Assembly (NCBI GenBank): GCA_026645935.1
Contig: JAPKMP010000011.1
Location: forward strand, 62,001 to 126,000
Reading direction: 5' to 3'
Source of the DNA: Candidatus Villigracilaceae bacterium
GTDB lineage: Bacteria; Chloroflexota; Anaerolineae; Anaerolineales; Villigracilaceae
DNA length: 64,000 nucleotides
Positions 1 through 64,000 of the stretch are shown in pieces (the first letter of the stretch is position 1; each line of letters starts with the position of its first letter). The notes beneath the pieces are model-generated. The model saw only the letters and a program-made list of their open reading frames with translations, had not been told where the DNA came from and ran no database searches. The position numbers were made by a program, and so were the translations under genes.

Positions 1-1444
1 ATCTGCTTGTGACCGTGTCGAACTGGTCTAGCGCAACGCCTGTCCCGACCCAAAGAGTCCCGCTGGAATCCATGTAGAGTGCATTGATCGAATTATCGCT
101 TAACGACGCGGGGATACCCGGGTTGCTGACGAAGTGAGTGAATTTTTCCGTGGCAGGCTCGAAACGATTCAATCCATTATCCAATGTTCCGATCCAGATC
201 CTGTCCTTTCCTTCCGCGAGAATGGCCAGAATAAAGTTGCTATTTAGGCTGTTATCGTCGTTGGGGTTGTGTCGAAAATAGGCAAACCGGTCCTGCTGGC
301 GGTTGTATTTGTTCAAACCGCCGCCAAAGGTCCCGATCCATAAAACTCCGCTCCTATCCTCGTAGATCGATAAAACCTGATTATTGCTCAGGCTGTTCGA
401 AATCCCGGGCTGGCTTTGGTGATGAATGAATTTGCTGCCATTCTGGTCGAACCGGTCGAGTCCCTTGTTTGTGCCGATCCATAAACCGCCTGTTTGGTCG
501 ATGTGCAGGGAGTAGACGATATTTCCTGCCAGACTGAATTCCTTGTACCGAGAGTTCTCGAAACGCCTGAACGCGTTTCGAGATGGATTGAATTGATTCA
601 AACCGTTCGCTGTGCCAACCCAAATGCTGCCCTCGCGCCCCTCGGTGATGCTCAGGATCCTGTTACTGCTGATGGTCTGGGAATCGTTCCTGTCGTGACT
701 GTATACCTTGAAGGTGCCGTTTTGCGGGTTATACACGTTCAGGCCGCTCGAGCCGGTGCCGATCCAGAGCAAGCCCTTCGAGTCTTTGTAGAGCACACGG
801 ATGTTGTTGCTGCTCAGACTGCGGTCATCTGGTGGAGTGTCTTCGGAGACATAGAAATGGGTTAACTCCCCGGTTTCGAATTCCAGAAAATCGAGTCCGT
901 TATCTGTGCCGATCCACAAACCGGTCTCATCGAGACACAGGCTATGAATGGAATTACTGGCGATGGTTCCGTCATCGGAGTCTTCATGGAGATAGTACTC
1001 GAACTTCCCGCTGACGGGATCGTAGCGATTTAATCCGCCCTGGCGTGTTCCGATCCATAAATATCCCTGTTGATCTTCCACCAGGGCAGAGATGGAACGG
1101 TCGTTCAGGCTGGCTGGATTGTTCGTATCAGGTTTGAAAACGGTAAACGAATAACCGTCGTAGCGGTTCAATCCGTCATCGGTGCCGATCCAAAGGAACC
1201 CCTTGCGGTCTTGCATGATCACATTGACCACGCTTTGAGAGAGTCCCTCCTCGAGGCTGATCTGATCGAAGCGGATATTCTTTCCGTAGGGAATGAACGT
1301 ATCCTCTGGATCAGGATCAGGAACCGGGTCCGGAATAGAGGCGGTGGCTCCGGCCTCCTGCGTTGGCGCAGGGATGACCATCCCGCAGGCCTGCAACACA
1401 AGCAGAAGGGGAATAACAAACCAGTGAATCCGGAACTTTTTCAT
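1..1444 (-). CDS. Reg_prop beta-propeller lipoprotein, 3' end outside the window
   Basis: The frame is open from the ATG at 1444 to the window edge, giving 481 codons. It starts with a lipoprotein signal (MKKFRIHWFVIPLLLVLQAC), so the protein is probably exported and lipid-anchored. A Pro/Glu/Asp linker follows, then about nine repeats of 45-50 residues, each ending in LWIGT or IWVGT followed by GLNRY/GLNxF. These are two-component regulator propeller (Reg_prop) repeats, which in known families form the periplasmic sensor of hybrid kinases or GGDEF/LuxR proteins. The opening FDQISLEEGLSQSVV is typical of that family. The output domain lies beyond the window, so the class of sensor is open. 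It is transcribed away from the oligopeptide transporter operon and may sense a related signal, which is inference. Confidence 0.85.
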   Translation of the reverse strand, partial: MKKFRIHWFVIPLLLVLQACGMVIPAPTQEAGATASIPDPVPDPDPEDTFIPYGKNIRFDQISLEEGLSQSVVNVIMQDRKGFLWIGTDDGLNRYDGYSFTVFKPDTNNPASLNDRSISALVEDQQGYLWIGTRQGGLNRYDPVSGKFEYYLHEDSDDGTIASNSIHSLCLDETGLWIGTDNGLDFLEFETGELTHFYVSEDTPPDDRSLSSNNIRVLYKDSKGLLWIGTGSSGLNVYNPQNGTFKVYSHDRNDSQTISSNRILSITEGREGSIWVGTANGLNQFNPSRNAFRRFENSRYKEFSLAGNIVYSLHIDQTGGLWIGTNKGLDRFDQNGSKFIHHQSQPGISNSLSNNQVLSIYEDRSGVLWIGTFGGGLNKYNRQQDRFAYFRHNPNDDNSLNSNFILAILAEGKDRIWIGTLDNGLNRFEPATEKFTHFVSNPGIPASLSDNSINALYMDSSGTLWVGTGVALDQFDTVTSR

Positions 1445-1699
1445 GTCACCATTATTATAAGCAATTTATTCACCGCCAATCGGTATCGGCTCCCACTCCG
1501 GGAGGTCTGATACACCCTTCCTCGGGGTGGTTTTTCGCTGATGATTTGGTTGGATTTGATTTCCCGCGAGGTTGAAACAGACCCATCCGAATTCAGGGGC
1601 GAATACGATTGCATAGATGCATGACAATTCCATCATCGTTCTGTAAGATGAATGCATGCGGAAGGTTTTCCTCCAAGAAGATAAGACCGCAGTCGAGAA
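1445..1699. other. Divergent intergenic region upstream of the opp-like operon
   Basis: No credible gene lies between the Reg_prop start (1444) and the binding-protein start (1824). An open frame from 1656 runs into the binding protein, but it has no signal sequence and no homology-like features. A short GC-rich stem (CACCC/GGGTG) followed by five T residues lies near 1520-1550. Promoters for both directions must be here, but I could not assign convincing -35/-10 pairs. Confidence 0.4.
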
Positions 1700-1737
1700 G
1701 GAGGCGGAACGCGGGTCGATGACCGGCGTCCGCCTCC
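1700..1737 (+). promoter_or_regulatory. Leader hairpin upstream of the opp-like operon
   Basis: GGAGGCGGA (1700-1708) pairs with TCCGCCTCC (1729-1737), then CGC pairs with GCG, then GGTC with GACC around a GAT loop. The stem is almost continuous and sits about 85 bases before the start codon at 1824. No T-run follows, so it is not a simple terminator. It may stabilise the transcript or act in attenuation. Its regulatory role is inference. Confidence 0.4.
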
Positions 1738-1823
1738 TGTCCAACCGAAGCAAGGAGGTGCGTGCTGACCTATCGAAACAATCCGATCGTCCGTTTTCAA
1801 AATCCAATAAGGAGTATAAGAGA

Positions 1824-4409
1824 ATGAAAGTAAAAAACGCTTTTAAAGCCCTCAGCCTGCTCGTCATCCTCGGCTTGTTGTTGGCTGCCTGTGCACCCTC
1901 AGCGGAGACGCCGCAGGAACCTGCGGCTACCGGCGAGCCCGCAGCAACCGATGCGCCCGCGGCAGAACCCGCGGAAGAAGTTCCTGCCACCGAACGCCGA
2001 GGTGGCTGGCTGGATGAGATCGTCTTTTCAGTCGTTTCATCTGATTCAGCCGTCTCACAATTGCAGGCTGGCGCGATCGATTTTTATTCATTTAACCTGT
2101 CGTCGAATTCCCTTCAAGAGATCAAAGATGCCGGTTTGAATTACACCCAGTCCTACGGTGGGAATTACGGCATGAGTCTCAATCCGGCCATCTTCGACGA
2201 TGCCACCCGCCTGAATCCCTTCTCGAACCGCAAGATCCGCGAAGCAATGAACTGGTTGATCGACCGCAATTACGTCAACCAGGAAATTTATGGAGGCGGC
2301 TCACTTCCCAAACTCCTGCCGATCACTACGCAGTTGGTGGAATACACCAACCTGGTGGAGACAGCCCGCGCCCTCGAGACAAAGTATGCGTATGATCTCG
2401 AAAAAGCCCGCGCGCAGATCGCGGCAGAAATGGAAGCCATGGGCGCGACCCTCGGCGATGACGGCAAGTGGGAGTTCAACGGAGAACCCGTAACCTTGAT
2501 CTTCCTCATCCGTTCCGACGGCGACGGTACACGTCAACCGATGGGTGATTATGTTTCGAACCAGTTGGAGGAAGTCGGTTTTATGGTAGACCGCCAGTAC
2601 AAGACATCCTCTGAGGCTTTCCCGATCTGGCTTGGCTCTGTCGCTTCAGAGGGTCAATGGAATTTGTACACCGCTGGTTATCTTCCTTCCGGTTTGACCC
2701 GCGATGAACGCGGCAACATCCAGCAGTATTACCTGCCCACCAGCGTGCAAGCGAGCGAGCCTTTTATCTCCAATGTGGCTGACCCGGAACTCCAGGATCT
2801 CGGCGACGACCTTGCCCAGGGTAATTTCAACACCAAGGAAGAACGGGATGCGATGATGGCGCGCGCGCTCGAACTTGCGCTGGAAGATTCCCTGTTCGTC
2901 TGGGTGGTGGATCAGCTTGTATATGCGCCGTACAACACCAATGTCTCGGTAACCTATGACCTGGGGGCGGGATACGAAGCGGCATTCCTCGGCAACTACA
3001 ACATTCGATTTGCGGATCAAGAGGGCGGCACGATGAATGTTGGCACGAATGACCTCTTCACCCAACCCTGGAACACAATCGCCGGTAGCAACTGGGTCTG
3101 GGACTCCAATATCATGCGCGCCACCAGCATGGGCACAACGAGCGGCGGAAGTTATTCCTCCGGCGCAATGGGCGACCCGTATACGGGGCTTGCCTGGCCT
3201 CATCGCTTCGAGAGTGCGTCATTGGAATATCAAACCGGTTTACCCATTACCGACAACAATCTTGGCTGGATGGACGTTCAGGAAGTGGATGAGATCCCGG
3301 TTCCTGAAGACGCCTGGGTGGATTGGGATGCGACTTCCCAGACCTTTATCAACGCCGGTGAAAAATTCCCGGATGGCGTCACTGCCAAGACCAAAAGCAC
3401 GGTTATTTACCCGGCTGACCTGTATGAGACGGTCAAATGGCACGACGGAAGCCCGATCTCTGTTGCCGATTTTGTGATGACATTTGCCATCTTCCTCGAC
3501 CGCGGCAAGCCTGAGAGCGCTGTTTACGATGAATCCGCGGCTCTCTCCGTGGATGCCTACCTTCCTTCCTTCAAAGGATGGCGAATTACCTCAACGGATC
3601 CGCTGACCATCGAATACTACTCGGACGCCTACGCCGCAGACGCGGAGTTGAATGTTGCGCCGCTCTGGCCCAGTTCTCCAACCGGACTCTCCGGCGAAAA
3701 CAATTGGCAGACCTTGGCTGTTTCCAATCTTGCAGAAGCCGCTGGCGAATTGACCTTCTCTTCCGACAAAGCCGATGCGTTGAAGGTCGAGCAGATGAGT
3801 TGGGTGGGCGGTCCAAGCCTGGAGGTTATGAAGAAGTATCTCGACCAGGCGAAGTCGGAAGGATTCGTTCCCTATGAAGCGACCCTGAGCCAGTTTTTGA
3901 CCCCGGAAGAAGTCGCTTTGCGGTATGAGAACATGTCGAAGTGGTACGACGATCACGGTCATTTCTGGGTCGGAACAGGTCCCTATTATCTCGACCAGGT
4001 CTTTACCACCGAGAAATCGCTTGTGCTCAAGAACAACACGGAGTTCCCGGACTTTGCCGACCGCTGGTCTTCGTTCAAAGATCCGAAGCGCGCAACAGTC
4101 GTCCTGGACGGACCAGGTCAGGTGACAGCCGGGCAGGAAGCATCATTTGATGTGACCATCAACTTCAAGGACGATGCCTATCCCAACCAGGATATCAAGC
4201 AGGTCAAGTACATCCTGTACGGCAGTGCGGGTGACGTGCTTGCTGTCGGCGACGCGGAAGCTGTGGGTGAGGGGCTGTTCCAGGTCACGCTGGATGCGGA
4301 TGCCACATCCAAACTCGAGACTGGCTCTGCCAAGCTCGAAGTGGCGGTCGTCCCGATCCCGGTTGCGATTCCCGCTTTCACTTCCTTCGAGTTCGTGGTC
4401 GTGAAATAA
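1824..4409 (+). CDS. ABC transporter substrate-binding lipoprotein, family 5, apparently circularly permuted
   Basis: The ATG at 1824 follows an AAGGAG ribosome site and begins a lipoprotein signal ending LLLAAC (Cys23). The protein has 861 residues against about 500-550 for the family. It should bind oligopeptides or a similar ligand at the membrane face and feed the four downstream transporter genes. The order of family-5 landmarks is unusual. Residues 63-395 carry features normally found in the second half (LQAGAID, IREAMNWLIDRNYV, YDLEKARAQI, QLEEVGFMV). Residues 400-745 carry those of the first half (GTMNVGTND, VKWHDGSPISVADFV, WVGTGPYYL). Residues 755-861 look like an Ig-like beta domain. 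No frameshift is seen. Family assignment is firm, ligand is unknown. Confidence 0.9.
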   Translation: MKVKNAFKALSLLVILGLLLAACAPSAETPQEPAATGEPAATDAPAAEPAEEVPATERRGGWLDEIVFSVVSSDSAVSQLQAGAIDFYSFNLSSNSLQEIKDAGLNYTQSYGGNYGMSLNPAIFDDATRLNPFSNRKIREAMNWLIDRNYVNQEIYGGGSLPKLLPITTQLVEYTNLVETARALETKYAYDLEKARAQIAAEMEAMGATLGDDGKWEFNGEPVTLIFLIRSDGDGTRQPMGDYVSNQLEEVGFMVDRQYKTSSEAFPIWLGSVASEGQWNLYTAGYLPSGLTRDERGNIQQYYLPTSVQASEPFISNVADPELQDLGDDLAQGNFNTKEERDAMMARALELALEDSLFVWVVDQLVYAPYNTNVSVTYDLGAGYEAAFLGNYNIRFADQEGGTMNVGTNDLFTQPWNTIAGSNWVWDSNIMRATSMGTTSGGSYSSGAMGDPYTGLAWPHRFESASLEYQTGLPITDNNLGWMDVQEVDEIPVPEDAWVDWDATSQTFINAGEKFPDGVTAKTKSTVIYPADLYETVKWHDGSPISVADFVMTFAIFLDRGKPESAVYDESAALSVDAYLPSFKGWRITSTDPLTIEYYSDAYAADAELNVAPLWPSSPTGLSGENNWQTLAVSNLAEAAGELTFSSDKADALKVEQMSWVGGPSLEVMKKYLDQAKSEGFVPYEATLSQFLTPEEVALRYENMSKWYDDHGHFWVGTGPYYLDQVFTTEKSLVLKNNTEFPDFADRWSSFKDPKRATVVLDGPGQVTAGQEASFDVTINFKDDAYPNQDIKQVKYILYGSAGDVLAVGDAEAVGEGLFQVTLDADATSKLETGSAKLEVAVVPIPVAIPAFTSFEFVVVK

Positions 4410-4426
4410 GTTCCTTTGCAATTCAA

Positions 4427-4454
4427 TCAGGGCGGGGCGCGAGTCCCGCCCTGA
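4427..4454 (+). promoter_or_regulatory. Intercistronic hairpin after the binding-protein gene
   Basis: TCAGGGCGGG (4427-4436) and CCCGCCCTGA (4445-4454) form a perfect 10-bp stem with an 8-base loop between the binding protein and the first permease. No T-run follows. Hairpins here commonly protect the binding-protein message from 3' decay and so raise its yield over the permeases. That role is inferred by analogy. Confidence 0.5.
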
Positions 4455-4471
4455 AACTCAAGTGAGGTTGT

Positions 4472-5593
4472 ATGTCGGCTGTTTCACCGATTCCAATTGA
4501 AAAATCCCAGGGCTGGGGAGGCGCTGCCCTGAAAACATTCACGCGTATGGCGCGATATGTTGTCGTTCGCCTGATGACCCTGTTCATTACCGTCGTGATC
4601 GGCGTGTATTTGACGATCCTGATCGCCAACATGGGTGGTTATGTGGATAACATCATCAAGGGTCAGATTCGCGACGCAGTCACGCAATCGGTTGCGAACA
4701 ACCCCGCCTATCGGAACATGGACCCGGACGCGCGCAGGAAATTGATCGATGACCAGGTGACTCTTGAAGAAAAACGGCGCGGATTGGATACGCCCATTGC
4801 AATACGCAACGCCCGTCATCTTGTCAACGCATTAAAACTCGATCTTGGACGCGCGATCAACATCACAAGTGACAGCGGCTCGAAACAGGTGCGCCTCATT
4901 CTGCTCGAGCGCCTGCCTGCCACGCTTCTATTGATGGGCACATCGCAATTATTTTTATTCTTTTCGAGCATATTCTTCGCTCTCAACCTTTCCCGCAACT
5001 ACGGAAATTTTTGGGACAAACTTGTCATTGCTTTCTCGCCCACATCGGCTGTTCCTCCCTGGTTTTATGGAATCTTTTTGATCCTGATCTTTGCGGCGGG
5101 TTTTAAGGTCCTCCCATTTGGCGGAATGGTCGATTCTCCACCCCCTGCCAACACTTTCGATTACGCTATGAGCGTCTTGAAACATCTTCTTCTGCCGGGC
5201 GGGGCGCTTGTCATCAGCTCATTCTTCTTGAGCGTGTACAACTATCGCACCTTCTTCCTCATTTATTCCAGCGAAGATTATGTGGATATGGCGCGCGCCA
5301 AGGGTTTGCAGGCAAGGGATATAGAACGTCGTTATATCCTGCGGCCTACCCTGCCGAATATCATCACCAATTTTTCCCTTCTCATCATCAGTTTGTGGAC
5401 GGGTGCATTGTTCACAGAAACCGTCTTTTTGTGGCCCGGTCTCGGACGAACCCTGTTCCAGGCGATAGGCTTGTACGACACACCCATTATCGTGGGTTCG
5501 ACGATCATCTATGCTTACATGCTCGCCCTCACGGTTTTTCTGCTCGATTTTGTTTACGCGGCGGTCGATCCGCGCGTGAGGATCGGTAATTGA
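4472..5593 (+). CDS. ABC transporter permease, DppB/OppB type
   Basis: This 373-residue inner-membrane permease would form half of the translocation pore of the peptide-type importer. The N-terminal transmembrane segment (about residues 33-55) is followed by an extracytoplasmic stretch of roughly 100 residues, then a five-helix permease core. The cytoplasmic EAA-type loop reads DMARAKGLQARDIERRYILR, which contacts the ATPase. It starts 62 bases after the binding protein and ends in a one-base overlap with the second permease (TGATG), so the two are translationally coupled. The family is clear from the loop and from FTETVFLWPGLGR. Substrate is not readable. Confidence 0.92.
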   Translation: MSAVSPIPIEKSQGWGGAALKTFTRMARYVVVRLMTLFITVVIGVYLTILIANMGGYVDNIIKGQIRDAVTQSVANNPAYRNMDPDARRKLIDDQVTLEEKRRGLDTPIAIRNARHLVNALKLDLGRAINITSDSGSKQVRLILLERLPATLLLMGTSQLFLFFSSIFFALNLSRNYGNFWDKLVIAFSPTSAVPPWFYGIFLILIFAAGFKVLPFGGMVDSPPPANTFDYAMSVLKHLLLPGGALVISSFFLSVYNYRTFFLIYSSEDYVDMARAKGLQARDIERRYILRPTLPNIITNFSLLIISLWTGALFTETVFLWPGLGRTLFQAIGLYDTPIIVGSTIIYAYMLALTVFLLDFVYAAVDPRVRIGN

Positions 5594-6933
5594 TGATGAA
5601 CATGATCGGTTCCTCCTTCAGGAAATTGCTTCAATACCCTTCCGCCATGGCTGGCATCTTCGTGATCGCCCTTTTGGTGGTCGTCTCGATCTACACAGTG
5701 ATCGCCATTCCGTACGCCGAAGCGATCCGCTTGTGGCGCGGAGGCGAGGAGGTCTGGTATCGCAATCCGAAATTTGCGCCTCCGACCTGGTTCAACCTGT
5801 TCTCCAGCCGGAAATTTTCCGAATCCTTTGCCGTGAGCACTGTGGACGGTGGTATTGAAAAATCGACGTCGCCGGGCAGCGACGACATCACAACTTACAC
5901 CATGACGCACACGTTCGATTTCGCGTATGACGTTTATCCGCAGGAAATGCTCTTATACGTTGATTCGGCATACGCCAAAAAGCAGCCATTTCTCTCCATT
6001 GAGTGGATCACACCGGATGGAAGGACGATGCGTATTTCGAATTTTGCTGTGGGAGAGAAATTCACATATCGCTTCTCACAAGATGAGAAACTGGCTCTCA
6101 AACTTCGGGCAGAGGAGACCATCCCTGCCTTGTTCTCCGACCCGGAAACAGGCAACGTCATGAAAGGGCAGTATCAACTGGTCATCACTGGAACAACCTT
6201 CGAACCCGACTCGAACCTCGATGTGGAGTTTGTCGTGCATGGACAGGTGTTTGGTCTGGCTGGTACAGATCATGCCCGCCGCGATCTGACACTTCCGCTT
6301 CTTTGGGGAGCGCCCGTCGCTCTGGCATTTGGACTTATGGCTGCGATAGGAACTTCTGTCCTAACCATGACCATCGCCGCCATCGGCACCTGGTATGGAA
6401 CGTGGATCGACCAGTTGATCCAGCGCATCACCGAGGTGAATCTTGTGCTTCCCTTCTTCGCCCTGATGATCATGATTGGCACTTTCTATTCCCGAAGCAT
6501 CTGGGTCATCCTGGGCGCGACGATTATTTTGAGCATCTTTACCGGAGCCATCCTTGCCTACCGTGCCGTATTCTTGCAGGTCAAGGAGTCCATGTACATC
6601 GAGGCGGCGAAAGCGTATGGCGCAGGGAATGGAAGGATCATTTTCACATATCTCATCCCGCGCATGATCCCCCTGCTAATTCCCAGTCTCGTCCAGGCAG
6701 TGCCCGCTTTTGTGTTTCTCGAAGCTTCACTTGCAGTCATAGGTCTCGGTGACCCTGTCCTGCCGACCTGGGGCAAGATCATCCAGGATGCGCAGGCGAA
6801 CGGAGCATTGTACAAGGGGTATTACTACTGGGTGTTGGAGCCCGCAGTTTTACTGGTCATTACCGGCCTTGCCTTTGCATTTCTCGGCTTTGTGCTCGAC
6901 CGCATTTTCAACCCGCGACTGCGGGATGCCTGA
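5593..6933 (+). CDS. ABC transporter permease, DppC/OppC type with a large extracytoplasmic insert
   Basis: Second pore subunit of the importer, 446 residues against about 300 for ordinary OppC. One transmembrane helix (about 18-38) is followed by roughly 180 residues of beta-rich, non-hydrophobic sequence before the five-helix core starting near LPLLWGAPVALAFGL. The EAA-type loop is YIEAAKAYGAGNGRIIFTYL. The long insert faces outward and could contact the unusually long binding protein. The ATG at 5593 overlaps the stop of the preceding gene by one base. TTG at 5590 and ATG at 5596 are alternative starts. Family certain, role of the insert unknown. Confidence 0.9.
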   Translation: MMNMIGSSFRKLLQYPSAMAGIFVIALLVVVSIYTVIAIPYAEAIRLWRGGEEVWYRNPKFAPPTWFNLFSSRKFSESFAVSTVDGGIEKSTSPGSDDITTYTMTHTFDFAYDVYPQEMLLYVDSAYAKKQPFLSIEWITPDGRTMRISNFAVGEKFTYRFSQDEKLALKLRAEETIPALFSDPETGNVMKGQYQLVITGTTFEPDSNLDVEFVVHGQVFGLAGTDHARRDLTLPLLWGAPVALAFGLMAAIGTSVLTMTIAAIGTWYGTWIDQLIQRITEVNLVLPFFALMIMIGTFYSRSIWVILGATIILSIFTGAILAYRAVFLQVKESMYIEAAKAYGAGNGRIIFTYLIPRMIPLLIPSLVQAVPAFVFLEASLAVIGLGDPVLPTWGKIIQDAQANGALYKGYYYWVLEPAVLLVITGLAFAFLGFVLDRIFNPRLRDA

Positions 6934-7909
6934 TCCATGGATGATTCGAATGAATGGTGCATCACAACTTCTTGAAGTAAAAAATCTCAAACTACACTTC
7001 CGTACCCAGACCGGGATCGTGCAGGCGGTGGACGGCGTGGACCTGGAACTTGACTTTCACCGGGCAGTTGTCATCCTTGGTGAATCGGGCTGCGGAAAGA
7101 CCTCGCTTTCCAAAGCGATGCTGCGACTTCTCCCGCGCAATGTCGCGTCCTATGATGGAAAACTCTTTTTGAAGGGAAAGGACATCATGGCTTTCAGCGA
7201 TGAAGAGTACCGCCAGAGCGTGCGCTGGGTGGGAATGTCGCTTGTGCCGCAAGCCGCGATGAATTCTCTCAATCCTGTTTTGACCGTCGGGGATCAGGTC
7301 TCGGAACCCGCTATGCTTCATCTCGGGGTGGGGAAGGCTGAGGCGTTGGGAATCGTAAAGAAGATGTTCCAGCACGTCGGTGTGCCCGCCGACTTCATCA
7401 ATCGTTACCCGTTCGAACTCAGCGGCGGGATGCGTCAGCGCGTGGCATTGGCAATGGCGCTGGTCACTTCGCCGAATCTCATCATCCTCGATGAGCCGAC
7501 CTCGGCTTTGGACCTGCTCACCCAGGCGAACATCATGAACGTGCTCAAGCGCATCAAACATGAACTTGGCACGTCGTTCATCCTTATTACGCATGACATC
7601 GCCACTTCAAGCGAACTTGCCGATGAGGTCGCAATCATGTACGCCGGTCAGGTCGTGGAAACGGGGGAGGCAAGGGAATTTTTTCCAGCGCCGCTTCACC
7701 CGTATTCCCAGATGCTCATGGCGAGCGTCCCGCGCCTGCGCAGCGAATCTGACCCGATGTTCATCACCGGGCAGCCGCCGAGTCTCATCAACCCGCCAAA
7801 GGGATGCCGATTTGCGGCGCGTTGTCCCTTCCGTTTCGAGAAGTGCGATGAAGAGCCGCCTCTCATTCAAATGGGAAAGCGTAAAGTTAAATGCTGGCTT
7901 CGTCAATAG
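6926..7909 (+). CDS. ABC transporter ATP-binding protein, DppD/OppD type
   Basis: First of two ATPases that power the importer from the cytoplasmic side. Walker A is GESGCGKTS, the signature is LSGGMRQRVALAMAL, Walker B is LIILDEPTSALD, and the switch histidine is in LITHDIA. The C-terminal oligopeptide-type extension has the usual cysteines (GCRFAARCPFRFEKC), which in some relatives hold an iron-sulfur cluster. The start at 6926 overlaps the previous stop by eight bases. ATGs at 6941 and 6950 are possible. A palindromic repeat begins on its stop codon and separates it from its partner ATPase. Confidence 0.93.
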   Translation: MPDPWMIRMNGASQLLEVKNLKLHFRTQTGIVQAVDGVDLELDFHRAVVILGESGCGKTSLSKAMLRLLPRNVASYDGKLFLKGKDIMAFSDEEYRQSVRWVGMSLVPQAAMNSLNPVLTVGDQVSEPAMLHLGVGKAEALGIVKKMFQHVGVPADFINRYPFELSGGMRQRVALAMALVTSPNLIILDEPTSALDLLTQANIMNVLKRIKHELGTSFILITHDIATSSELADEVAIMYAGQVVETGEAREFFPAPLHPYSQMLMASVPRLRSESDPMFITGQPPSLINPPKGCRFAARCPFRFEKCDEEPPLIQMGKRKVKCWLRQ

Positions 7910-7973
7910 ACTACTTGCAAAAGCCACATTTTTATCTTGCTCAAGGCGGCGGGGGCACTTATGCAAGAGGTCT
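7908..7973. repeat. 66-bp inverted-repeat element inside the opp-like operon
   Basis: AGACTACTTGCAAAAG at 7908-7923 is matched in reverse complement by CTTATGCAAGAGGTCT at 7958-7973 (14 of 16 positions). It occupies most of the gap between the two ATPase genes and overlaps the stop codon of the first. It looks like a small MITE or REP-type dispersed palindrome. Copy number elsewhere cannot be judged from this window. Confidence 0.5.
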
Positions 7974-8096
7974 AATGAAAATCCCGATAGGATTACTTGC
8001 GGGTTTCGGTTGCGCTCACGGGCAACGACGATTCCCTGGTACACGTACGGATTCGGAGCAAGGATCATGATTACTGAGCTACAAGAGGCAAAACGA

Positions 8097-9098
8097 ATGG
8101 CGATGAAAATTCAAGACCCTGTGGAAACCCTGCTTTCGATCCAAGACCTGCACGTGTGGTATGAATTGCGCCGCTTTGGGTTCAGTGTGGTGGGGCACGT
8201 CAAGGCCGTGGATAACGTCAGCTTTGACTTGGCAGAAGGGGAAACAGTGGCAGTTGTCGGCGAGTCGGGATGCGGAAAATCGTCACTGATGAAAACGATT
8301 CTCGGCTTGAATAATCCCACGGGCGGCCGGGTCGTCTTCGACGGCGATGACCTCTCCAAGTTGAAAGGGGAAGGGTTGAGAAACTATCGGTTCAAGATCG
8401 GGTACGTTCAACAGGATCCATACGGCGCCCTGCCCCCGTTCATGAACGTGCAAAAGATATTGGAGGAACCTTTGATCATCAGCGGGATGACGGATAAGAC
8501 GGAACGTCTCTCTCGAATCCGAAAAGTGATGACAGAGGTGAAACTGCACCCGATCGAGGATTTCCTGCATAAGTTCCCGCACATGTTGAGCGGCGGGCAG
8601 CAGCAACGCATCGTGATCGCGCGCGCCATGCTGCGGGAACCGAAGTTGATCGTTGCTGACGAGCCGGTCTCCATGCTCGACGCCTCGGTGCGCGTGGAAA
8701 TCCTCAAACTCATGCGCGCCCTGCAAGAGTCCCATGGTCTTTCTGTGATCTACATCACGCACGATCTTTCGACCGTGAAATATTTTTCCCAACGGATCTT
8801 CGTAATGTATGCGGGCAACCTGATCGAAAAGGCTGACACGCGTCGTCTGCTTCAAAATCCGCTTCATCCGTATACGCATGCCTTGCTCGCAGCCACTTCC
8901 GACCCTGATGCCGCCAACGCTGAATCGTTCAAAGAGGTCCCGCCCGGTGAGCCGCCGAGTTTGGTCAACCCGCCGAAAGGCTGCCGCTTTCATCCGAGGT
9001 GCTCCCGGGCGATGGTCGGTTTGTGCGACGAAAAGGAACCGGTTGACTTTGAGCCAGAACCCGGACATCTCGTTGCATGTTGGTTGTATCAGCCATGA
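8097..9098 (+). CDS. ABC transporter ATP-binding protein, DppF/OppF type
   Basis: Second ATPase of the importer, 333 residues from the ATG at 8097. That start has AGAGG eight bases upstream, unlike the ATG at 8067. Walker A is GESGCGKSS, the signature LSGGQQQRIVIARAM, Walker B LIVADEPVSMLD, and the switch histidine lies in YITHDLS. The oligopeptide-type tail GCRFHPRCSRAM is present. It closes the five-gene order binding protein, two permeases, two ATPases. The reading frame extends about 180 codons upstream, but that part overlaps the first ATPase and the palindromic repeat and is not protein-like. It overlaps the next small gene by ATGA. Confidence 0.93.
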   Translation: MAMKIQDPVETLLSIQDLHVWYELRRFGFSVVGHVKAVDNVSFDLAEGETVAVVGESGCGKSSLMKTILGLNNPTGGRVVFDGDDLSKLKGEGLRNYRFKIGYVQQDPYGALPPFMNVQKILEEPLIISGMTDKTERLSRIRKVMTEVKLHPIEDFLHKFPHMLSGGQQQRIVIARAMLREPKLIVADEPVSMLDASVRVEILKLMRALQESHGLSVIYITHDLSTVKYFSQRIFVMYAGNLIEKADTRRLLQNPLHPYTHALLAATSDPDAANAESFKEVPPGEPPSLVNPPKGCRFHPRCSRAMVGLCDEKEPVDFEPEPGHLVACWLYQP

Positions 9099-9289
9099 AG
9101 ACGAATTCCCGCTTCCTGCTTGGATTCGGCGTGGTCCTGTTATTCTCGGGCGTGATCCTTCCCTTTATGATGGTCATAAAAATGCTCGAGCCGACCTTTC
9201 CATTGATCTTCATTTCGTCGGCTTCTTCCACGCTCGGACTTGCGCTCGGCACGGTCGGGCTTGCGCAATGGACAAAAAAAAGACCCTGA
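9095..9289 (+). CDS. Small two-helix membrane protein
   Basis: A 64-residue protein with two hydrophobic segments (about 8-27 and 31-57) and a basic tail WTKKRP. Its ATG shares four bases with the stop of the second ATPase, so it is probably translated as the last cistron of the transporter operon. I do not recognise a family. It could be an accessory transporter subunit, but nothing beyond position supports that. The stop codon lies inside the terminator hairpin. Confidence 0.6.
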   Translation: MKTNSRFLLGFGVVLLFSGVILPFMMVIKMLEPTFPLIFISSASSTLGLALGTVGLAQWTKKRP

Positions 9290-9311
9290 GGGATTCAAAT
9301 CCATCAGGGTC
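9282..9311 (-). terminator. Intrinsic terminator shared by convergent genes
   Basis: GACCCTGA (9282-9289) pairs with TCAGGGTC (9304-9311), with an inner GGAT/ATCC stem. Read on the minus strand it is followed by eight T residues (the A-run at 9274-9281), a classic terminator for the heme A synthase gene. The same stem can also end the transporter operon coming from the left. Confidence 0.8.
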
Positions 9312-9321
9312 CTCTCACATT

Positions 9322-10362
9322 TCACTTGGTTGTTGTTGCCTCATCCAAGGCGCGGAAGCGATGGATGAAGTATATCGCCAGACCAAAGAGAAGGATTGCA
9401 TTGGCTTGGTGAAGCAATGCGATCACGATATTAACATAGGAAAGTATGGTCAACACGCCCAATGTGATCTGCAAAGCCACCACGCCGATCAGCCAAAGGA
9501 GCCCTTTTTGAATATCGGCGGGGAAATTTTGTTTCTTCACCAGATGGTAGGCGTATGGCACGAGAAGCAGTCCCAGCCATGCAAACCAGCGATGGATGAA
9601 GACAATGGTCTGTGGCGTCTCGAGAAGATCTATCCACGAATTGAAAAGGTTGGGAGGGACCCATTTCCCGAACATAAGAGGCCAGGTGTCTGAAACGTGA
9701 CCTGCTTTGAGGCCGGCCGTCATACCGCCGTAGGCGATCTGAACCAGTAATACTACTGTTGAGAATAGCGCAAACTTGGATGCGAACGACCATTCCGCAT
9801 TCTTTGAGGGATCGAGGAACCCGTATTTATGACCAAGCGCCGTCCATAAGGCGAGGCTGAACAAAGCCAGCGCGAAGAGCAGGTGGGTGGTCAAACGAAA
9901 ATGGCTGACAGAGGGCCGGTCGACCAGTCCGCTGGCGACCATGTACCAGCCCATGAATGCCTGTCCGATGAAAAGCATGCCCATCACGAAGTAAATGCCG
10001 AATTCCTTGAACGGGATGGTCTTCTTAAAGAGGAAGTAAAAGACGGGGATCGCATAGAACAGACCGGCAAGACGGGCAACGATGCGATGGATCCATTCCA
10101 TATAGAAGATGAATTGATATTCTCCCAGTGTCATGCCTTTGTTGATCTTGATGTATTCGGGCGTCGATTGATATTTGGCGAACTCCTGCTCCCAGGCCTG
10201 CTGACCTATGGGCGGGATCACCCCGCTGATGGGGTTCCATTCCACGATGGACAGCCCGGATCGGGTGAGACGGACGAACCCCCCGAAAACAACAAGGAAC
10301 GCCACGACAAAAGTGAAGATGAACAACCATTTCATCACAGTGGGATTTTGGGTTTTTGGCAT
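9322..10362 (-). CDS. Heme A synthase, COX15/CtaA family
   Basis: Integral membrane monooxygenase-type enzyme that turns heme O into heme A for cytochrome oxidase. The 346 residues show about eight transmembrane helices in two four-helix bundles. Family landmarks are RLTRSGLSIVEWNPISG near the N terminus, the heme-ligand histidine in EWIHRIVARLAGL, GWYMVASGL, HFRLTTHLLFAL in the middle and FIHRWFAWLGL in the second bundle. The length and paired histidines fit the COX15-type branch. Its presence implies aerobic or microaerobic respiration with an aa3-type oxidase, though no oxidase gene is in this window. Confidence 0.92.
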   Translation of the reverse strand: MPKTQNPTVMKWLFIFTFVVAFLVVFGGFVRLTRSGLSIVEWNPISGVIPPIGQQAWEQEFAKYQSTPEYIKINKGMTLGEYQFIFYMEWIHRIVARLAGLFYAIPVFYFLFKKTIPFKEFGIYFVMGMLFIGQAFMGWYMVASGLVDRPSVSHFRLTTHLLFALALFSLALWTALGHKYGFLDPSKNAEWSFASKFALFSTVVLLVQIAYGGMTAGLKAGHVSDTWPLMFGKWVPPNLFNSWIDLLETPQTIVFIHRWFAWLGLLLVPYAYHLVKKQNFPADIQKGLLWLIGVVALQITLGVLTILSYVNIVIALLHQANAILLFGLAIYFIHRFRALDEATTTK

Positions 10363-10466
10363 ATGAGTTCTCCGAAATTAAGCTGTTGGGATTATACATC
10401 TTCGGTATCGCCGCCTGCTGGAACATTTGTCACAATTGTTAAGACAGGATGTCATGAGAATAATAA

Positions 10467-10497
10467 AACCCGCAGGGCATCAATGGCACTGCGGGTT
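10467..10497 (-). terminator. Intrinsic terminator downstream of the TPR gene
   Basis: AACCCGCAG (10467-10475) pairs with CTGCGGGTT (10489-10497). On the minus strand the stem is followed by TTATTATTC. It lies about 60 bases beyond the stop of the TPR gene. Confidence 0.65.
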
Positions 10498-10560
10498 AAT
10501 CGATCCTATGGTTTGCCTTCACTGACGACAGAATTATCTTGCTTCCTTTATGCGTCGGCG

Positions 10561-12876
10561 TTATCCGTTTCTTAACTGGTTCAAGAGCGCGCGGTAATCC
10601 TCCACGTTCGGCGGATTCATCAATACGATCTGACTGATCACATCCATAGCGCTTTGCTTGTCTCCCTTTTCGATCAGGACATCGCCCAATTGGTCGAGGA
10701 TGGGAATCGCTTCATTCGTGCGTCCCATGCGATGCAGCAATGCCGCCAATGTGCGTTTGTACACACTCTGGTCGTCATATTCGCGGACAAGTTCCTCCAT
10801 GAAGGAAAGCGCAAGGTCCTTCTTGTTCTGGTTTTCAAGATGAGTGATGTAACCCTCGAGCTCGCTCAAAGCGCGCTCTTGCTGCCCCATGCGGGTGTTC
10901 AACTCGATCAATTGCCTGCGGACAGAATCATCGTCGGGAGTCAATGTACGGATCTGCTCGAAAACACGCAAAGCCTGCTTCCAGTCCAGTCTCTGCATAT
11001 CGATGTCCGCCATGCGTTGGAGGATGTGGATATTCCAATCACGGCTGGCGCTGCCCTGCTGAACGAGGCGTAATGCGTTCGTATACGTCTTGCGCGCCAT
11101 ATCGAGTTCAGCGAGGCGGTAGTAAATGGCGGCGAGTTCAAGATGTTCCTGAATGGCATCGTCCACCTGGCCGCGCGCCACAAGTTGTTCGATCAGTCTG
11201 CTGCGCGCACCCAGGTCCATTGGCGAGATCTGGATGATGCGGCGGAACAGTTTTGTGGCTTGCAGGACTTCGCCGCGAACGCTGTAGGCATGCGCCACCA
11301 CGCTGAACTTGTTGATTGCATCGGTTGTTTGTCCCTGCTGGACAAGCAGGTCGCCCATGAGGATATGAAGCGGCAGGTAGGTGGGAGCGCTCTGGAGCGC
11401 ATCATAAGCTTCGCCCATGGCGGAACGCAGACTGCCCATGCGCGCCAGCTGGTTGATCCGGTTCATCGATTCAAGCACCGAACTGGATTGTGCCTGGAGG
11501 ATCATATCCGCCAGCGGTGCCGGGAGGCCGCCATCCGGTTTGGGCATTTGTTCGCGGACCTTATACAGCTGTTCACGCCAATCGTCCCGTAACAGAAGGT
11601 CCCTGACATTTGTGCAGACTTTGCGGAGTGTGGCTTCGTCTGTCTGGCTTTGATAGGACTCGATCAGCGGTTCATATTGCTGGCGGATGTCGTCGGCCTG
11701 TTCCGGGGGAGCGGTCATGGCATCGGCAAATTTCAAGGCTTCGAGGTATTCGGTCGCTGCCTCGCGGAATGCGCCTTTTCTTGAAATAATATCCCCGATC
11801 AACAGCCGGGACGCAAGTCCATAATCCTCATGTTTGACGGAGTTTTGAAGGACGCGCTGGGCGCTTTCGAACCGTTCCACTTTGAAGCGTAAATAACCGA
11901 GATTGAAGTACAGCGCGGAACTGCTGAACCCGGCGTTGAGCGCGGCTTCCATTTCCTCCGCCGCAAGCGAGTCGTTGCCCTTCGATTGAGCATCGATGGC
12001 TTGACCAAGATGAAGAACCACTTTAATCTGTTCGGACTGAGCCGAGAGGGAGCCGGTCCCGCGCATGATAGCGGAGATTCCCTTGCGATCCTGGGCGGCG
12101 GGACTGCTCTCATCGGAGAAATCGAAGAGTAACTCTGCCAGTTGGGTCAAAGCCTTTTGGCGCGCCTCCATGACCGGGTCCAGGCCGGAGGCGGCTTTGC
12201 TGTGAGGAACTGTCTCCAATTGCTTGACCTGCGCCATGCGGATCGGTCCCGTCCCGCCTTTGGCGCGAATCGGTTTGGGCAATAATTGTCCGGTTCTGAG
12301 CAGCGTTTGCGCCTGTTTGACTTCAGCGCTATTCGGCACGAGGGATTGCGCCTTGTTCACCATTTCCTGCGTTTTTTCCGCGTTGCCCGCGCGCTGGAGG
12401 ACGCTGGCAATGGCAAGATACTCCATTGCCGCCTGCTGGTTGTGACCGAGTTTCTCATGTACCTGCGCTAGGCGTGAATGCGCGATAGCGTGTTCGGGGT
12501 TGATGCTTGTCACATGCACCCAGTTTTGCAGCGCTTTTTCCGGATCGCGTTGTTTTAGAAATAGATCGCCCGCACGGATGGCGGCTTCCATGGCGGTCTT
12601 CAGATCGCCGACGCGTTCTGAAAGTTGCGCCACTTTTTCCATCGGCACAGGATCGTCAGGTGAAACCTTTACTGCGCGCAAATAGATCTGCAGCGCCTCA
12701 TCCACCTGGTTGAGTTGATGCAATGCCTGCCCGAGGCTGTTCAACGCCTTGGGATTGTCGGGAAATTCTTCGAGGGCGCGTCGATACGCCGCCGCGGCTT
12801 TCGGCCACTCCTGATCCCACGCAGCGGAGTGTCCCTCGTTCATGGATTTCTGAAAAATATCGTCTCGTCCGGGCAT
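10561..12876 (-). CDS. Large tetratricopeptide-repeat protein
   Basis: A 771-residue soluble protein made almost wholly of TPR helices. A first block (about 15-190) has textbook repeats such as YRRALEEFPDNPKALNSLG and YLRAVKVSPDDPVPMEKVA. A Pro/Gly-rich break comes near residue 200, then a second, more divergent array runs to the C terminus. No signal peptide or membrane segment is visible, so it is probably a cytoplasmic scaffold. No catalytic domain is seen. It is monocistronic, with polA upstream on the same strand and its own terminator. The partner is unknown. Confidence 0.8.
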   Translation of the reverse strand: MPGRDDIFQKSMNEGHSAAWDQEWPKAAAAYRRALEEFPDNPKALNSLGQALHQLNQVDEALQIYLRAVKVSPDDPVPMEKVAQLSERVGDLKTAMEAAIRAGDLFLKQRDPEKALQNWVHVTSINPEHAIAHSRLAQVHEKLGHNQQAAMEYLAIASVLQRAGNAEKTQEMVNKAQSLVPNSAEVKQAQTLLRTGQLLPKPIRAKGGTGPIRMAQVKQLETVPHSKAASGLDPVMEARQKALTQLAELLFDFSDESSPAAQDRKGISAIMRGTGSLSAQSEQIKVVLHLGQAIDAQSKGNDSLAAEEMEAALNAGFSSSALYFNLGYLRFKVERFESAQRVLQNSVKHEDYGLASRLLIGDIISRKGAFREAATEYLEALKFADAMTAPPEQADDIRQQYEPLIESYQSQTDEATLRKVCTNVRDLLLRDDWREQLYKVREQMPKPDGGLPAPLADMILQAQSSSVLESMNRINQLARMGSLRSAMGEAYDALQSAPTYLPLHILMGDLLVQQGQTTDAINKFSVVAHAYSVRGEVLQATKLFRRIIQISPMDLGARSRLIEQLVARGQVDDAIQEHLELAAIYYRLAELDMARKTYTNALRLVQQGSASRDWNIHILQRMADIDMQRLDWKQALRVFEQIRTLTPDDDSVRRQLIELNTRMGQQERALSELEGYITHLENQNKKDLALSFMEELVREYDDQSVYKRTLAALLHRMGRTNEAIPILDQLGDVLIEKGDKQSAMDVISQIVLMNPPNVEDYRALLNQLRNG

Positions 12877-12957
12877 GGGGATATTTTACTTCACCGGGTT
12901 GAATGTCTCATTATGGTTATGCAATTATAACCTTGACTTTATTTCAGCCGAACATCA

Positions 12958-15765
12958 TTAATCGAGAACGGTCATCTCGCCCCAATTCAAGCCGGCGCGC
13001 GCCTCGGTCTCCAATGGGATGCTCATCGGGTAGGCGTTCGCCATCGTCTCACGGACGACATCGGCTGTTTCGGAGATCTCGTTTTTCGGGACTTCCAGCA
13101 CCAGCTCATCATGCACCTGAAGGAGCATTTTCGCGCTCAAGCCGGTTTGCTTCAACGCGGGCGGGATATTTATCATTGCGATCTTCATGATATCCGCGGC
13201 CGTGCCTTGAATCGGCGCGTTGATCGCCTCCCTTTCCTCGCGGTTCTTTATCTGGACGTTGGTCCTGGTCTGCAAGACCGGGAAGTATCGCCTGCGCCCA
13301 AGCAGTGTTTCCACGTAGCCGATCTCAGCGGCTTGGCGGCGGATTCCATCCAAATATTTTTTGATGCCGGGGAATTTCCTGAAATATGCCTTGACGAAAT
13401 CCTCCGCCTCGGCGAGGGTCAGGTCCGTGGAGCGGGTTAATCCGAACGCAGACATGCCGTAGATCAAGCCGAAATTGATCGCCTTGGCATGGCGCCGCAT
13501 ATCCTTGCCAACGTTCTCCAGCGGAATGTCATAGACCGCCGCCGCTGTTGTGGCGTGAATGTCTTCTCCTGCGCGGAAGGCGGCGAGCATGGCTTCATCC
13601 TGCGCCATGTGAGCAACGATCCGCAGTTCGATCTGCGAATAATCCACAGAGAGAAGCAGGTTGCCTTTATCGGCTATAAACCCATTGCGCACCCGCCTTC
13701 CTGTTTCAGTGCGGATGGGGATGTTCTGCAGATTTGGGTTGTTGGACGAGAGCCGCCCGGTCACCGCGCCGATCTGGCTGTAGGAGGTATGGACTCGTCC
13801 TGTGTTTGGGTTGATCGCAGCGGGCAGTGCATCCACATAAGTTGATTTCAGTTTCGAGAGTTCGCGGTGTTCGAGGATGAAATCCATCACCTGATGCTGG
13901 CCGCGCATGGAGTCGAGTACATCGGCTGAGGTGGAATAAAAGCCTGTGGTGGTCTTGCGCCCCTTATCGGGCGGTTCGAGGCGTAAATGGTTGAAAAGCA
14001 CATCCGACAATTGCTGCGGTGAATTGATGTTGAAAGTCTTTCCGGCGTGAGCGTAGATTTCCTTTTCGATCTCTCCGAGGCGATTTGCCAGTTCGTTCGA
14101 CATCTGCCCGAAGAACTTTGTGTCGATCAAAGCGCCGGTCATTTCCATTTCGGCAAGGACGGGAGTGAGTGGCATGTCGATCTCATCGAGGATCTTTTGC
14201 CCGTTCACGCGCTTGAGTTCTTTTTCTTCGATGGGCATGAGTCGCAGGGTGGTCTCTGCATCGGCGGCGGCGTAATTGGCAACAGGCTCGACCGCGATCT
14301 CCGCCATGCTGACCTGTTTCTTTCCCTTGCCAATCAATTCTTCGATGTGGGTCATTTGGTCGCCCAGCCTGAACTCGGAGAGATTCTTCAAGCCCAGATT
14401 GCGCGATGATGGATCGACGATGAATTCCGCAAGCATGGTGTCGAAAGTCAACGGTGTAACGGTCAACCCGTGACGCGCCAGCACGATGTAATCGTATTTG
14501 GCGTTGTGTGCAAGTTTGCCTATAGTTTGCCTGGTCATCGCAGGGGCGAGGGCGTCGATGACCTTATCGAGCAGAAGGTTATTTCCCGACGTGTGACCGA
14601 CGGGAATGTAATATCCCTGCCCTTCCCTGACTGCGAGCGAAATGCCGACCAGGTCTGCTTTCATTTCATCGGTATCGGTGGTCTCCGTATCGAATGAAAT
14701 GACCTTGGCGTTATTCAGTTCCTGAGCAAGTTTTTTCAGCTTGTCTGTCGTATCGACGATGACGACTTCGATGTTCGACGGCCTGATCTCGACCGCGATC
14801 GGCGCGGCTTCCGCCGCGAACATGGACATCTGCCCGGCTTTGGTCTTGCCCGTTTTTGCTAATGGGGCGGAATCGGCAAAAGGCGCTGTGCCGCTGACAA
14901 CAGGGACCTTGCTCAACAGCGATTTGAATTCCATCTCTTTGAAAAAATCTTCCAGTTTCGTCCCGTCGAAAGGCTGGACCTTGGCGTGTTCGAAATCGAA
15001 CTTGATCTTCAAATCTGTTTTGATCTGCGCCAAATCGCGGCTCATGTAAGCAATGTCCTTGCTTGATTCGAATTTTCCCTGCCAGCGTTTCTCCACCTGA
15101 CCGAGATTCGCATAGATGGCATCGAGCGTGCCGAACTTCTCGAGCAGGGTGACCGCCGTCTTTTCGCCCACACCTTTCACGCCGGGGATGTTATCAGAGG
15201 TATCGCCGACGATGGCTTTATAATCCACGACCTGATTCGGGCGAACGCCGAGTTTCTTGACCACATCCGCATCGGTGACATAGGTTTGGTCGTCGCCCGC
15301 GAGATAGACAGACGTCCTTTCATTGACCAGTTGCAGTAAATCCCGGTCGCCGGTGATGATCTTGACGCCCAAGCCTTTCTCCGCAGCGATTCTTGCCACA
15401 CTGCCCAACACGTCATCGGCTTCGAAGCCGTCCATCTCGAGGCGCGGGATATTGAACAGGTCCACCATCTCACGGATGCGTGTGATCTGCGAGCGCAGGT
15501 CATCGGGCATCTTCTCGCGCGTGGCTTTGTATTCAGGGAAGATCTCATCGCGGAAAGTTTTTCCCACATCGAATGCAACAGCAAGATACTCCGGTCTTTC
15601 CTGCTCCAGCACGCGCACCAGTTCGCGCGCAAAGCCGTAAATTCCGGCTGTCGGCTCGCCCTTGGAGGTCAACCAGCGTGATACATTCCCGCCGCCAGCA
15701 GTTAGGGCGAAATACATTCGATAGGCAAGAGCGTGACCGTCGATAAGGTAAAGGGTGGGAGGCAT
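12958..15765 (-). CDS. polA: DNA polymerase I
   Basis: Repair and Okazaki-fragment polymerase of 935 residues with all three domains. The 5'-3' exonuclease (about 1-290) has YLIDGHALAYR, GFEADDVLG and GDRDLLQL. The 3'-5' exonuclease (about 335-520) keeps its metal ligands in FDTETTDTD, AHNAKYDY and YAAADAETTL, so proofreading is probably active, unlike in Thermus polymerases. The polymerase domain has motif A SVDYSQIELR, motif B RRHAKAINFGLIYG and motif C QVHDELVLEVP. The start is the ATG of MPPTLYLIDGHAL. Upstream lies a nested palindromic element, then the receiver-fusion gene. Confidence 0.97.
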   Translation of the reverse strand: MPPTLYLIDGHALAYRMYFALTAGGGNVSRWLTSKGEPTAGIYGFARELVRVLEQERPEYLAVAFDVGKTFRDEIFPEYKATREKMPDDLRSQITRIREMVDLFNIPRLEMDGFEADDVLGSVARIAAEKGLGVKIITGDRDLLQLVNERTSVYLAGDDQTYVTDADVVKKLGVRPNQVVDYKAIVGDTSDNIPGVKGVGEKTAVTLLEKFGTLDAIYANLGQVEKRWQGKFESSKDIAYMSRDLAQIKTDLKIKFDFEHAKVQPFDGTKLEDFFKEMEFKSLLSKVPVVSGTAPFADSAPLAKTGKTKAGQMSMFAAEAAPIAVEIRPSNIEVVIVDTTDKLKKLAQELNNAKVISFDTETTDTDEMKADLVGISLAVREGQGYYIPVGHTSGNNLLLDKVIDALAPAMTRQTIGKLAHNAKYDYIVLARHGLTVTPLTFDTMLAEFIVDPSSRNLGLKNLSEFRLGDQMTHIEELIGKGKKQVSMAEIAVEPVANYAAADAETTLRLMPIEEKELKRVNGQKILDEIDMPLTPVLAEMEMTGALIDTKFFGQMSNELANRLGEIEKEIYAHAGKTFNINSPQQLSDVLFNHLRLEPPDKGRKTTTGFYSTSADVLDSMRGQHQVMDFILEHRELSKLKSTYVDALPAAINPNTGRVHTSYSQIGAVTGRLSSNNPNLQNIPIRTETGRRVRNGFIADKGNLLLSVDYSQIELRIVAHMAQDEAMLAAFRAGEDIHATTAAAVYDIPLENVGKDMRRHAKAINFGLIYGMSAFGLTRSTDLTLAEAEDFVKAYFRKFPGIKKYLDGIRRQAAEIGYVETLLGRRRYFPVLQTRTNVQIKNREEREAINAPIQGTAADIMKIAMINIPPALKQTGLSAKMLLQVHDELVLEVPKNEISETADVVRETMANAYPMSIPLETEARAGLNWGEMTVLD

Positions 15766-15803
15766 GTCAGTTTCCAGTAATCAATGATCAGCGAAGAAAT
15801 GGG

Positions 15804-15947
15804 GGAGTGTCCAATATCAAAGAATAAGAGATGTCATTGCGAGCCCGATAGGGCGAAGCAATCCCAGATTTTAGGGGAAGATTGCTTCGTCGGGCTGCCG
15901 CCCTCCTCGCAACGACATAATCTGATGTGTCGGATGTTAGACACTCC
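15804..15947. repeat. 144-bp nested inverted-repeat element (MITE/REP-like)
   Basis: Outer arms GGAGTGTC (from 15804) and GACACTCC (to 15947) enclose GTCATTGCGAG (15833-15843) and CTCGCAACGAC (15906-15916), with GAAGCAATC/GATTGCTTC inside. It sits between polA and the next gene. The inner GTCATTGCGAG...CTCGCAAxGAC pattern resembles dispersed palindromes I recognise from many bacterial genomes. That family link is from memory, not searched. Confidence 0.6.
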
Positions 15948-15972
15948 TAGAAATGGATTGAGAAATAAATCA

Positions 15973-16000
15973 AAACGCAGAGCAATTATACTCTGCGTTT
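15973..16000 (-). terminator. Intrinsic terminator of the receiver/roadblock/transposase-like gene
   Basis: AAACGCAGAG (15973-15982) and CTCTGCGTTT (15991-16000) form a perfect 10-bp stem with an 8-base loop. On the minus strand it is followed by TGATTTATTTC. It lies about 30 bases beyond the stop at 16029. Confidence 0.65.
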
Positions 16001-16028
16001 CCTAATTTAGAACTTATGTTTTAGAAAA

Positions 16029-17642
16029 TTATCGCGCAGGCGGCATGTCTTCGAGTCCCTGACGCTGGCGGGTGGTGCGGATGTAATCGCGGACGAGTTG
16101 GGGCGGGTGGGGTTGCGATCCGCCCATGATGAGATAACCGGGCGCCCAGAAATCGCCGGAGGGATTTTCCTTTTTGACGCGCGGGAACTGGCTGAAAATT
16201 TTCTCCGAAGTCTGCTGGCGCATGATGCGCATCAGGTGACCGGGGGAAGTGTTCGGCTGCACGTTCACGACCCATTGCAAATATTCGGGGCGCACGGCAA
16301 GATATTCCAGCCGCCAGCCGAAGGCGATGCAGATATTCGGAAGCCATTCACTCAGGTTATCCGAGAGGTCGCCGGTAAGGTAATGTGACGAGAAGCGCGG
16401 AATGAGCAAACAGGCATAGGTCAGGTGATACAACCCGGCAGTGATCGGTTCGGCGGTCAGTTTGCGCGCCGCTTCGGTCGTCGGGCTTTCGCGAGTCAGA
16501 TCCGTTTCGCCGGGCAGCGGCCGCGCGATGGGGGTTGCAGGCCTCGGTTTGGATCGGGACGGCGCGGTGACTTCCACATCATCGAATGCGGTCTGAGCCT
16601 TGTTCACCGGCTCGGCCTGTTTCTGTATTTTCGCGCTCGATTTCCGCGTGACGGCGGGTGAAGGTTCGCGGCTGAAAACGGACGCATCGGAAAGCGGATC
16701 GGAGACGCGGGTCTCGTTGGGATCGAAGTTTTCATTTCTGCGCGGCAGGTTGAATTCGCGGGTTGTTATCGGCTCGGGATTCGGAGCCGGGACATCCGCA
16801 AGGATATTTGAAATGGGCGGTATTTCGATCTCTTCTTCACCCAAATAATCGTCGCCCCCGCCTTGAGGCTGGTTTCGTGCCTCGGATGGATCGGTTCCGA
16901 AATCGCTCAGCAGTTTGCCCGCCTGTTTGCGGATCGTGCTGAAGGGGGTCTCGGCATCGAAGACCAGAGCCAGCACCGAGTCTGAGGTGAGGCGGGTGGC
17001 GTAGAGCATGTGCTCCGCTTTGGTGCTTTCAAGTCGGATGAAGCGCAGGAGGTCCGATCCCTTTTGTCCATCCCAGTTGCGGGTGACGGTCTGCGCCACT
17101 TCCTTTGCGGCGTTTTGCGAAAGACCGCCTGCGTAAGCCCATAGGTCGCTCCGCTGGGTGATCAACGCGGCTTGCGCCGAGGATTCCAATGTGAGGCGGG
17201 TGAGGTGCTGGGCGGCTTTGTTCGGGTCGCTGAGCCAAGGCAGATATTGCATCGTGGTCGAGGACATCGAAGCCGATGGGGAGGGGGAAGGCTGGGGCTG
17301 GCTGAGTGCGTTCATAAAGTCGGAGATCTTAAAAGGTTTGCGGACCATGATCCATGGGCGCAACGAATCGAGAGCCGGTGGCGAGCCGGATTCTTCACAG
17401 AGCAGGATCAGGTTGATGCTTCCGCTTACGGTCCGCAGGGCGATCCCGATCTCCTGCACCCAGTCCTCGCCAAGCGCGAGATCGAGCATGGCAATGGGCG
17501 CGCCGATCTGATTCGCCATTACGATGGCGGAAGCTTTATTGTTGACGACATGCACCCTGTAGAAGTTCGTATCCTCCAACGAGCGGCGGATCGATTCGCC
17601 GAGGCTGGCAGACGGGGTGACGATCATTAAATCAGCTGGCAT
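16029..17642 (-). CDS. Degenerate receiver + roadblock-like + IS200 transposase-like (HUH-less) fusion protein
   Basis: A 537-residue protein in three parts. Residues 1-112 look like a response-regulator receiver: the phospho-acceptor Asp54 (AMLDLAL) and Lys102 (VRKPF) are present, but the N-terminal acidic pair is missing. Residues about 130-248 resemble a roadblock/LC7 domain (ITQRSDLWAYAGGLS, LALVFDAE). Residues 250-400 are a disordered Pro/Ser/Glu linker. Residues 403-528 follow the IS200/IS605 TnpA fold from start to end (YHLTYACLLIPRF, SPGHLMRIMRQQTSEKIF, FWAPGYLIMGG, LVRDYIR). The HxH metal site is replaced by Tyr454-Leu-Gln456, while the equivalent of the catalytic tyrosine, Tyr520, remains. 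It is therefore probably a domesticated nucleic-acid-binding or scaffold protein, not an active transposase. No transposon ends are seen. Confidence 0.75.
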   Translation of the reverse strand: MPADLMIVTPSASLGESIRRSLEDTNFYRVHVVNNKASAIVMANQIGAPIAMLDLALGEDWVQEIGIALRTVSGSINLILLCEESGSPPALDSLRPWIMVRKPFKISDFMNALSQPQPSPSPSASMSSTTMQYLPWLSDPNKAAQHLTRLTLESSAQAALITQRSDLWAYAGGLSQNAAKEVAQTVTRNWDGQKGSDLLRFIRLESTKAEHMLYATRLTSDSVLALVFDAETPFSTIRKQAGKLLSDFGTDPSEARNQPQGGGDDYLGEEEIEIPPISNILADVPAPNPEPITTREFNLPRRNENFDPNETRVSDPLSDASVFSREPSPAVTRKSSAKIQKQAEPVNKAQTAFDDVEVTAPSRSKPRPATPIARPLPGETDLTRESPTTEAARKLTAEPITAGLYHLTYACLLIPRFSSHYLTGDLSDNLSEWLPNICIAFGWRLEYLAVRPEYLQWVVNVQPNTSPGHLMRIMRQQTSEKIFSQFPRVKKENPSGDFWAPGYLIMGGSQPHPPQLVRDYIRTTRQRQGLEDMPPAR

Positions 17643-17798
17643 CGATTAAAGTGTAACACTTCTACCACCCGCGGGCAAGGACGCCCCCGGGCGGTTTCCT
17701 GACATTTTTATGAGGTTATCCGGCGCATTCCGGGTAGTTTTGGTCCCGGTATGCCGCTCGGCGGCTACTCGACCAACGGTTAATCCTGAGACGAGCGG

Positions 17799-18356
17799 TT
17801 ATTCATATTCCCCCGTCAGATCCTTGATTCCGAGCAGCGCCGCCAGCACTTCCGGCGGGATGTCGGCTTCGGGCAGTTCGCTCTTGTATACCTGCCCGTT
17901 TTCAGCGCGTTCCCGCAGGCTCTTCCATAACAGGTTTCGTTCCTCTCCCTCCACGACCAGATCGGTCAGCGTTTTGGCGTTGAGCAAATATTCGCCGGTC
18001 GAGTAGAGAAAGGTCAGCCGCTTCCATTTGTCTGTTTTGATGGGCTCTTTTAGTTTTTCAAGCGCCCCCAACTGGATCTTGAAATATTCTTCCTTCGCCC
18101 TTGGATGATCCGACTCATCCTTGAGCAACTCGCCTCTCGTGGTCAACTCGTGTCCCTTAGCCTGGGCGATATATTCGATCTGCCCGCCTCTTTCCCCGAA
18201 GGAACCTGGTTGGTAGAACGCTAGATAATCCACGCTGACAACTTTGGGCGCGCTGCGCAATGGAATGCGATACCAGCCGAGCAGGCGGGCGATTTCCAGA
18301 TCGCGCGGGGTGGGGAGCAGGCAGACGAGGACGAGAGAGGACGGGGAGAGGGGCAT
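17799..18356 (-). CDS. Conserved hypothetical protein (LGWYRIPL/FYQPGSFG type)
   Basis: A 185-residue soluble protein that I recognise only as a conserved hypothetical. The N-terminal half has VLVCLLPTPRDLEIARLLGW, IPLRSAPK and AFYQPGSFG. The middle has HELTTRGELLKDESDHPRA, and YFKIQLGAL is followed by WKRLTFLYSTGEYLLNA. The alternating short strands and aromatic residues suggest a compact beta-rich fold such as a PUA/EVE-like domain, but this is a guess. No catalytic motif is certain. It lies downstream of the PLP-enzyme gene on the same strand, with a small palindrome between them, so cotranscription is possible. Confidence 0.65.
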   Translation of the reverse strand: MPLSPSSLVLVCLLPTPRDLEIARLLGWYRIPLRSAPKVVSVDYLAFYQPGSFGERGGQIEYIAQAKGHELTTRGELLKDESDHPRAKEEYFKIQLGALEKLKEPIKTDKWKRLTFLYSTGEYLLNAKTLTDLVVEGEERNLLWKSLRERAENGQVYKSELPEADIPPEVLAALLGIKDLTGEYE

Positions 18357-18371
18357 GGAAGATTGGAAAGT

Positions 18372-18420
18372 AGAAAGTGGAAAGCGCCAGAGGGATTCTA
18401 ATCGCCACTTTCCACTTTCT
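18372..18420. repeat. Inverted repeat with 13-bp arms
   Basis: AGAAAGTGGAAAG (18372-18384) is the exact reverse complement of CTTTCCACTTTCT (18408-18420). It lies between the PLP enzyme and the conserved hypothetical gene. There is no T-run, so it looks more like a short dispersed palindrome than a strong terminator. Confidence 0.5.
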
Positions 18421-18446
18421 GCCAGAGCAAACGGGAAGTTCGCCGG

Positions 18447-19913
18447 TTACATCAACCCAACATCCTTGTTGAACGCGGCGATCAACTCATCGATCTCATC
18501 CGCCTGTTTCTGGACGTTCGTCCAGTAATCAGGCTGATACCACTGGGCTTGAATCTCATCGTAGGTCTTTCCCTGCTGTTCGACCCAGGTGTAATACTTG
18601 AGGTTATGCACGCGGCGGCGGTCGTTGTAGCGGAGTTCAAGCATGTTGTCCGTTGACTGTCCGTGCAGGTAGCGGGCGAAGTCGGCGGCGGCATCCTTCT
18701 CGCTGTATTCGCCGAATTCCTGGTGCATTTCGTGCAGACGCGAGCGGTAGAGTTCCATCGAGTCGGTGAGGACGGTGAGCATGATGTCGTTCTCGTCCAT
18801 CTCGTAGTATTTGGCGGCTTTGATGCAGGAGAGCACGTTCGAGATGCCGGAGAAGCCCAAAAGGTCGAGATTGGAAATGAGAGATTCAGGAACTCCTTTG
18901 CCGACGAGATAGGCGCGTCCGTTCTCTTCGTTGAACAGGCGTGAAATATTCACGACAGCGTTATCGTCGATTGCGACAACCACGTCTGTGTTCTTGGTGT
19001 TATGGATCCAGGGGACATGCTTGTCTCCGATGCCTTCGATGCGATGCGCGCCGAATCCATTTTCGAGGAGGGTCGGGCATTGCAGGGCTTCGCTGGCGAC
19101 GATCTTGCTGTCTGGATAAAGATGTTTCATGTAATCGCCGCTGGCGATCGTCCCTGCCGAGCCTGTGGCGGACGCCATGCCGCGATAGCGATCCTTCGGT
19201 CCCATCACTTTTTTAAGCACTTCCTCCATGGCGTGACCGGTGACTTCGTAATGCCAGAGGTAGTTGCCGAATTCGTCGAACTGGTTGAAGATCATCAGAT
19301 CCTGACCCGATTTGCGGAGTTCCCAGCATTTGTCGAAAATTTCTTTGACGTTCGATTCGGAACCGGGGGTCTTGATGGTCTCGCCTGCAACTTTGGAAAG
19401 CCACTCGAAGCGTTCCTTCGACATGCCTTCGGGAAGGATCGCGATCGATTCGCAGGCAAGCAATGCGGAATCATATGCGCCGCCGCGGCAGTAATTGCCG
19501 GTGGAGGGCCAGACGGCTTTTTGCGTGGTCGGGTCGAATTGACCGGTGACCAGGCGCGGCACCAGGCACGAGAACGCGGCGCCGACTTTATGCGCGCCGG
19601 TGGGGAACCATTTGCCGACGATGACGATGATGCGGGCTTTGACCCCCGTCAGCGAAGACGGAAGTTCGAGAAAGTTGACTCCGCCATAGGTCCCGCCGGA
19701 AGCGGTAGGTTGGTTGTGCCAGTTGATGCGGAAGAGATTCCTCGGGTGGATGTCCCAGAGTCCGATTCCCTTCAATTCATCCTTGATCTTTGCGGGGATC
19801 TTCGAAGGGTCTTTCATCTGGGCGTAGGTGGGGATGATGATATTGCGCTCTTTTGCGCGTTGAACGGCGCGGGCGCGGCGGTCTTTGTGAATTGTGAGGT
19901 CGATGGTTGTCAT
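18447..19913 (-). CDS. PLP-dependent TrpB/cysteine-synthase-fold enzyme
   Basis: A 488-residue cytosolic enzyme of the fold-type II PLP family. TGAHKVGAAF carries the probable Schiff-base lysine. STGNYCRGGAYDSALLA matches the substrate-carboxylate loop, and SATGSAGTIASGDYM is the phosphate-binding glycine loop. It is longer than cysteine synthase (about 310) or TrpB (about 400) and has an extended C-terminal helical tail, so I would not call either function. A beta-replacement or lyase reaction is likely, with substrate unknown. The ATG at 19913 has AGGAGG just upstream, and TATAAT on the minus strand at 19952-19947 may be its -10. Confidence 0.8.
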   Translation of the reverse strand: MTTIDLTIHKDRRARAVQRAKERNIIIPTYAQMKDPSKIPAKIKDELKGIGLWDIHPRNLFRINWHNQPTASGGTYGGVNFLELPSSLTGVKARIIVIVGKWFPTGAHKVGAAFSCLVPRLVTGQFDPTTQKAVWPSTGNYCRGGAYDSALLACESIAILPEGMSKERFEWLSKVAGETIKTPGSESNVKEIFDKCWELRKSGQDLMIFNQFDEFGNYLWHYEVTGHAMEEVLKKVMGPKDRYRGMASATGSAGTIASGDYMKHLYPDSKIVASEALQCPTLLENGFGAHRIEGIGDKHVPWIHNTKNTDVVVAIDDNAVVNISRLFNEENGRAYLVGKGVPESLISNLDLLGFSGISNVLSCIKAAKYYEMDENDIMLTVLTDSMELYRSRLHEMHQEFGEYSEKDAAADFARYLHGQSTDNMLELRYNDRRRVHNLKYYTWVEQQGKTYDEIQAQWYQPDYWTNVQKQADEIDELIAAFNKDVGLM

Positions 19914-19976
19914 GGGGGAGCCTCCTGAAATTTGTCAGACAACTTGATTATAGTACACATCGGGAGAAATGGGTTA

Positions 19977-20004
19977 TTGTTTTTGTGAGGAGCGGGGGTA
20001 TAGT
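19977..20004 (+). promoter_or_regulatory. Probable sigma-70-type promoter
   Basis: TTGTTT (19977-19982) and TATAGT (19999-20004) are separated by 16 bases, 32 bases before the ATG at 20036. The match is reasonable and the position fits the small membrane-protein gene. Confidence 0.4.
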
Positions 20005-20035
20005 TTGGAGAAAACCGAAAGCGGAGAATTTGGAA

Positions 20036-20479
20036 ATGAACAACAAAACCACAACGGCTGTATCAGGATGTTTGATCTGGTTCCTGTTGATTACGATCAT
20101 CGGCAGCTGCATCATGCCGGTGGCGTTCGCAGTGGGAGGAGTCACCTCGTCCACCGATTTTGTGATCGTCAATGTGGGCGCCTTCCTTTGCCCCGAAGGG
20201 ACCGCTCCCCGAAGTTATTCGTATCAAACCACCACGACCGATGAGTACGGCAATACCCGCCCCTCCACGGCATATGAACTGCACTGCGAAGACTCGAACG
20301 GGGAGGTGGTGGAAAAGGATCCCATCGCCTATGCGTTTATCTGGATCGGGATCTGCGCCGTGATCGGGTTGATCATCTCTGCGGTGTTGACCTTCATCCT
20401 CGCCGTCCCCGGCGGGATGCTGGTGACGAAGGTGTTGAATTCACTGCGGTCAAGGCGAACAGGGCAGATCGGTTATTAG
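20036..20479 (+). CDS. Small membrane protein with an extracytoplasmic loop
   Basis: A 147-residue protein starting at the ATG at 20036. The upstream in-frame extension to 19907 overlaps the promoter and is not protein-like. Two transmembrane segments (about 11-35 and 100-127) bracket a polar loop of about 65 residues with two cysteines (AFLCPEGT, ELHCEDSN) that could pair outside the cell. The C terminus is basic. The family is not one I can name. It ends in a four-base overlap with the convergent DUF559 gene. Confidence 0.65.
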   Translation: MNNKTTTAVSGCLIWFLLITIIGSCIMPVAFAVGGVTSSTDFVIVNVGAFLCPEGTAPRSYSYQTTTTDEYGNTRPSTAYELHCEDSNGEVVEKDPIAYAFIWIGICAVIGLIISAVLTFILAVPGGMLVTKVLNSLRSRRTGQIGY

Positions 20480-20844
20480 GAACTCTCGTCTTCGTGTTTG
20501 AGAGTGTTCCAAATTGCAGTCAAGACTGTATCGGTGTTGTTCATCACGTCATTGTTCCAAAAACGGAGAACGCGATAGCCCTTCGATTTCAAAAAAGCGG
20601 ATCGCTCTTCGTCGTAGTTCTCCTGCTCCAAATGCTGACTGCCATCCAGTTCGATGATGAGTTTCCTGCGCGGCGCGCAAAAGTCAACGATGTAGTTGCC
20701 AATGGCATGTTGGTTGCGAAAATGGACATCTCCCATGCGATGCGCCCGAAGGTGTTTCCACAGTTTGGCTTCCGCGGGTGTCATTTCTCGGTGAAGTTGT
20801 TTTGCTCTTCCAAAGATATTGGGTGTGGTGCGACGGTGTTTCAT
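20476..20844 (-). CDS. DUF559 (Vsr-like) endonuclease-family protein
   Basis: A 122-residue protein with the whole DUF559 pattern: RAKQLHREMTPAEAKLWKHL, FRNQHAIGNYIVDFCAP, LIIELDGSQH, DEERSAFLKSKGYRVLRFWN and a closing NTDTVLTAIWNTL. The core D...E-x-D and QH residues match the very-short-patch-repair/restriction-endonuclease-like fold, so it may cut or bind DNA. A start at 20856 would add codons lying in the palindromic repeat, so the ATG at 20844 is preferred. It neighbours a TIR-STAND gene, but such genes are often solitary and mobile. Confidence 0.85.
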   Translation of the reverse strand: MKHRRTTPNIFGRAKQLHREMTPAEAKLWKHLRAHRMGDVHFRNQHAIGNYIVDFCAPRRKLIIELDGSQHLEQENYDEERSAFLKSKGYRVLRFWNNDVMNNTDTVLTAIWNTLKHEDESS

Positions 20845-20990
20845 ACCCCCTCCCAACCTCCCCCATTTTCAAAAACCGAAAATGGGGGAGGAGAAAACGT
20901 AACTTGGGTGGTGACAAAAGTATTCATTCAAAATTTCTCTTCCCCTTCCCCCATTCATGGACTTGAATGGGGGAAGGACGGGATGGGGGT
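20845..20990. repeat. Composite palindromic element with two hairpins
   Basis: CCTCCCCCATTTTC (20857-20870) pairs with GAAAATGGGGGAGG (20878-20891), and CCTTCCCCCATTCA (20944-20957) pairs with TGAATGGGGGAAGG (20964-20977). The outer ends ACCCCCTCCC and GGGATGGGGGT are also roughly complementary. It fills the gap between the DUF559 and TIR-STAND genes and touches both. It looks like a dispersed REP-type unit. Confidence 0.6.
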
Positions 20991-23900
20991 CAAGACCCCT
21001 CCACCGCCTTCCTCACCTCTTTCAAAATCTCCCCGCCTTCGCATTTCATCAACTCATCGAACAACCGCAACACGGACTTGACCACCCCCGCATGTGGCGC
21101 AATCTTCCGCGCAGACTTAAATATCTCAATTGCCTCGGCATGGAGTTTATCCCTCTCGCCATCCAATCTCCAATTACCAATTACCAACAACCCGCACAAC
21201 GCCAACCCCTTCGCATCCAGTGCATCATAATACTCCGCTGTCTTGGACAGGATCTCATCCGCCTGCCCAATCGCGCGGACAAAGGCTCCCCGTGCCGCGA
21301 CCTCATCCCCCTGCCGCAAGGCGATGATTCCGTGCAGGGCGCTGGCATTGTGGTTGTTTTGCGGCACATCATATCCCAGCGCGGCTTCGATGGTGGCGCG
21401 GGCGTTGACCAAATCATTTTGGAAAAGATAAGCCTGCGCTTTACCCCAATGAGATTCAAGTTGCATCTGAGGGCTTGATATTTCTTTACCAATTTGAACA
21501 GATTGAAAAAATTTTTCTATGGCGTTCTGGATATCTTCAATTTCGAGTAATGCAGTACCTATATTCAACAGGCTAATACCTTCACCTACACGGTCGCCAA
21601 TTTTGCTTTCAATCGCCAGGGCTTGTTCATAGAATTCAATGGCTTTGCGGGCATCACCAAAAATTTTGTATGCATTACCAAGGTTGCCGAGACGGTTTCC
21701 TTCACCTCTTTGATCTCCAATTTCACGGGAAATAACTAACGCTTGCTCATAGTACTCGATGGCTGTACGTGTGTCGCCTAAATAATTGTATTCAATTCCA
21801 AGGCTGCTGAGCCATACACCTTCTCCTTGGCGGTTTTTGGTTTCTCGTGCTATGCCAAGTGCTCTTTTATAATTTGAGATGGCTTCTTTGACTTTCCCAA
21901 TTGAACTCAATGCATGTCCCAGATTTCCTATGCTTTGACTTGCAAGTGATGTTTCTTTGATTTTTCCTTGCAACTTTTCATGCAAATCAATCATCAAGCG
22001 ATAATGCCCCCACAAAAACAGGTAATCAAAATCAAATTCGCGCAACACACTCGCCGCCGTATCATAATCGCCAGCGGCACAGCGCAGGTCAAATTCCGCC
22101 AGTTGCGCGGAAAGGTCTTCCAGTTTTTTCCATTCCGCGCGGGGCTTGCGGGCGGCGGCGAAATAGTCTGCTGCTCGTAAAGTTAGTTCATGTCGGGTAA
22201 ATAGTAAATGGTAATTGGTAAATGTGGGTTGACGCTTGGCGAAGAATGATTGGAGCAACTTCCTTTGCTCTTCCTTTGTGTCCTTAGTGTCCTTTGTGTT
22301 GGAATCTTTTTCAGGAATTAAACTCAGAGCAAACTCCCTGTCCACAGGATGTAAATAAAACCGTCCGCTTTCCTTGCGCGCAAAGTGCATATTTGCCAGC
22401 CGCTGCAAAATCAGCGCGCTGTCCATCGCGGGCAGGTGCGGCGCGAGCAGGTAGTCCACGGCGGCGGGCGTCACGGGGCGGTTATAGACCGCCAGCACCT
22501 GCATCACCTTTTGCGCGTTCGTGTCCAAACGGTTGAAGGCTTCGCCCACCAGCGCCTCCACCACGTTGACGGGCGTGGGCATGGCGAGCAGTTCAGCGAG
22601 CGTCGTATATCGGTCAGAAGCCAGGATGGCAAACAGCGCTTCCAACGCGCGCGGGAAACCCAGCGTCCGCTCGCAGGCGCGCCCCAGCGCTTCATCCGTC
22701 CCCGATTTCAGCCCCAACTTCCCGTCCACATCCATTTCGCGCAGCATTTCGACGGCGTATTTCTGCTCCAAGCCGCTGTCGAGCGTCAACACGCGCTGCC
22801 TGCCAGGCTCGCACAGGTTCAGTCCGCGCGGGGCGACGCGCGTGGTCAGGATGACCTTCAACGCGCTGTGCGCTCCATGCAGCAGGGCGCGCAGGCATTC
22901 ATCCAGTTCTGTGTCGGCGATGTCGAAGGTCTCGACGCTGATGAGCGGTTCGACGTTATCCAACAGCAACACCACCTTCCCCGCCGTGAACCTGTCCAAC
23001 AGCGCGCTCATCTTCGACGCCGTGCTCGCCTGCGGATTTTTATAGACCGCGTCCAGCGCGTTAGCGGCATCCGCGGGCAGGAGTTTGCACAGGTCATAAA
23101 ACAGATTGGCGAAATTGACGCGGTGACTGCCGCTCTCGCTGAGATAGACGATTCCCTCCACCCGCATCCTGCCCAGCCCATCTGGAAGTTCGCCTCCCTC
23201 CAGACCTTTCAACAGCCTGCACACCATCGCCGTTTTCCCCACCCCTCCGCGCCCGACGATGGTCATCACCCGCTGCGAGTCGTCGTTGAGGAAACGCAGA
23301 ATTTCCTTTGTTTCATCAAAACGGTCTTGGAAATATATTGGCGAAATTCCAGGGGGCGGATTGATAAACTTTGTGAATGTTTTAGCAGCAACAGGCTTTT
23401 CAGGATTACGCTCACGCTCCAAACCCGCTTCGATATTCTTCTGCGTCTGTTCTTCTGCGGCTTTGGGGTCATCCGCTATTTTTTTCTGCGCTTCAATTTG
23501 TTTCTTTAGTTCGTCAACGTCCGCTTGAATACGTTTTTCTTCATCGCCTTTTGCACGGCGTAATTCATGCTCGGCATCCCCAAGAAGATATTGCAATTCC
23601 CTCAAAACACCTTCGGGCTCATTCAATTCTCTCAGGAATTTTCGCAGTTTTGCGATTCCAGTATCAAAGTCTTCTGTGAAATCGATCCATTCGCGTGTGC
23701 CAAGCAGAAAAGGCTGTTCCGCCTTCTTTTGGATCAAAAGGGGAACGATGGGCTTTTTATATCGGAGTGCAAATGTGAGTTCTGTTTTGCAATTGGAGGC
23801 AGGCTTCGTGCTGTCTTCCGTAATTAGGAAGAGAACGCATTTGCTGGATTTAATGGCTTCGACGATTTGGCTGTCCCACTCATACGAAGGAGTTAAATCC

Positions 23901-24013
23901 GCCTTGTCATACCATACCGCATGAGGCGGGTCGCCGCCTTCCAACTCGTCCCTGAGTCTGCGCGTGAAATCCAGTCCGTCATGTGTGGAATAACTGATGA
24001 AGCAATGGCTCAT
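20990..24013 (-). CDS. TIR-STAND NTPase-TPR protein, probable anti-phage defence
   Basis: A 1007-residue multidomain protein. The TIR domain (1-130) starts CFISYSTHDG, has VWYDKADLTPSYEW, and keeps the candidate NADase glutamate Glu78 in CKTELTFAL. A charged coiled coil covers about 140-205. The STAND/NB-ARC ATPase has Walker A GRGGVGKT (254-261), Walker B VVLLLDN (347-353) and sensor ILTTR. Winged-helix-like and linker sequence follows. The C-terminal third holds TPRs with about 40-residue spacing (AIEYYEQALVISREIGDQRG). Known relatives sense a phage or stress signal through the repeats, oligomerise, and deplete NAD+. Function here is inferred from architecture. Base composition is uneven: the NTPase core is GC-rich and the TPR part clearly AT-richer. 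Confidence 0.88.
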   Translation of the reverse strand: MSHCFISYSTHDGLDFTRRLRDELEGGDPPHAVWYDKADLTPSYEWDSQIVEAIKSSKCVLFLITEDSTKPASNCKTELTFALRYKKPIVPLLIQKKAEQPFLLGTREWIDFTEDFDTGIAKLRKFLRELNEPEGVLRELQYLLGDAEHELRRAKGDEEKRIQADVDELKKQIEAQKKIADDPKAAEEQTQKNIEAGLERERNPEKPVAAKTFTKFINPPPGISPIYFQDRFDETKEILRFLNDDSQRVMTIVGRGGVGKTAMVCRLLKGLEGGELPDGLGRMRVEGIVYLSESGSHRVNFANLFYDLCKLLPADAANALDAVYKNPQASTASKMSALLDRFTAGKVVLLLDNVEPLISVETFDIADTELDECLRALLHGAHSALKVILTTRVAPRGLNLCEPGRQRVLTLDSGLEQKYAVEMLREMDVDGKLGLKSGTDEALGRACERTLGFPRALEALFAILASDRYTTLAELLAMPTPVNVVEALVGEAFNRLDTNAQKVMQVLAVYNRPVTPAAVDYLLAPHLPAMDSALILQRLANMHFARKESGRFYLHPVDREFALSLIPEKDSNTKDTKDTKEEQRKLLQSFFAKRQPTFTNYHLLFTRHELTLRAADYFAAARKPRAEWKKLEDLSAQLAEFDLRCAAGDYDTAASVLREFDFDYLFLWGHYRLMIDLHEKLQGKIKETSLASQSIGNLGHALSSIGKVKEAISNYKRALGIARETKNRQGEGVWLSSLGIEYNYLGDTRTAIEYYEQALVISREIGDQRGEGNRLGNLGNAYKIFGDARKAIEFYEQALAIESKIGDRVGEGISLLNIGTALLEIEDIQNAIEKFFQSVQIGKEISSPQMQLESHWGKAQAYLFQNDLVNARATIEAALGYDVPQNNHNASALHGIIALRQGDEVAARGAFVRAIGQADEILSKTAEYYDALDAKGLALCGLLVIGNWRLDGERDKLHAEAIEIFKSARKIAPHAGVVKSVLRLFDELMKCEGGEILKEVRKAVEGS
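21162..21187. repeat. Short TTGGTAATTGG-type repeat inside the STAND gene
   Basis: On the coding (minus) strand this stretch reads TTGGTAATTGGTAATTGGAG and onward, a low-complexity direct repeat encoding VIGNWRLD near the C terminus. It resembles the repeat at 22196-22225 in the same gene. Confidence 0.4.
22196..22225. repeat. TTTACCAATTACC-type repeat inside the STAND gene
   Basis: On the minus strand this reads as tandem variants of TTTACCAATTACCATTTAC and encodes the segment FTNYHLLFTRH. The run of near-identical 7-9 base units is unlike the surrounding GC-rich coding sequence. Confidence 0.45.
22272..22300. repeat. ACACAAAGGACAC-type repeat inside the STAND gene
   Basis: On the minus strand AACACAAAGGACACTAAGG and a further ACACAAAGGAA encode NTKDTKDTKE, a hydrophilic linker. 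The unit resembles dispersed intergenic repeats and keeps the reading frame open. Confidence 0.5.
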
Positions 24014-24041
24014 GGGTTGACTCCCTGTGGGTCAAATGCCG

Positions 24042-24110
24042 TCCACGAATTTGTGTCACGAATACTCGAATACAGTCTGGTTATTCGCGCATTCGTGGTC
24101 TATTCGTGGA
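24042..24110. repeat. Inverted-repeat element with TCCACGAAT/ATTCGTGGA ends
   Basis: TCCACGAAT (24042-24050) and ATTCGTGGA (24102-24110) are exact reverse complements. Inner CACGAAT and ATTCGTG copies and CTCGAATA/TATTCG also pair. The element fills the gap between the 3-TM gene and the TIR-STAND gene. Confidence 0.55.
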
Positions 24111-24118
24111 TGGCTGTT

Positions 24119-24538
24119 CTACAAGAAGAAATAGATCACCAACAGAATCAAGATGATCGAACCATAAAGTGTGAAGATCGTCATCGAAGTAAAGACATCC
24201 CAAAGCGAATATTTCCCGCCCGTGTATTGACCGATGGGCATGGTGAAAGGCGCGACGGGCTTCGGGTCCTTGGAGTTCCCGATCACATCGTCGTACACGC
24301 CCCTGAACTTCCGCTCCTGTTGCAGGAAGTAGGAATCCAGAAACCAGAAGATGACTGTGGGGAAGACCGCCAACAGCACGAAGTTCCTGTTCCCGGTGTT
24401 GGCGAACGAGCCGAGCAGAGCGGTGGCGACCACCAGCATCCAGCTTTTCATCTGGAAGGAATTCGACCCCATGCGGTCGATGACTCCCTGAATCATTTCC
24501 AGATGCTTGATCTCTTGGTCAGTGAATTTCTTGGCCAT
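24119..24538 (-). CDS. Three-TM membrane protein upstream of the TIR-STAND gene
   Basis: A 139-residue protein. A soluble N-terminal helix (DQEIKHLEMIQGVIDRMGSN) precedes hydrophobic segments at about 31-47, 52-72 and 114-139. Between them are WFLDSYFLQQERKFRGVYDD and a glycine-rich loop. The pattern of a helical start, two close transmembrane helices and an LDxYFLxQER motif recurs in uncharacterised bacterial proteins. I cannot name it securely. It precedes the TIR-STAND gene on the same strand, so it could be a membrane partner, or unrelated. Confidence 0.7.
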   Translation of the reverse strand: MAKKFTDQEIKHLEMIQGVIDRMGSNSFQMKSWMLVVATALLGSFANTGNRNFVLLAVFPTVIFWFLDSYFLQQERKFRGVYDDVIGNSKDPKPVAPFTMPIGQYTGGKYSLWDVFTSMTIFTLYGSIILILLVIYFFL

Positions 24539-24659
24539 GACTGAACCCTTTCTCTACCAGCGGATTTTCTTCCATTATACGCCAGCCTTCCCGCGTTAAT
24601 ACAATTCGTACCCGGCTTTGCTACAATGGATTTGGCATCATCGAGGAGAGGAGGTCCGC

Positions 24660-25199
24660 ATGTTCGATGCAAAACTATTTGCAGACTTCATCACCGCTGC
24701 GCGCGGGGTCTTAGGCTTGGTCTTGATCTGGCTGGCTTTCACGCAGGGTGCGGAGGCGCTTTCCATTGTCGCCCTCTTCATGCTTCTCGACTGGAACGGC
24801 GACTTCGTGGACGGGACTATTGCGAAGCGCAGTCGTCACCCGCGCAGCACACGCATTGGGGATGGCGACCTTTACATCGACCTGTTCGTTTCCATTGGGC
24901 TGGGAATCTATATCGTCGCTTCGGGGTTTGCCGGGACCATTGTTGGACTTGCTTATCTCATCGGCTGGATTCTGATCCTCTCGCGCTTCGGTCTGGACCG
25001 GAACCTGCTCATGCTTGCCCAGGCTCCCGTCTACCTTTGGTTTATCCTGATCGTCCTGCGCGTCTTCCCTGAAATGGGAAATTTGATGGCCGCCTGGGTC
25101 ATTGTAGCCACCGCCATCAACTGGCGCCGGTTCTCGAAAGATATCGTCCCGAACTTCATTGATGGAGTGTCGTCCATGTGGCGGAACCGCCACCAGTAG
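24660..25199 (+). CDS. CDP-alcohol phosphatidyltransferase-like membrane protein
   Basis: A 179-residue membrane protein from the ATG at 24660, preceded by GAGGAGAGGAGG, an unusually strong ribosome site. The family motif D-x2-D-G-x2-A-R...G-x3-D-x3-D is seen as DFVDGTIAKRSR...RIGDGDLYID. The Arg after Ala is Lys, and the Gly is one residue closer to the third Asp than usual. Five or six transmembrane helices follow. Such enzymes transfer a phospho-alcohol from a CDP-carrier to a lipid or alcohol. The altered motif means activity should not be assumed. Its end overlaps the next gene by 22 bases. Confidence 0.75.
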   Translation: MFDAKLFADFITAARGVLGLVLIWLAFTQGAEALSIVALFMLLDWNGDFVDGTIAKRSRHPRSTRIGDGDLYIDLFVSIGLGIYIVASGFAGTIVGLAYLIGWILILSRFGLDRNLLMLAQAPVYLWFILIVLRVFPEMGNLMAAWVIVATAINWRRFSKDIVPNFIDGVSSMWRNRHQ

Positions 25200-26179
25200 A
25201 AAAGGAATCAAGAGCCGAGTTGTCTCGCAAGGATACTTATGTCAAGCCTCATAGGGAGGAGCATCCTCGGCGTTACAAACAATTCTGGTCATCTGTCAAA
25301 CGCCTGTTGAATTGGATCGGGCATCACCGCCTGCCCGGGTTTGCGCAAGCCGCCATCTCGGTCGCAGAGTCAGCGGGGCGCGTTTCCATGCGAAGCGAAC
25401 CTCAATCGCTCTCTTTCGAAGAGTGTGACAAATACACTGTCCTCAGCGCCAACCTCTGGCACGACTGGCCCCGCTTCAAGGACTTGGAGCGGCGCATGGA
25501 GTCCTTCGCCGACCTGGTCCAGTCTGAGCGCGTGGATTTGATCCTGTTACAGGAAGTGGCTCGCACCCCCGCTTTCAAAGTGGACGAACATCTGGCGGAA
25601 CGACTCAAGATGGCGTATGTCTATTCGCGTGCCAACGGCTCGCAAAAGATCGGCTTTGAAGAAGGGCTTGGGGTCTTCAGTCGCTTTCCCTTGAAGCGAC
25701 TGCCGTATATTCGCCAGATGAGTCAGCCGCACAATCCTTTCTCGCGTCGGCTGGCTCTGGGCGTGGAAGTGGATACTCCCTGCGGAGAGCTCCTCGCCTT
25801 CTCGGTGCATCTCGGGCTATCACAAAAACAGAATGCAAAGCAGTTGCGCGAAATCCATAAATGGGTGGATGAAATTTCCTCGGGTCGTTCCGCCATCGTT
25901 GCCGGGGATTTCAATGCTCACGAACACGCGCATCACATCAGGAATGTCCGTGCTCATTGGCGGGATGCTTTTCGAGAAATCCATGAACACGGGCATGACC
26001 CCACCTACGAAATCCGCTGGCCTTGGGGCGGTGCCTTCCTCAGCCGCCGGCTTGATTACATTTTTCTCCAACCTGGCATTCCGCAGTGGAAGGTATTGGA
26101 CGTCCGGCACATTGACTCGCACCAAGGACCTCACTCCGACCATCGCGCTGTCCTTGCTCACCTGACCCCGGTTTACTGA
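25178..26179 (+). CDS. Endonuclease/exonuclease/phosphatase (EEP) family hydrolase
   Basis: A 333-residue protein. After an unstructured basic N terminus (about 1-85) the EEP fold starts: VLSANLWHD (Asn ligand), LILLQEVA (metal Glu), GDFNAHEH (catalytic Asp/Asn) and GPHSDHRAV (catalytic His). No signal peptide is visible. The family includes DNA-repair nucleases, sphingomyelinases and inositol phosphatases. The overlap with a CDP-alcohol phosphotransferase-like gene hints at a phospholipid or phosphodiester substrate, which is inference. Translation is probably coupled through the 22-base overlap. Confidence 0.85.
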   Translation: MAEPPPVEKESRAELSRKDTYVKPHREEHPRRYKQFWSSVKRLLNWIGHHRLPGFAQAAISVAESAGRVSMRSEPQSLSFEECDKYTVLSANLWHDWPRFKDLERRMESFADLVQSERVDLILLQEVARTPAFKVDEHLAERLKMAYVYSRANGSQKIGFEEGLGVFSRFPLKRLPYIRQMSQPHNPFSRRLALGVEVDTPCGELLAFSVHLGLSQKQNAKQLREIHKWVDEISSGRSAIVAGDFNAHEHAHHIRNVRAHWRDAFREIHEHGHDPTYEIRWPWGGAFLSRRLDYIFLQPGIPQWKVLDVRHIDSHQGPHSDHRAVLAHLTPVY

Positions 26180-26241
26180 TCGCAATCCAAAACTTGTACC
26201 GAGCCTGTCGACATTTCGCCAATCGTCAATCTAAAATCGCC

Positions 26242-26754
26242 CTACCACCTCTCCCAATGAACAACATCTTCAAATCCAATCCTTCCACCCTTCTTCGGCG
26301 GCGCGGCTAACTTCCCTTCATCGAGCGGATACCCAAACGACAGCGCGATGCGCAAGTGCCATTCATCGGGGAAGCCTAAAATGCCCCGCGCTTTTTCGGG
26401 CTCGTAGATCGAAGCCGGGACCGAACCCACTCCCAACTCCCACGCCGCGAGCTGCATGAACGCCGCCGCCTGTCCAGCGTCGAACATAATTTGAAATTTC
26501 CCTTCCGGATCGGGCGTGAGGATCGCAACTCCCAGCGCCGCGCCTGCAAGATGTCCCGCCCAATCGCCGCAAGCCGATAGTTCCTTCAGAATCGATTTAT
26601 CGCGAATCGCAATGAACCGCCATGCCTGATTATTCTTCGACGACTGCGACCTGCGCCCCGCGTTCAAGATCGCATGCACGACATCATCAGGCAAAGGCTT
26701 ATCCTGGAACTTTCGCACTGCCCGCTTCAATCGAATCGCATCAGCCACATTCAT
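26242..26754 (-). CDS. Nitroreductase-family flavoprotein
   Basis: A 170-residue FMN-dependent oxidoreductase of the nitroreductase fold. Landmarks are IRLKRAVRKFQDKPLPDDVV, NAGRRSQSSKNNQAWRF for FMN phosphate contact, and WELGVGSVPASIYEPE, then LGFPDEWHLRIALSFGYP. It should form a dimer and reduce a nitro-, quinone- or flavin-type substrate with NAD(P)H, but the substrate is not readable. It is monocistronic and convergent with the EEP gene. A short dispersed repeat sits immediately upstream of its start. Confidence 0.88.
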   Translation of the reverse strand: MNVADAIRLKRAVRKFQDKPLPDDVVHAILNAGRRSQSSKNNQAWRFIAIRDKSILKELSACGDWAGHLAGAALGVAILTPDPEGKFQIMFDAGQAAAFMQLAAWELGVGSVPASIYEPEKARGILGFPDEWHLRIALSFGYPLDEGKLAAPPKKGGRIGFEDVVHWERW

Positions 26755-26769
26755 TTTCGCCTCACTTTC

Positions 26770-26806
26770 TGATCACTGTTCACTGATAACTGACCACTGT
26801 CAACTC
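26770..26806. repeat. CACTGTTCACTGATAACTG-type short repeat
   Basis: TGATCACTGTTCACTGATAAC followed by TGACCACTGTCAACT is a run of degenerate TGA(T/C)CACTG and CACTG units. It lies upstream of the nitroreductase start and resembles dispersed low-complexity repeats seen in other genomes (from memory). Confidence 0.35.
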
Positions 26807-26947
26807 GCCAAAGTATACATTCCCCCGCTCTTTCGCGCATGAATTCACCTGTAAGAACCTCCCGAATCCTCTCATCTTTATCTAAAATACACGCCTTATA
26901 GTAATTCGATCGCACAGCAGTTTTCCGAAACAAATCAGGAACCGTGA

Positions 26948-27787
26948 ATGAGCGAATCATCTGAAACGAGGATCGAGCGATTTAAGGGATGGATTAAGCT
27001 CGTCGCTTCGCGCTTGCGCCGGGGCATGCCCTTCGCCTCTGGAGTGTTTGCCGCCCTGTTGGCTTTTCTTCTCTATCATCTTGTCGTCGTCGCGCCGGAT
27101 CAACTCACCGCGGAGGATGTCGAAGAATCCGTTGCGATCGCGATGGCGTCCGCGACGCCTCCGCCCGCATATTCCGCGCAGGTCTATCAGATCATCCAGC
27201 CGTCGCTGGTGTTGATCGAGATCGAAGAAGCGCATCAGGATGCGGAATCAGATTTCGGCTTGGGGAGCGGCGTGGTCGTCGATTCGTTCGGCGATATCCT
27301 CACCAGCCTGCACGTCATCGAAGGCGCGACTCGCATCAACGTTACCTTTGCAGACGGGACCAAGTCTGAGGCGCAGGTCGTCGCTGAAATGCCCGAGCTC
27401 GATCTTGCCGTCATCCAGGCGTTGGATACGCCGTTGACTGTGGTTCCTGCCGTGTTGGGAAACCCCGGCGCGATGCAGGTGGGGGATGAAGCCTTCGTCG
27501 TTGGAAATCCCTTTGGCTTGTATAGTTCGATGACATCGGGAGTCATTTCCGGTTTTAATCGCACCTTTCGCGTGCCGGATAGCAATCTTGAAATCCCCGG
27601 TATGATCCAGTTCGACGCTGCGGCAAACCCCGGCAATTCAGGCGGTCCATTATTGAACCGGCAGGGTCACGTGATCGGCATCGTCACCGGGCTGATCAAC
27701 CCCACGGAAGAAAACTTTTTTGTCGGCATCGGCTTTGCCGTTCCCATCAACACCGCCCTCGGCGGGATGGGCTCGCCGCCGTATTAG
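26948..27787 (+). CDS. HtrA/DegP-like trypsin-fold protease without PDZ domain
   Basis: A 279-residue protein. A basic cytoplasmic start and one transmembrane helix (about 28-48) anchor the protease domain outside the membrane. The triad is intact: His122 (TSLHVIEG), Asp152 (ELDLAVIQ) and Ser231 (NPGNSGGPLL). DegP-type proteins carry one or two PDZ domains after the protease, but this one ends directly after FAVPINTALGG. It may therefore depend on a partner for substrate choice. It lies just upstream of the MoxR cluster, separated by a palindromic repeat. Confidence 0.9.
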   Translation: MSESSETRIERFKGWIKLVASRLRRGMPFASGVFAALLAFLLYHLVVVAPDQLTAEDVEESVAIAMASATPPPAYSAQVYQIIQPSLVLIEIEEAHQDAESDFGLGSGVVVDSFGDILTSLHVIEGATRINVTFADGTKSEAQVVAEMPELDLAVIQALDTPLTVVPAVLGNPGAMQVGDEAFVVGNPFGLYSSMTSGVISGFNRTFRVPDSNLEIPGMIQFDAAANPGNSGGPLLNRQGHVIGIVTGLINPTEENFFVGIGFAVPINTALGGMGSPPY

Positions 27788-27797
27788 CACTTGGCCT

Positions 27798-27869
27798 GTC
27801 ACTCTGAGCCGCGGAGCGGCGAAGAGTCTCTGTAATTGTTTAGAGATCCTTCGCTACGCTCAGGATGAC
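27798..27869. repeat. Inverted repeat GTCACTCTGAG...CTCAGGATGAC
   Basis: GTCACTCTGAG (27798-27808) pairs with CTCAGGATGAC (27859-27869), and GAAGAGTCTC with GAGATCCTTC inside. It lies between the protease and MoxR genes, and the upstream ATG of the MoxR frame at 27865 falls within it. The pattern is a recurrent dispersed palindrome type (recognition from memory). Confidence 0.6.
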
Positions 27870-27894
27870 AATTGAAAGACTAGGAGACTCACTC

Positions 27895-28902
27895 ATGGAA
27901 CAAACAAATCGCGAGAACAAACTTCCCATGGAACGCGTGTTGTACGAAGTAAAGAAGATCATCGTCGGGCAGGACCATCTGCTCGAGCGGCTGATCGTGG
28001 CATTGCTCGCGCGCGGGCACATCCTCGTGGAAGGTGTGCCCGGCTTGGCGAAAACGATGGCGATCAAAACGCTCGCGGATTCCATCGGCGGCGATTTCAA
28101 ACGCATCCAGTTCACACCCGACCTTGTCCCCGCGGACCTGGTCGGCACGCGCATCTACAACCAGAAGACGGGCGAATTCAATACATCGCTTGGACCTGTG
28201 TTCACGAATTTGTTGCTTGCAGACGAGATCAACCGCGCGCCTGCCAAGGTGCAAAGCGCCCTGCTCGAGGTGATGCAGGAACGTCAGGTGACCATCGGGC
28301 GTGAGACTTTCAAAGTACCGAGTCCGTTTTTGGTGCTGGCGACCCAAAATCCCATCGAAACCGAGGGGACGTACGCCCTGCCCGAAGCGCAGGTGGACCG
28401 CTTCATGCTCAAGGTGTTGATCGGTTATCCGACGACGACCGAGGAATTCGTCATCGTCGAACGCATGACCGGTTCCCTGCAGGCTGTGCAAAAAGTGTTG
28501 ACCACCGATCAATTATTGGAATTGCAATCGAAAGCTGATCAAGTCTATGTGGACCCGTCGCTTATCGAGTATGCCGTGAAAGTGGTGACCGCCACGCGCA
28601 GCCCGAAGACCGTAAGTCTGCCCGACATGGAACGCTACATCACATTCGGCGCCAGTCCGCGCGCCTCGATCAATTTAATTCTTACGGCAAAAGCGCTCGC
28701 TTTCGTTCGCGGACGGAGTTACGTCCTTCCGCAGGACGTGGTGGACATGGCGCTCGATGTCATCCGTCATCGCTTGGTACTTTCCTATGAAGCCTTATCC
28801 GACGAAGTGACCAGCGACGAGATCCTGACCAGGATTCTCGACCGCATTCCGATTCCCGTGGTGCCATTGAATGAACACTTCAACGTCCGCGCGAACTCCT
28901 GA
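27895..28902 (+). CDS. MoxR-family AAA+ ATPase
   Basis: A 335-residue cytoplasmic AAA+ chaperone-like ATPase. Walker A is GVPGLAKTM, Walker B LLLADEINRAPAK, sensor 1 LATQNPIE and sensor 2 GASPRASINL. The ATG at 27895 has AGGAG eight bases upstream. The ATG at 27865 lies in the repeat and is rejected. MoxR proteins act with DUF58 and VWA proteins to mature or insert metal cofactors or assemble complexes. Here the order MoxR, DUF58, VWA, VWA is complete, and MoxR overlaps DUF58 by 32 bases. Confidence 0.95.
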   Translation: MEQTNRENKLPMERVLYEVKKIIVGQDHLLERLIVALLARGHILVEGVPGLAKTMAIKTLADSIGGDFKRIQFTPDLVPADLVGTRIYNQKTGEFNTSLGPVFTNLLLADEINRAPAKVQSALLEVMQERQVTIGRETFKVPSPFLVLATQNPIETEGTYALPEAQVDRFMLKVLIGYPTTTEEFVIVERMTGSLQAVQKVLTTDQLLELQSKADQVYVDPSLIEYAVKVVTATRSPKTVSLPDMERYITFGASPRASINLILTAKALAFVRGRSYVLPQDVVDMALDVIRHRLVLSYEALSDEVTSDEILTRILDRIPIPVVPLNEHFNVRANS

Positions 28903-29770
28903 GCGCATCCTGCACCGGCTCGACTGGCAGGTCATCCGCCGCCTCGACGGATATTTGCAGGGCGATTATCTCAGTCTCTTCCGCGGCTACGGCGTGGACT
29001 TTGCCGACTTGCGCGAGTATCAGCCGCAGGACGACATCCGCTACATCGACTGGAATGTCAGCGCGCGCATGGATGAACCCTACGTCCGCGAGTACATGGA
29101 AGACCGCGAGATCATCGCATGGTTTTTGCTCGACCTGAGCCCCTCCGTTGATTTCGGCGCGCTCGATAACCAGAAGCGCAACGTCTTGATCGATTTCGTG
29201 GCTGTATTGTCGCGTCTGCTCACGCGGCACGGGAATCGCGTCGGGGCGATCATGTTCGGGAACGGCATCCAGCATCGGCTCCCGGCAAGAAGCGGGCGTT
29301 TGCATGTCCTGCGCCTGATCAACGATCTGCTCAAACAGCCGTATCATAAACGCGCGCCCATGACCGACCTGTCGGTGCTGATAAACGGCGGATTGCACGC
29401 CATCAAGAAACGTTCGCTCATCTTCGTCGTTTCGGATTTCATCAGCGAGCCGGGCTGGGAACGTTCGCTGAGCCTGCTCAGCCGCCGCCATGAAGTGATC
29501 GCGATTCGGTTGTGGGACCCGCGCGAGACTCATCTCCCCGATGTCGGTCACGTGATTTTGGAGGACGCCGAAACCGGGGAGCAGATCTATGTCGACACGC
29601 AGGATAAGAAATTCCGCATGCGGTTCATGGAGGCGGCTCGCAAACGGGAGGCGGAGTTGGATGCCGCATTCAAACGCGCGGGCGTGGACGTGCTTCCGCT
29701 TTCAACCGAAGCGGATTTGATCCATGCGATCGCAAGTTTTGTGATGCTGCGGCGGCAGCGACGGAGATAA
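28871..29770 (+). CDS. DUF58 domain protein of the MoxR cluster
   Basis: A 299-residue soluble protein with the DUF58 signature DFADLREYQPQDDIRYIDWN and AFxx-type VWA-like fold after it (WFLLDLSPSVDFG, LIFVVSDFI). The Asp-x-Ser-x-Ser-like site reads DLSPS, so metal binding by a degenerate MIDAS is possible. It overlaps the MoxR gene and is followed eight bases later by the first VWA gene. Its role with MoxR is known only generally: protein-complex assembly or stress tolerance. Confidence 0.92.
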   Translation: MNTSTSARTPERILHRLDWQVIRRLDGYLQGDYLSLFRGYGVDFADLREYQPQDDIRYIDWNVSARMDEPYVREYMEDREIIAWFLLDLSPSVDFGALDNQKRNVLIDFVAVLSRLLTRHGNRVGAIMFGNGIQHRLPARSGRLHVLRLINDLLKQPYHKRAPMTDLSVLINGGLHAIKKRSLIFVVSDFISEPGWERSLSLLSRRHEVIAIRLWDPRETHLPDVGHVILEDAETGEQIYVDTQDKKFRMRFMEAARKREAELDAAFKRAGVDVLPLSTEADLIHAIASFVMLRRQRRR

Positions 29771-29777
29771 CGGAGCC

Positions 29778-30785
29778 GTGTCCTTTATTTGGATCTCCAT
29801 GCTCTGGTCGTTGATTCTGATTCCGCTGCTGGTTTTGCTGTACCTGCGGATGCAAAAGCGGCGGGCACAGATCGCGCTTCGTTATGGAAGCCTGGGCCTG
29901 GTCCAACAGGCATCGGGCCGCGGCGTGGGGGTGAGGCGGCACATCCCTGCGATTTTGTTTTTGCTCGGGCTGACGGTTTTATTCATCGCCCTTGCGCGCC
30001 CGCAGATGGTGGTCGGTCTTCCAAAAGTTGAGGGGATCGTCGTTCTTGCCTTCGATATTTCCGGCAGTATGGCGGCGGAGGATTTCAAACCGAACCGCCT
30101 CGAAGCGGCAAAAGCAGTTGCCATTGATTTCGTCTCGCGTCAGCCTTCCACGGTGCGGGTCGGTGTGGTGGCGTTCAGTGAAAGCGGATTATCGGTTCTC
30201 ATCCCATCCGCGGACCAGAACGCCATCGTCGAAGCGATAGAACGGTTAAGACCTCAGCGCGGTACATCGCTTGCGAACGGGATCGTCGCTTCTTTGAACA
30301 CGATCGCCAACCTGACGGGTCAGGAACCCATTATGGGATTCGAAGGCGCGGAAGTTCCTGCTCCGCTCAATGCCAGCCCCGAAATGGTCGTGGATCAATC
30401 CGCGGCGATAGTTCTTCTCACCGACGGCGAGAATAACATGAACCCGAATCCGCTCGAAGCGGCACTGCTTGCGGCGGAACGGGGTGTGCGCATCCATACC
30501 ATCGCAGTGGGCAGCCCCGAAGGGACGATGTTGACCGTCAATGGATTTACGGTCTTTACCCAGGTGGACGAAGACGCCTTGAAGCAGATATCCGAGATCA
30601 CACAAGGCGCGTATTACAACGCGCAGAGCGAGGAAGATTTGCGCGAAGTTTATGAAAGCATCGAGCCGAAACTTAAAGTCGAGCAGGAGGAAACGGAAGT
30701 CACAGCGGTGTTCGCGGGTGTGAGCATTTTGACTTTGCTGGCCGGCGGTTTGTTGTCGTTGTTGTGGTTTAGCCGTGTGCCGTAG
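29778..30785 (+). CDS. VWA-domain membrane protein, BatA-like (first copy)
   Basis: A 335-residue protein, probably starting at GTG 29778. A transmembrane start (about 3-23), a second helix (about 54-74), then a von Willebrand A domain with intact MIDAS: AFDISGSMAAEDF and LLTDGENNM. A closing transmembrane helix (ILTLLAGGLLSLLWF) puts both ends in the membrane. This is the BatA layout. The VWA domain should face outward and bind a divalent metal and a protein partner. It is followed by a REP-like repeat and a second VWA gene. Confidence 0.9.
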   Translation: MSFIWISMLWSLILIPLLVLLYLRMQKRRAQIALRYGSLGLVQQASGRGVGVRRHIPAILFLLGLTVLFIALARPQMVVGLPKVEGIVVLAFDISGSMAAEDFKPNRLEAAKAVAIDFVSRQPSTVRVGVVAFSESGLSVLIPSADQNAIVEAIERLRPQRGTSLANGIVASLNTIANLTGQEPIMGFEGAEVPAPLNASPEMVVDQSAAIVLLTDGENNMNPNPLEAALLAAERGVRIHTIAVGSPEGTMLTVNGFTVFTQVDEDALKQISEITQGAYYNAQSEEDLREVYESIEPKLKVEQEETEVTAVFAGVSILTLLAGGLLSLLWFSRVP

Positions 30786-30789
30786 TTTT

Positions 30790-30862
30790 CCTCACCCTAA
30801 CCCTCTCCCGCAGGGAGAGGGAACTCCCTTCCCCCTTAGGGGGAAGGGATGGGGATGAGGGG
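30790..30862. repeat. REP-like element with two GC-rich hairpins
   Basis: CCTCACCCTAACCC leads into CCCTCTCCC (30801-30809)/GGGAGAGGG (30813-30821), then CCCTTCCCCC (30826-30835)/GGGGGAAGGG (30839-30848). It sits between the two VWA genes. CCTCACCCTAACCCTCTCCC is a REP-type head I recognise from many genomes (from memory). Confidence 0.6.
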
Positions 30863-30876
30863 CACTGGAGGTCCTG

Positions 30877-31923
30877 ATGGAACTACTCTGGTCACCAGTC
30901 TTATATCTTTTCGCGCTGATACCCGTTTCGATTCTCGCTTACATCGTGATCCTGCGGCGGCGGAAACCGTTTTCAGTGCGTTATTCGAGCCTGTCGTTGA
31001 TTCGCGCTGCTGCCCCCAGGCAATCCCAATGGAAACGGCATCTGCCCTTTTTCTTGTTCCTGCTGGCAATGTCAAGCCTGATCATGTCAATGGCGAGACC
31101 GGTCTCTGTTGTCACGCTTCCCGCATCGAACGCCACCATCATCCTCTCCATCGACGTTTCGCGAAGTATGTGTTCCACAGACATTTATCCGAACCGGCTG
31201 GAATCCGCGAAGGCTGCGGCATTGGAGTTCATCAAATCGCAGGATTCGGATACCCAGATCGGCATCGTTGTCTTTGCGGGTTTTGCCGTCATTGCCCAAC
31301 CGCCCACAACCGACCGGAATTTGCTCGAGGCCACCATTCAAAACATCACCACTGCCCGGCGCACGGCGATTGGTGAAGGCATTCTCATGTCGCTTGAAGC
31401 GATCTCGGAATTCGATGATGACGTCCCAAGTCCCTATTCCGGCATGGAGATCATTCCATTGCCCGAAGGTCAATACGTGCCAGCCATCGTCGTTTTGCTG
31501 ACCGACGGCGTGGCGACCACCGGCATCGATCCGCTTCAAGCCGCGCAAATGGCTGCGGATCGCGGTGTGCGCGTCTATACCATCGGCTTCGGCACTGTCA
31601 ATAACACTGCGCCGATGAATTGCAACCCCTTCGCTTCCTACTCCGACCCGTTCGATCCCTTCTTCGGCGGGGGAGGCGGTGGCGGCGGTCAATTCCGCCG
31701 GGAGATCGATGAAGAGACTCTCAGACGCATCGCCTCCATGACGGGAGGTTCGTACCACCTTGCTGAAAGTTCTGCTGAATTGCAGCAGGTCTTCGACAGT
31801 CTGCCCACCCAGCTGTTTACCATTACCGAAACAACGGAGATCAGCGTCATCTTTGCGGCGATTGCGGCGATCTTTATCGTTCTCGCCATATTGCTCTCGA
31901 TGATCTGGAACCCCTTGCTGTAA
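30877..31923 (+). CDS. VWA-domain membrane protein, BatA/BatB-like (second copy)
   Basis: A 348-residue paralogue of the preceding protein with the same layout: two N-terminal transmembrane helices, a VWA domain and a C-terminal helix (VIFAAIAAIFIVLAILL). The MIDAS is intact (SIDVSRSMCSTDI, LLTDGVATT). It differs in a run of about eight glycines (DPFFGGGGGGGGQF) just before the last VWA strand, probably a flexible loop. Paired VWA proteins in MoxR clusters are thought to act together at the membrane. The gene follows its paralogue after a repeat. Confidence 0.9.
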   Translation: MELLWSPVLYLFALIPVSILAYIVILRRRKPFSVRYSSLSLIRAAAPRQSQWKRHLPFFLFLLAMSSLIMSMARPVSVVTLPASNATIILSIDVSRSMCSTDIYPNRLESAKAAALEFIKSQDSDTQIGIVVFAGFAVIAQPPTTDRNLLEATIQNITTARRTAIGEGILMSLEAISEFDDDVPSPYSGMEIIPLPEGQYVPAIVVLLTDGVATTGIDPLQAAQMAADRGVRVYTIGFGTVNNTAPMNCNPFASYSDPFDPFFGGGGGGGGQFRREIDEETLRRIASMTGGSYHLAESSAELQQVFDSLPTQLFTITETTEISVIFAAIAAIFIVLAILLSMIWNPLL

Positions 31924-31933
31924 TTCTTATCAA

Positions 31934-31964
31934 GACCCGGCAGGTTTCCAAAACCTGTCAGGCC
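31934..31964. repeat. Short palindrome CAGGTTT/AAACCTG
   Basis: GACCCGGCAGGTTT and AAACCTGTCAGGCC flank CCA: the central CAGGTTT-CCA-AAACCTG stem is perfect and the flanks continue to pair with mismatches. It lies after the second VWA stop and might also end transcription, though no T-run follows. Confidence 0.5.
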
Positions 31965-31986
31965 CTGGACTGAAATCTGATGCGGG

Positions 31987-31992
31987 TATAAT
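31987..31992 (+). promoter_or_regulatory. TATAAT box just before a start codon, possible leaderless transcript
   Basis: A perfect TATAAT ends seven bases before the ATG at 32000, and there is no ribosome site between them. If used as a -10 box, the message would start at or next to the ATG. No good -35 is visible, so this is tentative. Confidence 0.3.
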
Positions 31993-31999
31993 TCCAACG

Positions 32000-32413
32000 A
32001 TGGATGAACATCTTGAGTTCAAACCTTTCGGTGTCACCGCATTTGCGCTTGCTGCAATCGGATGGGGCGGTTTGTATCTTGTGATTACGATGACCCTGCC
32101 TTTCGTATGGTCCCGTTGGGGGTTCTTCGCTCTTCTGCTCATGGCGCTTACGGGCACTGCGCTTCCTGTTGTCTATTATCTCCATCAGCGATTTCCAACC
32201 GAACCGCCCGCTGAATCCAACGTCATCATCCGGCAGGCGACCTGGGTCGGGGTTTATGGCGCGACGCTTGCCTGGCTTCAACTCGGTCGTCTCGTCACAC
32301 TTTACATCATCCTCGGCCTTGCAGGCGGATTGATCGCCGCCGAATATTTCATCCGCATCCGCGAGAAAGCCAGCCGCCGCCCGCCCGTGATCCACGATGA
32401 CGACTCTTCGTAA
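32000..32413 (+). CDS. Four-TM membrane protein preceding selA
   Basis: A 137-residue integral membrane protein with four hydrophobic segments (about 12-32, 37-59, 75-95 and 98-117) and a charged tail RIREKASRRPPVIHDDDSS. I do not recognise a family. It overlaps selA by 17 bases, so the two are cotranslated, but no known link between a small membrane protein and selenocysteine synthesis explains this. Confidence 0.7.
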   Translation: MDEHLEFKPFGVTAFALAAIGWGGLYLVITMTLPFVWSRWGFFALLLMALTGTALPVVYYLHQRFPTEPPAESNVIIRQATWVGVYGATLAWLQLGRLVTLYIILGLAGGLIAAEYFIRIREKASRRPPVIHDDDSS

Positions 32414-33755
32414 CCTGCCCTCCATCGAATCGCTGTTGCAAACCGAAATAACCGCGCATTTGATAACGCGATTCGGCCGTCCTTTGACTTTGGATGCGCT
32501 TCGCCAGGCATTGGACGACATCCGCACGCGCTTCAAACTGGACCCGGAAACCGCCCTGCCATCGAACGAATGGATTCTCACTCAAGCCGAATCGACCCTT
32601 GCCGGGTGGACGGCGCAGACTCTTTTACCGGTCATCAACGCCACAGGCGTTATCCTCCATACCAATCTTGGTCGCGCGCCAATGAGCGAAGCGACCATCC
32701 GCGCGATGGATGCGGTCTCGCGCGGATATTCCAACCTGGAATTCGATCTGGAAACCGGCAAGCGCGGATCGCGTTTAACCCACGCCGAATCGTTGTTGCG
32801 TAAACTCACCGGCGCCGAGTCTGCGCTGGTGGTCAATAATTGCGCCTCCGCTGTTTTATTGACCCTTTCCGCTCTGGCGAACAAAAAGCGCGTTGTCATC
32901 GCCCGCTCACAGCTTGTCGAAATCGGCGGCGGCTTTCGCGTGCCCGATGTGATGAAACAATCCGGCGCGAAACTCGTGGAAGTGGGGACGACCAACAAGG
33001 TCCGGTTATCCGATTATCAAACCGAGTTGGAAGAGCCTGCCGCGCTCGTCCTGCGGGCGCATCGTTCCAATTTCAGGATCGTCGGCTTTACAGACGAACC
33101 GGAGTTCGAAAAGATCGTCGAAGTAGCGCATAATGCGGGGGTTCCCGTCGCTGACGATTTAGGTTCCGGAGCGTTATACGATACGGCAAAATATGGTTTT
33201 TCCCACGAACCGACCGTGCAAGAGTCTCTTCAAGCAGGCGCGGACCTGGTCATGTTTTCCGGCGATAAATTGCTGGGCGGTCCGCAGGCGGGGATCGTCC
33301 TTGGCAAAAAGGATCTGCTTGAAAGGATCAAAAAACATCCGCTGGCGCGCGCTGTCCGGACGGATAAATCCTGTCTTGCCGGTTTGTCTGCGACGCTGAC
33401 GCATTATCTCAAGGACGAGGCGGAGCGGGAAATCCCCATCCTGAAGATGATGTCTTTGACGTTGAAACAGGTTCGAGGCCGGGCTGAGGCGTGGCGGGAT
33501 GAGTTGGGCCAGGGGAATGTAGTTGAAGGTCGATCCACTGTAGGCGGTGGTTCGCTACCGGATGAATCCATCCCGACCAATTTGCTTGAGTTGCAGGTCA
33601 ATTCAGCTGATAAATTTTTACTTGCGCTGAGAAAGAATAATCCGCCCATTGTTGCCCGCACGGAAAACGATAAAGTGCTTCTCGATCCCCGAACCGTTCT
33701 GCCGGAACAGGAAGGCGCATTGTTGGTCGGGCTGAAGAATTTATTAAGAGCATGA
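32397..33755 (+). CDS. selA: L-seryl-tRNA(Sec) selenium transferase
   Basis: PLP enzyme that converts seryl-tRNA(Sec) to selenocysteinyl-tRNA(Sec) with selenophosphate. The 452 residues match bacterial SelA from end to end: N-terminal tRNA-binding helices, LLPVINATGVILHTNLGRAP, SALVVNNCASAVLLTLSALA, VEIGGGFRVPDVM, HRSNFRIVGFT and the PLP lysine Lys291 in FSGDKLLGGPQAG. It implies that the organism makes selenoproteins. The partners selB, selD and tRNA(Sec) are not in this window, and I found no clear in-frame TGA selenoprotein nearby. Confidence 0.95.
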   Translation: MTTLRNLPSIESLLQTEITAHLITRFGRPLTLDALRQALDDIRTRFKLDPETALPSNEWILTQAESTLAGWTAQTLLPVINATGVILHTNLGRAPMSEATIRAMDAVSRGYSNLEFDLETGKRGSRLTHAESLLRKLTGAESALVVNNCASAVLLTLSALANKKRVVIARSQLVEIGGGFRVPDVMKQSGAKLVEVGTTNKVRLSDYQTELEEPAALVLRAHRSNFRIVGFTDEPEFEKIVEVAHNAGVPVADDLGSGALYDTAKYGFSHEPTVQESLQAGADLVMFSGDKLLGGPQAGIVLGKKDLLERIKKHPLARAVRTDKSCLAGLSATLTHYLKDEAEREIPILKMMSLTLKQVRGRAEAWRDELGQGNVVEGRSTVGGGSLPDESIPTNLLELQVNSADKFLLALRKNNPPIVARTENDKVLLDPRTVLPEQEGALLVGLKNLLRA

Positions 33756-33785
33756 CGCGGGTTTTCCGAATTTTCTGATACGACG

Positions 33786-34370
33786 ATGCTCATCCAAATT
33801 CCAATTCGCGACCCGAAGAATCCGCCGCAGCTAAAATTTCCGCAACGATGCATCAATTGCGCCAGACCCGTTGAGGAAATGCTCGGATTGACTTTAAGCA
33901 TGGGAGTTCAAAAAAGAAATCAACCTGTGGAGATGAGTTTGAAGATTCCCATGTGCAAAACGTGTGCCGACAAGGAACGAGGCATTGCAAAGGTCACATT
34001 GATCCCGTTTTTGATCGGCGGTTTTGTAATCGGTGTGTTCATTTTTGTGCCGGTGATGCTGATCGCTCCCGAAGGGACCACTCCGCAGACGTTGAACTTG
34101 CCCTTCGTGTTGGGCGGTTTTGCCGGATTGATCGCTGGCATAATTGGCGGGAGCGTGGTCGAGATGGTCGTCAAATCGTTGGCGGTGCCTTTTTATGGAC
34201 GGTTGGTCACCCGCCGCCCGCTGACCGCTCTGGAGTTATTCAGCAATTCCGACCAATTGATCGGCATCGCCGCTAAATATTTGCGCGGGAAGAATCTTGT
34301 ACAATTGGAGATCGAGAACGAGGAACTGGCGCGAGAATTTGTGCAAATCAACTCATTGGAGATTCCATGA
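33786..34370 (+). CDS. Zinc-ribbon, two-TM membrane protein
   Basis: A 194-residue protein. Residues 20-60 hold two CxxC pairs (RCINCARP and MCKTCADK), a zinc-ribbon-like knuckle on the cytoplasmic side. Two transmembrane helices follow (about 73-95 and 108-134). The C-terminal 60 residues are soluble, mixed alpha/beta, with SNSDQLIGIAAKY. No family name is certain. It shares ATGA with the next gene, an M24 peptidase, so the pair is translated together. Confidence 0.75.
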   Translation: MLIQIPIRDPKNPPQLKFPQRCINCARPVEEMLGLTLSMGVQKRNQPVEMSLKIPMCKTCADKERGIAKVTLIPFLIGGFVIGVFIFVPVMLIAPEGTTPQTLNLPFVLGGFAGLIAGIIGGSVVEMVVKSLAVPFYGRLVTRRPLTALELFSNSDQLIGIAAKYLRGKNLVQLEIENEELAREFVQINSLEIP

Positions 34371-35587
34371 AATCAGATCTTGATGCATTGATGCAGGCTA
34401 GAAACTTTGATGCCATGATCGTGCTCGGGAATGCCGAGCACAATCCGCCCATGTATTACCTGACCGGCGGAGGGCATATCAACAAAGCCGTCCTCATTAA
34501 GAAACGGGGCGGGGATCCCGTGTTTTTTTGCAACGCAATGGAGCGCGAAGAAGCCGAGAAGAGTGGATTAAAGGTCATCCCTGTCCGCACGGGCGCGATG
34601 GAAGAACTCGCAAAACGCCCACGGGAACTTCTGACCGAATACGGTTTAACCTCCGGACGTGTGGGGATGTTTGGTCATACCGATCTGGCAATGGCGTTTC
34701 ATATCGTCGAAAAAATCAAGGCCGAGGTGCCGGAGCTGGAATTGGTTGGCGAGAATCAGGATGATTCGATCTTCATGTATGCGATGGAATCGAAGGATGC
34801 GAAGGAAGTCGATCGAATTCGCAAGGTTGGCGACTTGACAGTGGAGGTGGTGGGCAGGGTGCGCGATTATCTTGTTAATTGCGCAGTGCGGGATGACGAA
34901 ACATTGTTGAAGGAGGACGGCTCTCCGCTCTCTGTGGGAGATGTTCATTCCTTGATCCGCTTGTGGGTATCCGAGTTGGGCGGTGAATTGCCATCCGGCT
35001 TTATTTTCGCCATCGGACACGATGCCGGCGTGCCCCATTCTGCAGGCAATCCGGCCGATTTGATGCGTCTCGGTCAAACCATCGTGTTCGATATTTATCC
35101 GGCTGAGGCGGGAGGGGGCTACTACTATGACTTCACCCGCACATGGAGCCTTGGTTATGCCACGCCTGAGTCTCAAAAATTATTCGATGAAGTGCGGGAA
35201 GTCTACGAGAAGGTCGTCGAGAATATCGACATGAACGCCGCGTTCAAGGAGTATCAAAAACTCACCTGTGATGAATTCGGGAAGAACGGCCATAAGCACC
35301 AGATGAACACCGAAGGCGTTTTGACCGAGGGTTACGTCCATTCGCTTGGGCATGGGATCGGGCTGAACATCCATGAACGGCCGTGGAGCAGGCACAATAT
35401 GTCTGATGATAACCGCCTCAAACCGGGAACGGTTTTTACCATCGAACCCGGCTTGTATTATCCCGGGAAGGGGATGGGTGTGCGCATCGAGGACTCGTAT
35501 TGGATGCGGCCCGATGGGTCGGTGGAGAAATTGGCTGAGTTTCCCTACGATTTCGTCCTGCCGATGAAGAAGTGGAAGAAGAAATAA
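34367..35587 (+). CDS. M24-family metallopeptidase (Xaa-Pro dipeptidase/aminopeptidase-like)
   Basis: A 406-residue cytosolic peptidase with a creatinase-like N-terminal domain (about 1-150) and a pita-bread catalytic domain. All metal ligands are visible: Asp in VFDIYPAEAGG, Asp in YYYDFTRTW, His in HSLGHGIGLNIHE, Glu in FTIEPGLYY and Glu in VRIEDSYWM. This matches the Xaa-Pro-cleaving branch of M24, though prolidase and aminopeptidase P cannot be told apart here. It overlaps the zinc-ribbon gene by four bases and ends the plus-strand run from the selA region. Confidence 0.92.
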   Translation: MKSDLDALMQARNFDAMIVLGNAEHNPPMYYLTGGGHINKAVLIKKRGGDPVFFCNAMEREEAEKSGLKVIPVRTGAMEELAKRPRELLTEYGLTSGRVGMFGHTDLAMAFHIVEKIKAEVPELELVGENQDDSIFMYAMESKDAKEVDRIRKVGDLTVEVVGRVRDYLVNCAVRDDETLLKEDGSPLSVGDVHSLIRLWVSELGGELPSGFIFAIGHDAGVPHSAGNPADLMRLGQTIVFDIYPAEAGGGYYYDFTRTWSLGYATPESQKLFDEVREVYEKVVENIDMNAAFKEYQKLTCDEFGKNGHKHQMNTEGVLTEGYVHSLGHGIGLNIHERPWSRHNMSDDNRLKPGTVFTIEPGLYYPGKGMGVRIEDSYWMRPDGSVEKLAEFPYDFVLPMKKWKKK

Positions 35588-35605
35588 GGACTGTCGCCAG
35601 AATTT

Positions 35606-36388
35606 TTAGTGCGGTTGATAGATTACTAGATTGTCGAACAGATAAAGCATATTTATAGTATTTTCCCGTCCACCAAACAAGCCGACCTTCCCGCCGGTTG
35701 AATGGGTTGGATCTGATACTTGTTGGACTAGATAGCCATTGACGTACAAAGACAACTTGTCCCCGATGCAATCAACGCGAAGATGATGTCGATTCTCCCA
35801 ATGTTCCGGCCATAAAAAGATCGTCCCATACTCTGCAGATGTGATTAATGCAGTGCCTCTACCGTTTTCTAGTTTGCCTATGGAGGGATATGCTGATCTG
35901 GGAAACATCGTGTTGCTGTCCCCGCCAAAGGTAAACTCATACCCATTGTTCTGATCGTGATTGCGGCATATTATGCCAAAATTGCCCAACACGCCGGATG
36001 AGAAATCATTCTCGGCAACAGTAACATCCACTTCAATCGATACATCGGGGGGAAAATCACGATCTAGATACGTAAAAATATTGGTGTTGGTAACAGTAAT
36101 GCTGTAGCTGCCTTCAGAGTAATTGACCAGCCCGTTATTCCAAGCTCCTGTCTGCCACCCGCTATTCGGGTCAGAAAAATCATCCGAAAACAGGATGACG
36201 GGATCAGATTCTCGCGGAGGCGCTGTTGGGTAGGAATCAATGGTTTGCAGATCCCTCATCAGGTAGGCAAAAACTCCCCCCGGACTGGGAAAGCCGAAAA
36301 TAAGACATGCTGCAATTGTGCCTGTACAGCATAAAAAAGACACAAGCAGAATCAAACAGGGGACGCGCCTTTTCTTGAACATATCCAA
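35606..36388 (-). CDS. Membrane-anchored LamG-like (concanavalin-fold) surface protein
   Basis: A 260-residue protein. One hydrophobic anchor (about 10-30) is followed by a Pro-rich stretch. The exported domain opens with ILFSDDFSDPNSGWQTGAWN and has beta strands typical of LamG/DUF1080-like jelly rolls (GIICRNHDQNNGYEFTFGG, LSLYVNGYLVQQV, VGLFGG). In Anaerolineae such DDFSD-GW domains are common on surface lipoproteins and may bind glycans, but the ligand is unknown. The gene is AT-richer than its neighbours, suggesting accessory status. Confidence 0.75.
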   Translation of the reverse strand: MDMFKKRRVPCLILLVSFLCCTGTIAACLIFGFPSPGGVFAYLMRDLQTIDSYPTAPPRESDPVILFSDDFSDPNSGWQTGAWNNGLVNYSEGSYSITVTNTNIFTYLDRDFPPDVSIEVDVTVAENDFSSGVLGNFGIICRNHDQNNGYEFTFGGDSNTMFPRSAYPSIGKLENGRGTALITSAEYGTIFLWPEHWENRHHLRVDCIGDKLSLYVNGYLVQQVSDPTHSTGGKVGLFGGRENTINMLYLFDNLVIYQPH

Positions 36389-36504
36389 ATCACTTTAATC
36401 GATTGTGTGGTCCATAATTAGTATATGATTAATTATGCCCTTTTTCAATCGGCGTAATCACAGATGCAAATCTTTTGCAAGTAAAATATACTGTACCGAT
36501 ACAC

Positions 36505-37317
36505 ATGAGTATGAATCACCTCCAATCCCTTTTGCTCCGCCCTTTTCTTGATAATGACGGTCGCGAATTCCCGTTTGCGGTTCCGGTAATCCGGTCTCTT
36601 TCAGAGATTCAGTTCAAGGCACCGGTCACGTTTTTTGTAGGGGAGAACGGCTCGGGCAAATCCACAGTATTGGAGGCGCTGGCATGCGCCATTGAATCAA
36701 TCACGGTTGGGAGTGTTAGTGTCAAAACGGACAAGTCCCTTGCGCCCGTCCGCAGGCTGGCGAAATACTTCAAACTGGCATGGACGAAGCGCACTCGAAA
36801 AGGCTTCTTCATGCGTGCTGAGGATTTTTTCGGTTATGCCCGATCCATGCGTGAAACGCGCGAAGAATTGGAAGAAGAATATAACAACGTGGAGCACGAG
36901 TACAAAGGCCGCTCCAAATATGCGGCAGATCTGGCGCGCTTGCCGTATGCAGGCCAGCTGGCAGCGATGAAAAATCGTTATGGTAAGGATTTGGATAACT
37001 TTTCACACGGTGAAGCCTTCCTCACCTTGTTTCAAGCACGTTTCGTTCCCGGTGGTTTGTACCTGCTGGATGAACCAGAGGCAGCGCTTTCGCCGTCACG
37101 GCAACTCAGTTTCCTTTCGGCACTCAAACAGATGATCGCAGAGGAGGCGCAGTTCATCATCGCCACGCATTCGCCGATCATCCTCGCCTTCCCTGGCGCG
37201 CAGATCCTTCAGTTCCATGAAGGCGTGATCCGCGAAGTGAAATATAATCAACTGGAACATGTCAATTTGACGCGGGATTTCCTTGCGCATCCTGAGGTGT
37301 TTTTAAGGTATTTGTAG
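36505..37317 (+). CDS. ABC-type AAA ATPase (predicted ATP-binding protein)
   Basis: A 270-residue soluble ATPase of the SMC/ABC-like AAA_21 type. Walker A is FVGENGSGKSTVLEAL. A helical insertion with coiled-coil character (RETREELEEEYNNVEHEYKG) follows. The signature-like DNFSHGEAFLTLF, Walker B LYLLDEPEAALS and the switch histidine in FIIATHSPII complete the site. A TTG 30 bases upstream also opens the frame, and ATG 36511 is a further candidate. I chose ATG 36505. No partner nuclease or toxin is adjacent, so it is not assignable to a known defence pair. Confidence 0.88.
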   Translation: MSMNHLQSLLLRPFLDNDGREFPFAVPVIRSLSEIQFKAPVTFFVGENGSGKSTVLEALACAIESITVGSVSVKTDKSLAPVRRLAKYFKLAWTKRTRKGFFMRAEDFFGYARSMRETREELEEEYNNVEHEYKGRSKYAADLARLPYAGQLAAMKNRYGKDLDNFSHGEAFLTLFQARFVPGGLYLLDEPEAALSPSRQLSFLSALKQMIAEEAQFIIATHSPIILAFPGAQILQFHEGVIREVKYNQLEHVNLTRDFLAHPEVFLRYL

Positions 37318-37407
37318 GGATTTCATTGCATAACTCACATGAACCACTGAGAAAAAAGTAAGAATCTTTTGGTTGTTTGCGATATTTGTGGTAAAAAGAA
37401 AACAACG

Positions 37408-38454
37408 ATGACCGAGTTCAAACCCGCTCGTATCCTTGCCATCGAAACCTCTTGTGATGAAACCGCCTGCGCCGTCATCGAGAATGGACGCGCATTGCTC
37501 TCATCGGTTGTCGCTTCACAGATGGATATTCACGCGCGTTATGGCGGCGTATTTCCCGAGGTCGCGTCGCGCCAGCATGTCTTGAGCATCGTGCCTGTCG
37601 TGAACGACGCCCTGGCAAAGGCGCATCTCACACTTAACGATATAGATGCGGTCTCTGTCACACAGGGACCCGGTCTCGCCGGTTCGCTTGTCGTCGGTGT
37701 GAACACAGCGAAGGGAATCTCACTCGCGCTCGATAAACCGCTTGTTGGTGTGAATCATCTCGAAGGGCATATCTACTCGGCGTGGGTTTACAAAGCGGAC
37801 GATGAAATTCCGCCGGAACCGAAATTCCCGCTCATGGCACTGCTTGTTTCAGGCGGTCACACCGAACTTAACCTCATGACCGATCATTTGACTTATCAGC
37901 GCCTTGGTTCGACCCTGGATGACGCGGCGGGTGAAGCCTTCGATAAGGTCGCGCGTTTGTTGGATTTACCCTACCCGGGCGGACCGTCGATTCAAAAATC
38001 AGCAGAGGAGGGCGTTCCGACCCGCTTCAACTTCCCCCGCGCCTGGCTCGATGGGACCTGGAACTTTTCCTTCAGCGGAATAAAAACCTCCGTTCTTTAC
38101 GAAGTGCAAACGTTGAAGAAGGCGGGGAATGGAATCCCCGTCAATGATCTTGCGGCTTCGTTCCAAAAGGCTGTCGTGGATGTGCTGTTTAAGAAGACGA
38201 TGGATGCGGCGCGTGAATTTGGCGCGAAGGAGATCCTGGTTGCAGGCGGAGTCTCTGCAAACCGCGCCCTGCGTGAAGTATTCAAAGGCCAGAGTGAGTT
38301 CCCCGTTCATATCCCGCCACTTTCGCTTTGCACCGACAACGCTGCCATGATCGGCGCGGCGGGCTATTTCAGATATTCGTTGGGCCATCTTTCGGAAATG
38401 GATATTGATGTTTATCCCACCTGGCCGCTGTCAGCGAGCGCAGTCGAAGTGTGA
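37408..38454 (+). CDS. tsaD: tRNA N6-adenosine threonylcarbamoyltransferase
   Basis: Transfers the threonylcarbamoyl group from TC-AMP to A37 of ANN-decoding tRNAs. The 348 residues show the ASKHA fold and the metal-binding His117 and His121 in NHLEGH, with AIETSCDETACAVIENG at the start, TQGPGLAGSLVVGV and LLVSGGHTELN. The ATG at 37408 is chosen, since a TTG at 37369 would add a tail not seen in the family. Its partner TsaC is encoded convergently just beyond, so two enzymes of the t6A pathway sit end to end around one terminator. Confidence 0.95.
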   Translation: MTEFKPARILAIETSCDETACAVIENGRALLSSVVASQMDIHARYGGVFPEVASRQHVLSIVPVVNDALAKAHLTLNDIDAVSVTQGPGLAGSLVVGVNTAKGISLALDKPLVGVNHLEGHIYSAWVYKADDEIPPEPKFPLMALLVSGGHTELNLMTDHLTYQRLGSTLDDAAGEAFDKVARLLDLPYPGGPSIQKSAEEGVPTRFNFPRAWLDGTWNFSFSGIKTSVLYEVQTLKKAGNGIPVNDLAASFQKAVVDVLFKKTMDAAREFGAKEILVAGGVSANRALREVFKGQSEFPVHIPPLSLCTDNAAMIGAAGYFRYSLGHLSEMDIDVYPTWPLSASAVEV

Positions 38455-38512
38455 GGATACTCAGAATAAATAATAGATCTTCAATAGACTTGTTCTACCA
38501 GTCATTAAAAGC

Positions 38513-38552
38513 TCAAACCCCCATCCGCTTGCCCGAGCGTTTGGGGGTTTGA
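38513..38552. terminator. Bidirectional terminator between tsaD and tsaC
   Basis: TCAAACCCCCA (38513-38523) pairs with TTGGGGGTTTGA (38541-38552), and an inner CGCT/AGCG stem extends it. It lies midway between the two convergent genes and can fold equally on either strand. Confidence 0.75.
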
Positions 38553-38630
38553 CATCAGGAGAATGCAACTTTGATTATATTCTGCGAGTTAAACGCTTCC
38601 TGAACTTGAAATAAGCATTGGATAAGAGGA

Positions 38631-39239
38631 TTATCTCAGGGTCGAGATTAAATTTTCCAAAGTTATCGGACCCTCACGGAGGATGACAGGTTTTTCTCCG
38701 TTGCAATCCACCAGCGTGGAAGGGATTCCGCCGGGGGTTTTGCCGCCGTCAAGGATTATGGGAATTCGCCCGTGGAGTTGCTCATAAACGTCCTGTGCAG
38801 TCAATGGGTTTTGCGCCCCGGAGATGTTCGCTGATGTGACTGCCATCGGCCCAGCCGCGCGGAGCAGAGCAAGGGCATCCGGGTGGTTCGGGATGCGCAC
38901 AGCAACGGTGGAAGTGGCGGATACGGCTGGGGGGAGAATTAACTTTTTGGGTAAGACACAGGTTAACGGTCCGGGCCAGAAGCGCTCGGCAAAACGGAGT
39001 GCCATGTCTGGGATGTCCGATCCAATCCTGTCGAGATCGCTCAAGTCACCGATCAGAATGGGAATCGCTTTTTCGAGTGGGCGGTCTTTTGCCATGTAGA
39101 TGCTTTCGATGGCGGCGTTGTCGAAGGCTAGTGCGCCGAGTCCGTACACAGTGTCGGTGGGGAAGGCAACGATGCCGCCTTTGCGCAAGATTTCGAGGGC
39201 GCGTGAAATTTCGGAAGCGGGGACGATTTCAGTGTTCAT
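38631..39239 (-). CDS. tsaC: Threonylcarbamoyl-AMP synthase (Sua5/YciO/YrdC family)
   Basis: Makes threonylcarbamoyl-AMP from threonine, bicarbonate and ATP, the substrate of TsaD. The 202 residues carry GGIVAFPTDTVYGLGALA, the KxR-type site in MAKDRPLEKAIPILI, and ATSTVAVRIPNHP and AVTSANISG in the catalytic core. The start is ATG 39239, overlapping the prmC end by 11 bases. A longer frame to 39362 is antisense-like and rejected. It closes the prfA to tsaC operon. The gene is of the short type without the Sua5 C-terminal domain. Confidence 0.94.
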   Translation of the reverse strand: MNTEIVPASEISRALEILRKGGIVAFPTDTVYGLGALAFDNAAIESIYMAKDRPLEKAIPILIGDLSDLDRIGSDIPDMALRFAERFWPGPLTCVLPKKLILPPAVSATSTVAVRIPNHPDALALLRAAGPMAVTSANISGAQNPLTAQDVYEQLHGRIPIILDGGKTPGGIPSTLVDCNGEKPVILREGPITLENLISTLR

Positions 39240-40092
39240 GGAAGGAGATTTCCAATAATCTGTTGTGACCGGCGAGGTCTTGTTGCAATGAGATGATGGA
39301 TTCTGAAAACATATCGGCAGCGAGATTGAAGGCTTTGATTCCCTGTGTCGCCTCGATCTCAAGCAGGATCATGCCATGCGGCGCGAGCCAGGCGGGAGCG
39401 ATTTTCAGCAGGCGGCGGTAGGGATTCAGCCCGTCTTCGCCTCCATCCAGGGCGACGCTTGGCTCACGGCCGAAGATTTGAAGCCCGCTGAGAGTCGCGG
39501 TCGGGATGTAGGGCAGGTTGGCGCAAATGAGATCGAAGTGGCTTTCGGTGGGAAGCGGGTCGATATGTTCGGGCAAGAGATCGCATTGTAAAAAATCGAT
39601 GCGGTGATGAACGTGAAATTTTTCGGCGTTGTGCCTGGCGATTTTAAGCGCTTCGAGGGAAATGTCGGTGGCGAGGATGCGCGCATCGGGTATATTCATC
39701 GCGATGGCGGTGGCTATGATTCCAGAGCCGGTGCCGACATCCGCGACGGTTCTTCTTTCTGGTGTTTGCTTCAACCAGTGGATGGCTTTTTCCACCAGCA
39801 GTTCCGTCTCAGGCCTCGGGACTAAGACATCAGGCGTGATATCGAAATCGAGGCCGAAGAATTCCCAGTGGCCGAGGATGTAAGGGAGCGGTTCGCCTGC
39901 TTCCAGCCGGGAAAATGCCCGGTTTATTGATGCGAGTTGCGTTGGGGCAAGAGGCGAATCGAGATGTGCTGTCAGCCAGGTGCGGGGTTTTCCAATCGCA
40001 TGCGCAAGGAGAATTTCGGCGTCGAATTGGGTCAGGTCATCCGGCAGTTTCGGTATTTTGTGAATTAGGTAATCACCCAGGGTTCGGGTCAT
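39229..40092 (-). CDS. prmC: Release-factor glutamine N5-methyltransferase
   Basis: Methylates the GGQ glutamine of release factors, here the PrfA encoded upstream. The 287 residues have an N-terminal helical domain (about 1-75) and a SAM-methyltransferase domain with VPRPETELLV and ADVGTGSGIIATAIA. The catalytic motif, NPPY in most homologues, reads NLPY at residues 192-195, a change also seen in other Chloroflexota as far as I recall. The ATG at 40092 shares bases with the stop of the MalG-like gene. The pairing with prfA supports the assignment. Confidence 0.94.
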   Translation of the reverse strand: MTRTLGDYLIHKIPKLPDDLTQFDAEILLAHAIGKPRTWLTAHLDSPLAPTQLASINRAFSRLEAGEPLPYILGHWEFFGLDFDITPDVLVPRPETELLVEKAIHWLKQTPERRTVADVGTGSGIIATAIAMNIPDARILATDISLEALKIARHNAEKFHVHHRIDFLQCDLLPEHIDPLPTESHFDLICANLPYIPTATLSGLQIFGREPSVALDGGEDGLNPYRRLLKIAPAWLAPHGMILLEIEATQGIKAFNLAADMFSESIISLQQDLAGHNRLLEISFHEH

Positions 40093-40940
40093 GAGGTTTC
40101 TTGAAAGAGCAGGCGTTCCATCAGGGTTTGCTGGAAGAGAATGAATATGATGATGACCGGAATGGACATGACGATGGCGAGGGAGCCAAGGTAACTCCAC
40201 GGCTGTGCGCCGGAAAATTGTCCGTTAACAAGGGCGTATGTTGCCATCGAAAGCGTGACATTATCGGCCTTGTCCACGAAGAGCCAGCCGATCGCGAATT
40301 CGGTGTAACCCATGAGGAAGGCGATCATGGTGGTGACGGCGATGGACGGCAATGAGATGGGGAAGCTGATGTGGAGAAAAGTCTGGAGGTGATTTGCTCC
40401 GTCAAGGTGGGCAGCTTCCTCCACTTCCTTTGGGATTGCCTCGAAGGCCGCACGCATGTTCCAAACGCAGAAGGGCATAGCGAAAGCGGCATAGACGATG
40501 GTCAATCCTATCAAGGTTGTGCGGATATTCAGGAGGCTCAGGATGATGTAAAGGGGGGTGGCAAAGGCGATTGGCGGGAGCAATGCCGCCAGCAGGAGCA
40601 TGAATAAGCCCGCATTTCGCGCCGGAAAACGGAAGCGCGCGAAGCCATAGGCGAGAGATATCCCAAGGAAAGTGGCGAGGATTGCAGCGCCGATTGAAAC
40701 GATCATGCTGTTACGGAGCAGTACGTTGAACTCGACGGATTGGTAGGGGCGGTCCAATACGGCGGCGAATGGTTCGAGCGAAAATCCTTTTGGCAGGAAA
40801 GTGAAATCGGTTGGGCGTCCGCGCAGGGAACCGTCGAACGCTAGGCGGATGGTGCTCCAGAGGGGAATAAGGATGAACAGACCGACCAACAGAAGAAGGA
40901 GCTGGGTGATCAATTGACGGGCGGGGGAAATATTACGCAT
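40089..40940 (-). CDS. ABC transporter permease, MalG-like (carbohydrate type)
   Basis: A 283-residue inner-membrane permease with six transmembrane helices. The EAA loop is VEEAAHLDGANHLQTFLHIS, and the N terminus, WSTIRLAFDG..., matches MalG-type permeases. It would pair with the MalF half of the preceding fusion protein, whose end it overlaps by eight bases. Neither a binding protein nor an ATPase of the carbohydrate type lies near, so the transporter must be completed elsewhere or use a shared ATPase. Its position inside a translation operon is odd. Confidence 0.92.
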   Translation of the reverse strand: MRNISPARQLITQLLLLLVGLFILIPLWSTIRLAFDGSLRGRPTDFTFLPKGFSLEPFAAVLDRPYQSVEFNVLLRNSMIVSIGAAILATFLGISLAYGFARFRFPARNAGLFMLLLAALLPPIAFATPLYIILSLLNIRTTLIGLTIVYAAFAMPFCVWNMRAAFEAIPKEVEEAAHLDGANHLQTFLHISFPISLPSIAVTTMIAFLMGYTEFAIGWLFVDKADNVTLSMATYALVNGQFSGAQPWSYLGSLAIVMSIPVIIIFILFQQTLMERLLFQETS

Positions 40941-43050
40941 GGATGAATTCCTCGCGGCTTTGCATGTGGCGATTGAATAAACTAACAAGGCCGGTCAGAA
41001 TCATGACGGTCAGGATATTGATGATGGCTGAAACCGCAAACTGTCCGCCGCCGAATCCGCTGGAAGGGTTGAATAAGTTGTACGAGAGCGTCGCGAGCGT
41101 GCTCTCTGTAAAGAAAAACGCCTGGAAGAGATAGAACTGGTTGAAGGCGTATATGCTGCGGATGATGATCGCAGGCAGCAATACCGGCATCAACAGGGGA
41201 AGGGTCATGTGGCGCAGCGTCTGCCAGCTGTTTGCGCCGTCGATGGAGGCGGCTTCGTAGATGTCCTTGGGTATGGTTTTCAGTCCCGCGTTGACCGCCA
41301 GCAGGATGAGGGGAAATCCGTACCAAACGGCAGGGACGAGAAAGATGAAGAACCAAAAGGTCGGAGTTCTTTCCCAACCGATCAAAAACTGAAGGGGAAA
41401 GGCGTCCCCGTATTTTTTTGAGGCAAGGCTCAGCCAGCCGATTTCGGGAATGAATATGTTCAACCACATGAGCGCGCCGATGAACTCAGGAATCGCCCAT
41501 GGCAGGATGAAGAACGCCTGCCAGAATTTTTTCATCCTCACACCGCGTTGGTTAAGAAGAATCGAAAGGCCACCCCCCAGAATCACCTGCAGGCTGGTGG
41601 AGGCAACCATCCATAGAATGTTGAAGACGAAGATTCCCTGTCCGGTTACAAAGTAAAAAACCGGCAGGTAGCCTGAAAAGCCGGTGTATTGAACCTTATT
41701 CGAACGGAATGGAAAGTCGGGATTTGAAGGCTCGATCTGTCCGGACAACCCGCCGAAGAGTTCGCGCCAGATGCCGCCCTGGAAACCGTCTCGGATAGAG
41801 GCGCTGTTGAAATCCGTGATTGAAATGGCGACCTGGAACAAAAAGGGGAGAAGGGTCAATAACGCAAACGCAATCAAACCAGGCACGAGCCAGGGGACTG
41901 CCTGCAGGGATTCCTTGTTGTTATAAAATTGCCTTTTCGATCTGCGGTTCCGGATACTTTCCAGAAGTGATTCCCACGCTTTCGAAATTCCCTCCGCGGC
42001 GGCGAAGGATAGCGGTGCCGTCAGGATGAGAATATATTGCGGCCATTTGGTTTTCCATAGGAGCAGGGTGATAAGGGAAAGCCCAAGCCAAAGGGCAAAG
42101 ACCCTTTCCCTTTTCCAGAGACGGGCAAAGCCGGCGATGGCAAAGAGTCCGATCAGGAAATCGGGAGCGAATAAAAACACGTTTTCATGCCAGAGGATGG
42201 GCGACATGCTGATCCAGACCAAAGGCTGCCAGAGCGGAAAATTCGCGCTTTGTACATTCGGATTTGTGACCGTATACGTCACCGATGTGAAAGATTCTTG
42301 CAGGCGTCCAATGGGATCCGGCCATAAATATGGATTTGCGCCAAAAAAGACAAGAAGCGATAACAGCCCCCAACCAAGGATAGGCAGGAGGGCTTTAAAT
42401 TTACGTTCGATGAGATTTTCCCGATTTTCGAATATCTGGTCGACAAGAATGGCAAATCCCACGGTGCCATGCAGATATTTCGAATCAGCGGCGAGACCCA
42501 AGAAGACCGAAGACACGATCAGCCAAACGGCGCGGTGTTTCCTTTTGTATTGCACATATGCCAGGACGGTGCCTAAACTCAAAAGCGAGGAGAGTCCATC
42601 CAGCATGATCTGGCTTGTGTATTTGATGGTGAATGAATGGGTTGCAAGCAGAAACCCCGCGAGCGGATTCACAAGTGCCAGTAAAAAGGCTGTGAGCGTT
42701 CCAAAGCCGGCGGCTTCTTTGCGCCCGGCCCAAAGCAGGTCTTTCGGCAGGGTTTTGGCGGGGCTGGCGGTAATGGCTACATCTTCGACAAGCGGTTGCT
42801 CTGGCAGGAAGGAAAAAACGATGCCGTATGCGATCTTGGCAAGCGGGGGATGCTCGGTCCGGTAGTTGGTTTCCAGAAAACCGGACCAGTTCAGGGTCCG
42901 GATAAGATGCGCGTATTCCTGACCTGCGCGCAAGTAATCGTCTTCGTCGAAATCGATGGGAAGTTTATCCGCCGCGCGTACCCGCAATCCCCATGCAATG
43001 GCAAGGACGGCCGTGATCGATAAAATTCGCAAAGCCGTTTTTATGTTCAT
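40933..43050 (-). CDS. Fusion of a GT39-type glycosyltransferase and a MalF-like ABC permease
   Basis: A 705-residue integral membrane protein in one uninterrupted frame. Residues 1-365 resemble GT39/PMT glycosyltransferases: a transmembrane start, the acidic loop DFDEDDYLRAGQEY with candidate catalytic Asp35-Glu36, TEHPPLAKI, then many helices. Residues 388-705 are a complete MalF-like permease with LLPFLFQVAISITDFN, a periplasmic insert, ILPWAIPEFIGALMW and the EAA loop EAASIDGANSWQTLRHM. A linker of basic residues (RNRRSKRQF) joins the halves in the cytoplasm. I know no standard family with this layout. It could add sugars from a lipid carrier and pass or import them. It may instead be a chance fusion. 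Confidence 0.85.
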   Translation of the reverse strand: MNIKTALRILSITAVLAIAWGLRVRAADKLPIDFDEDDYLRAGQEYAHLIRTLNWSGFLETNYRTEHPPLAKIAYGIVFSFLPEQPLVEDVAITASPAKTLPKDLLWAGRKEAAGFGTLTAFLLALVNPLAGFLLATHSFTIKYTSQIMLDGLSSLLSLGTVLAYVQYKRKHRAVWLIVSSVFLGLAADSKYLHGTVGFAILVDQIFENRENLIERKFKALLPILGWGLLSLLVFFGANPYLWPDPIGRLQESFTSVTYTVTNPNVQSANFPLWQPLVWISMSPILWHENVFLFAPDFLIGLFAIAGFARLWKRERVFALWLGLSLITLLLWKTKWPQYILILTAPLSFAAAEGISKAWESLLESIRNRRSKRQFYNNKESLQAVPWLVPGLIAFALLTLLPFLFQVAISITDFNSASIRDGFQGGIWRELFGGLSGQIEPSNPDFPFRSNKVQYTGFSGYLPVFYFVTGQGIFVFNILWMVASTSLQVILGGGLSILLNQRGVRMKKFWQAFFILPWAIPEFIGALMWLNIFIPEIGWLSLASKKYGDAFPLQFLIGWERTPTFWFFIFLVPAVWYGFPLILLAVNAGLKTIPKDIYEAASIDGANSWQTLRHMTLPLLMPVLLPAIIIRSIYAFNQFYLFQAFFFTESTLATLSYNLFNPSSGFGGGQFAVSAIINILTVMILTGLVSLFNRHMQSREEFIHA

Positions 43051-43089
43051 GATCAGGTGGGTCGCGGCAGGGCGTCCGTGCCTTTCGTT

Positions 43090-44166
43090 TTATTCATCGT
43101 CTTCGATGCCGGTGGCGGCCAGTTTCCCGGCTTCGTCGCGGGTGGTGAGTTCGTCGATGAATTCATCGATATCGCCATCCATCACGGCGGGGAGGTTGTA
43201 GTTGGAAAGCCCGATGCGGTGATCGGTGACGCGGTTCTGCGGGTAATTATACGTGCGGATCTTTTCGGATCGTTCTCCGGAGCCGACTTGCGAACGGCGA
43301 TCCGCTTCGAGTTCAGCGCGGCGTTTGTTCTCTTCGATCTCGTACAATCGCGCGCGCAAAATGGACATGGCGCGAAGCTTGTTCTGCAATTGCGAACGTT
43401 CATCCTGGCACGTCACGACCATGCCGGTGGGTTTGTGGTACAAACGCACGGCGGTGGAATTCTTCTGTACGTTCTGCCCGCCAGCGCCGGACGAACGATA
43501 GACTTCGATCTCGATATCGGTTTCGGGAATATCAATTTCGACATCGTCCACTTCCGCGAGGACGGCGACGGTGGCGGTGGATGTGTGGATGCGCCCCTGC
43601 GCCTCGGTGGCTGGAACGCGCTGGACACGATGCACGCCTGATTCGTATTTCATCTTCGAAAACGCGCCCTTGCCTTTCACTTCGAAGATGACTTCTTTGT
43701 ATCCACCCACGCCAATGGCGTTTTCAGACATGATCTCGGTCTTCCAGCGTTTATCTTCAGCGTAACGGGTGTACATACGGAACAAGTCTGCGGCGAAGAT
43801 GGCTGCTTCGTCGCCGCCAGCCCCGGCGCGGATTTCCACGATGACGTTCTTGTCGTCGCGCGGGTCTTTTGGTACGAGCAATCCCTTGATCTCTTTTTCG
43901 AGCACTTCGATCTTTGGAGTTAATTCCTCAATATCGGCTTTGGCGAGCGTGAGCAGGTCCGCATCGTTCTCAGACACGAGGATCGTTTTGGCCTCTTCCA
44001 GGCTTTTCATCGCCTGACGGTATTCCCTCGCCTTGGCGATCAGCGGCTCGAGACTCGCGCGCTCCTTGCCGATCTCCGCGGCGCGTTTATAGTCGCTTCC
44101 GACTTCGAGAAGTTCGTTTCCAAGTTGTTCGTATTTTTCTTCGACGGCTTTTAGTTTATCAAGCAT
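43090..44166 (-). CDS. prfA: Peptide chain release factor 1
   Basis: Class-I release factor that ends translation at UAA and UAG. The 358 residues show the codon-recognition motif Pro185-Ala-Thr187 (RVPATEAQ) and the GGQ motif at 229-231 ([13 protein letters not shown]). It also has the typical helical N terminus and [17 protein letters not shown], not SPF, identifies it as RF1. PrmC, which methylates Gln231, is encoded two genes downstream. It heads the minus-strand operon containing the GT39-MalF fusion, malG-like gene, prmC and tsaC. Confidence 0.97.
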
Positions 44167-44294
44167 GTTTCCTCATGATTGCATGGTTGGCGTTCTCTTA
44201 CGCCGATGAGCTTACATCAAAAGACGCGTTAGCCTGTCCTGGACGGACAGTCCCGGATGAACGCGCCCTACGCGGAAAATTTTTGCACAAGAAA

Positions 44295-44320
44295 GCGCGG
44301 CACCGGGAAAGGCGCCGCGC
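44295..44320 (-). terminator. Intrinsic terminator after the 49-aa membrane protein gene
   Basis: GCGCGGCACC (44295-44304) pairs with GGCGCCGCGC (44311-44320) through ten pairs including one G-T, with a six-base loop. On the minus strand it is followed by TTTCTT. It ends the uvrC operon before prfA. A further stem CTGTCC/GGACAG lies at about 44237-44253 in the prfA leader. Confidence 0.7.
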
Positions 44321-44344
44321 GGCAGGGCGAATCGAAAGACTGCG

Positions 44345-44494
44345 CTAGTAAGTGGCTACTGCAGAAAGCACCATTGAAATGATGAGGATGATGGCGAACG
44401 CGGCGAAGAAAAGCTGCGCCGCTTTTTGCCGTCTGGCGGCGTTTTCTTCCATCGTCGATTTCTGTCTTTGATTTTTAGAATTTCTTCCAGCCAT
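44345..44494 (-). CDS. 49-residue single-TM protein
   Basis: The frame from ATG 44494 to the stop at 44345-44347 encodes MAGRNSKNQRQKST..., a basic cytoplasmic tail of about 25 residues, then one transmembrane helix (LFFAAFAIILIISMVLSAVA) ending in TY. AAAGG lies eight bases before the start, and a strong terminator follows. It starts seven bases downstream of the response-regulator stop, so it is the third cistron of the uvrC operon. I cannot name a family. Its clean start, helix and spacing make it a probable real small protein. Confidence 0.65.
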   Translation of the reverse strand: MAGRNSKNQRQKSTMEENAARRQKAAQLFFAAFAIILIISMVLSAVATY

Positions 44495-44500
44495 TCCAGC

Positions 44501-44881
44501 TTACCTTTCGATATGTTTGTAAAAAGCCTGAGCCATTGCCTTCTCAAGTTCCTCGATTGTAACAGGTTTCATGACGTACCCGTCCGCGCCAAGCTTCATG
44601 GCTTTGTCCACCATCACATCCGCGGCTTCGGACGAGAGCATGATGACCGGCAGGCGCTTCCATTCCGATCTGCGGCGCATGAATTCGAGCATGTCAAGCC
44701 CGGTCACTTCGGGCATGTTGATGTCTAGGATCATCAGGTCGGGGCGTTTTCCCGATAGGAGCAATTGAGCTGCCGGGCGGGGATGGTTGAAATGCTTTGA
44801 TTGATAATCGAGCACTTTTAGCATCAGGCTGATCGCCTGCGCCATTTCGTCGTCGTCGTCGATGATCCAGATTTCCTTCAT
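44501..44881 (-). CDS. Stand-alone CheY-like response regulator
   Basis: A 126-residue receiver domain with no output domain. The acidic residues are IIDDDDEM, the phospho-acceptor is in LMILDINMP, and the conserved Thr/Ser and Lys are in IMLSSEAA and VMKPV. Its start overlaps the uvrC stop by four bases, so it is cotranslated with the repair nuclease. No kinase is adjacent. Single-domain regulators usually act by binding a partner protein, and the partner here is unknown. Confidence 0.92.
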   Translation of the reverse strand: MKEIWIIDDDDEMAQAISLMLKVLDYQSKHFNHPRPAAQLLLSGKRPDLMILDINMPEVTGLDMLEFMRRRSEWKRLPVIMLSSEAADVMVDKAMKLGADGYVMKPVTIEELEKAMAQAFYKHIER

Positions 44882-46749
44882 TCCAATTGCGCCTTCACGC
44901 TCTTTGCAGAAGTTTCGTTCATGCCTTTTACCATCAGGAGTTCCTCGATGCTTGCCTGTTTAATCTTATCCATGGACCCGAAATGTTTCAAGAGCGCTTT
45001 CCGTCTCGCAGGACCGATTCCGGGGATGGAATCCAGCTGGGAGGCGAGTCCCAGCTTCGAGCGTTTTTTGCGATGCGCCGTGATCCCGAAGCGATGGGCT
45101 TCGTCGCGGATCCTCTGCACGAGGTAAAGTCCCTGTGAATGCCGCGGGAGCAGCAGCGGCTCGCTCTTGTGGGGGAAGAAGATTTCCTCTTCCTGCTTCG
45201 CAAGACCAACGACCGGGACTTTATCGAGCAGCCCGACCCCTTCCAAAACTTTGACGACCCTACCGAGCTGGCCTTTACCGCCGTCGATGATGATGAGGTC
45301 GGGAAGAAAGGAAAACGCTTCATCTTTTTTGGACCCGACATCCGATTCTTTTTCCTGCGAACCCTTCCATCGCCGGAAGCGGCGCGTGAGCATCTCTTCC
45401 ATCGAGGCGAAGTCATCGGGCGCGCCGATACTGGTGCTTTCGATATTGAACTTGCGGTACAGTCGCTTAGCAGGGACGCCCTGTTCGAACACGACCATTG
45501 CGCCGACCGTTGCCACGCCTTGTGTGTGACTGACATCGTAACATTCTATTCGATTGGGTGGCGAAGGTAAATTCAAATAGGTTTGCAGATCAGAAAGCGC
45601 CTGTTCCTGCCGGTGAGCATCCGCCTGCCATTGCGCGCGCAGGGATTGCAGCGTTTCAGTGGCGTTTTCCGAAGCCATCTGGACGAGGTCTTTCGGCTGA
45701 CCTTCCTTTGGAACCATCAGTTCCACTTTCTGCCCGCCGCGCCTGGACCTGAGCCATTGAGAGATGATGATGCGTTCTTCGATCTCCTGCGGGAGCATGA
45801 CCTGTTCGGGGATGTTTGCCGCCTCGGTGTAGAACTGTTTGACGAACTCCGCCATCACCTCGTTGTCGGTCGTATCCTCCGTCCCTTCAAGGATGAAGTA
45901 TTCGCGGCCGATCAACTTCCCGCCGCGGATGAAGAAGATCTGCACGCAGGCTTCCCCGTCTGCGCGCGCCATGGCGATGACGTCCGAATCGGCGTAATCC
46001 GAGCCGAAGACGATCTTCTGTCTTTCGATGATGGTCTGCATCGCTTTGAGCTGATCGCGCAGGGCGGCGGCTTTCTCGAAGCGCATTTCGTCCGAAGCCT
46101 TCTGCATGTCGTTTTGCAGACGCTGGACGATGGCTTCGCTGTGTCCGCTGAGAAATTCCATCAGATCCGAGATCATCTGGCGATAGCCGTCTTTCGAGAT
46201 CGCTCCAATGCAAGGCGCCGTGCATAATTTGATGTCGTAATACAAACATGCGCGCGGATCATTTCCCGTGATCTCCCGGTCGCATGTCAGGTAAGGGAAA
46301 ATCTTTCTTAATACCTCAAGTGTTTGGTACACAGCCCACGCCGAGGTGTACGGACCAAAATACCGCGACCCATCCTCCTCCATCTGGCGGGTGACGGTCA
46401 CTTTCGGGTACGGTTCGTTCCAATGGATTTTGATATACGGGTAGCGCTTGTCGTCTTTCAGCCGGACGTTGTACTTCGGACGGTGCTTCTTGATCAGGTT
46501 CATCTCAAGGATGAGCGCTTCGAGTTCCGAACCGACCACGATCCATTCGATATCCGCGATCTCACGCACCAGACGGCGGGTCTTATTGTCGTGGCTCGAA
46601 TCCGCGTGGAAATAACTGCGCACGCGGTTCTTCAGGTTCACCGCCTTGCCGACATAGATGACCGCCCCCTCGGCATTGTGATACAGATAACAGCCCGGTT
46701 TGACGGGTAATGTGGCGAGGATGCCTTGCAGTTTCTCCGAGATTTCCAT
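44878..46749 (-). CDS. uvrC: UvrABC system endonuclease subunit C
   Basis: Makes the 3' and 5' incisions in nucleotide excision repair after UvrA-UvrB damage recognition. The 623 residues hold the GIY-YIG nuclease at the N terminus (GCYLYHNAEGAVIYVGKAVNL), a UVR motif near residues 200-235 (DEMRFEKAAALRDQLKAM), the RNase-H-like C-terminal nuclease with ECYDVSHTQGVATVG and IIDGGKGQL, and a tandem helix-hairpin-helix tail (LDSIPGIGPARRKALLKHFG). ATG 46749 is preferred, and one at 46767 adds six residues. It leads the operon with the CheY-like regulator and the 49-residue membrane protein. Confidence 0.96.
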   Translation of the reverse strand: MEISEKLQGILATLPVKPGCYLYHNAEGAVIYVGKAVNLKNRVRSYFHADSSHDNKTRRLVREIADIEWIVVGSELEALILEMNLIKKHRPKYNVRLKDDKRYPYIKIHWNEPYPKVTVTRQMEEDGSRYFGPYTSAWAVYQTLEVLRKIFPYLTCDREITGNDPRACLYYDIKLCTAPCIGAISKDGYRQMISDLMEFLSGHSEAIVQRLQNDMQKASDEMRFEKAAALRDQLKAMQTIIERQKIVFGSDYADSDVIAMARADGEACVQIFFIRGGKLIGREYFILEGTEDTTDNEVMAEFVKQFYTEAANIPEQVMLPQEIEERIIISQWLRSRRGGQKVELMVPKEGQPKDLVQMASENATETLQSLRAQWQADAHRQEQALSDLQTYLNLPSPPNRIECYDVSHTQGVATVGAMVVFEQGVPAKRLYRKFNIESTSIGAPDDFASMEEMLTRRFRRWKGSQEKESDVGSKKDEAFSFLPDLIIIDGGKGQLGRVVKVLEGVGLLDKVPVVGLAKQEEEIFFPHKSEPLLLPRHSQGLYLVQRIRDEAHRFGITAHRKKRSKLGLASQLDSIPGIGPARRKALLKHFGSMDKIKQASIEELLMVKGMNETSAKSVKAQLE

Positions 46750-46906
46750 CGGCAGGTATTCTAACATGGGCTTTTTGAAACCTTTTATGCCCGGGCGGTC
46801 ATAAATACAATGCTTCTGTTACAATTTACCTGAAGCGGGATGAATACAATCGAATAAGATATCACCCAGTGATAACCAAATTCATATTTATACAAGGAGA
46901 ATGAAA

Positions 46907-47659
46907 ATGGATCAAATGCCCTCGAACGCCCCCATTATGGAATCCAAGCCAGGGGTTGCAGGCTGGTTCCAGGTCTGGACGAAGGTCTTTACGAAACCGT
47001 CTGAACAAACCTTTGTCGAAATCACCGAAGGTCCCGAGGCTGTAGCGCGGACCGCTTATATCTGGGTTTTCATTGCGGGTACGATTTCCGGGATCATCCA
47101 GGCGATCCTGCGAGCCATCTATTCGGCAATGGGAATGACTCCCCAGCTCCCGATTCCCGGCTTGGAGGAATACATCCCACAAACCGCGACAGGCGATTCC
47201 GGGACAGCCATTACCACGTTGATCAGCGGCATTTGCGGCGCTCCGATAGCGGGTCTTGTATCCGTTTTGTTTTTCGCCCTTGGCGTCGCAATCGTGCAAT
47301 GGGTGGCGAAGTTATTCGGCGGCACAGGTTCCTATGAGAAACTTGCTTACGCCGTCGGCGCGATCTCGCTTCCTTTGACCATCGTCACTTCGATCCTGTC
47401 GCTCTTCAGCGCGATCCCGTTCGTCGGCATTTGCACCGGCGTGATCTCCTTTGGTTTTGCCATCTTTGCGATCTACCTGCAGATCGCAGCCGTAAAGGCG
47501 GTTAACCGATTTGGCTGGGGTCAGGCGGCTGGCTCGGTCCTGATCCCCTGGCTCGTGATCGTCTTCGTTTGCGGATGCCTTGTTGTCGGCGGTTTGATGC
47601 TGTTGGGACCCGTGATCGGGAACGTGTTCGGCGAGATCAATCAGGGGCTGGCTCCATAA
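46907..47659 (+). CDS. Yip1-family multi-pass membrane protein
   Basis: A 250-residue membrane protein with five transmembrane segments and the Yip1-type pattern WTKVFTKPSEQTFVEI near the start, ALGVAIVQWVAKLFGGTGSYEKLAYAVG in the middle, and AIYLQIAAVKAVNRFGW before the last helix. The ATG at 46907 is seven bases from AGGAG, so it is preferred over 46901. Bacterial Yip1-domain proteins have no known biochemical role. It is divergent from uvrC and ends at a terminator shared with the histidine kinase gene. Confidence 0.85.
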   Translation: MDQMPSNAPIMESKPGVAGWFQVWTKVFTKPSEQTFVEITEGPEAVARTAYIWVFIAGTISGIIQAILRAIYSAMGMTPQLPIPGLEEYIPQTATGDSGTAITTLISGICGAPIAGLVSVLFFALGVAIVQWVAKLFGGTGSYEKLAYAVGAISLPLTIVTSILSLFSAIPFVGICTGVISFGFAIFAIYLQIAAVKAVNRFGWGQAAGSVLIPWLVIVFVCGCLVVGGLMLLGPVIGNVFGEINQGLAP

Positions 47660-47670
47660 GGAAGAAATCG

Positions 47671-47698
47671 AGAACTCCTCCTGAAAGGGAGGAGTTCT
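47671..47698. terminator. Bidirectional terminator
   Basis: AGAACTCCTCC (47671-47681) pairs with GGAGGAGTTCT (47688-47698) around a short loop. It lies 12 bases after the Yip1 stop and three bases before the histidine kinase stop, serving two convergent genes. Confidence 0.75.
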
Positions 47699-47701
47699 TA
47701 T

Positions 47702-48748
47702 TCATAGCTCGATCGTAAAGCTCGTGCCGTTTCCCATCTCGCTCTCGACCTCGATCGAACCTTTGTGAGCGAGGATGAGTTGTTTCGAGATGGCTAACCC
47801 CAGCCCGCTGTGCGTCCGCCCGGTGCGTGATTTATCCCCGCGCCAGAAGCGGTCGAAGATGAAGGGCAGGTCGTCGGCGGGGATTCCAGACCCCGTATCC
47901 GTGACACGAATCCGCGCGCTTCTTTCCCCGCCTGAAATTGGTTCCGTTTCGATGGAGATCTTCCCGCCTCGGGAGGTATGGCGCAATGCGTTCGATATCA
48001 GATTGGAAAGCACCTGGTTCAACCTGTCGTAATCGGCGGTGACTTCCTGATTTGGGTCGGCATGGCTTGAAGTCAGTTCGACGCCCTGGGATGAGGCTTG
48101 GGCGGAAAAACTCGAAGTGAGGTCCGCCGTCAGATCTGCGAGCAGGAATCGGGTGGAATGAAGCGGAAGTTGTCCCGTTTCAGCGAGGGAGAGAGTCTGC
48201 AAATCCTCAACAAGGCGGGCAAGCAGTTTGGTCTCATCCAATGTGTTGTTGATATGATCGGGTGTGGGTTGGTATACGCCGTCGAGCACGCCTTCGAGAT
48301 TGCCTTGGATGATATGCAGGGGTGTGCGCAGTTCGTGTGCGATGTCGGCGGTGAGGTTCCTTCGTTGTTTGTCCGAGCGTTCGAGGTCGGCGACCATTTT
48401 GTTAAAACGCTTGAACAGCTCACTGAACATATCTGAGTTATGCTCCGGCACGCGCGCCGCGAGATTACCCTCGGCGACCGAGTCGATGGCGTTGAACATG
48501 GACTGCAGGGGTTTTCCAAAGCGGGCATACATGTTGAAGATGATGATAAAGAGAACGATGACCAGCACGACCGGCGCTCCGCATAACAACAGCCAGCTTT
48601 GTTGGGCTCCGGAAGTGCGGGTAAACAGTTCGTATAAACTTGCCGATGCGCCGCCGACGAAACAAAGAAAAATTGCAAAAAAGACGATGAAGGAGAATCC
48701 GAAGCGGGGTTCGCTGCGGCGGCGGGGCGGAGGGGGATGGTTCATCAT
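47702..48748 (-). CDS. HAMP-type sensor histidine kinase
   Basis: A 348-residue membrane kinase. Two transmembrane helices (about 16-41 and 51-74) enclose a very short external loop, so it probably senses through the membrane or a partner. HAMP-like linker (GKPLQSMFNAIDSVAEGNL), dimerisation H-box ADIAHELRTPLHI, N-box NLISNALRH, and G-boxes DTGSGIP and GLGLAIS are all present. Its partner regulator is encoded 38 bases upstream, and a small membrane protein before that. The brief sensor suggests the small protein could supply the signal. Confidence 0.94.
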   Translation of the reverse strand: MMNHPPPPRRRSEPRFGFSFIVFFAIFLCFVGGASASLYELFTRTSGAQQSWLLLCGAPVVLVIVLFIIIFNMYARFGKPLQSMFNAIDSVAEGNLAARVPEHNSDMFSELFKRFNKMVADLERSDKQRRNLTADIAHELRTPLHIIQGNLEGVLDGVYQPTPDHINNTLDETKLLARLVEDLQTLSLAETGQLPLHSTRFLLADLTADLTSSFSAQASSQGVELTSSHADPNQEVTADYDRLNQVLSNLISNALRHTSRGGKISIETEPISGGERSARIRVTDTGSGIPADDLPFIFDRFWRGDKSRTGRTHSGLGLAISKQLILAHKGSIEVESEMGNGTSFTIEL

Positions 48749-48786
48749 GGGAAGAGATTACATTTGGGGGGATGGGTGGCGCAGTG

Positions 48787-49473
48787 TCATTTTTTATCCA
48801 CATCGATAAATCGATACCCGATTCCATACACGGTCTCGATCATGGGATTGCCCGACGCATTCTCGAGCTTTTTGCGGATGTTTTTGATGTGCGAGTCCAC
48901 GCTGCGATCCACGCTGGAGGCTGCGCCGTGTAAATCCTCCAGCAACTGTTCGCGCGTAAAGGTTTGGCCGGCGCGGCTGGCGAGCACATAGAGCAGTTTG
49001 AATTCGTTTGGCGTGAGTTTGATCGGATTGCCGTCGAAGACAGCTGTGTATTTATCCGGGTCGATTTCGAGTCCACCCGCACGGAGGATGCCGTGCGATT
49101 TGACGTCGCCGCGAGTCCTGCGAAGGAGGGCGCGCACGCGCGCCACCAGCGCGCGGACGGAGAACGGTTTGGTGATGTAATCGTCCGCGCCGATCTCGAG
49201 GCCCGTCACCTGGTCGATCTCTTCGGATAAGGCGGTGAGCATGATGATCGGCACATCGCTTTCGCGGCGCAGGATGCGGCAGACTTCGCGTCCGTCGATG
49301 TAGGAAAGCATAAGGTCGAGGATGATAAGGTCAGGTTTATCGCGGCGCGCCATTGCCAGCGCGGCTTGACCGTCGGCGGCAGTGATGACCCGGAATCCGT
49401 TTTTCTCCAGGTAATCCCGCGCGAGGCGGGCAACCTTGGGTTCGTCATCTACGACAAGGATGAGTTCAGGCAT
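48787..49473 (-). CDS. OmpR/PhoB-family response regulator
   Basis: A 228-residue regulator. The receiver has LVVDDEPKV, the phospho-acceptor in LIILDLML, and Lys in TKPFS. The C-terminal winged helix has the OmpR pattern KLTPNEFKLLYVLASRAG, REQLLEDLHG and VDSHIKNIRKKLE. ATG 49473 is the family start, and a longer frame to 49563 lacks any receiver features before it. OmpR-type proteins bind direct repeats spaced 11 bases apart. Heptamers with this phasing lie upstream of its own operon and of the rhodanese gene. Confidence 0.95.
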   Translation of the reverse strand: MPELILVVDDEPKVARLARDYLEKNGFRVITAADGQAALAMARRDKPDLIILDLMLSYIDGREVCRILRRESDVPIIMLTALSEEIDQVTGLEIGADDYITKPFSVRALVARVRALLRRTRGDVKSHGILRAGGLEIDPDKYTAVFDGNPIKLTPNEFKLLYVLASRAGQTFTREQLLEDLHGAASSVDRSVDSHIKNIRKKLENASGNPMIETVYGIGYRFIDVDKK

Positions 49474-49544
49474 GGGAGGAGTATAAAGGATGAAGGAGGA
49501 AGGAGGAAGGAGATATACCGGGTGAGTAATGAGTAAAGAGTTGC

Positions 49545-49582
49545 GAGGAACGAGAAAGGGCATAAGCCATTTCTCGTTCCTC
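49545..49582. repeat. Inverted repeat GAGGAACGAGAAA/TTTCTCGTTCCTC
   Basis: GAGGAACGAGAAA (49545-49557) is the exact reverse complement of TTTCTCGTTCCTC (49570-49582), and flanking GAGTAA/TTACTC copies also pair. It sits between the small membrane protein gene and the regulator gene, so it is transcribed within the operon. Confidence 0.55.
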
Positions 49583-49593
49583 GTTCTTACTCG

Positions 49594-50040
49594 TTACTTT
49601 TCTCCAGCTTTGTCTTCACCAGGATTTTCTCCATGCGCACGCTTGTGCCATTCATCAAAGAACGGGGGGATATTGCCTTTCCAGTCTTTGCCCCAGCTGC
49701 CGTGATGTCCCCAGCCCATGCGCCACGGGCGAAAGAAGATCATCCTCAATGCGCCGAAGAAAAAGAAGAGAAAGAGGATGGAACCGCAGACCGCAAAGAA
49801 TGGGTTGAAGAAATGCGGATGTCCAAAACCATATAGATGCGGGTAGCCATATCCGTACGTTGGGACGAAAGGTGCGACTTGTCCGTTCTCGGCAGCCTTC
49901 TCGATCGCGGCTGCGACGTCGGGCGATTGCGCGATTCCCTGTGCGATGCCTGCCTTGTAGGTCGCATATCCGCCCGCAGCGACCAAGCCCAGCAATAGCA
50001 GGACCCCGATCAGCCGGAAGATTAAACCGTTACGAAACAT
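49594..50040 (-). CDS. Small two-TM protein heading the two-component operon
   Basis: A 148-residue protein. The first helix (about 8-28) and second (about 80-103) bracket a Tyr/Gly/Pro/His-rich loop (TYGYGYPHLYGFGHPHFF) that should face outside. The C terminus is rich in Trp, His and Gly (GWGHHGSWGKDW) followed by IPPFFDEWHKRAHG. The histidines could bind a metal ion, which is only a suggestion. It is the first gene of an operon with the regulator and kinase and has the shared 62-bp element upstream. Similar proteins recur next to such kinases. Confidence 0.75.
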   Translation of the reverse strand: MFRNGLIFRLIGVLLLLGLVAAGGYATYKAGIAQGIAQSPDVAAAIEKAAENGQVAPFVPTYGYGYPHLYGFGHPHFFNPFFAVCGSILFLFFFFGALRMIFFRPWRMGWGHHGSWGKDWKGNIPPFFDEWHKRAHGENPGEDKAGEK

Positions 50041-50075
50041 TTTACCTCCAGTGGTAAGTGATTTTGTTTACGCAT

Positions 50076-50137
50076 CCACTTTATCAATCGACTGTGTAGG
50101 AATCATGGATGCTCGCGACAGGGATTGTGGAGGTTGC
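50076..50137 (-). promoter_or_regulatory. 62-bp element upstream of the two-component operon, shared with the rhodanese gene
   Basis: Read on the minus strand toward the gene at 50040, it holds heptamers CCACAAT, CCATGAT and ACACAGT at offsets 2, 24 and 35, all multiples of 11 apart. TAAAGT follows as a possible -10 with no good -35. About three quarters of the 62 positions match 57136-57197 without gaps. That phasing is what an OmpR-family regulator would bind, and the regulator encoded in this operon is the natural candidate. Confidence 0.55.
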
Positions 50138-50204
50138 ATATGAGGAGTGTTGGATTTTCAAAGGAGCGATGCGAGTTTTTTCGTAAGTTCTCGTCGGGAC
50201 TTTA

Positions 50205-50837
50205 TTACTGATCGGTCATCGCCAACCGCAATCCGAGGCCGATAAGAATGCTCCCTGCAAGTCTTTGCAGGAACCGCAAATAATTTGGACCACGCACCAG
50301 CCATCCTGCGATCGCCCCGGCTGAATAACCAACCGCCGTCAGAAAACAAAGCCCAAAGCAAGCAAAAGTCAACCCAAGGATTGTCATCTGCAATGACACC
50401 TGACTGCTTCCCTGATCCACAAATTGCGGCAGGAATGCCATGAAGAAAACGGCGATTTTGGGATTGAGGACATTCGACAATACGCCCTGCCAGAAAAGAG
50501 AGCGTGAACTTGCGCCTGCGGATGAGCCTTGAAGTCTGAAGATGCTGTTATCCTTCCAGGCTTTCACGCCAAGATAGATCAAGTAGATTGCGCCGAGATA
50601 TTTGACCATAAGAAAGACGAGCGCCGACGTCTGGAAAATTATCGTCAATCCGAATGCCGCGGCTGTCGTGTGGACCAGGATTCCACAAATAACACCAATT
50701 GCCGACACGACCCCGGCTCTACGCCCGTGAGTCGCTCCGCGGGTAATGACATACAACAAATCGGGACCCGGGGCTAGGATCAGTGCCCATGATACTCCGA
50801 CAAACAAGGCAAATTTGACCGGGTCAATTATCATCAA
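50205..50837 (-). CDS. LysE/RhtB-family amino-acid exporter
   Basis: A 210-residue inner-membrane translocator with six hydrophobic segments and the LysE signature near the start (WALILAPGPDLLYVITRGATHGRRAGV), followed by HTTAAAFGLT, YLGAIYLIYLGVKAW and VLNPKIAVFFMAFLPQFV. Members export basic or neutral amino acids such as lysine, homoserine or threonine, and the substrate here cannot be told. It is monocistronic or cotranscribed with the lipoprotein gene upstream (gap 31 bases). Confidence 0.92.
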   Translation of the reverse strand: MMIIDPVKFALFVGVSWALILAPGPDLLYVITRGATHGRRAGVVSAIGVICGILVHTTAAAFGLTIIFQTSALVFLMVKYLGAIYLIYLGVKAWKDNSIFRLQGSSAGASSRSLFWQGVLSNVLNPKIAVFFMAFLPQFVDQGSSQVSLQMTILGLTFACFGLCFLTAVGYSAGAIAGWLVRGPNYLRFLQRLAGSILIGLGLRLAMTDQ

Positions 50838-50868
50838 TTACCATTTCATAGAGATCAAAGTGGAGTCC

Positions 50869-51423
50869 CTACGGAGTTGTGGTCACAGAGACTGTGGGGA
50901 CACAGGTTGGCGGTGGACTTGGGGTCGGTGCAAGAAATGATAAACTATTATTTTCTTCCCGGCTCTCGACAACCTGATTGGTTGCATCCGCAGTTGCCTC
51001 ATATCGTCCGCTCGGTATGGTGCCCGCAAAATGCAGCTCAATCGATTGACCCGCCAGCAGCCCATTATGGACCTCCTGGAGACTACCATTCAACCCCACA
51101 AAGAAACTCCCGGCAGGAGCGGCGCCGGCATTATTAATGATTACCCGAATTCCATAAGGTCCATAATGTGTATCAGCGCTCAAACAGCTATTGTATTGCC
51201 TCCCTTCCAGTTCGAGGTACATAAACCTGATGATCAGATCAGGCTGTGGCGCGCGAGTTGATTCGGTTGTCGCCTGTGCCGATGTAGTGGAAGGTGGAGG
51301 CACCAAGGCTGTGGTATTCGAGGCCGGACTGATGTTCGGCATGCACGCTGCGAGTCCAAGAAGCGTCAATCCGAGGGCGACCAGGATACTAGAATTTCTC
51401 ATGCCCTTGCTTATGCCTTTCAT
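50869..51423 (-). CDS. CARDB-domain lipoprotein
   Basis: A 184-residue exported lipoprotein with lipobox LLGLAAC and a Ser/Thr/Pro linker. The domain at about 62-165 matches the CARDB type, an Ig-like adhesion module: PDLIIRFMYLEL, IRVIINNAGAAPAGSFFVGL, LLAGQSIELHF and the closing DATNQVVESREENN. A second start at 51402 (MRNSSILV) is possible. A low-complexity Pro/Thr tail ends the protein. It probably sits on the outer surface as a binding or adhesion module. Confidence 0.8.
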   Translation of the reverse strand: MKGISKGMRNSSILVALGLTLLGLAACMPNISPASNTTALVPPPSTTSAQATTESTRAPQPDLIIRFMYLELEGRQYNSCLSADTHYGPYGIRVIINNAGAAPAGSFFVGLNGSLQEVHNGLLAGQSIELHFAGTIPSGRYEATADATNQVVESREENNSLSFLAPTPSPPPTCVPTVSVTTTP

Positions 51424-51588
51424 CGCTCTTTTCTCTTGCAGGGAATACTTTGCGGGCTAACGATTTGCGTGCATAGGAGGGAGGGGCTTTGGAGCAAAAT
51501 AGTCTGAAGCCAAAAGATGCTTGATAATGGAGACGAATCTAGCAAATATACTGCACGGTTTACTCGGCGCTGTTATTTGAAATATTCA

Positions 51589-52359
51589 TTATGGCGTCAC
51601 AGGCGGCAATGTGCTTTGGATGGATTCCAAGTCTGAATCGGAAAAAGCAGTTACAAGCACATTACCTGGTTGCAAACCGTCTGATATCTGTTGAAGATCA
51701 AACGAAAGAGCCGCTCCGGACAATTGACCAGACTCTGTTTGCAATAAATAGATAAAGCGCAACGAGGCGGGTTTTGAAAAATCATATACAACACTTGAAG
51801 GAAGGTGAATACCTGTGAGTTGCCCTTGTGATATATATCCTTGACTTGCAGACGGTCCTTCACCAGTTCTCCAGCGAATATCTGGCTCGATTCCAAAGAA
51901 CACATTGATTAACCCGCTTTCGTGCGTTGCGTCGTACCGCCAATTATAGGATATTGCCAAACCGCCAATATCACTTTGGAAATATGCTTCAGAGGCTCCG
52001 GGTTGAAAAACCGAATCGCAAAACAGGAATAACTCAATGGTAAATTCTTTGCTTTGAATCAACCCGCCGCCGAGAGTATCTTTCACTGGGCGGATGACGG
52101 ATGATAGTTCAGGGTTAAACAATGAAGGCAATGAACCATTTGAAGCTACGCAACTTTCAGAAGAGATAACCAAGGGAATTTGTGAGGGACTTGATGGGAC
52201 AGTTTCAGTTGGTGCGATGACGGGAACGCCGGTTATAGTGGGGGCTGAGACCGATGCGGGAATTTCTGGTGGGGAAGTTGTCACAGGGGATTCAGTTTGG
52301 CAACTTGGAATTAAAATTGCCATTATGCATAATTTTGTCAGGATTTTGGTTAACTTCAT
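51589..52359 (-). CDS. Lipoprotein of unknown function
   Basis: A 256-residue secreted lipoprotein with signal MKLTKILTKLCIMAILIPSC and a Thr/Pro/Ser linker to about residue 65. The remaining domain is beta-rich with two cysteines (SESCVAS and LFCDSV) that could pair. It includes EFTIELFLFCDSVFQPGASE and LINVFFGIEPDIRW. I recognise no family. The gene is AT-rich and follows a 165-base gap without visible features. It may be part of a surface-protein accessory set with the CARDB gene. Confidence 0.65.
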   Translation of the reverse strand: MKLTKILTKLCIMAILIPSCQTESPVTTSPPEIPASVSAPTITGVPVIAPTETVPSSPSQIPLVISSESCVASNGSLPSLFNPELSSVIRPVKDTLGGGLIQSKEFTIELFLFCDSVFQPGASEAYFQSDIGGLAISYNWRYDATHESGLINVFFGIEPDIRWRTGEGPSASQGYISQGQLTGIHLPSSVVYDFSKPASLRFIYLLQTESGQLSGAALSFDLQQISDGLQPGNVLVTAFSDSDLESIQSTLPPVTP

Positions 52360-52482
52360 AGTTCTTCCTTTTTGAAGTATTAGATATGAACATCAGGCGC
52401 ATGATAAATAGATTACGCCGATGTTTGGAAGATCAACGTCTTATCGCATCGTTTTCAAAGTTGTTATCCCGTTTGTGCGATT

Positions 52483-53451
52483 TTATCCGACTGTGATCAC
52501 AACTTTTCCCCGGGCATGTTTGTCAATGACATGGCGCAAGGCTTGGGCGGTTTCATGGAGCGGATATTTTCGGTCGATGACCGGCGCAATGGCGCCATCT
52601 TTGAGGAGTTCAGCAAGAGAAGCCAAATCGTCAGGATTGAATTTTGCTACACCCATGCTTCCCAACCTCTTGCCGCCTTTTTGCGAGAATAATTTTCCGA
52701 AGACGATGGCTTGGAATAGCTGGATCAGATCGCCGCCCGCGCAGACATAGACACCCCGTGGTTTGAGCGCTCGCCGATATGCAAACAACGAGTGATAGCC
52801 GTTTAACCCCAGGATCAAGTCATATTGTCTGCCGCTTTTTGTGAAATCCTCGCTGGTGTAATCTATCGCGTGGTCGGCGCCCCATGAACGTGCCAGGTCA
52901 AGATTGCGGGTACTGCACACGGCGGTCACTTCCGCGCCGGAAGCATTAGCCATTTGAATAGCAAACATGCCAATCCCGCCGGAAGCGCCTTGAATCAAAA
53001 CCTGTTGACCGGCGCGAATTCCGCCTGCGTAGCGGATGCCCTGTAACGCCGTTATCGCCGCGATTGGCAAACATGCCGCTTCTGCATAGGAACGATTAGC
53101 GGGCTTCAAGGTCAGGTGAGCTTCGCGCGCCAGGGCGTACTCAGCGAAGGAGCCATGCGCGGCTCCGAACACTTCGTCGCCGGGATTGAAGCGCGTAACG
53201 TTTTCTCCCACCGCTTCGACGACCCCGGCGACATCGGTGCCGGTGGTTACGTCCTTGGGTTTTGACCAGCCTCCGCCAAAGAGACGTACCAAAATTGTAG
53301 GCATGGTAAATCCGCGCCAATCCTTTGCGTTGACCGATGCAGCATGAACTTTCACCAACACCTGTTGGTTCTTGGGGGTTGGTTTGGCGACTTCTTTGAG
53401 TCGAAGTGCAGCTTCAGGCGGTCCATACTTTTCATAGAGAATTGCTTTCAT
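52483..53451 (-). CDS. Zinc-independent alcohol dehydrogenase/quinone oxidoreductase family protein
   Basis: A 322-residue NAD(P)H-dependent MDR-superfamily enzyme. The GroES-like N-terminal domain (KAILYEKYGPPEAALRL, VLVKVHAASVNAKDWRG) and the nucleotide-binding domain (VLIQGASGGIGMFAIQMA) are clear. The structural zinc cysteines and the catalytic Cys/His set of true alcohol dehydrogenases are absent, pointing to the quinone-oxidoreductase branch. ATG 53451 is chosen over a longer frame to 53499. It is downstream of the XRE regulator gene and may be under its control. Confidence 0.88.
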   Translation of the reverse strand: MKAILYEKYGPPEAALRLKEVAKPTPKNQQVLVKVHAASVNAKDWRGFTMPTILVRLFGGGWSKPKDVTTGTDVAGVVEAVGENVTRFNPGDEVFGAAHGSFAEYALAREAHLTLKPANRSYAEAACLPIAAITALQGIRYAGGIRAGQQVLIQGASGGIGMFAIQMANASGAEVTAVCSTRNLDLARSWGADHAIDYTSEDFTKSGRQYDLILGLNGYHSLFAYRRALKPRGVYVCAGGDLIQLFQAIVFGKLFSQKGGKRLGSMGVAKFNPDDLASLAELLKDGAIAPVIDRKYPLHETAQALRHVIDKHARGKVVITVG

Positions 53452-53531
53452 CAGAACACCGTTTCTTGATTGAATTTTATTAGGTGGATTCGACCGCACG
53501 TTTTTGTCATTGTTCTGCTCTGGTTCGCCTT

Positions 53532-54116
53532 TTACCGCGCACCAAGAAGTTTGAAAGCAGGACCGTACCGAACTTCACCATGTTTGCGATAGCGATTGAT
53601 GTTCCACAAGATCTGAAAGAGATTGTAGGGATATAGGATTCCCATGGAAATCGCGTACCCATAAAAGATCTCCTGGTTGACTTTGCCCATGATAAGAATG
53701 AGCGCCAAACATGCCATGTATACCGAGAAGATAAGAATGCTCCAACTTGTTTGGAAATTAAGGATGGACTGTCCGACGTCATCCACATCGCGCACGCGAT
53801 TGCGGTTCGTGAGCCATATGATTAGTGGAATGATGATGCCGAGCAGTGGAAATGCTATGAAACCTAACTGGGTCAAATTCATGAGCACGACCAGATTCGC
53901 GTCCTCTTCCAGTTCCGAGTCGATCAATTCTTCCATCGGGACTTTTAAAGCTCCCGCCAGGCGTTTGAGGGTATCGCCGCGCGGGGAGGTTTGTCCGCTT
54001 TCGATCCTTTGAATGGTCCTCAAACTCAGTAGAGATGCACCTGCAAGGTCTTCCTGAGACATTCCCAGCCTGACCCTTTCCTCCATCACTCGTTTGCCAA
54101 TTTCATTTTGTGTCAT
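53532..54116 (-). CDS. XRE-family regulator with DUF4870-like membrane domain
   Basis: A 194-residue protein that joins an N-terminal helix-turn-helix (RVRLGMSQEDLAGASLLSLRTIQRIESG) to three or four transmembrane helices resembling DUF4870 (FPLLGIIIPLIIWLTNRN, DDVGQSILNFQTSWSI). The combination suggests a membrane-bound transcription factor. An inverted repeat lies over a likely -35 box upstream of the start, consistent with autoregulation. The start at 54116 has GGAGG a few bases before it. The membrane domain may sense its own packing or a ligand, which is unproven. Confidence 0.88.
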   Translation of the reverse strand: MTQNEIGKRVMEERVRLGMSQEDLAGASLLSLRTIQRIESGQTSPRGDTLKRLAGALKVPMEELIDSELEEDANLVVLMNLTQLGFIAFPLLGIIIPLIIWLTNRNRVRDVDDVGQSILNFQTSWSILIFSVYMACLALILIMGKVNQEIFYGYAISMGILYPYNLFQILWNINRYRKHGEVRYGPAFKLLGAR

Positions 54117-54169
54117 GCGAACCTCCGTTTCTGTTTTGGAATGTATCCTACCCGGACATTAATGGCGGT

Positions 54170-54201
54170 ACAACGTCAGTTGTATGACATTTTTGCGTCA
54201 T
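54170..54201 (-). promoter_or_regulatory. Promoter and probable XRE operator
   Basis: ACAACGTCAGTTGT (54170-54183) is an inverted repeat with arms ACAAC/GTTGT. Next to it, ATGAC (54184-54188) and GTCAT (54197-54201) form a second pair. On the minus strand TTGTAC followed by 17 bases and TAGGAT gives a plausible promoter for the XRE gene, whose -35 lies inside the first repeat. This is the usual geometry of XRE autorepression. Confidence 0.45.
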
Positions 54202-54341
54202 TTGTGTCGGGAGGTTGAATTCCGGTTGTGAAGGAGTTTATATTTCCTCGTGTTCAACCAGGTTAAGCGGGGTGGTTACTCACATGTTTCCTGAAATTTG
54301 GCAAACGTTATGGTTTGTTTTAAATGAATCCCGGGATCAAA

Positions 54342-54878
54342 TCACGCAGTTTCGAGTGCGCGTTTGTTCCATTCTTCAGCTTTTACACCTTTGATGAGAA
54401 GCCAGAGCGTCAACACGCTTTCTGCGAGGATGCCGGGCGCGAAGTTGAATGGAGAAATAAGACTCGATAGTGCTGGGAAGAGAAAAGTTAACCAGCCCAA
54501 CCCTCCGATCATCATCAACACACCCAAAAATCGCGGCAGGAATGTGGACTTGATGATGAGCCAGCCGATCAGCAGGCAATACACCCCGAAGAACACCAGT
54601 ATATTGGGGAGAAAGACTGGAATTGCAAGATATGGGCTAAACGCACTGATGATACAACCCGCCAAGCTGAACCCTGCTGCAACAAAGGAGAGGTTTTTGT
54701 TCACCGGCTTGAAAAGATAATAGAAGAGCACGGTCACTCCAATATAGCAAATTGTGGCAATGAAGTTCGATATATTTCTCCCATTGGCAAACATTAGCGC
54801 TGTCGCTCCGGTAATAATCGTACCCAGATAAAAAACAGCTGCCATTCTGGCTTGGATAATGATATTCTGAGTTGTCAT
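54342..54878 (-). CDS. DUF4386-like multi-pass membrane protein (third copy of a tandem set)
   Basis: A 178-residue membrane protein with about six transmembrane helices. MAAVFYLGTIITGATAL, AAGFSLAGCIISAFSPYLAI and MMIGGLGWLTFLFPALS match DUF4386, and the end LLIKGVKAEEWNK is shared with its upstream neighbour. The family has no known function. It follows the second copy by 14 bases and is likely cotranscribed with it. A lack of charged residues in the helices argues against a channel or a transporter. Confidence 0.8.
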   Translation of the reverse strand: MTTQNIIIQARMAAVFYLGTIITGATALMFANGRNISNFIATICYIGVTVLFYYLFKPVNKNLSFVAAGFSLAGCIISAFSPYLAIPVFLPNILVFFGVYCLLIGWLIIKSTFLPRFLGVLMMIGGLGWLTFLFPALSSLISPFNFAPGILAESVLTLWLLIKGVKAEEWNKRALETA

Positions 54879-54892
54879 TTGATTTCTCCTGA

Positions 54893-55606
54893 TTACGAAG
54901 CTTCACATGCGAGTTTGTTCCATTGATCCACGTTGACGCCCTTGAAGAGCAGCCAGAGTATTTGCGACATGCTTCCGATCAGCGCGACAAATAGTGCGTA
55001 AATTAGCAACTGGTTTCCAAGCGGCGGATACAGGTAGGTCAGCCACCCCAAACCTCCCAGGATCGATAATATCCCCAGCGCGCGAGGCAGGAAAGCGGAT
55101 CGAAAGATCAAAACACCGTTCACGAGCGTGGAAAATCCGAAGAATGGAAGTGCCATGCCAGCCGCCTGGTCATTCACCTCAAGCAAAAGGAGGGTTAACG
55201 CCTGCAGTTGATCTACATTAAAGGCGCTCAGGTAGTGCACATTTCCAAGGACGAGCAGGGGGGCGATGTAAAAGAGGCGGCTAAAGGTTTTGATGACGCA
55301 TCCCGCAAGACCAAAAACCAGTGCAAGCAGGGAAATGCTCCCGCTGACCGGTTTCAGCAAAACATACATAAATGCAGTCATGGCAATTTGAGAGATCATT
55401 TCAATGAGGTAGAGCGTAAAACCCAATCGAAACAGATTCTCTTGAGCCAAAATGTTGGCTGCCGTCATCGCGGCGTCATCAATCACGACGATCCTGCCGC
55501 TGATGAACAATTGGGCAAAGATTCCCGCGGCAATGACGATCAAATATAGAATTCCGACAGTCCGCGCATAAATTTGCGGTGATAATCCAGTGTATCTGTT
55601 AGTCAT
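54893..55606 (-). CDS. DUF4386-like multi-pass membrane protein (second copy)
   Basis: A 237-residue protein with six or seven transmembrane helices. ARTVGILYLIVIAAGIFAQ, VFGLAGCVIKTFSRLF and ILSILGGLGWLTYLYPPLG give the DUF4386 pattern, and WLLFKGVNVDQWNKLA closes it. ATG 55606 is preferred over one six codons upstream. It is the longest and most typical of the three adjacent paralogues. The neighbours suggest tandem duplication followed by divergence. Confidence 0.85.
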   Translation of the reverse strand: MTNRYTGLSPQIYARTVGILYLIVIAAGIFAQLFISGRIVVIDDAAMTAANILAQENLFRLGFTLYLIEMISQIAMTAFMYVLLKPVSGSISLLALVFGLAGCVIKTFSRLFYIAPLLVLGNVHYLSAFNVDQLQALTLLLLEVNDQAAGMALPFFGFSTLVNGVLIFRSAFLPRALGILSILGGLGWLTYLYPPLGNQLLIYALFVALIGSMSQILWLLFKGVNVDQWNKLACEAS

Positions 55607-55716
55607 TCCATTTTCTCTGGGCACTTATTGAGGATTTCGGAAACCCTAGAAAGGATTGGCGAAGAAATATTCAGCGTACGCAATTGGTATTAGTGGTTGC
55701 TCTCGCTGACTTTGAT

Positions 55717-56259
55717 TTACAGCGTGGATTGCGTCATTGTAGGACTCTGCCCCGTAGAAACCCCCTTGACCAGCATCCACAAGGCAACTGCCACCTCGAA
55801 GATCAGCATCGGCAGCCAGAGTATCCACGTGATCGATGAAGCCCAGCCTGTGCCGGCCAGTATTCCCACGAGTTGCAACGGCAGGATCACTGTCAGTAAA
55901 GCCGATGCGATTACACCCAGCCACGCCATCCAGGCGGGGATCAACCGTCCGCGCAAGAGGAGCCAGCAAAAGAAAAGACTGCCCAATGCAAAATAGATTT
56001 CACTTTCGCCATACCCAATGCCTTCCGCGATGCGGCATGTCAGTGCCAGCAATGCTAGGATGGGTCCCTGTCCACGTGTAATCTCATAAAGAGTCACTCC
56101 GAGCACAAAAGCCGAGAGCGTTTGCAGGAAGTACAACAATTCGACTCCCTGCGCTTCGCCGCCAAGCGAGAGGCTGGAAATCCCGGCTGCAATGTAGAAA
56201 AGAAAGGTGAATCCGGCGACCCTTGCAGAGGTCTGCTGTGAGGTTGTTTGGTTATTCAT
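55717..56259 (-). CDS. DUF4386-like multi-pass membrane protein (first copy, divergent)
   Basis: A 180-residue membrane protein. The N terminus SARVAGFTFLFYIAAGISS and the end LWMLVKGVSTGQ resemble the two downstream DUF4386 proteins, but it is shorter and has no full GLGWLTYL motif. GGGAGA lies eight bases before the ATG at 56259. The gene begins 32 bases after the rhodanese stop, so it belongs to the same transcript. It could be a redox- or stress-related membrane partner of the rhodanese, inferred from position only. Confidence 0.75.
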   Translation of the reverse strand: MNNQTTSQQTSARVAGFTFLFYIAAGISSLSLGGEAQGVELLYFLQTLSAFVLGVTLYEITRGQGPILALLALTCRIAEGIGYGESEIYFALGSLFFCWLLLRGRLIPAWMAWLGVIASALLTVILPLQLVGILAGTGWASSITWILWLPMLIFEVAVALWMLVKGVSTGQSPTMTQSTL

Positions 56260-56291
56260 GGTTTCAATCTCCCGTGAAGAATCGAGTTGGT

Positions 56292-57113
56292 CTATTGCAT
56301 CTTCCAAATTTCCCATTTCCCATTCCCTTCGACGGGCATTCCCTCGGCAAGCCATTCGTAAAGGGAGCCGTCGTACACGGCAACATTTTCGTGCCCCGTC
56401 ATCAGGTGCGCCGCGGCATTTACCGCCGCCGCGATCCCGCCGCCGCAGTAGGTGATGATGCGGTTGTATTTTGCCGTTTCTGCGATTCGAGTCGCAATCT
56501 GATCGACCGGCTGAAGATAATCCATGCCTTGAGTAAAATCCCCCTCCATTAAATCCATGCAGGAGAGATTGACCGAGCCGGGGATGCGCGCGCCTTCATA
56601 ACTGACCGGCGGAAGAACGTTCACTATGGCGATTTTCCCGTCATCGATGGATGCGGCGACCTCCTCTTTATCGGCAAACATCCCTCGCCGGATCGAACCC
56701 GCAAAAACCGACGGCTCATACTGATTGAGCGCCTGCTCCGTGCCACCCCCAGCCTTTATCCACCCGGTCAATCCGCCGTTGAGAACGCGGACATTGTTGT
56801 GCCCTGCGTACCGCAAGACCCACCAGGCTCGCATCGCGTAGGGGATCATCCCACAGGCATACACCACCACTTCCGAATCGTTGGAGATGCCCGCCTTGCC
56901 GATCGCTTCCACGAGCCGCGCTTCGGACAGGATCGTGCAGGTATGCGGACTATCCGGATCCGAAAATCGCTCGTGGTCGAAATAAACCGCGCCAGGGATG
57001 TGCCGCTGCAGGTACACATCGTCTGTGATGGTGGCGTCGAAGATGCGGAGATTCTTATCGCCGATCTTTTTCAGCAGTTCATCTGCTTCGATCAAAATAT
57101 CCTTGCGCTCCAT
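56292..57113 (-). CDS. Thiosulfate/3-mercaptopyruvate sulfurtransferase (tandem rhodanese)
   Basis: A 273-residue enzyme with two rhodanese domains. The inactive N-terminal domain has LRIFDATITDDVYLQRHIPG and VVVYACGMIPYAMRAWWVL. The active C-terminal domain has the catalytic cysteine in RIITYCGGGIAAAV. The loop CGGGIA differs from the CRKGVT of thiosulfate enzymes and is nearer to the CGSGVTA of mercaptopyruvate enzymes, so that branch is likelier. AAGGAGAAAAG precedes the ATG at 57113. The shared 62-bp element lies 23 bases upstream, suggesting control by the two-component system at 48-50 kb. Confidence 0.92.
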   Translation of the reverse strand: MERKDILIEADELLKKIGDKNLRIFDATITDDVYLQRHIPGAVYFDHERFSDPDSPHTCTILSEARLVEAIGKAGISNDSEVVVYACGMIPYAMRAWWVLRYAGHNNVRVLNGGLTGWIKAGGGTEQALNQYEPSVFAGSIRRGMFADKEEVAASIDDGKIAIVNVLPPVSYEGARIPGSVNLSCMDLMEGDFTQGMDYLQPVDQIATRIAETAKYNRIITYCGGGIAAAVNAAAHLMTGHENVAVYDGSLYEWLAEGMPVEGNGKWEIWKMQ

Positions 57114-57135
57114 GTGCTTTTCTCCTTTATGTGCC

Positions 57136-57197
57136 GCACTATAGCAATCCAATGTGGAGAAATTATGGATGTTCCAGCCAGAGATTGTGGAGACTGC
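57136..57197 (-). promoter_or_regulatory. 62-bp element upstream of the rhodanese gene, matching 50076-50137
   Basis: On the minus strand CCACAAT, CCATAAT and CCACATT occur at offsets 2, 24 and 35, all phased by 11 bases. TATAGT follows as a good -10, and the -35 position is poor, as expected of an activator-dependent promoter. The rest of the 301-base gap to trxB (57198-57414) holds no gene I can support. TACAAT near 57272 is a weak candidate -10 for trxB. Confidence 0.55.
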
Positions 57198-57414
57198 GGA
57201 GGTTGCGTTGGAGATGTATTAATGGCTCAACTCCTGCCGATGCCCTGTAACTTTTCACTCCTGTAAGCATCTGATACAATCCGGGCGGTAATAGAAGGCG
57301 ATTTGCCCTCGTCTCAAGAGTGGTTGTATTCCAAATCAGACAGATTGCGCGTAATTGGTGTTTGCTAAGACCAAATCGCTTCGCAATGTTTTGTGAAATT
57401 CTAACAGGTAAAAA

Positions 57415-58362
57415 ATGACGGATAACAGACATGTAAAAGTTTTGATCCTGGGGGCGGGACCGGCGGGGCTTTCAGCGGCGTTGTACGCCGCGCGGGCGGA
57501 ACTTGCCCCGGTCGTCCTCACCGGGATGCAATTGGGCGGCCAGGCGGCATTGACCCATACGATCGAAAACTATCCCGGGTTTCCGGAAGGCGTTGGCGGT
57601 GCGCAGTTGGGCGAACTCTTCCAGAAACAGGCGGAGCATTTTGGGGCAAGGGTCGAATTCGACATGGCGCACGAAGTGGATTTTTCCCACCGGCCGTATA
57701 AAGTCACTGCAGACAGCGGCGAGTACTTTGCCGAATCCATAATCATCACCACCGGCGCGAGCCCTGTGCATCTCAATGTTCCTGGTGAGGTGGAACTGAC
57801 CGGACGGGGCGTATCCTATTGCGCCACCTGCGACGGCTGGTTCTTCAAGGATAAAAAAGTTGTTGTCGTTGGCGGAGGCGATAGCGCATTCGAAGAAGGG
57901 CTCTTCATCACCCGTTATGCCTCCTCGGTCACGCTCATTCACCGGCGGGATGAATACCGCGCAGGGGCGATCCTGCAAAAGCGCGCCAAAGAGCATCCAA
58001 AAATGAACTTCATCATGAACACAGTCATCACTGAAGCGGTCGGTAGCGATAAACTTACCGCCCTCAAGCTCAAGAACGTTGTCACCGGCGAAGAAAGCAG
58101 CTTTGAAACCGACGGATTATTCATCTTCATCGGTCATACGCCCAACACGCAAATGTTCCAGGGCAAGCTCGAAATGAGCGACCTCGGCTACATCAAGGTC
58201 AACGACAAAATGGAAACCAACATCCCCGGCGTGTACGCGGCGGGCGAGGCGGCAGACCCGCACTTCAGACAGGTCGTCACATCGGCGGGGATGGGCGCGG
58301 CGGCGGCGATACAGGCGACGCGTTATCTCGAGTCGCAGGAAGCCGAATCCGTTCATGGTTAA
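57415..58362 (+). CDS. trxB: Thioredoxin reductase
   Basis: NADPH-dependent FAD enzyme that keeps thioredoxin reduced. The 315 residues have the FAD-binding GAGPAGLSAALYAARAEL, the redox pair CATC in VSYCATCDGWF, the NADPH site GGGDSAFEEGLF and the late FAD motif GVYAAGEAADP. Length matches the low-molecular-weight bacterial type. ATG 57415 begins right after GGTAAAAA with a weak ribosome site, and an alternative start at 57430 (MSVK-like) is not supported. It is followed by a strong terminator. Confidence 0.94.
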   Translation: MTDNRHVKVLILGAGPAGLSAALYAARAELAPVVLTGMQLGGQAALTHTIENYPGFPEGVGGAQLGELFQKQAEHFGARVEFDMAHEVDFSHRPYKVTADSGEYFAESIIITTGASPVHLNVPGEVELTGRGVSYCATCDGWFFKDKKVVVVGGGDSAFEEGLFITRYASSVTLIHRRDEYRAGAILQKRAKEHPKMNFIMNTVITEAVGSDKLTALKLKNVVTGEESSFETDGLFIFIGHTPNTQMFQGKLEMSDLGYIKVNDKMETNIPGVYAAGEAADPHFRQVVTSAGMGAAAAIQATRYLESQEAESVHG

Positions 58363-58453
58363 GAAGGAACCGGATGAAGTTCATCGCCTCATCCTACGGG
58401 ACAGTTGATCCCGTTCGGGACGCAGAATCCAACTCCCAAACTTTTCCCACCAA

Positions 58454-58482
58454 CAGGCTCGTCATCGACGGGTCTGTTTTTT
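58454..58482 (+). terminator. Intrinsic terminator of trxB
   Basis: CAGGCTCGTC (58454-58463) pairs with GACGGGTCTG (58467-58476) with two G-T pairs, followed by six T residues (58477-58482). Confidence 0.75.
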
Positions 58483-58488
58483 GACTAA

Positions 58489-59517
<1,029 letters not shown>

Positions 59518-59605
59518 TGCTGATGCGCCATCCGTAATTGGCAGGCGGGTGATAAGGGTCAACAGTTACGGATCGCGCTTCCCATAAATTTTCCAGGAGC
59601 CAGTC

Positions 59606-60925
59606 ATGATTCTATATGAAAAGATCGCTGCACAACTTCCCGCATGGCGGGAACGAATCAAATCCCTTGCCAAGGACCACGCCGAAGTCGTGGTCGACAA
59701 GGTCACCGTCGGGCAGATCGTCGGTGGGATGCGCGATATCAAATCCCTGCTTACAGATGTCTCATATGTCGATTCGAACGAAGGCATCCGCTTTCGCGGA
59801 TTGTCCATCCCTGAAGTGTTGAAGAAACTCCCCAAACCGCGTGGCGCGAAGATTCCGCTCGTGGGCGGTTTGTATTATCTTTTGATGGTTGGCGAGATCC
59901 CCACCATGGAAGAGGCGATGGCCGTCGAAGACGAATGGGATAAACGCGCTGAAATTCCCGACTACGTCTACAAGATGCTGAAGACGATGCCCAAGGACGC
60001 GCACCCGATGATCCTTTTGAATCTGGCGGTCATGTCTCTGGAGCGCAACTCTGCCTTTGCAAGAAAATACAGGGAAGGCATGAAGAAGGACGAATATTGG
60101 GAACCCGCGCTGGAAGACAGCCTTGATCTGACTGCCAAGATCCCGGTGATCGCGGCATTCATCTACCGCTACAAATATTTTGGTGAGAAGAAGAAACCGG
60201 GTTATAACGTCAAGTTGGATTACGGCGCAAATTTCGCGCGCATGATGAAGATCTCGGATAAAAAGGGTTATGCGGATCTTTCGCGCCTTTACTTCATACT
60301 GCATTCCGATCATGAATCAGGGAACGTATCGGCTCACTCCACCCATCTTGTCGGATCATCGCTCTCAGACATCTATTTCGCCTATTCCGCCGGTCTGAGC
60401 GGGCTCGCCGGTCCGCTGCACGGGCTTGCCAACCAGGAATGTCTTGCCTGGCTTCTCGAAGTGATCAAGCGGTTCGATGGCGTGCCTTCGCGCGACGACT
60501 TGTATAAGTTTGCATGGGATACACTGAACAGCGGCAAGGTCATTCCGGGATACGGTCATGCCGTTCTGCGCGTGCCCGATCCCCGTTTCACTGCGCAGAT
60601 GGAATTCGCCAAGGCTCGCTTTCCCCACGACGATCTCGTCCGCCTCGCGGATATGGTATTCGATGTGGTGCCGACCGTGCTCAAGGAACAGGGCAAGGCG
60701 AAGAACCCCGCACCAAACGTGGACGCGATCAGCGGGACGCTTCAATATTATTACGGTGTCCGCGAATTCGATTTTTACACTGTGTTATTCGGCGTCGGCC
60801 GTGCCCTCGGCGTGACCGCCAACTACGTCTGGTCGCGCGCGCTCGGCATGCCCATCGAACGACCAAAGTCGGTGACGACGAAGATGCTCGAAGAGGCGGT
60901 TGCAAAATCCCTGCAACCTTTGTAA
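59606..60925 (+). CDS. gltA: Citrate synthase
   Basis: Condenses acetyl-CoA and oxaloacetate to citrate, the first TCA step, next to malate dehydrogenase. The 439 residues match the longer, eukaryotic-like branch (GLSIPEVLKKLPK, PLVGGLYYLLMVGEIPT). Catalytic residues are visible: His in HSDHESGNVSAH, His in IPGYGHAVLRVPDPR and Asp in APNVDAISG. The acetyl-CoA-side motif GLAGPLHGLANQE is intact. The start at 59606 is preceded by CAGGAG. It ends at a perfect hairpin terminator. Confidence 0.95.
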   Translation: MILYEKIAAQLPAWRERIKSLAKDHAEVVVDKVTVGQIVGGMRDIKSLLTDVSYVDSNEGIRFRGLSIPEVLKKLPKPRGAKIPLVGGLYYLLMVGEIPTMEEAMAVEDEWDKRAEIPDYVYKMLKTMPKDAHPMILLNLAVMSLERNSAFARKYREGMKKDEYWEPALEDSLDLTAKIPVIAAFIYRYKYFGEKKKPGYNVKLDYGANFARMMKISDKKGYADLSRLYFILHSDHESGNVSAHSTHLVGSSLSDIYFAYSAGLSGLAGPLHGLANQECLAWLLEVIKRFDGVPSRDDLYKFAWDTLNSGKVIPGYGHAVLRVPDPRFTAQMEFAKARFPHDDLVRLADMVFDVVPTVLKEQGKAKNPAPNVDAISGTLQYYYGVREFDFYTVLFGVGRALGVTANYVWSRALGMPIERPKSVTTKMLEEAVAKSLQPL

Positions 60926-60934
60926 ACCAATTCG

Positions 60935-60969
60935 ACAACTCCCGGGTTCTTCTTGAACCCGGGAGTTGT
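60935..60969 (+). terminator. Intrinsic terminator of the mdh-citrate synthase operon
   Basis: ACAACTCCCGGGTTC (60935-60949) and GAACCCGGGAGTTGT (60955-60969) form a perfect 15-bp stem with a five-base loop, followed by TCTTTATT. It lies ten bases after the citrate synthase stop and six before the stop of the convergent gene. Confidence 0.85.
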
Positions 60970-60975
60970 TCTTTA

Positions 60976-61236
60976 TTAACCGCTCCGATGATGGGTGTCT
61001 TCCTTTGCGCTCCTGAATTTCACAAGCCGTACGATCCGCGCCTTGTCGCGCAAATACCAGGGAACGATCTGACGCGCATCTTCATGGGTTTCCGCCTCCA
61101 CGATGGCCCAACCGGTGTGGTCGTTATCCTTGCAGCCCCATTCGAAGTGGTGCAAATACCCGGCGGCGTGGATGTCACGGATGACCTGTTCGCAAGCCTC
61201 GACCGCATGAGGCGATTCGATCAAAAACCTTTCCAT
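60976..61236 (-). CDS. Small alpha-beta (ferredoxin-like) protein
   Basis: An 86-residue protein from ATG 61236, which has AAGGAG upstream. A longer frame to 61305 is rejected because the added codons overlap the neighbour and lack that site. Pattern: MERFLIESPHAVEACEQVIRD, HHFEWGCKDNDHTGWAIVEA and IVPWYLRDKARIVRLVKF. The alternating strand-helix-strand layout resembles dimeric alpha-beta barrels. A histidine-cysteine pair could bind metal, which is unproven. It is 65 bases downstream of the oligopeptidase gene on the same strand. Confidence 0.7.
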   Translation of the reverse strand: MERFLIESPHAVEACEQVIRDIHAAGYLHHFEWGCKDNDHTGWAIVEAETHEDARQIVPWYLRDKARIVRLVKFRSAKEDTHHRSG

Positions 61237-61301
61237 TCTTCTCTCCTTACTTCTAAAGGATTGTCGCATCAGTTGAATTTTATTTCGTTTGAAGAAATTT
61301 A

Positions 61302-63389
61302 TCAATCAGGCTTGTTCGGTCTTTCCAGGTTAAACCGGTCGAGTAGAAAGGCATAATCCAGCGCGATTTCCTTGATGTAGTCGAACCGTCCGCTCGCCCC
61401 GGCGTGACCGGAGTTGTAATTGACATAGAATACCGCGAGATTATCGTCGGTCTTGATTTCTCGCAATTTCGCCATAAACTTCGCCGGTTCCCAGAACGCC
61501 ACGCGCGGATCGTTCAAGCCTGTAGTAATGAGCAGGTTTGGGTAGTCCGTCGTTTTCAAATTGTCGTAGGGTGAATACGAAAGCATATATTCGAACATCA
61601 TCTTATCTTCCGGGTTTCCCCATTGGTCGTATTCCTGCGTAGTGAGCGGTATGGACGGGTCGTTCATGGTCGTGACCACATCCACAAAAGGGACCTTTGC
61701 GATGACGACTTTGAACAGGTCCGGGCGCATGGTCATGCATGCCCCGACGAGCAGCCCGCCCGCCGAAGCGCCCTGGATGGCAAGTTTGTCCTTCGCGACG
61801 TATCCCTCTTGAATCAAATACTCGGCGCAGGCGATGAAGTCGGTGAATGAATTCCGCTTTTGTTCCATTCTTCCTTGTTCGTACCAGTCGCGCCCCATAT
61901 CGTACCCGCCGCGGATATGCGCGACAGCATAGACAAATCCCCGGTCGATGAGGCTGAAACGGTTGGAGTCAAAATACGGGTCGATGGTCGCACCGTAAGA
62001 GCCATAACCGTACATCAAAGCCGGATTTGAGCCGTCCTTCTTTTGCATTTCCTTGTGATAGGCTAGCGTGATCGGCACCTTCGTCCCGTCCGACGCTATC
62101 GCATGGATGCGCTCCAATTGGTAATTGGATTTGTCGAAACCCCTGATCTCATCCACTTTCTTAACTTCCCATTCGCCTGTGTTCATGTGAACGTCGACGA
62201 TCGTATTGGGTGTGATGAGAGAGGAATATTTCAGACGCAGAAGGTTTGTCTTGAATTCCGGATTTCCTTCAGGATGCGCGTTATACGACGGTTCGGGGAA
62301 TTTTACATACTGAACATTGCTTATTCCGTCCGCGTCGCTGATGCGGACCTGCCTCAAACCGCCTTTGCGTTCGTAGACGACCAGATGATTCTCGAACGTA
62401 TCGAGGTAATCCACCAGCACATCCTCGCGGTGGGGGATGATCTCTTTCCAATTCCCCTTGTTCGGCGCATCAGCGGACGTCACGCTGACTTTGAAATTCT
62501 TCGCGCCGTCATTATGGACGATGAAAAATCTGCCCTTGTGATGCGCCGCGTTGTAATCCAATCCTTCGATACGCGGCTGCAAGATGCGAAATCCGCCGGT
62601 CGGATCGTTCGCATCCAAAAAACGGATCTCGCGGGTATCCGTGCTGTAATGGTAGGTCATTATCAAAGCGCGGTCGCGTGTCTTGTGGACATACAAATGA
62701 AACGCCTCGTCCGCTTCATGCAGGATCATCATATCGTCTTTGGGATCGGTGCCGATGATGTGACGGAATAATTTATCGGGGCGCAGCGTCTCATCCAATG
62801 TAATGTAAAAGACGGTCTTGTTATCGTTCGCCCATTCCACGCCGAAACGCTCGTATGCGCTGCCGGACACGTTGCCGATCGTTTCAGGGAAATATTCCCC
62901 ACTGAGAAGGTCTTTGATATAAATCGTAAAAACCTCGCTGCCCTCGAAATCCGCCACGTAGGCAAGTTTCGTCCCGTCTGGACTGGTCTCGAATCCGCTG
63001 ATTCCGCAGAACGCTTTTCCCTCCGCCAGTTGATTCTGGTCGAGCAATATTTCCTCGTCAGCGTCGAGCGATTTGTATCGGCGGCAAAAGATGGGATATT
63101 GCTTCCCCTCCTCGTGCCTCTCGTAATGGAAATACTCGCCTCGCTTCTCCGGGACAGTCGAATCGATTTCCTGAATCCTGCCCTTCATCTCGGAGAAGAG
63201 CCGTTCCTGCAGGGGTTTCGTGTGTCCCATCACCTCTTCGAGGTAATCGCTCTCGGCGCGGAGATAATTCATCGTCTCCGGATCGTTCCTGTCGCGCATC
63301 CAGTAGTAATCGTCGATGCGGGTGACGCCGTGCTGGGTCATTTCATGGCGGCGTTTCGGGGCGGATGGCGCGTTTTTTGTTTTGCTCAT
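61302..63389 (-). CDS. Oligopeptidase B-like serine peptidase (S9A)
   Basis: A 695-residue soluble prolyl-oligopeptidase-family enzyme. The N-terminal seven-blade propeller begins VTRIDDYYWMRDRNDPE. The alpha/beta-hydrolase domain has the nucleophile Ser in IQGASAGGLLVGA, the Asp in TTGLNDPRVAFWEP and the His in NSGHAGASGRFDYIKE. YGSYGATIDPYFDSNR and AHIRGGYDMGRDWYEQG support oligopeptidase B, which cuts after basic residues in short peptides. There is no signal sequence. The DinB-family gene lies 20 bases upstream, so the two are probably cotranscribed. Confidence 0.93.
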   Translation of the reverse strand: MSKTKNAPSAPKRRHEMTQHGVTRIDDYYWMRDRNDPETMNYLRAESDYLEEVMGHTKPLQERLFSEMKGRIQEIDSTVPEKRGEYFHYERHEEGKQYPIFCRRYKSLDADEEILLDQNQLAEGKAFCGISGFETSPDGTKLAYVADFEGSEVFTIYIKDLLSGEYFPETIGNVSGSAYERFGVEWANDNKTVFYITLDETLRPDKLFRHIIGTDPKDDMMILHEADEAFHLYVHKTRDRALIMTYHYSTDTREIRFLDANDPTGGFRILQPRIEGLDYNAAHHKGRFFIVHNDGAKNFKVSVTSADAPNKGNWKEIIPHREDVLVDYLDTFENHLVVYERKGGLRQVRISDADGISNVQYVKFPEPSYNAHPEGNPEFKTNLLRLKYSSLITPNTIVDVHMNTGEWEVKKVDEIRGFDKSNYQLERIHAIASDGTKVPITLAYHKEMQKKDGSNPALMYGYGSYGATIDPYFDSNRFSLIDRGFVYAVAHIRGGYDMGRDWYEQGRMEQKRNSFTDFIACAEYLIQEGYVAKDKLAIQGASAGGLLVGACMTMRPDLFKVVIAKVPFVDVVTTMNDPSIPLTTQEYDQWGNPEDKMMFEYMLSYSPYDNLKTTDYPNLLITTGLNDPRVAFWEPAKFMAKLREIKTDDNLAVFYVNYNSGHAGASGRFDYIKEIALDYAFLLDRFNLERPNKPD

Positions 63390-63409
63390 GATCCTATTCT
63401 TTCCTTGTG

Positions 63410-63937
63410 TTAAGCAGCGGGAAGATATTTTTCGCGCAAGCTCGCCATGTGATGGTCCACATGCCCGACGATCATATAAGCCAACGCGCGGGCGCTGATC
63501 GGCGCGCCGCTTGCGCTACCGATTTCGGCAAAGGCGGAGTCTTTCGTGTTTTGAACCATACGGATGGTGGCATGGCGGATGGATTCGAACTCATCGAGCA
63601 GGCTCGCAAGTGGAAGTTCATCCGCCATGGACTCTCGTACGAAATCATCCTGCTCGAAGCCTGGCAGGGGAGTCTTATCCTTGCGCGAGACCCGCAGGAA
63701 CCGATAAGAAAAGACCCGCTCGACGTCTATCAGATGAGAAACGACTTCTTTGATGGACCATTCCGCGGGTCCGGGTTTGAAGCGGGCTTGAGCGTCAGAT
63801 AAACTTCCCAACGCGGATCGAATCTCATCGAGTTGATGCGGCAGGGCGGCGGTTACATCTCCGCGGGCAGCGGCGCGCTGAACGTAATCCGCGTAGAAGG
63901 GAGAGTATTCTTCAGGAGGTGGAGGGGTAATTCTCAT
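63410..63937 (-). CDS. DinB-family putative metal-dependent protein
   Basis: A 175-residue four-helix bundle protein of the DinB/YfiT superfamily. The pattern RFKPGPAEWSIKEVVSHLIDVERVF and HVDHHMASLREKY supplies the histidines that bind a metal ion in known members (one from each of three helices). Members include thiol S-transferases that use bacillithiol or mycothiol, and genes of unknown function. Substrate here is unknown. It lies directly upstream of the oligopeptidase B gene on the same strand. The last 63 bases of the window show nothing assignable. Confidence 0.88.
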   Translation of the reverse strand: MRITPPPPEEYSPFYADYVQRAAARGDVTAALPHQLDEIRSALGSLSDAQARFKPGPAEWSIKEVVSHLIDVERVFSYRFLRVSRKDKTPLPGFEQDDFVRESMADELPLASLLDEFESIRHATIRMVQNTKDSAFAEIGSASGAPISARALAYMIVGHVDHHMASLREKYLPAA

Positions 63938-64000
63938 GGTGTGGTCCTTTTCGATTTTAAATCAGTAAACAGGCAGGAGGTTCGTCAGAACGTTCAAGAA

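Follow-up and report, generated by a model that had tools for sequence, protein, structure and literature searches.

The locus examined here raises the question of what a transposase fold can do in a host protein once the residues used for cutting DNA are gone. The gene lies in a window of 64,000 nucleotides, the whole stretch analysed (positions 62,001 to 126,000 of contig JAPKMP010000011.1 from a Candidatus Villigracilaceae bacterium). A preliminary description, made from the letters alone, had read the open reading frame at 16029-17642 as an IS200/IS605-type transposase (TnpA, or Y1) domain without its HUH metal site, fused behind a receiver-like domain, a roadblock-like domain and a long linker, and had suggested a signalling or scaffold protein that kept single-strand or hairpin binding. 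The observation itself is confirmed, and its interpretation is partly supported. The features of the locus are these:

16029..17642, minus strand: gene for the fusion protein P0001 (537 aa), made of receiver, roadblock, linker and predicted dead Y1 domain; open reading frame
17289..17642, minus strand: degenerate receiver, residues 1-118; profile and structure match
16893..17246, minus strand: Roadblock/LC7 (MglB-like) domain, residues 133-250; profile and Foldseek
16461..16892, minus strand: long linker, residues 251-394; pLDDT mostly below 50, predicted disordered, the least conserved part
16053..16436, minus strand: IS200/IS605 TnpA (Y1) domain, predicted dead, residues 403-530; Pfam, NCBIfam, PDB and model
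16275..16283, minus strand: position of the HxH metal site, here Tyr454-Leu455-Gln456; alignment with TnpA
16071..16085, minus strand: Tyr520, at the catalytic Tyr position, through Thr524, where TnpA has the Gln of Y---Q; alignment
15972..16001, minus strand: hairpin CGCAGAG-TATAATTG-CTCTGCG with a T-rich tail, between the gene and polA; sequence
12958..15765, minus strand: polA, DNA polymerase I (935 aa), downstream neighbour; DNA_pol_A E 2.2e-154
10561..12876, minus strand: TPR-repeat protein (771 aa), first gene past polA; cluster found in 64/96 loci

Domain anatomy and loss of the cutting site

The preliminary description had held that residues 403-528 follow TnpA, and had named the failure of a profile search to return Y1_Tnp as the result that would tell against it. 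Such a match was obtained. The Pfam Y1_Tnp model matched residues 405-522 with an E value of 2.2e-12 and 47.6 bits (cut-off 23), and the NCBIfam model transpos_IS200 (NF033573; cut-off 55) scored the whole protein at 54.9 bits and its last 135 residues at 58.8. A phmmer search against PDB retrieved 2fyx, 2ec2, 2xm3, 2xma, 2xo6 and 2f4f, all Y1 transposases, at E values from 7.1e-10 to 2.5e-7, and no non-Y1 sequence below E 0.1. These three sets of matches constitute the independent evidence for the identity of the domain. The Y1 part of the full-length model was poor (pLDDT about 40-65), and the domain was also refolded alone, with TnpA relatives included in its alignment. The resulting model (pLDDT 88, pTM 0.81) matched 2ec2 with a Z score of 16.4 and an rmsd of 1.7 over 109 aligned residues; ranks 1 to 16 were all Y1 proteins, down to a REP transposase with a Z score of 8.2 at rank 16, and the first non-Y1 chain listed scored 7.0. 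Because TnpA sequences sat in the alignment used for the model, this fold match is partly built in, and we treat it as supporting rather than independent evidence.

The rest of the proposed layout was likewise borne out by profiles and models. In the receiver region, 29 of 50 aligned relatives matched the Pfam Response_reg model (PF00072; E <= 0.5), at best with E 3.8e-7, while the sequence of P0001 itself gave no match at that threshold. The receiver profile of the family retrieved receiver chains in PDB, and the predicted structure resembled the receiver of YycF (Z 17.0, rmsd 2.1, 116 aligned). The acidic pair that binds Mg2+ after strand 1 is absent from P0001, which has Thr9-Pro10 at that place; one acidic residue of the pair is retained in some far members. 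In an alignment of 84 rows, Asp54 is invariant in the 73 rows that reach it and Lys102 in the 75 that do so. Profile, structure and alignment thus agree on what had been described, a receiver-like domain with the putative phosphoacceptor Asp and the Lys and without the acidic pair. Several near relatives of P0001 (e.g. L083, L084 and L086) lack any receiver.

The roadblock profile of the family, searched against PDB, had MglB as all eight of its best matches (all E < 0.01, best 1.4e-5), and Foldseek matched the roadblock region to MglB at E 1.8e-5 (TM by target 0.68, rmsd 2.7), so that the roadblock-like domain of the preliminary description also stands. The Pfam Robl_LC7 model gave no match to this region with single sequences. 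When the full-length model was submitted to Foldseek, chains of the Rag GTPase heterodimer ranked first (E 4.4e-8, rmsd 18, 320 columns), followed by receivers and MglB; the long Rag matches we take to be the receiver overlaid on the G domain, plus the roadblock. The VIA structure search with the same model had receivers only among the matches listed, and PADLOC gave no hit for P0001.

The catalytic positions were examined in an alignment of 142 homologues (83 near, 38 far and 21 standalone) together with 54 canonical TnpAs from viral contigs; four of the far rows (L134, L139, L152 and L155) were cut or in short frames and were assigned to that group by hand. A complete HxH was present in 53/54 canonical TnpAs, which also have the catalytic Tyr (54/54) and the Gln of Y---Q (53/54); in a looser count of 59 viral TnpAs (60 had been picked, and one with a stop was left out), 58 had HxH and 57 had Y---Q. 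In P0001, the sequence EYLQWV lies opposite PDHVHL of TnpA, and Tyr520 lies opposite the catalytic Tyr. None of the 83 near orthologues has a complete HxH: all have Tyr and Gln at the HxH places and a Tyr at the catalytic place, and the position of the Gln of Y---Q is occupied by Thr in 74, Ile in 7, Val in 1 and Ser in 1. Complete HxH is likewise absent from the 38 far homologues, nine of which have one His at this site; at the catalytic place 30 have Phe and 6 have Tyr, and 5 have the Gln of Y---Q. One of the 21 standalone proteins, L168, has HxH, but Phe replaces its Tyr. An intact catalytic set was therefore found in 0/142 homologues, and the contrary evidence named in the preliminary description, homologues with an intact HUH motif flanked by transposon ends, did not appear. 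The proposed loss of the metal site holds for near and far homologues alike. Of the claim concerning Tyr520, the part that places it opposite the catalytic Tyr and expects its retention is correct for the near orthologues; it does not extend to the far homologues. Phe in 30/38 of the latter means that Tyr520 is no sign of residual catalysis, and a role as residual nucleophile was rejected. Judged from the alignment, position 520 is an aromatic position rather than a retained nucleophile, and the Y1 domain is predicted to be catalytically dead throughout the clade. The fold and profile matches are those of TnpA; HxH, Y---Q and mobility are missing. In a quick tree search on a short alignment (132 columns and 89 rows, with a sixth of the near rows and about a third of the TnpA rows), all dead Y1 domains were split from TnpA with support of 100.

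Loss of the cutting site was not accompanied by relaxed constraint. Compared with 68 full-length orthologues, P0001 had its highest median identity in the Y1 domain (87%), ahead of the roadblock (84%), the receiver (61%) and the linker (52%), and the corresponding pN/pS values were 0.135, 0.158, 0.335 and 0.433. The Y1 domain is thus under strong purifying selection. Its median identity exceeds even that of PolA (78%, 58 loci), and we conclude therefore that the domain is functional without cutting. With the cutting site gone across the clade and the domain nonetheless conserved above the DNA polymerase I encoded next to it, the enzyme of an ancient mobile element seems to have been turned into a working component of the cell.

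The polA neighbourhood and the junction hairpin

A search of 37 genomes from its own genus found relatives of P0001, whole or in pieces, in 36. A search of genome contigs gave 124 loci encoding a relative, of which 80 were kept, all with Chloroflexota titles. In a sample of the order, the matches listed included strong receiver-roadblock ones (E below 1e-41) for 27/27 genomes of the window's family and for 50/124 of the others; the protein is therefore fixed in the family and patchy elsewhere in the order. With the Y1 profile of the near orthologues, a match was obtained in 18 of 248 genomes sampled from the class (17 from the order). Across the phylum, with 251 genomes sampled, the Y1 matches outside the class were mostly short and at times multi-copy, as expected of ordinary IS200 transposases. 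No relative was found in viral contigs, and no description of such a protein was found in the open literature searched (for the broadest searches, among the best matches).

Neither the polA neighbour nor the conserved junction hairpin figured in the preliminary description. Neighbouring genes were clustered for the window and 95 loci in which the gene could be anchored; four more loci could not be anchored. Of the 96 clustered loci, 87 have polA downstream of the gene and on its strand, and by simple gene calling it is the next gene in 79/96. Of the nine loci without polA, four (L060, L078, L092 and L108) have less than 1.6 kb of contig left, and five (L089, L107, L115, L116 and L148) have room for it. 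Among the far loci polA is present in 16/17, at 130 bases or less or overlapping in 12 and at 182, 649, 2718 and 2885 bases in the rest, and in further loci of the order it was found in 19/20 (absent at L227). The next commonest clusters are the TPR gene (64/96 loci, 6/17 far) and a 185-aa gene (31/96, 0/17 far); among the 25 largest neighbour clusters, only polA, the TPR gene and one minor cluster (1/17) reach the far loci.

Four loci within the order (L150, L153, L154 and L239) have a receiver-roadblock gene without a Y1 match adjoining polA. The Y1 profile used for these further loci had been built with one over-long row, and only matches near its positions 250-419 were counted as Y1. Outside the order, polA lies beside the receiver-roadblock gene in 4 of 20 loci (L207, L209, L212 and L214, again without a Y1 match) and was not seen at the other 16. 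The simplest reading of Y1-less receiver-roadblock genes beside polA is that the receiver-roadblock protein came first and the Y1 domain was added later. Alternatively, Y1 was lost in some lines.

The pattern CGCAGAG N4-12 CTCTGCG has a single match in the window's own genome, which is the junction hairpin. A control pattern occurs once per strand in the same genome, so that the bare stem is near control level (one versus one) and its mere presence says little; the argument rests on its place and its loop. Within 200 bases of the stop codon, the exact stem GCAGAG..CTCTGC was found in 54 of the 80 near loci, 46 of them with TATAAT in the loop, as compared with 0.02 loci expected from mononucleotide shuffles of the near-locus set. 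Among the 26 misses, several have an altered stem in which pairing is broken by a mismatch or restored by a compensating change; GCGGAG/CTCCGC is the form in L102, L110 and L094, for example. Six loci (L054, L069, L080, L085, L087 and L111) retain the stem with a loop that lacks TATAAT. Among 21 distinct arm pairs, 18-21 were paired at each of ten positions, with changes from A-T to G-C and from C-G to T-A, though these counts lean towards pairing because the loop length was fitted. Of the 59 TATAAT sites that follow the gene or precede polA, 56 lie between hairpin arms, against 70/313 of all TATAAT sites on both strands of the loci, the junction element included. The flanks are hardly conserved, and the T-run is. 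The commonest shared inverted 6-mer occurs in 53/79 loci after the fusion gene, 7/66 after polA, and 5/45, 4/30, 6/27 and 8/26 after other neighbour genes. Among 31 genomes, the TATAAT-loop hairpin was found once each in 13 of 19 from the same genus, always beside the gene, and was absent from the other 18.

The question is then whether this hairpin belongs to the fusion gene or to polA. All seven near loci without polA (with at least 60 bases past the stop codon) lack the stem there. In L362, from the genome of L089, the gene lies away from polA, and the hairpin remains before polA with one G-T pair, so that it looks like a cis element of polA in the window's family; an origin as a right-end relic of the transposase gene was thereby made unlikely. 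In two similar cases, L361 and L363 (from the genomes of L092 and L107), no hairpin precedes polA; L361 has TATAAT there without a stem. Several far loci likewise have TATAAT or TACAAT just before polA without a stem, and the close packing in many far families, where only a few bases separate the end of the gene from polA or the two overlap, leaves no room for a hairpin. A scan downstream of 42 other Y1 genes, most of them far homologues, turned up no exact stem. The hairpin was for these two reasons rejected as an ancestral target of the Y1 domain. The count of one per genome and the inverted 6-mer control make a generic terminator or a REP element unlikely. The hairpin could be a terminator that overlaps the polA promoter, or it could be a site for a hairpin-binding protein.

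Possible roles of the fusion protein

The observations that have to be explained are the domain anatomy, the loss of the metal site, the strong constraint on the Y1 domain, the linkage to polA and the conserved hairpin. The reading that we prefer, with a probability of about one half, is that a domesticated, catalytically dead TnpA module has become part of a host regulatory or scaffold protein tied to PolA. A receiver-roadblock protein encoded before polA would have gained a C-terminal IS200/IS605 TnpA domain, and the fusion protein appears to be vertically inherited and non-mobile because its place is fixed, the argument being one of position and not of a tree test. Roadblock and TnpA domains both dimerise in known structures, and the fusion protein is therefore probably dimeric. 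Its Y1 domain would most likely recognize a folded single-stranded nucleic acid or a partner located there, with the receiver and roadblock supplying regulation, and the whole protein would adjust how DNA polymerase I is expressed or used. The natural candidate site, within the window's family, would be the junction hairpin. Against this reading it can be held that some 50% of the order is without the protein, that five loci lack polA despite room for it, that polA is 2.7-2.9 kb distant in two far loci and was not seen at 16 of the 20 receiver-roadblock loci outside the order, that the hairpin is no ancestral target of the Y1 domain and is missing before polA in L361 and L363, that the T-run and TATAAT allow a plain terminator-plus-promoter reading, and that several basic residues of TnpA are lost.

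The last of these bears on a different explanation, in which the Y1 domain is purely a dimerisation or protein-binding fold of a signalling scaffold, with PolA or a small GTPase as the partner of its conserved surface. A metal site and a Tyr would be dispensable for such a fold, and the extreme conservation would suit a protein interface. Basic residues that are near-invariant in TnpA are lost at positions 418, 419, 483 and 492, and the median net charge of the domain falls from +6 in TnpA to +4 in the near and +1 in the far homologues. On the other hand, the basic positions 416, 475, 490, 518 and 525 of TnpA are retained, and new Arg or Lys residues are fixed in the near orthologues at 444, 451, 472, 481, 488 and 491. 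We hold this explanation to be a tentative one. Rather less likely is small-GTPase signalling of the RomR/MglB kind, in which the roadblock would meet an MglA-like GTPase and the proximity of polA would reflect co-transcription only. The MglB matches of the roadblock profile are as this would have it, and the genome encodes, elsewhere, seven proteins with Arf-type matches at E <= 0.01 (two of them above the cut-off) and two separate Robl_LC7 proteins. Links between receivers, roadblocks and GTPases are known in Myxococcus and in actinobacterial conservons, according to PMC4316618. Nevertheless, no GTPase was found among the eight scanned neighbours of the gene in the window, and the neighbour clusters that reach the far loci are only the three named above.

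A further alternative concerns the hairpin, which might be a mere terminator of the gene that overlaps the -10 box of polA and has nothing to do with the Y1 domain. The conserved T-run and the TATAAT allow this plain terminator-plus-promoter reading. It is also in keeping with the far loci and L361, in which TATAAT or TACAAT stands before polA without a stem, and with L362, in which the hairpin stays with polA. The letters of the stem are fixed, however, as the 6-mer counts after the fusion gene and after polA show, and a terminator needs structure only; the stem also persists in the six loci without TATAAT in the loop. We give this alternative a substantial chance, somewhat short of even. By contrast, we can practically dismiss the idea of an IS200/IS605 or REP-type element that is still mobile or was recently captured. 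IS200/IS605 right ends have a hairpin soon after the stop codon, and the TnpA profile match together with the hairpin shortly past the stop codon of this gene would fit such an element. The catalytic set is missing, however, a single full-length copy of the fusion gene is present in its own genome at a conserved place, no relative was found in viral contigs, the TATAAT-loop hairpin occurs at most once per genome, and in L362 it remained with polA. An active or mobile transposase is refuted by the loss of the metal ligands and the fixed position.

Several known systems can be compared with the protein. With IS200/IS605 TnpA (IS608 and ISDra2; Y1_Tnp, NF033573; subclass 1.1), the domain shares the fold over its whole length, an alignment that is gap-free through the HxH strand and an aromatic residue at the place of the catalytic Tyr. 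It differs in the loss of HxH and of the Gln of Y---Q, in its fusion behind a receiver and a roadblock, in its usual position adjoining polA and in being non-mobile. TnpA-REP (RAYT) proteins are, like P0001, TnpA relatives kept by the host outside a transposon, but the site of P0001 is predicted to be dead and its TATAAT-loop hairpin, the one counted here, is not repeated as REP sequences are. P0001 thus lacks what defines an active IS200/IS605 transposase and what defines TnpA-REP, while its fold is theirs. To our knowledge, the domesticated TnpA relatives known so far (TnpA-REP) all retain the cutting site. According to Quentin et al. (2018, PMC6006769), Y---Q is the signature of TnpA-Y1 subclass 1.1, all TnpA-Y1 members share an HuH/Y core for cleavage, REP-type TnpAs are flanked by REP sequences, and unexpectedly long proteins, fusions included, were discarded from that survey. 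The roadblock matches MglB in sequence and in structure, and in the RomR/MglA/MglB modules receiver and roadblock share one pathway; P0001, in contrast, is one polypeptide with a degenerate receiver, a dead TnpA domain and linkage to polA, and with no GTPase among its scanned neighbours in the window. The locus makes testable the role of a TnpA fold that is unable to cut, as well as the possible existence in these bacteria of a Pol I accessory or regulatory factor that is absent from textbook organisms.

Other Y1 proteins and standalone paralogues

Elsewhere in its own genome, P0001 is accompanied by three Y1 proteins with an intact HxH (L003, DHFH; L004, DHLH; L005, THAH), and the one remaining Y1 match above the cut-off, L002, is a paralogue with a dead site. 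Dead paralogues as a family were not part of the preliminary description. In the tree, 20 standalone proteins (support 97) nest beside the group of the window (support 95), and it seems that the dead Y1 domain was copied out of the fusion into short proteins, the reverse of the capture of a transposon gene.

This family invites a comparison with TldR. TldR descended from nuclease-dead TnpB, the partner protein of TnpA, and is RNA-guided, whereas the module of P0001 comes from TnpA. PMC13418256 describes TldR as transposon-derived regulators without nuclease activity. One could envision, speculatively, that the present clade of dead TnpA domains is the TnpA counterpart of TldR, a non-cutting recognition module long used in part of the order, first in a receiver-roadblock regulator acting at the polA hairpin (in the window's family) and then copied to loci of Mrr-type and two-component genes and to flagellar mot-fli loci. 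In 11-12 of the 20 standalone loci (19 anchored), the surroundings include genes for an Mrr-type nuclease and a TPR protein as well as for a histidine kinase and a response regulator, and four loci adjoin genes for a DUF1521 protein, MotA, MotB, FliL and FliM. The response regulator, FliL and FliM were named by eye, and Pfam confirmed one example each of the Mrr-type nuclease, the TPR protein, the kinase, DUF1521, MotA and MotB.

Standalone dead-Y1 paralogues and a candidate immune or signalling neighbour

Short dead-Y1 paralogues that stand without receiver and roadblock domains were collected at 20 loci (L157-L176), one of which lies in the same genome as the window, and the window itself encodes a large multidomain protein near the gene:

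L171:5568-6086, own-genome copy of the standalone dead-Y1 protein
window 20990-24013 (minus strand), TIR - NACHT/NB-ARC-like ATPase - TPR protein, 1007 aa

A conserved locus with Mrr nuclease, TPR, histidine kinase and response regulator genes hosts the short proteins in 11-12 of the 20 cases, and in four of the 20 they adjoin motA-motB-fliL-fliM. The dead transposase domains seem to have spread as regulatory modules. In PADLOC, one Mrr-like nuclease adjoining a dead-Y1 protein (L164:6124-6972) matched PDC-S02, a family of candidate defence systems, at E 2e-26. The 1007-aa window protein is a candidate STAND-type immune or signalling protein.

Further inverted repeats in the window, and promoter-like boxes before polA

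Besides the hairpin, the window carries further inverted repeats:

15854-15889, second perfect inverted repeat of the gene-polA interval, 10 bp arms, 16 nt apart
18364-18420, inverted repeats based on AGAAAGTGGAAAG, 13 bp perfect

The latter lie directly upstream of a 185-aa gene (17799-18356, minus strand). TACAAT boxes occur shortly upstream of polA in L146, L147, L233, L235, L240, L243 and L363, in several of which a TG stands one base ahead of the box. These boxes look like the polA −10 element in loci that lack the hairpin.

Receiver-roadblock and fusion variants

A receiver-roadblock protein devoid of Y1 (L154:4799-6151) has RKTGEL/RKTGDL-type repeats in its linker, which are possible kinase or FHA motifs. 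At L152 (5965-7518), three overlapping open frames carry the receiver, roadblock and Y1 parts, an arrangement explained either by frameshifts in this copy or by a fault in the assembly. A contig from outside Anaerolineales (G078:C18:7961-8737) gave a roadblock match followed by a weak Y1 match containing one stop, possibly a further, diverged fusion.
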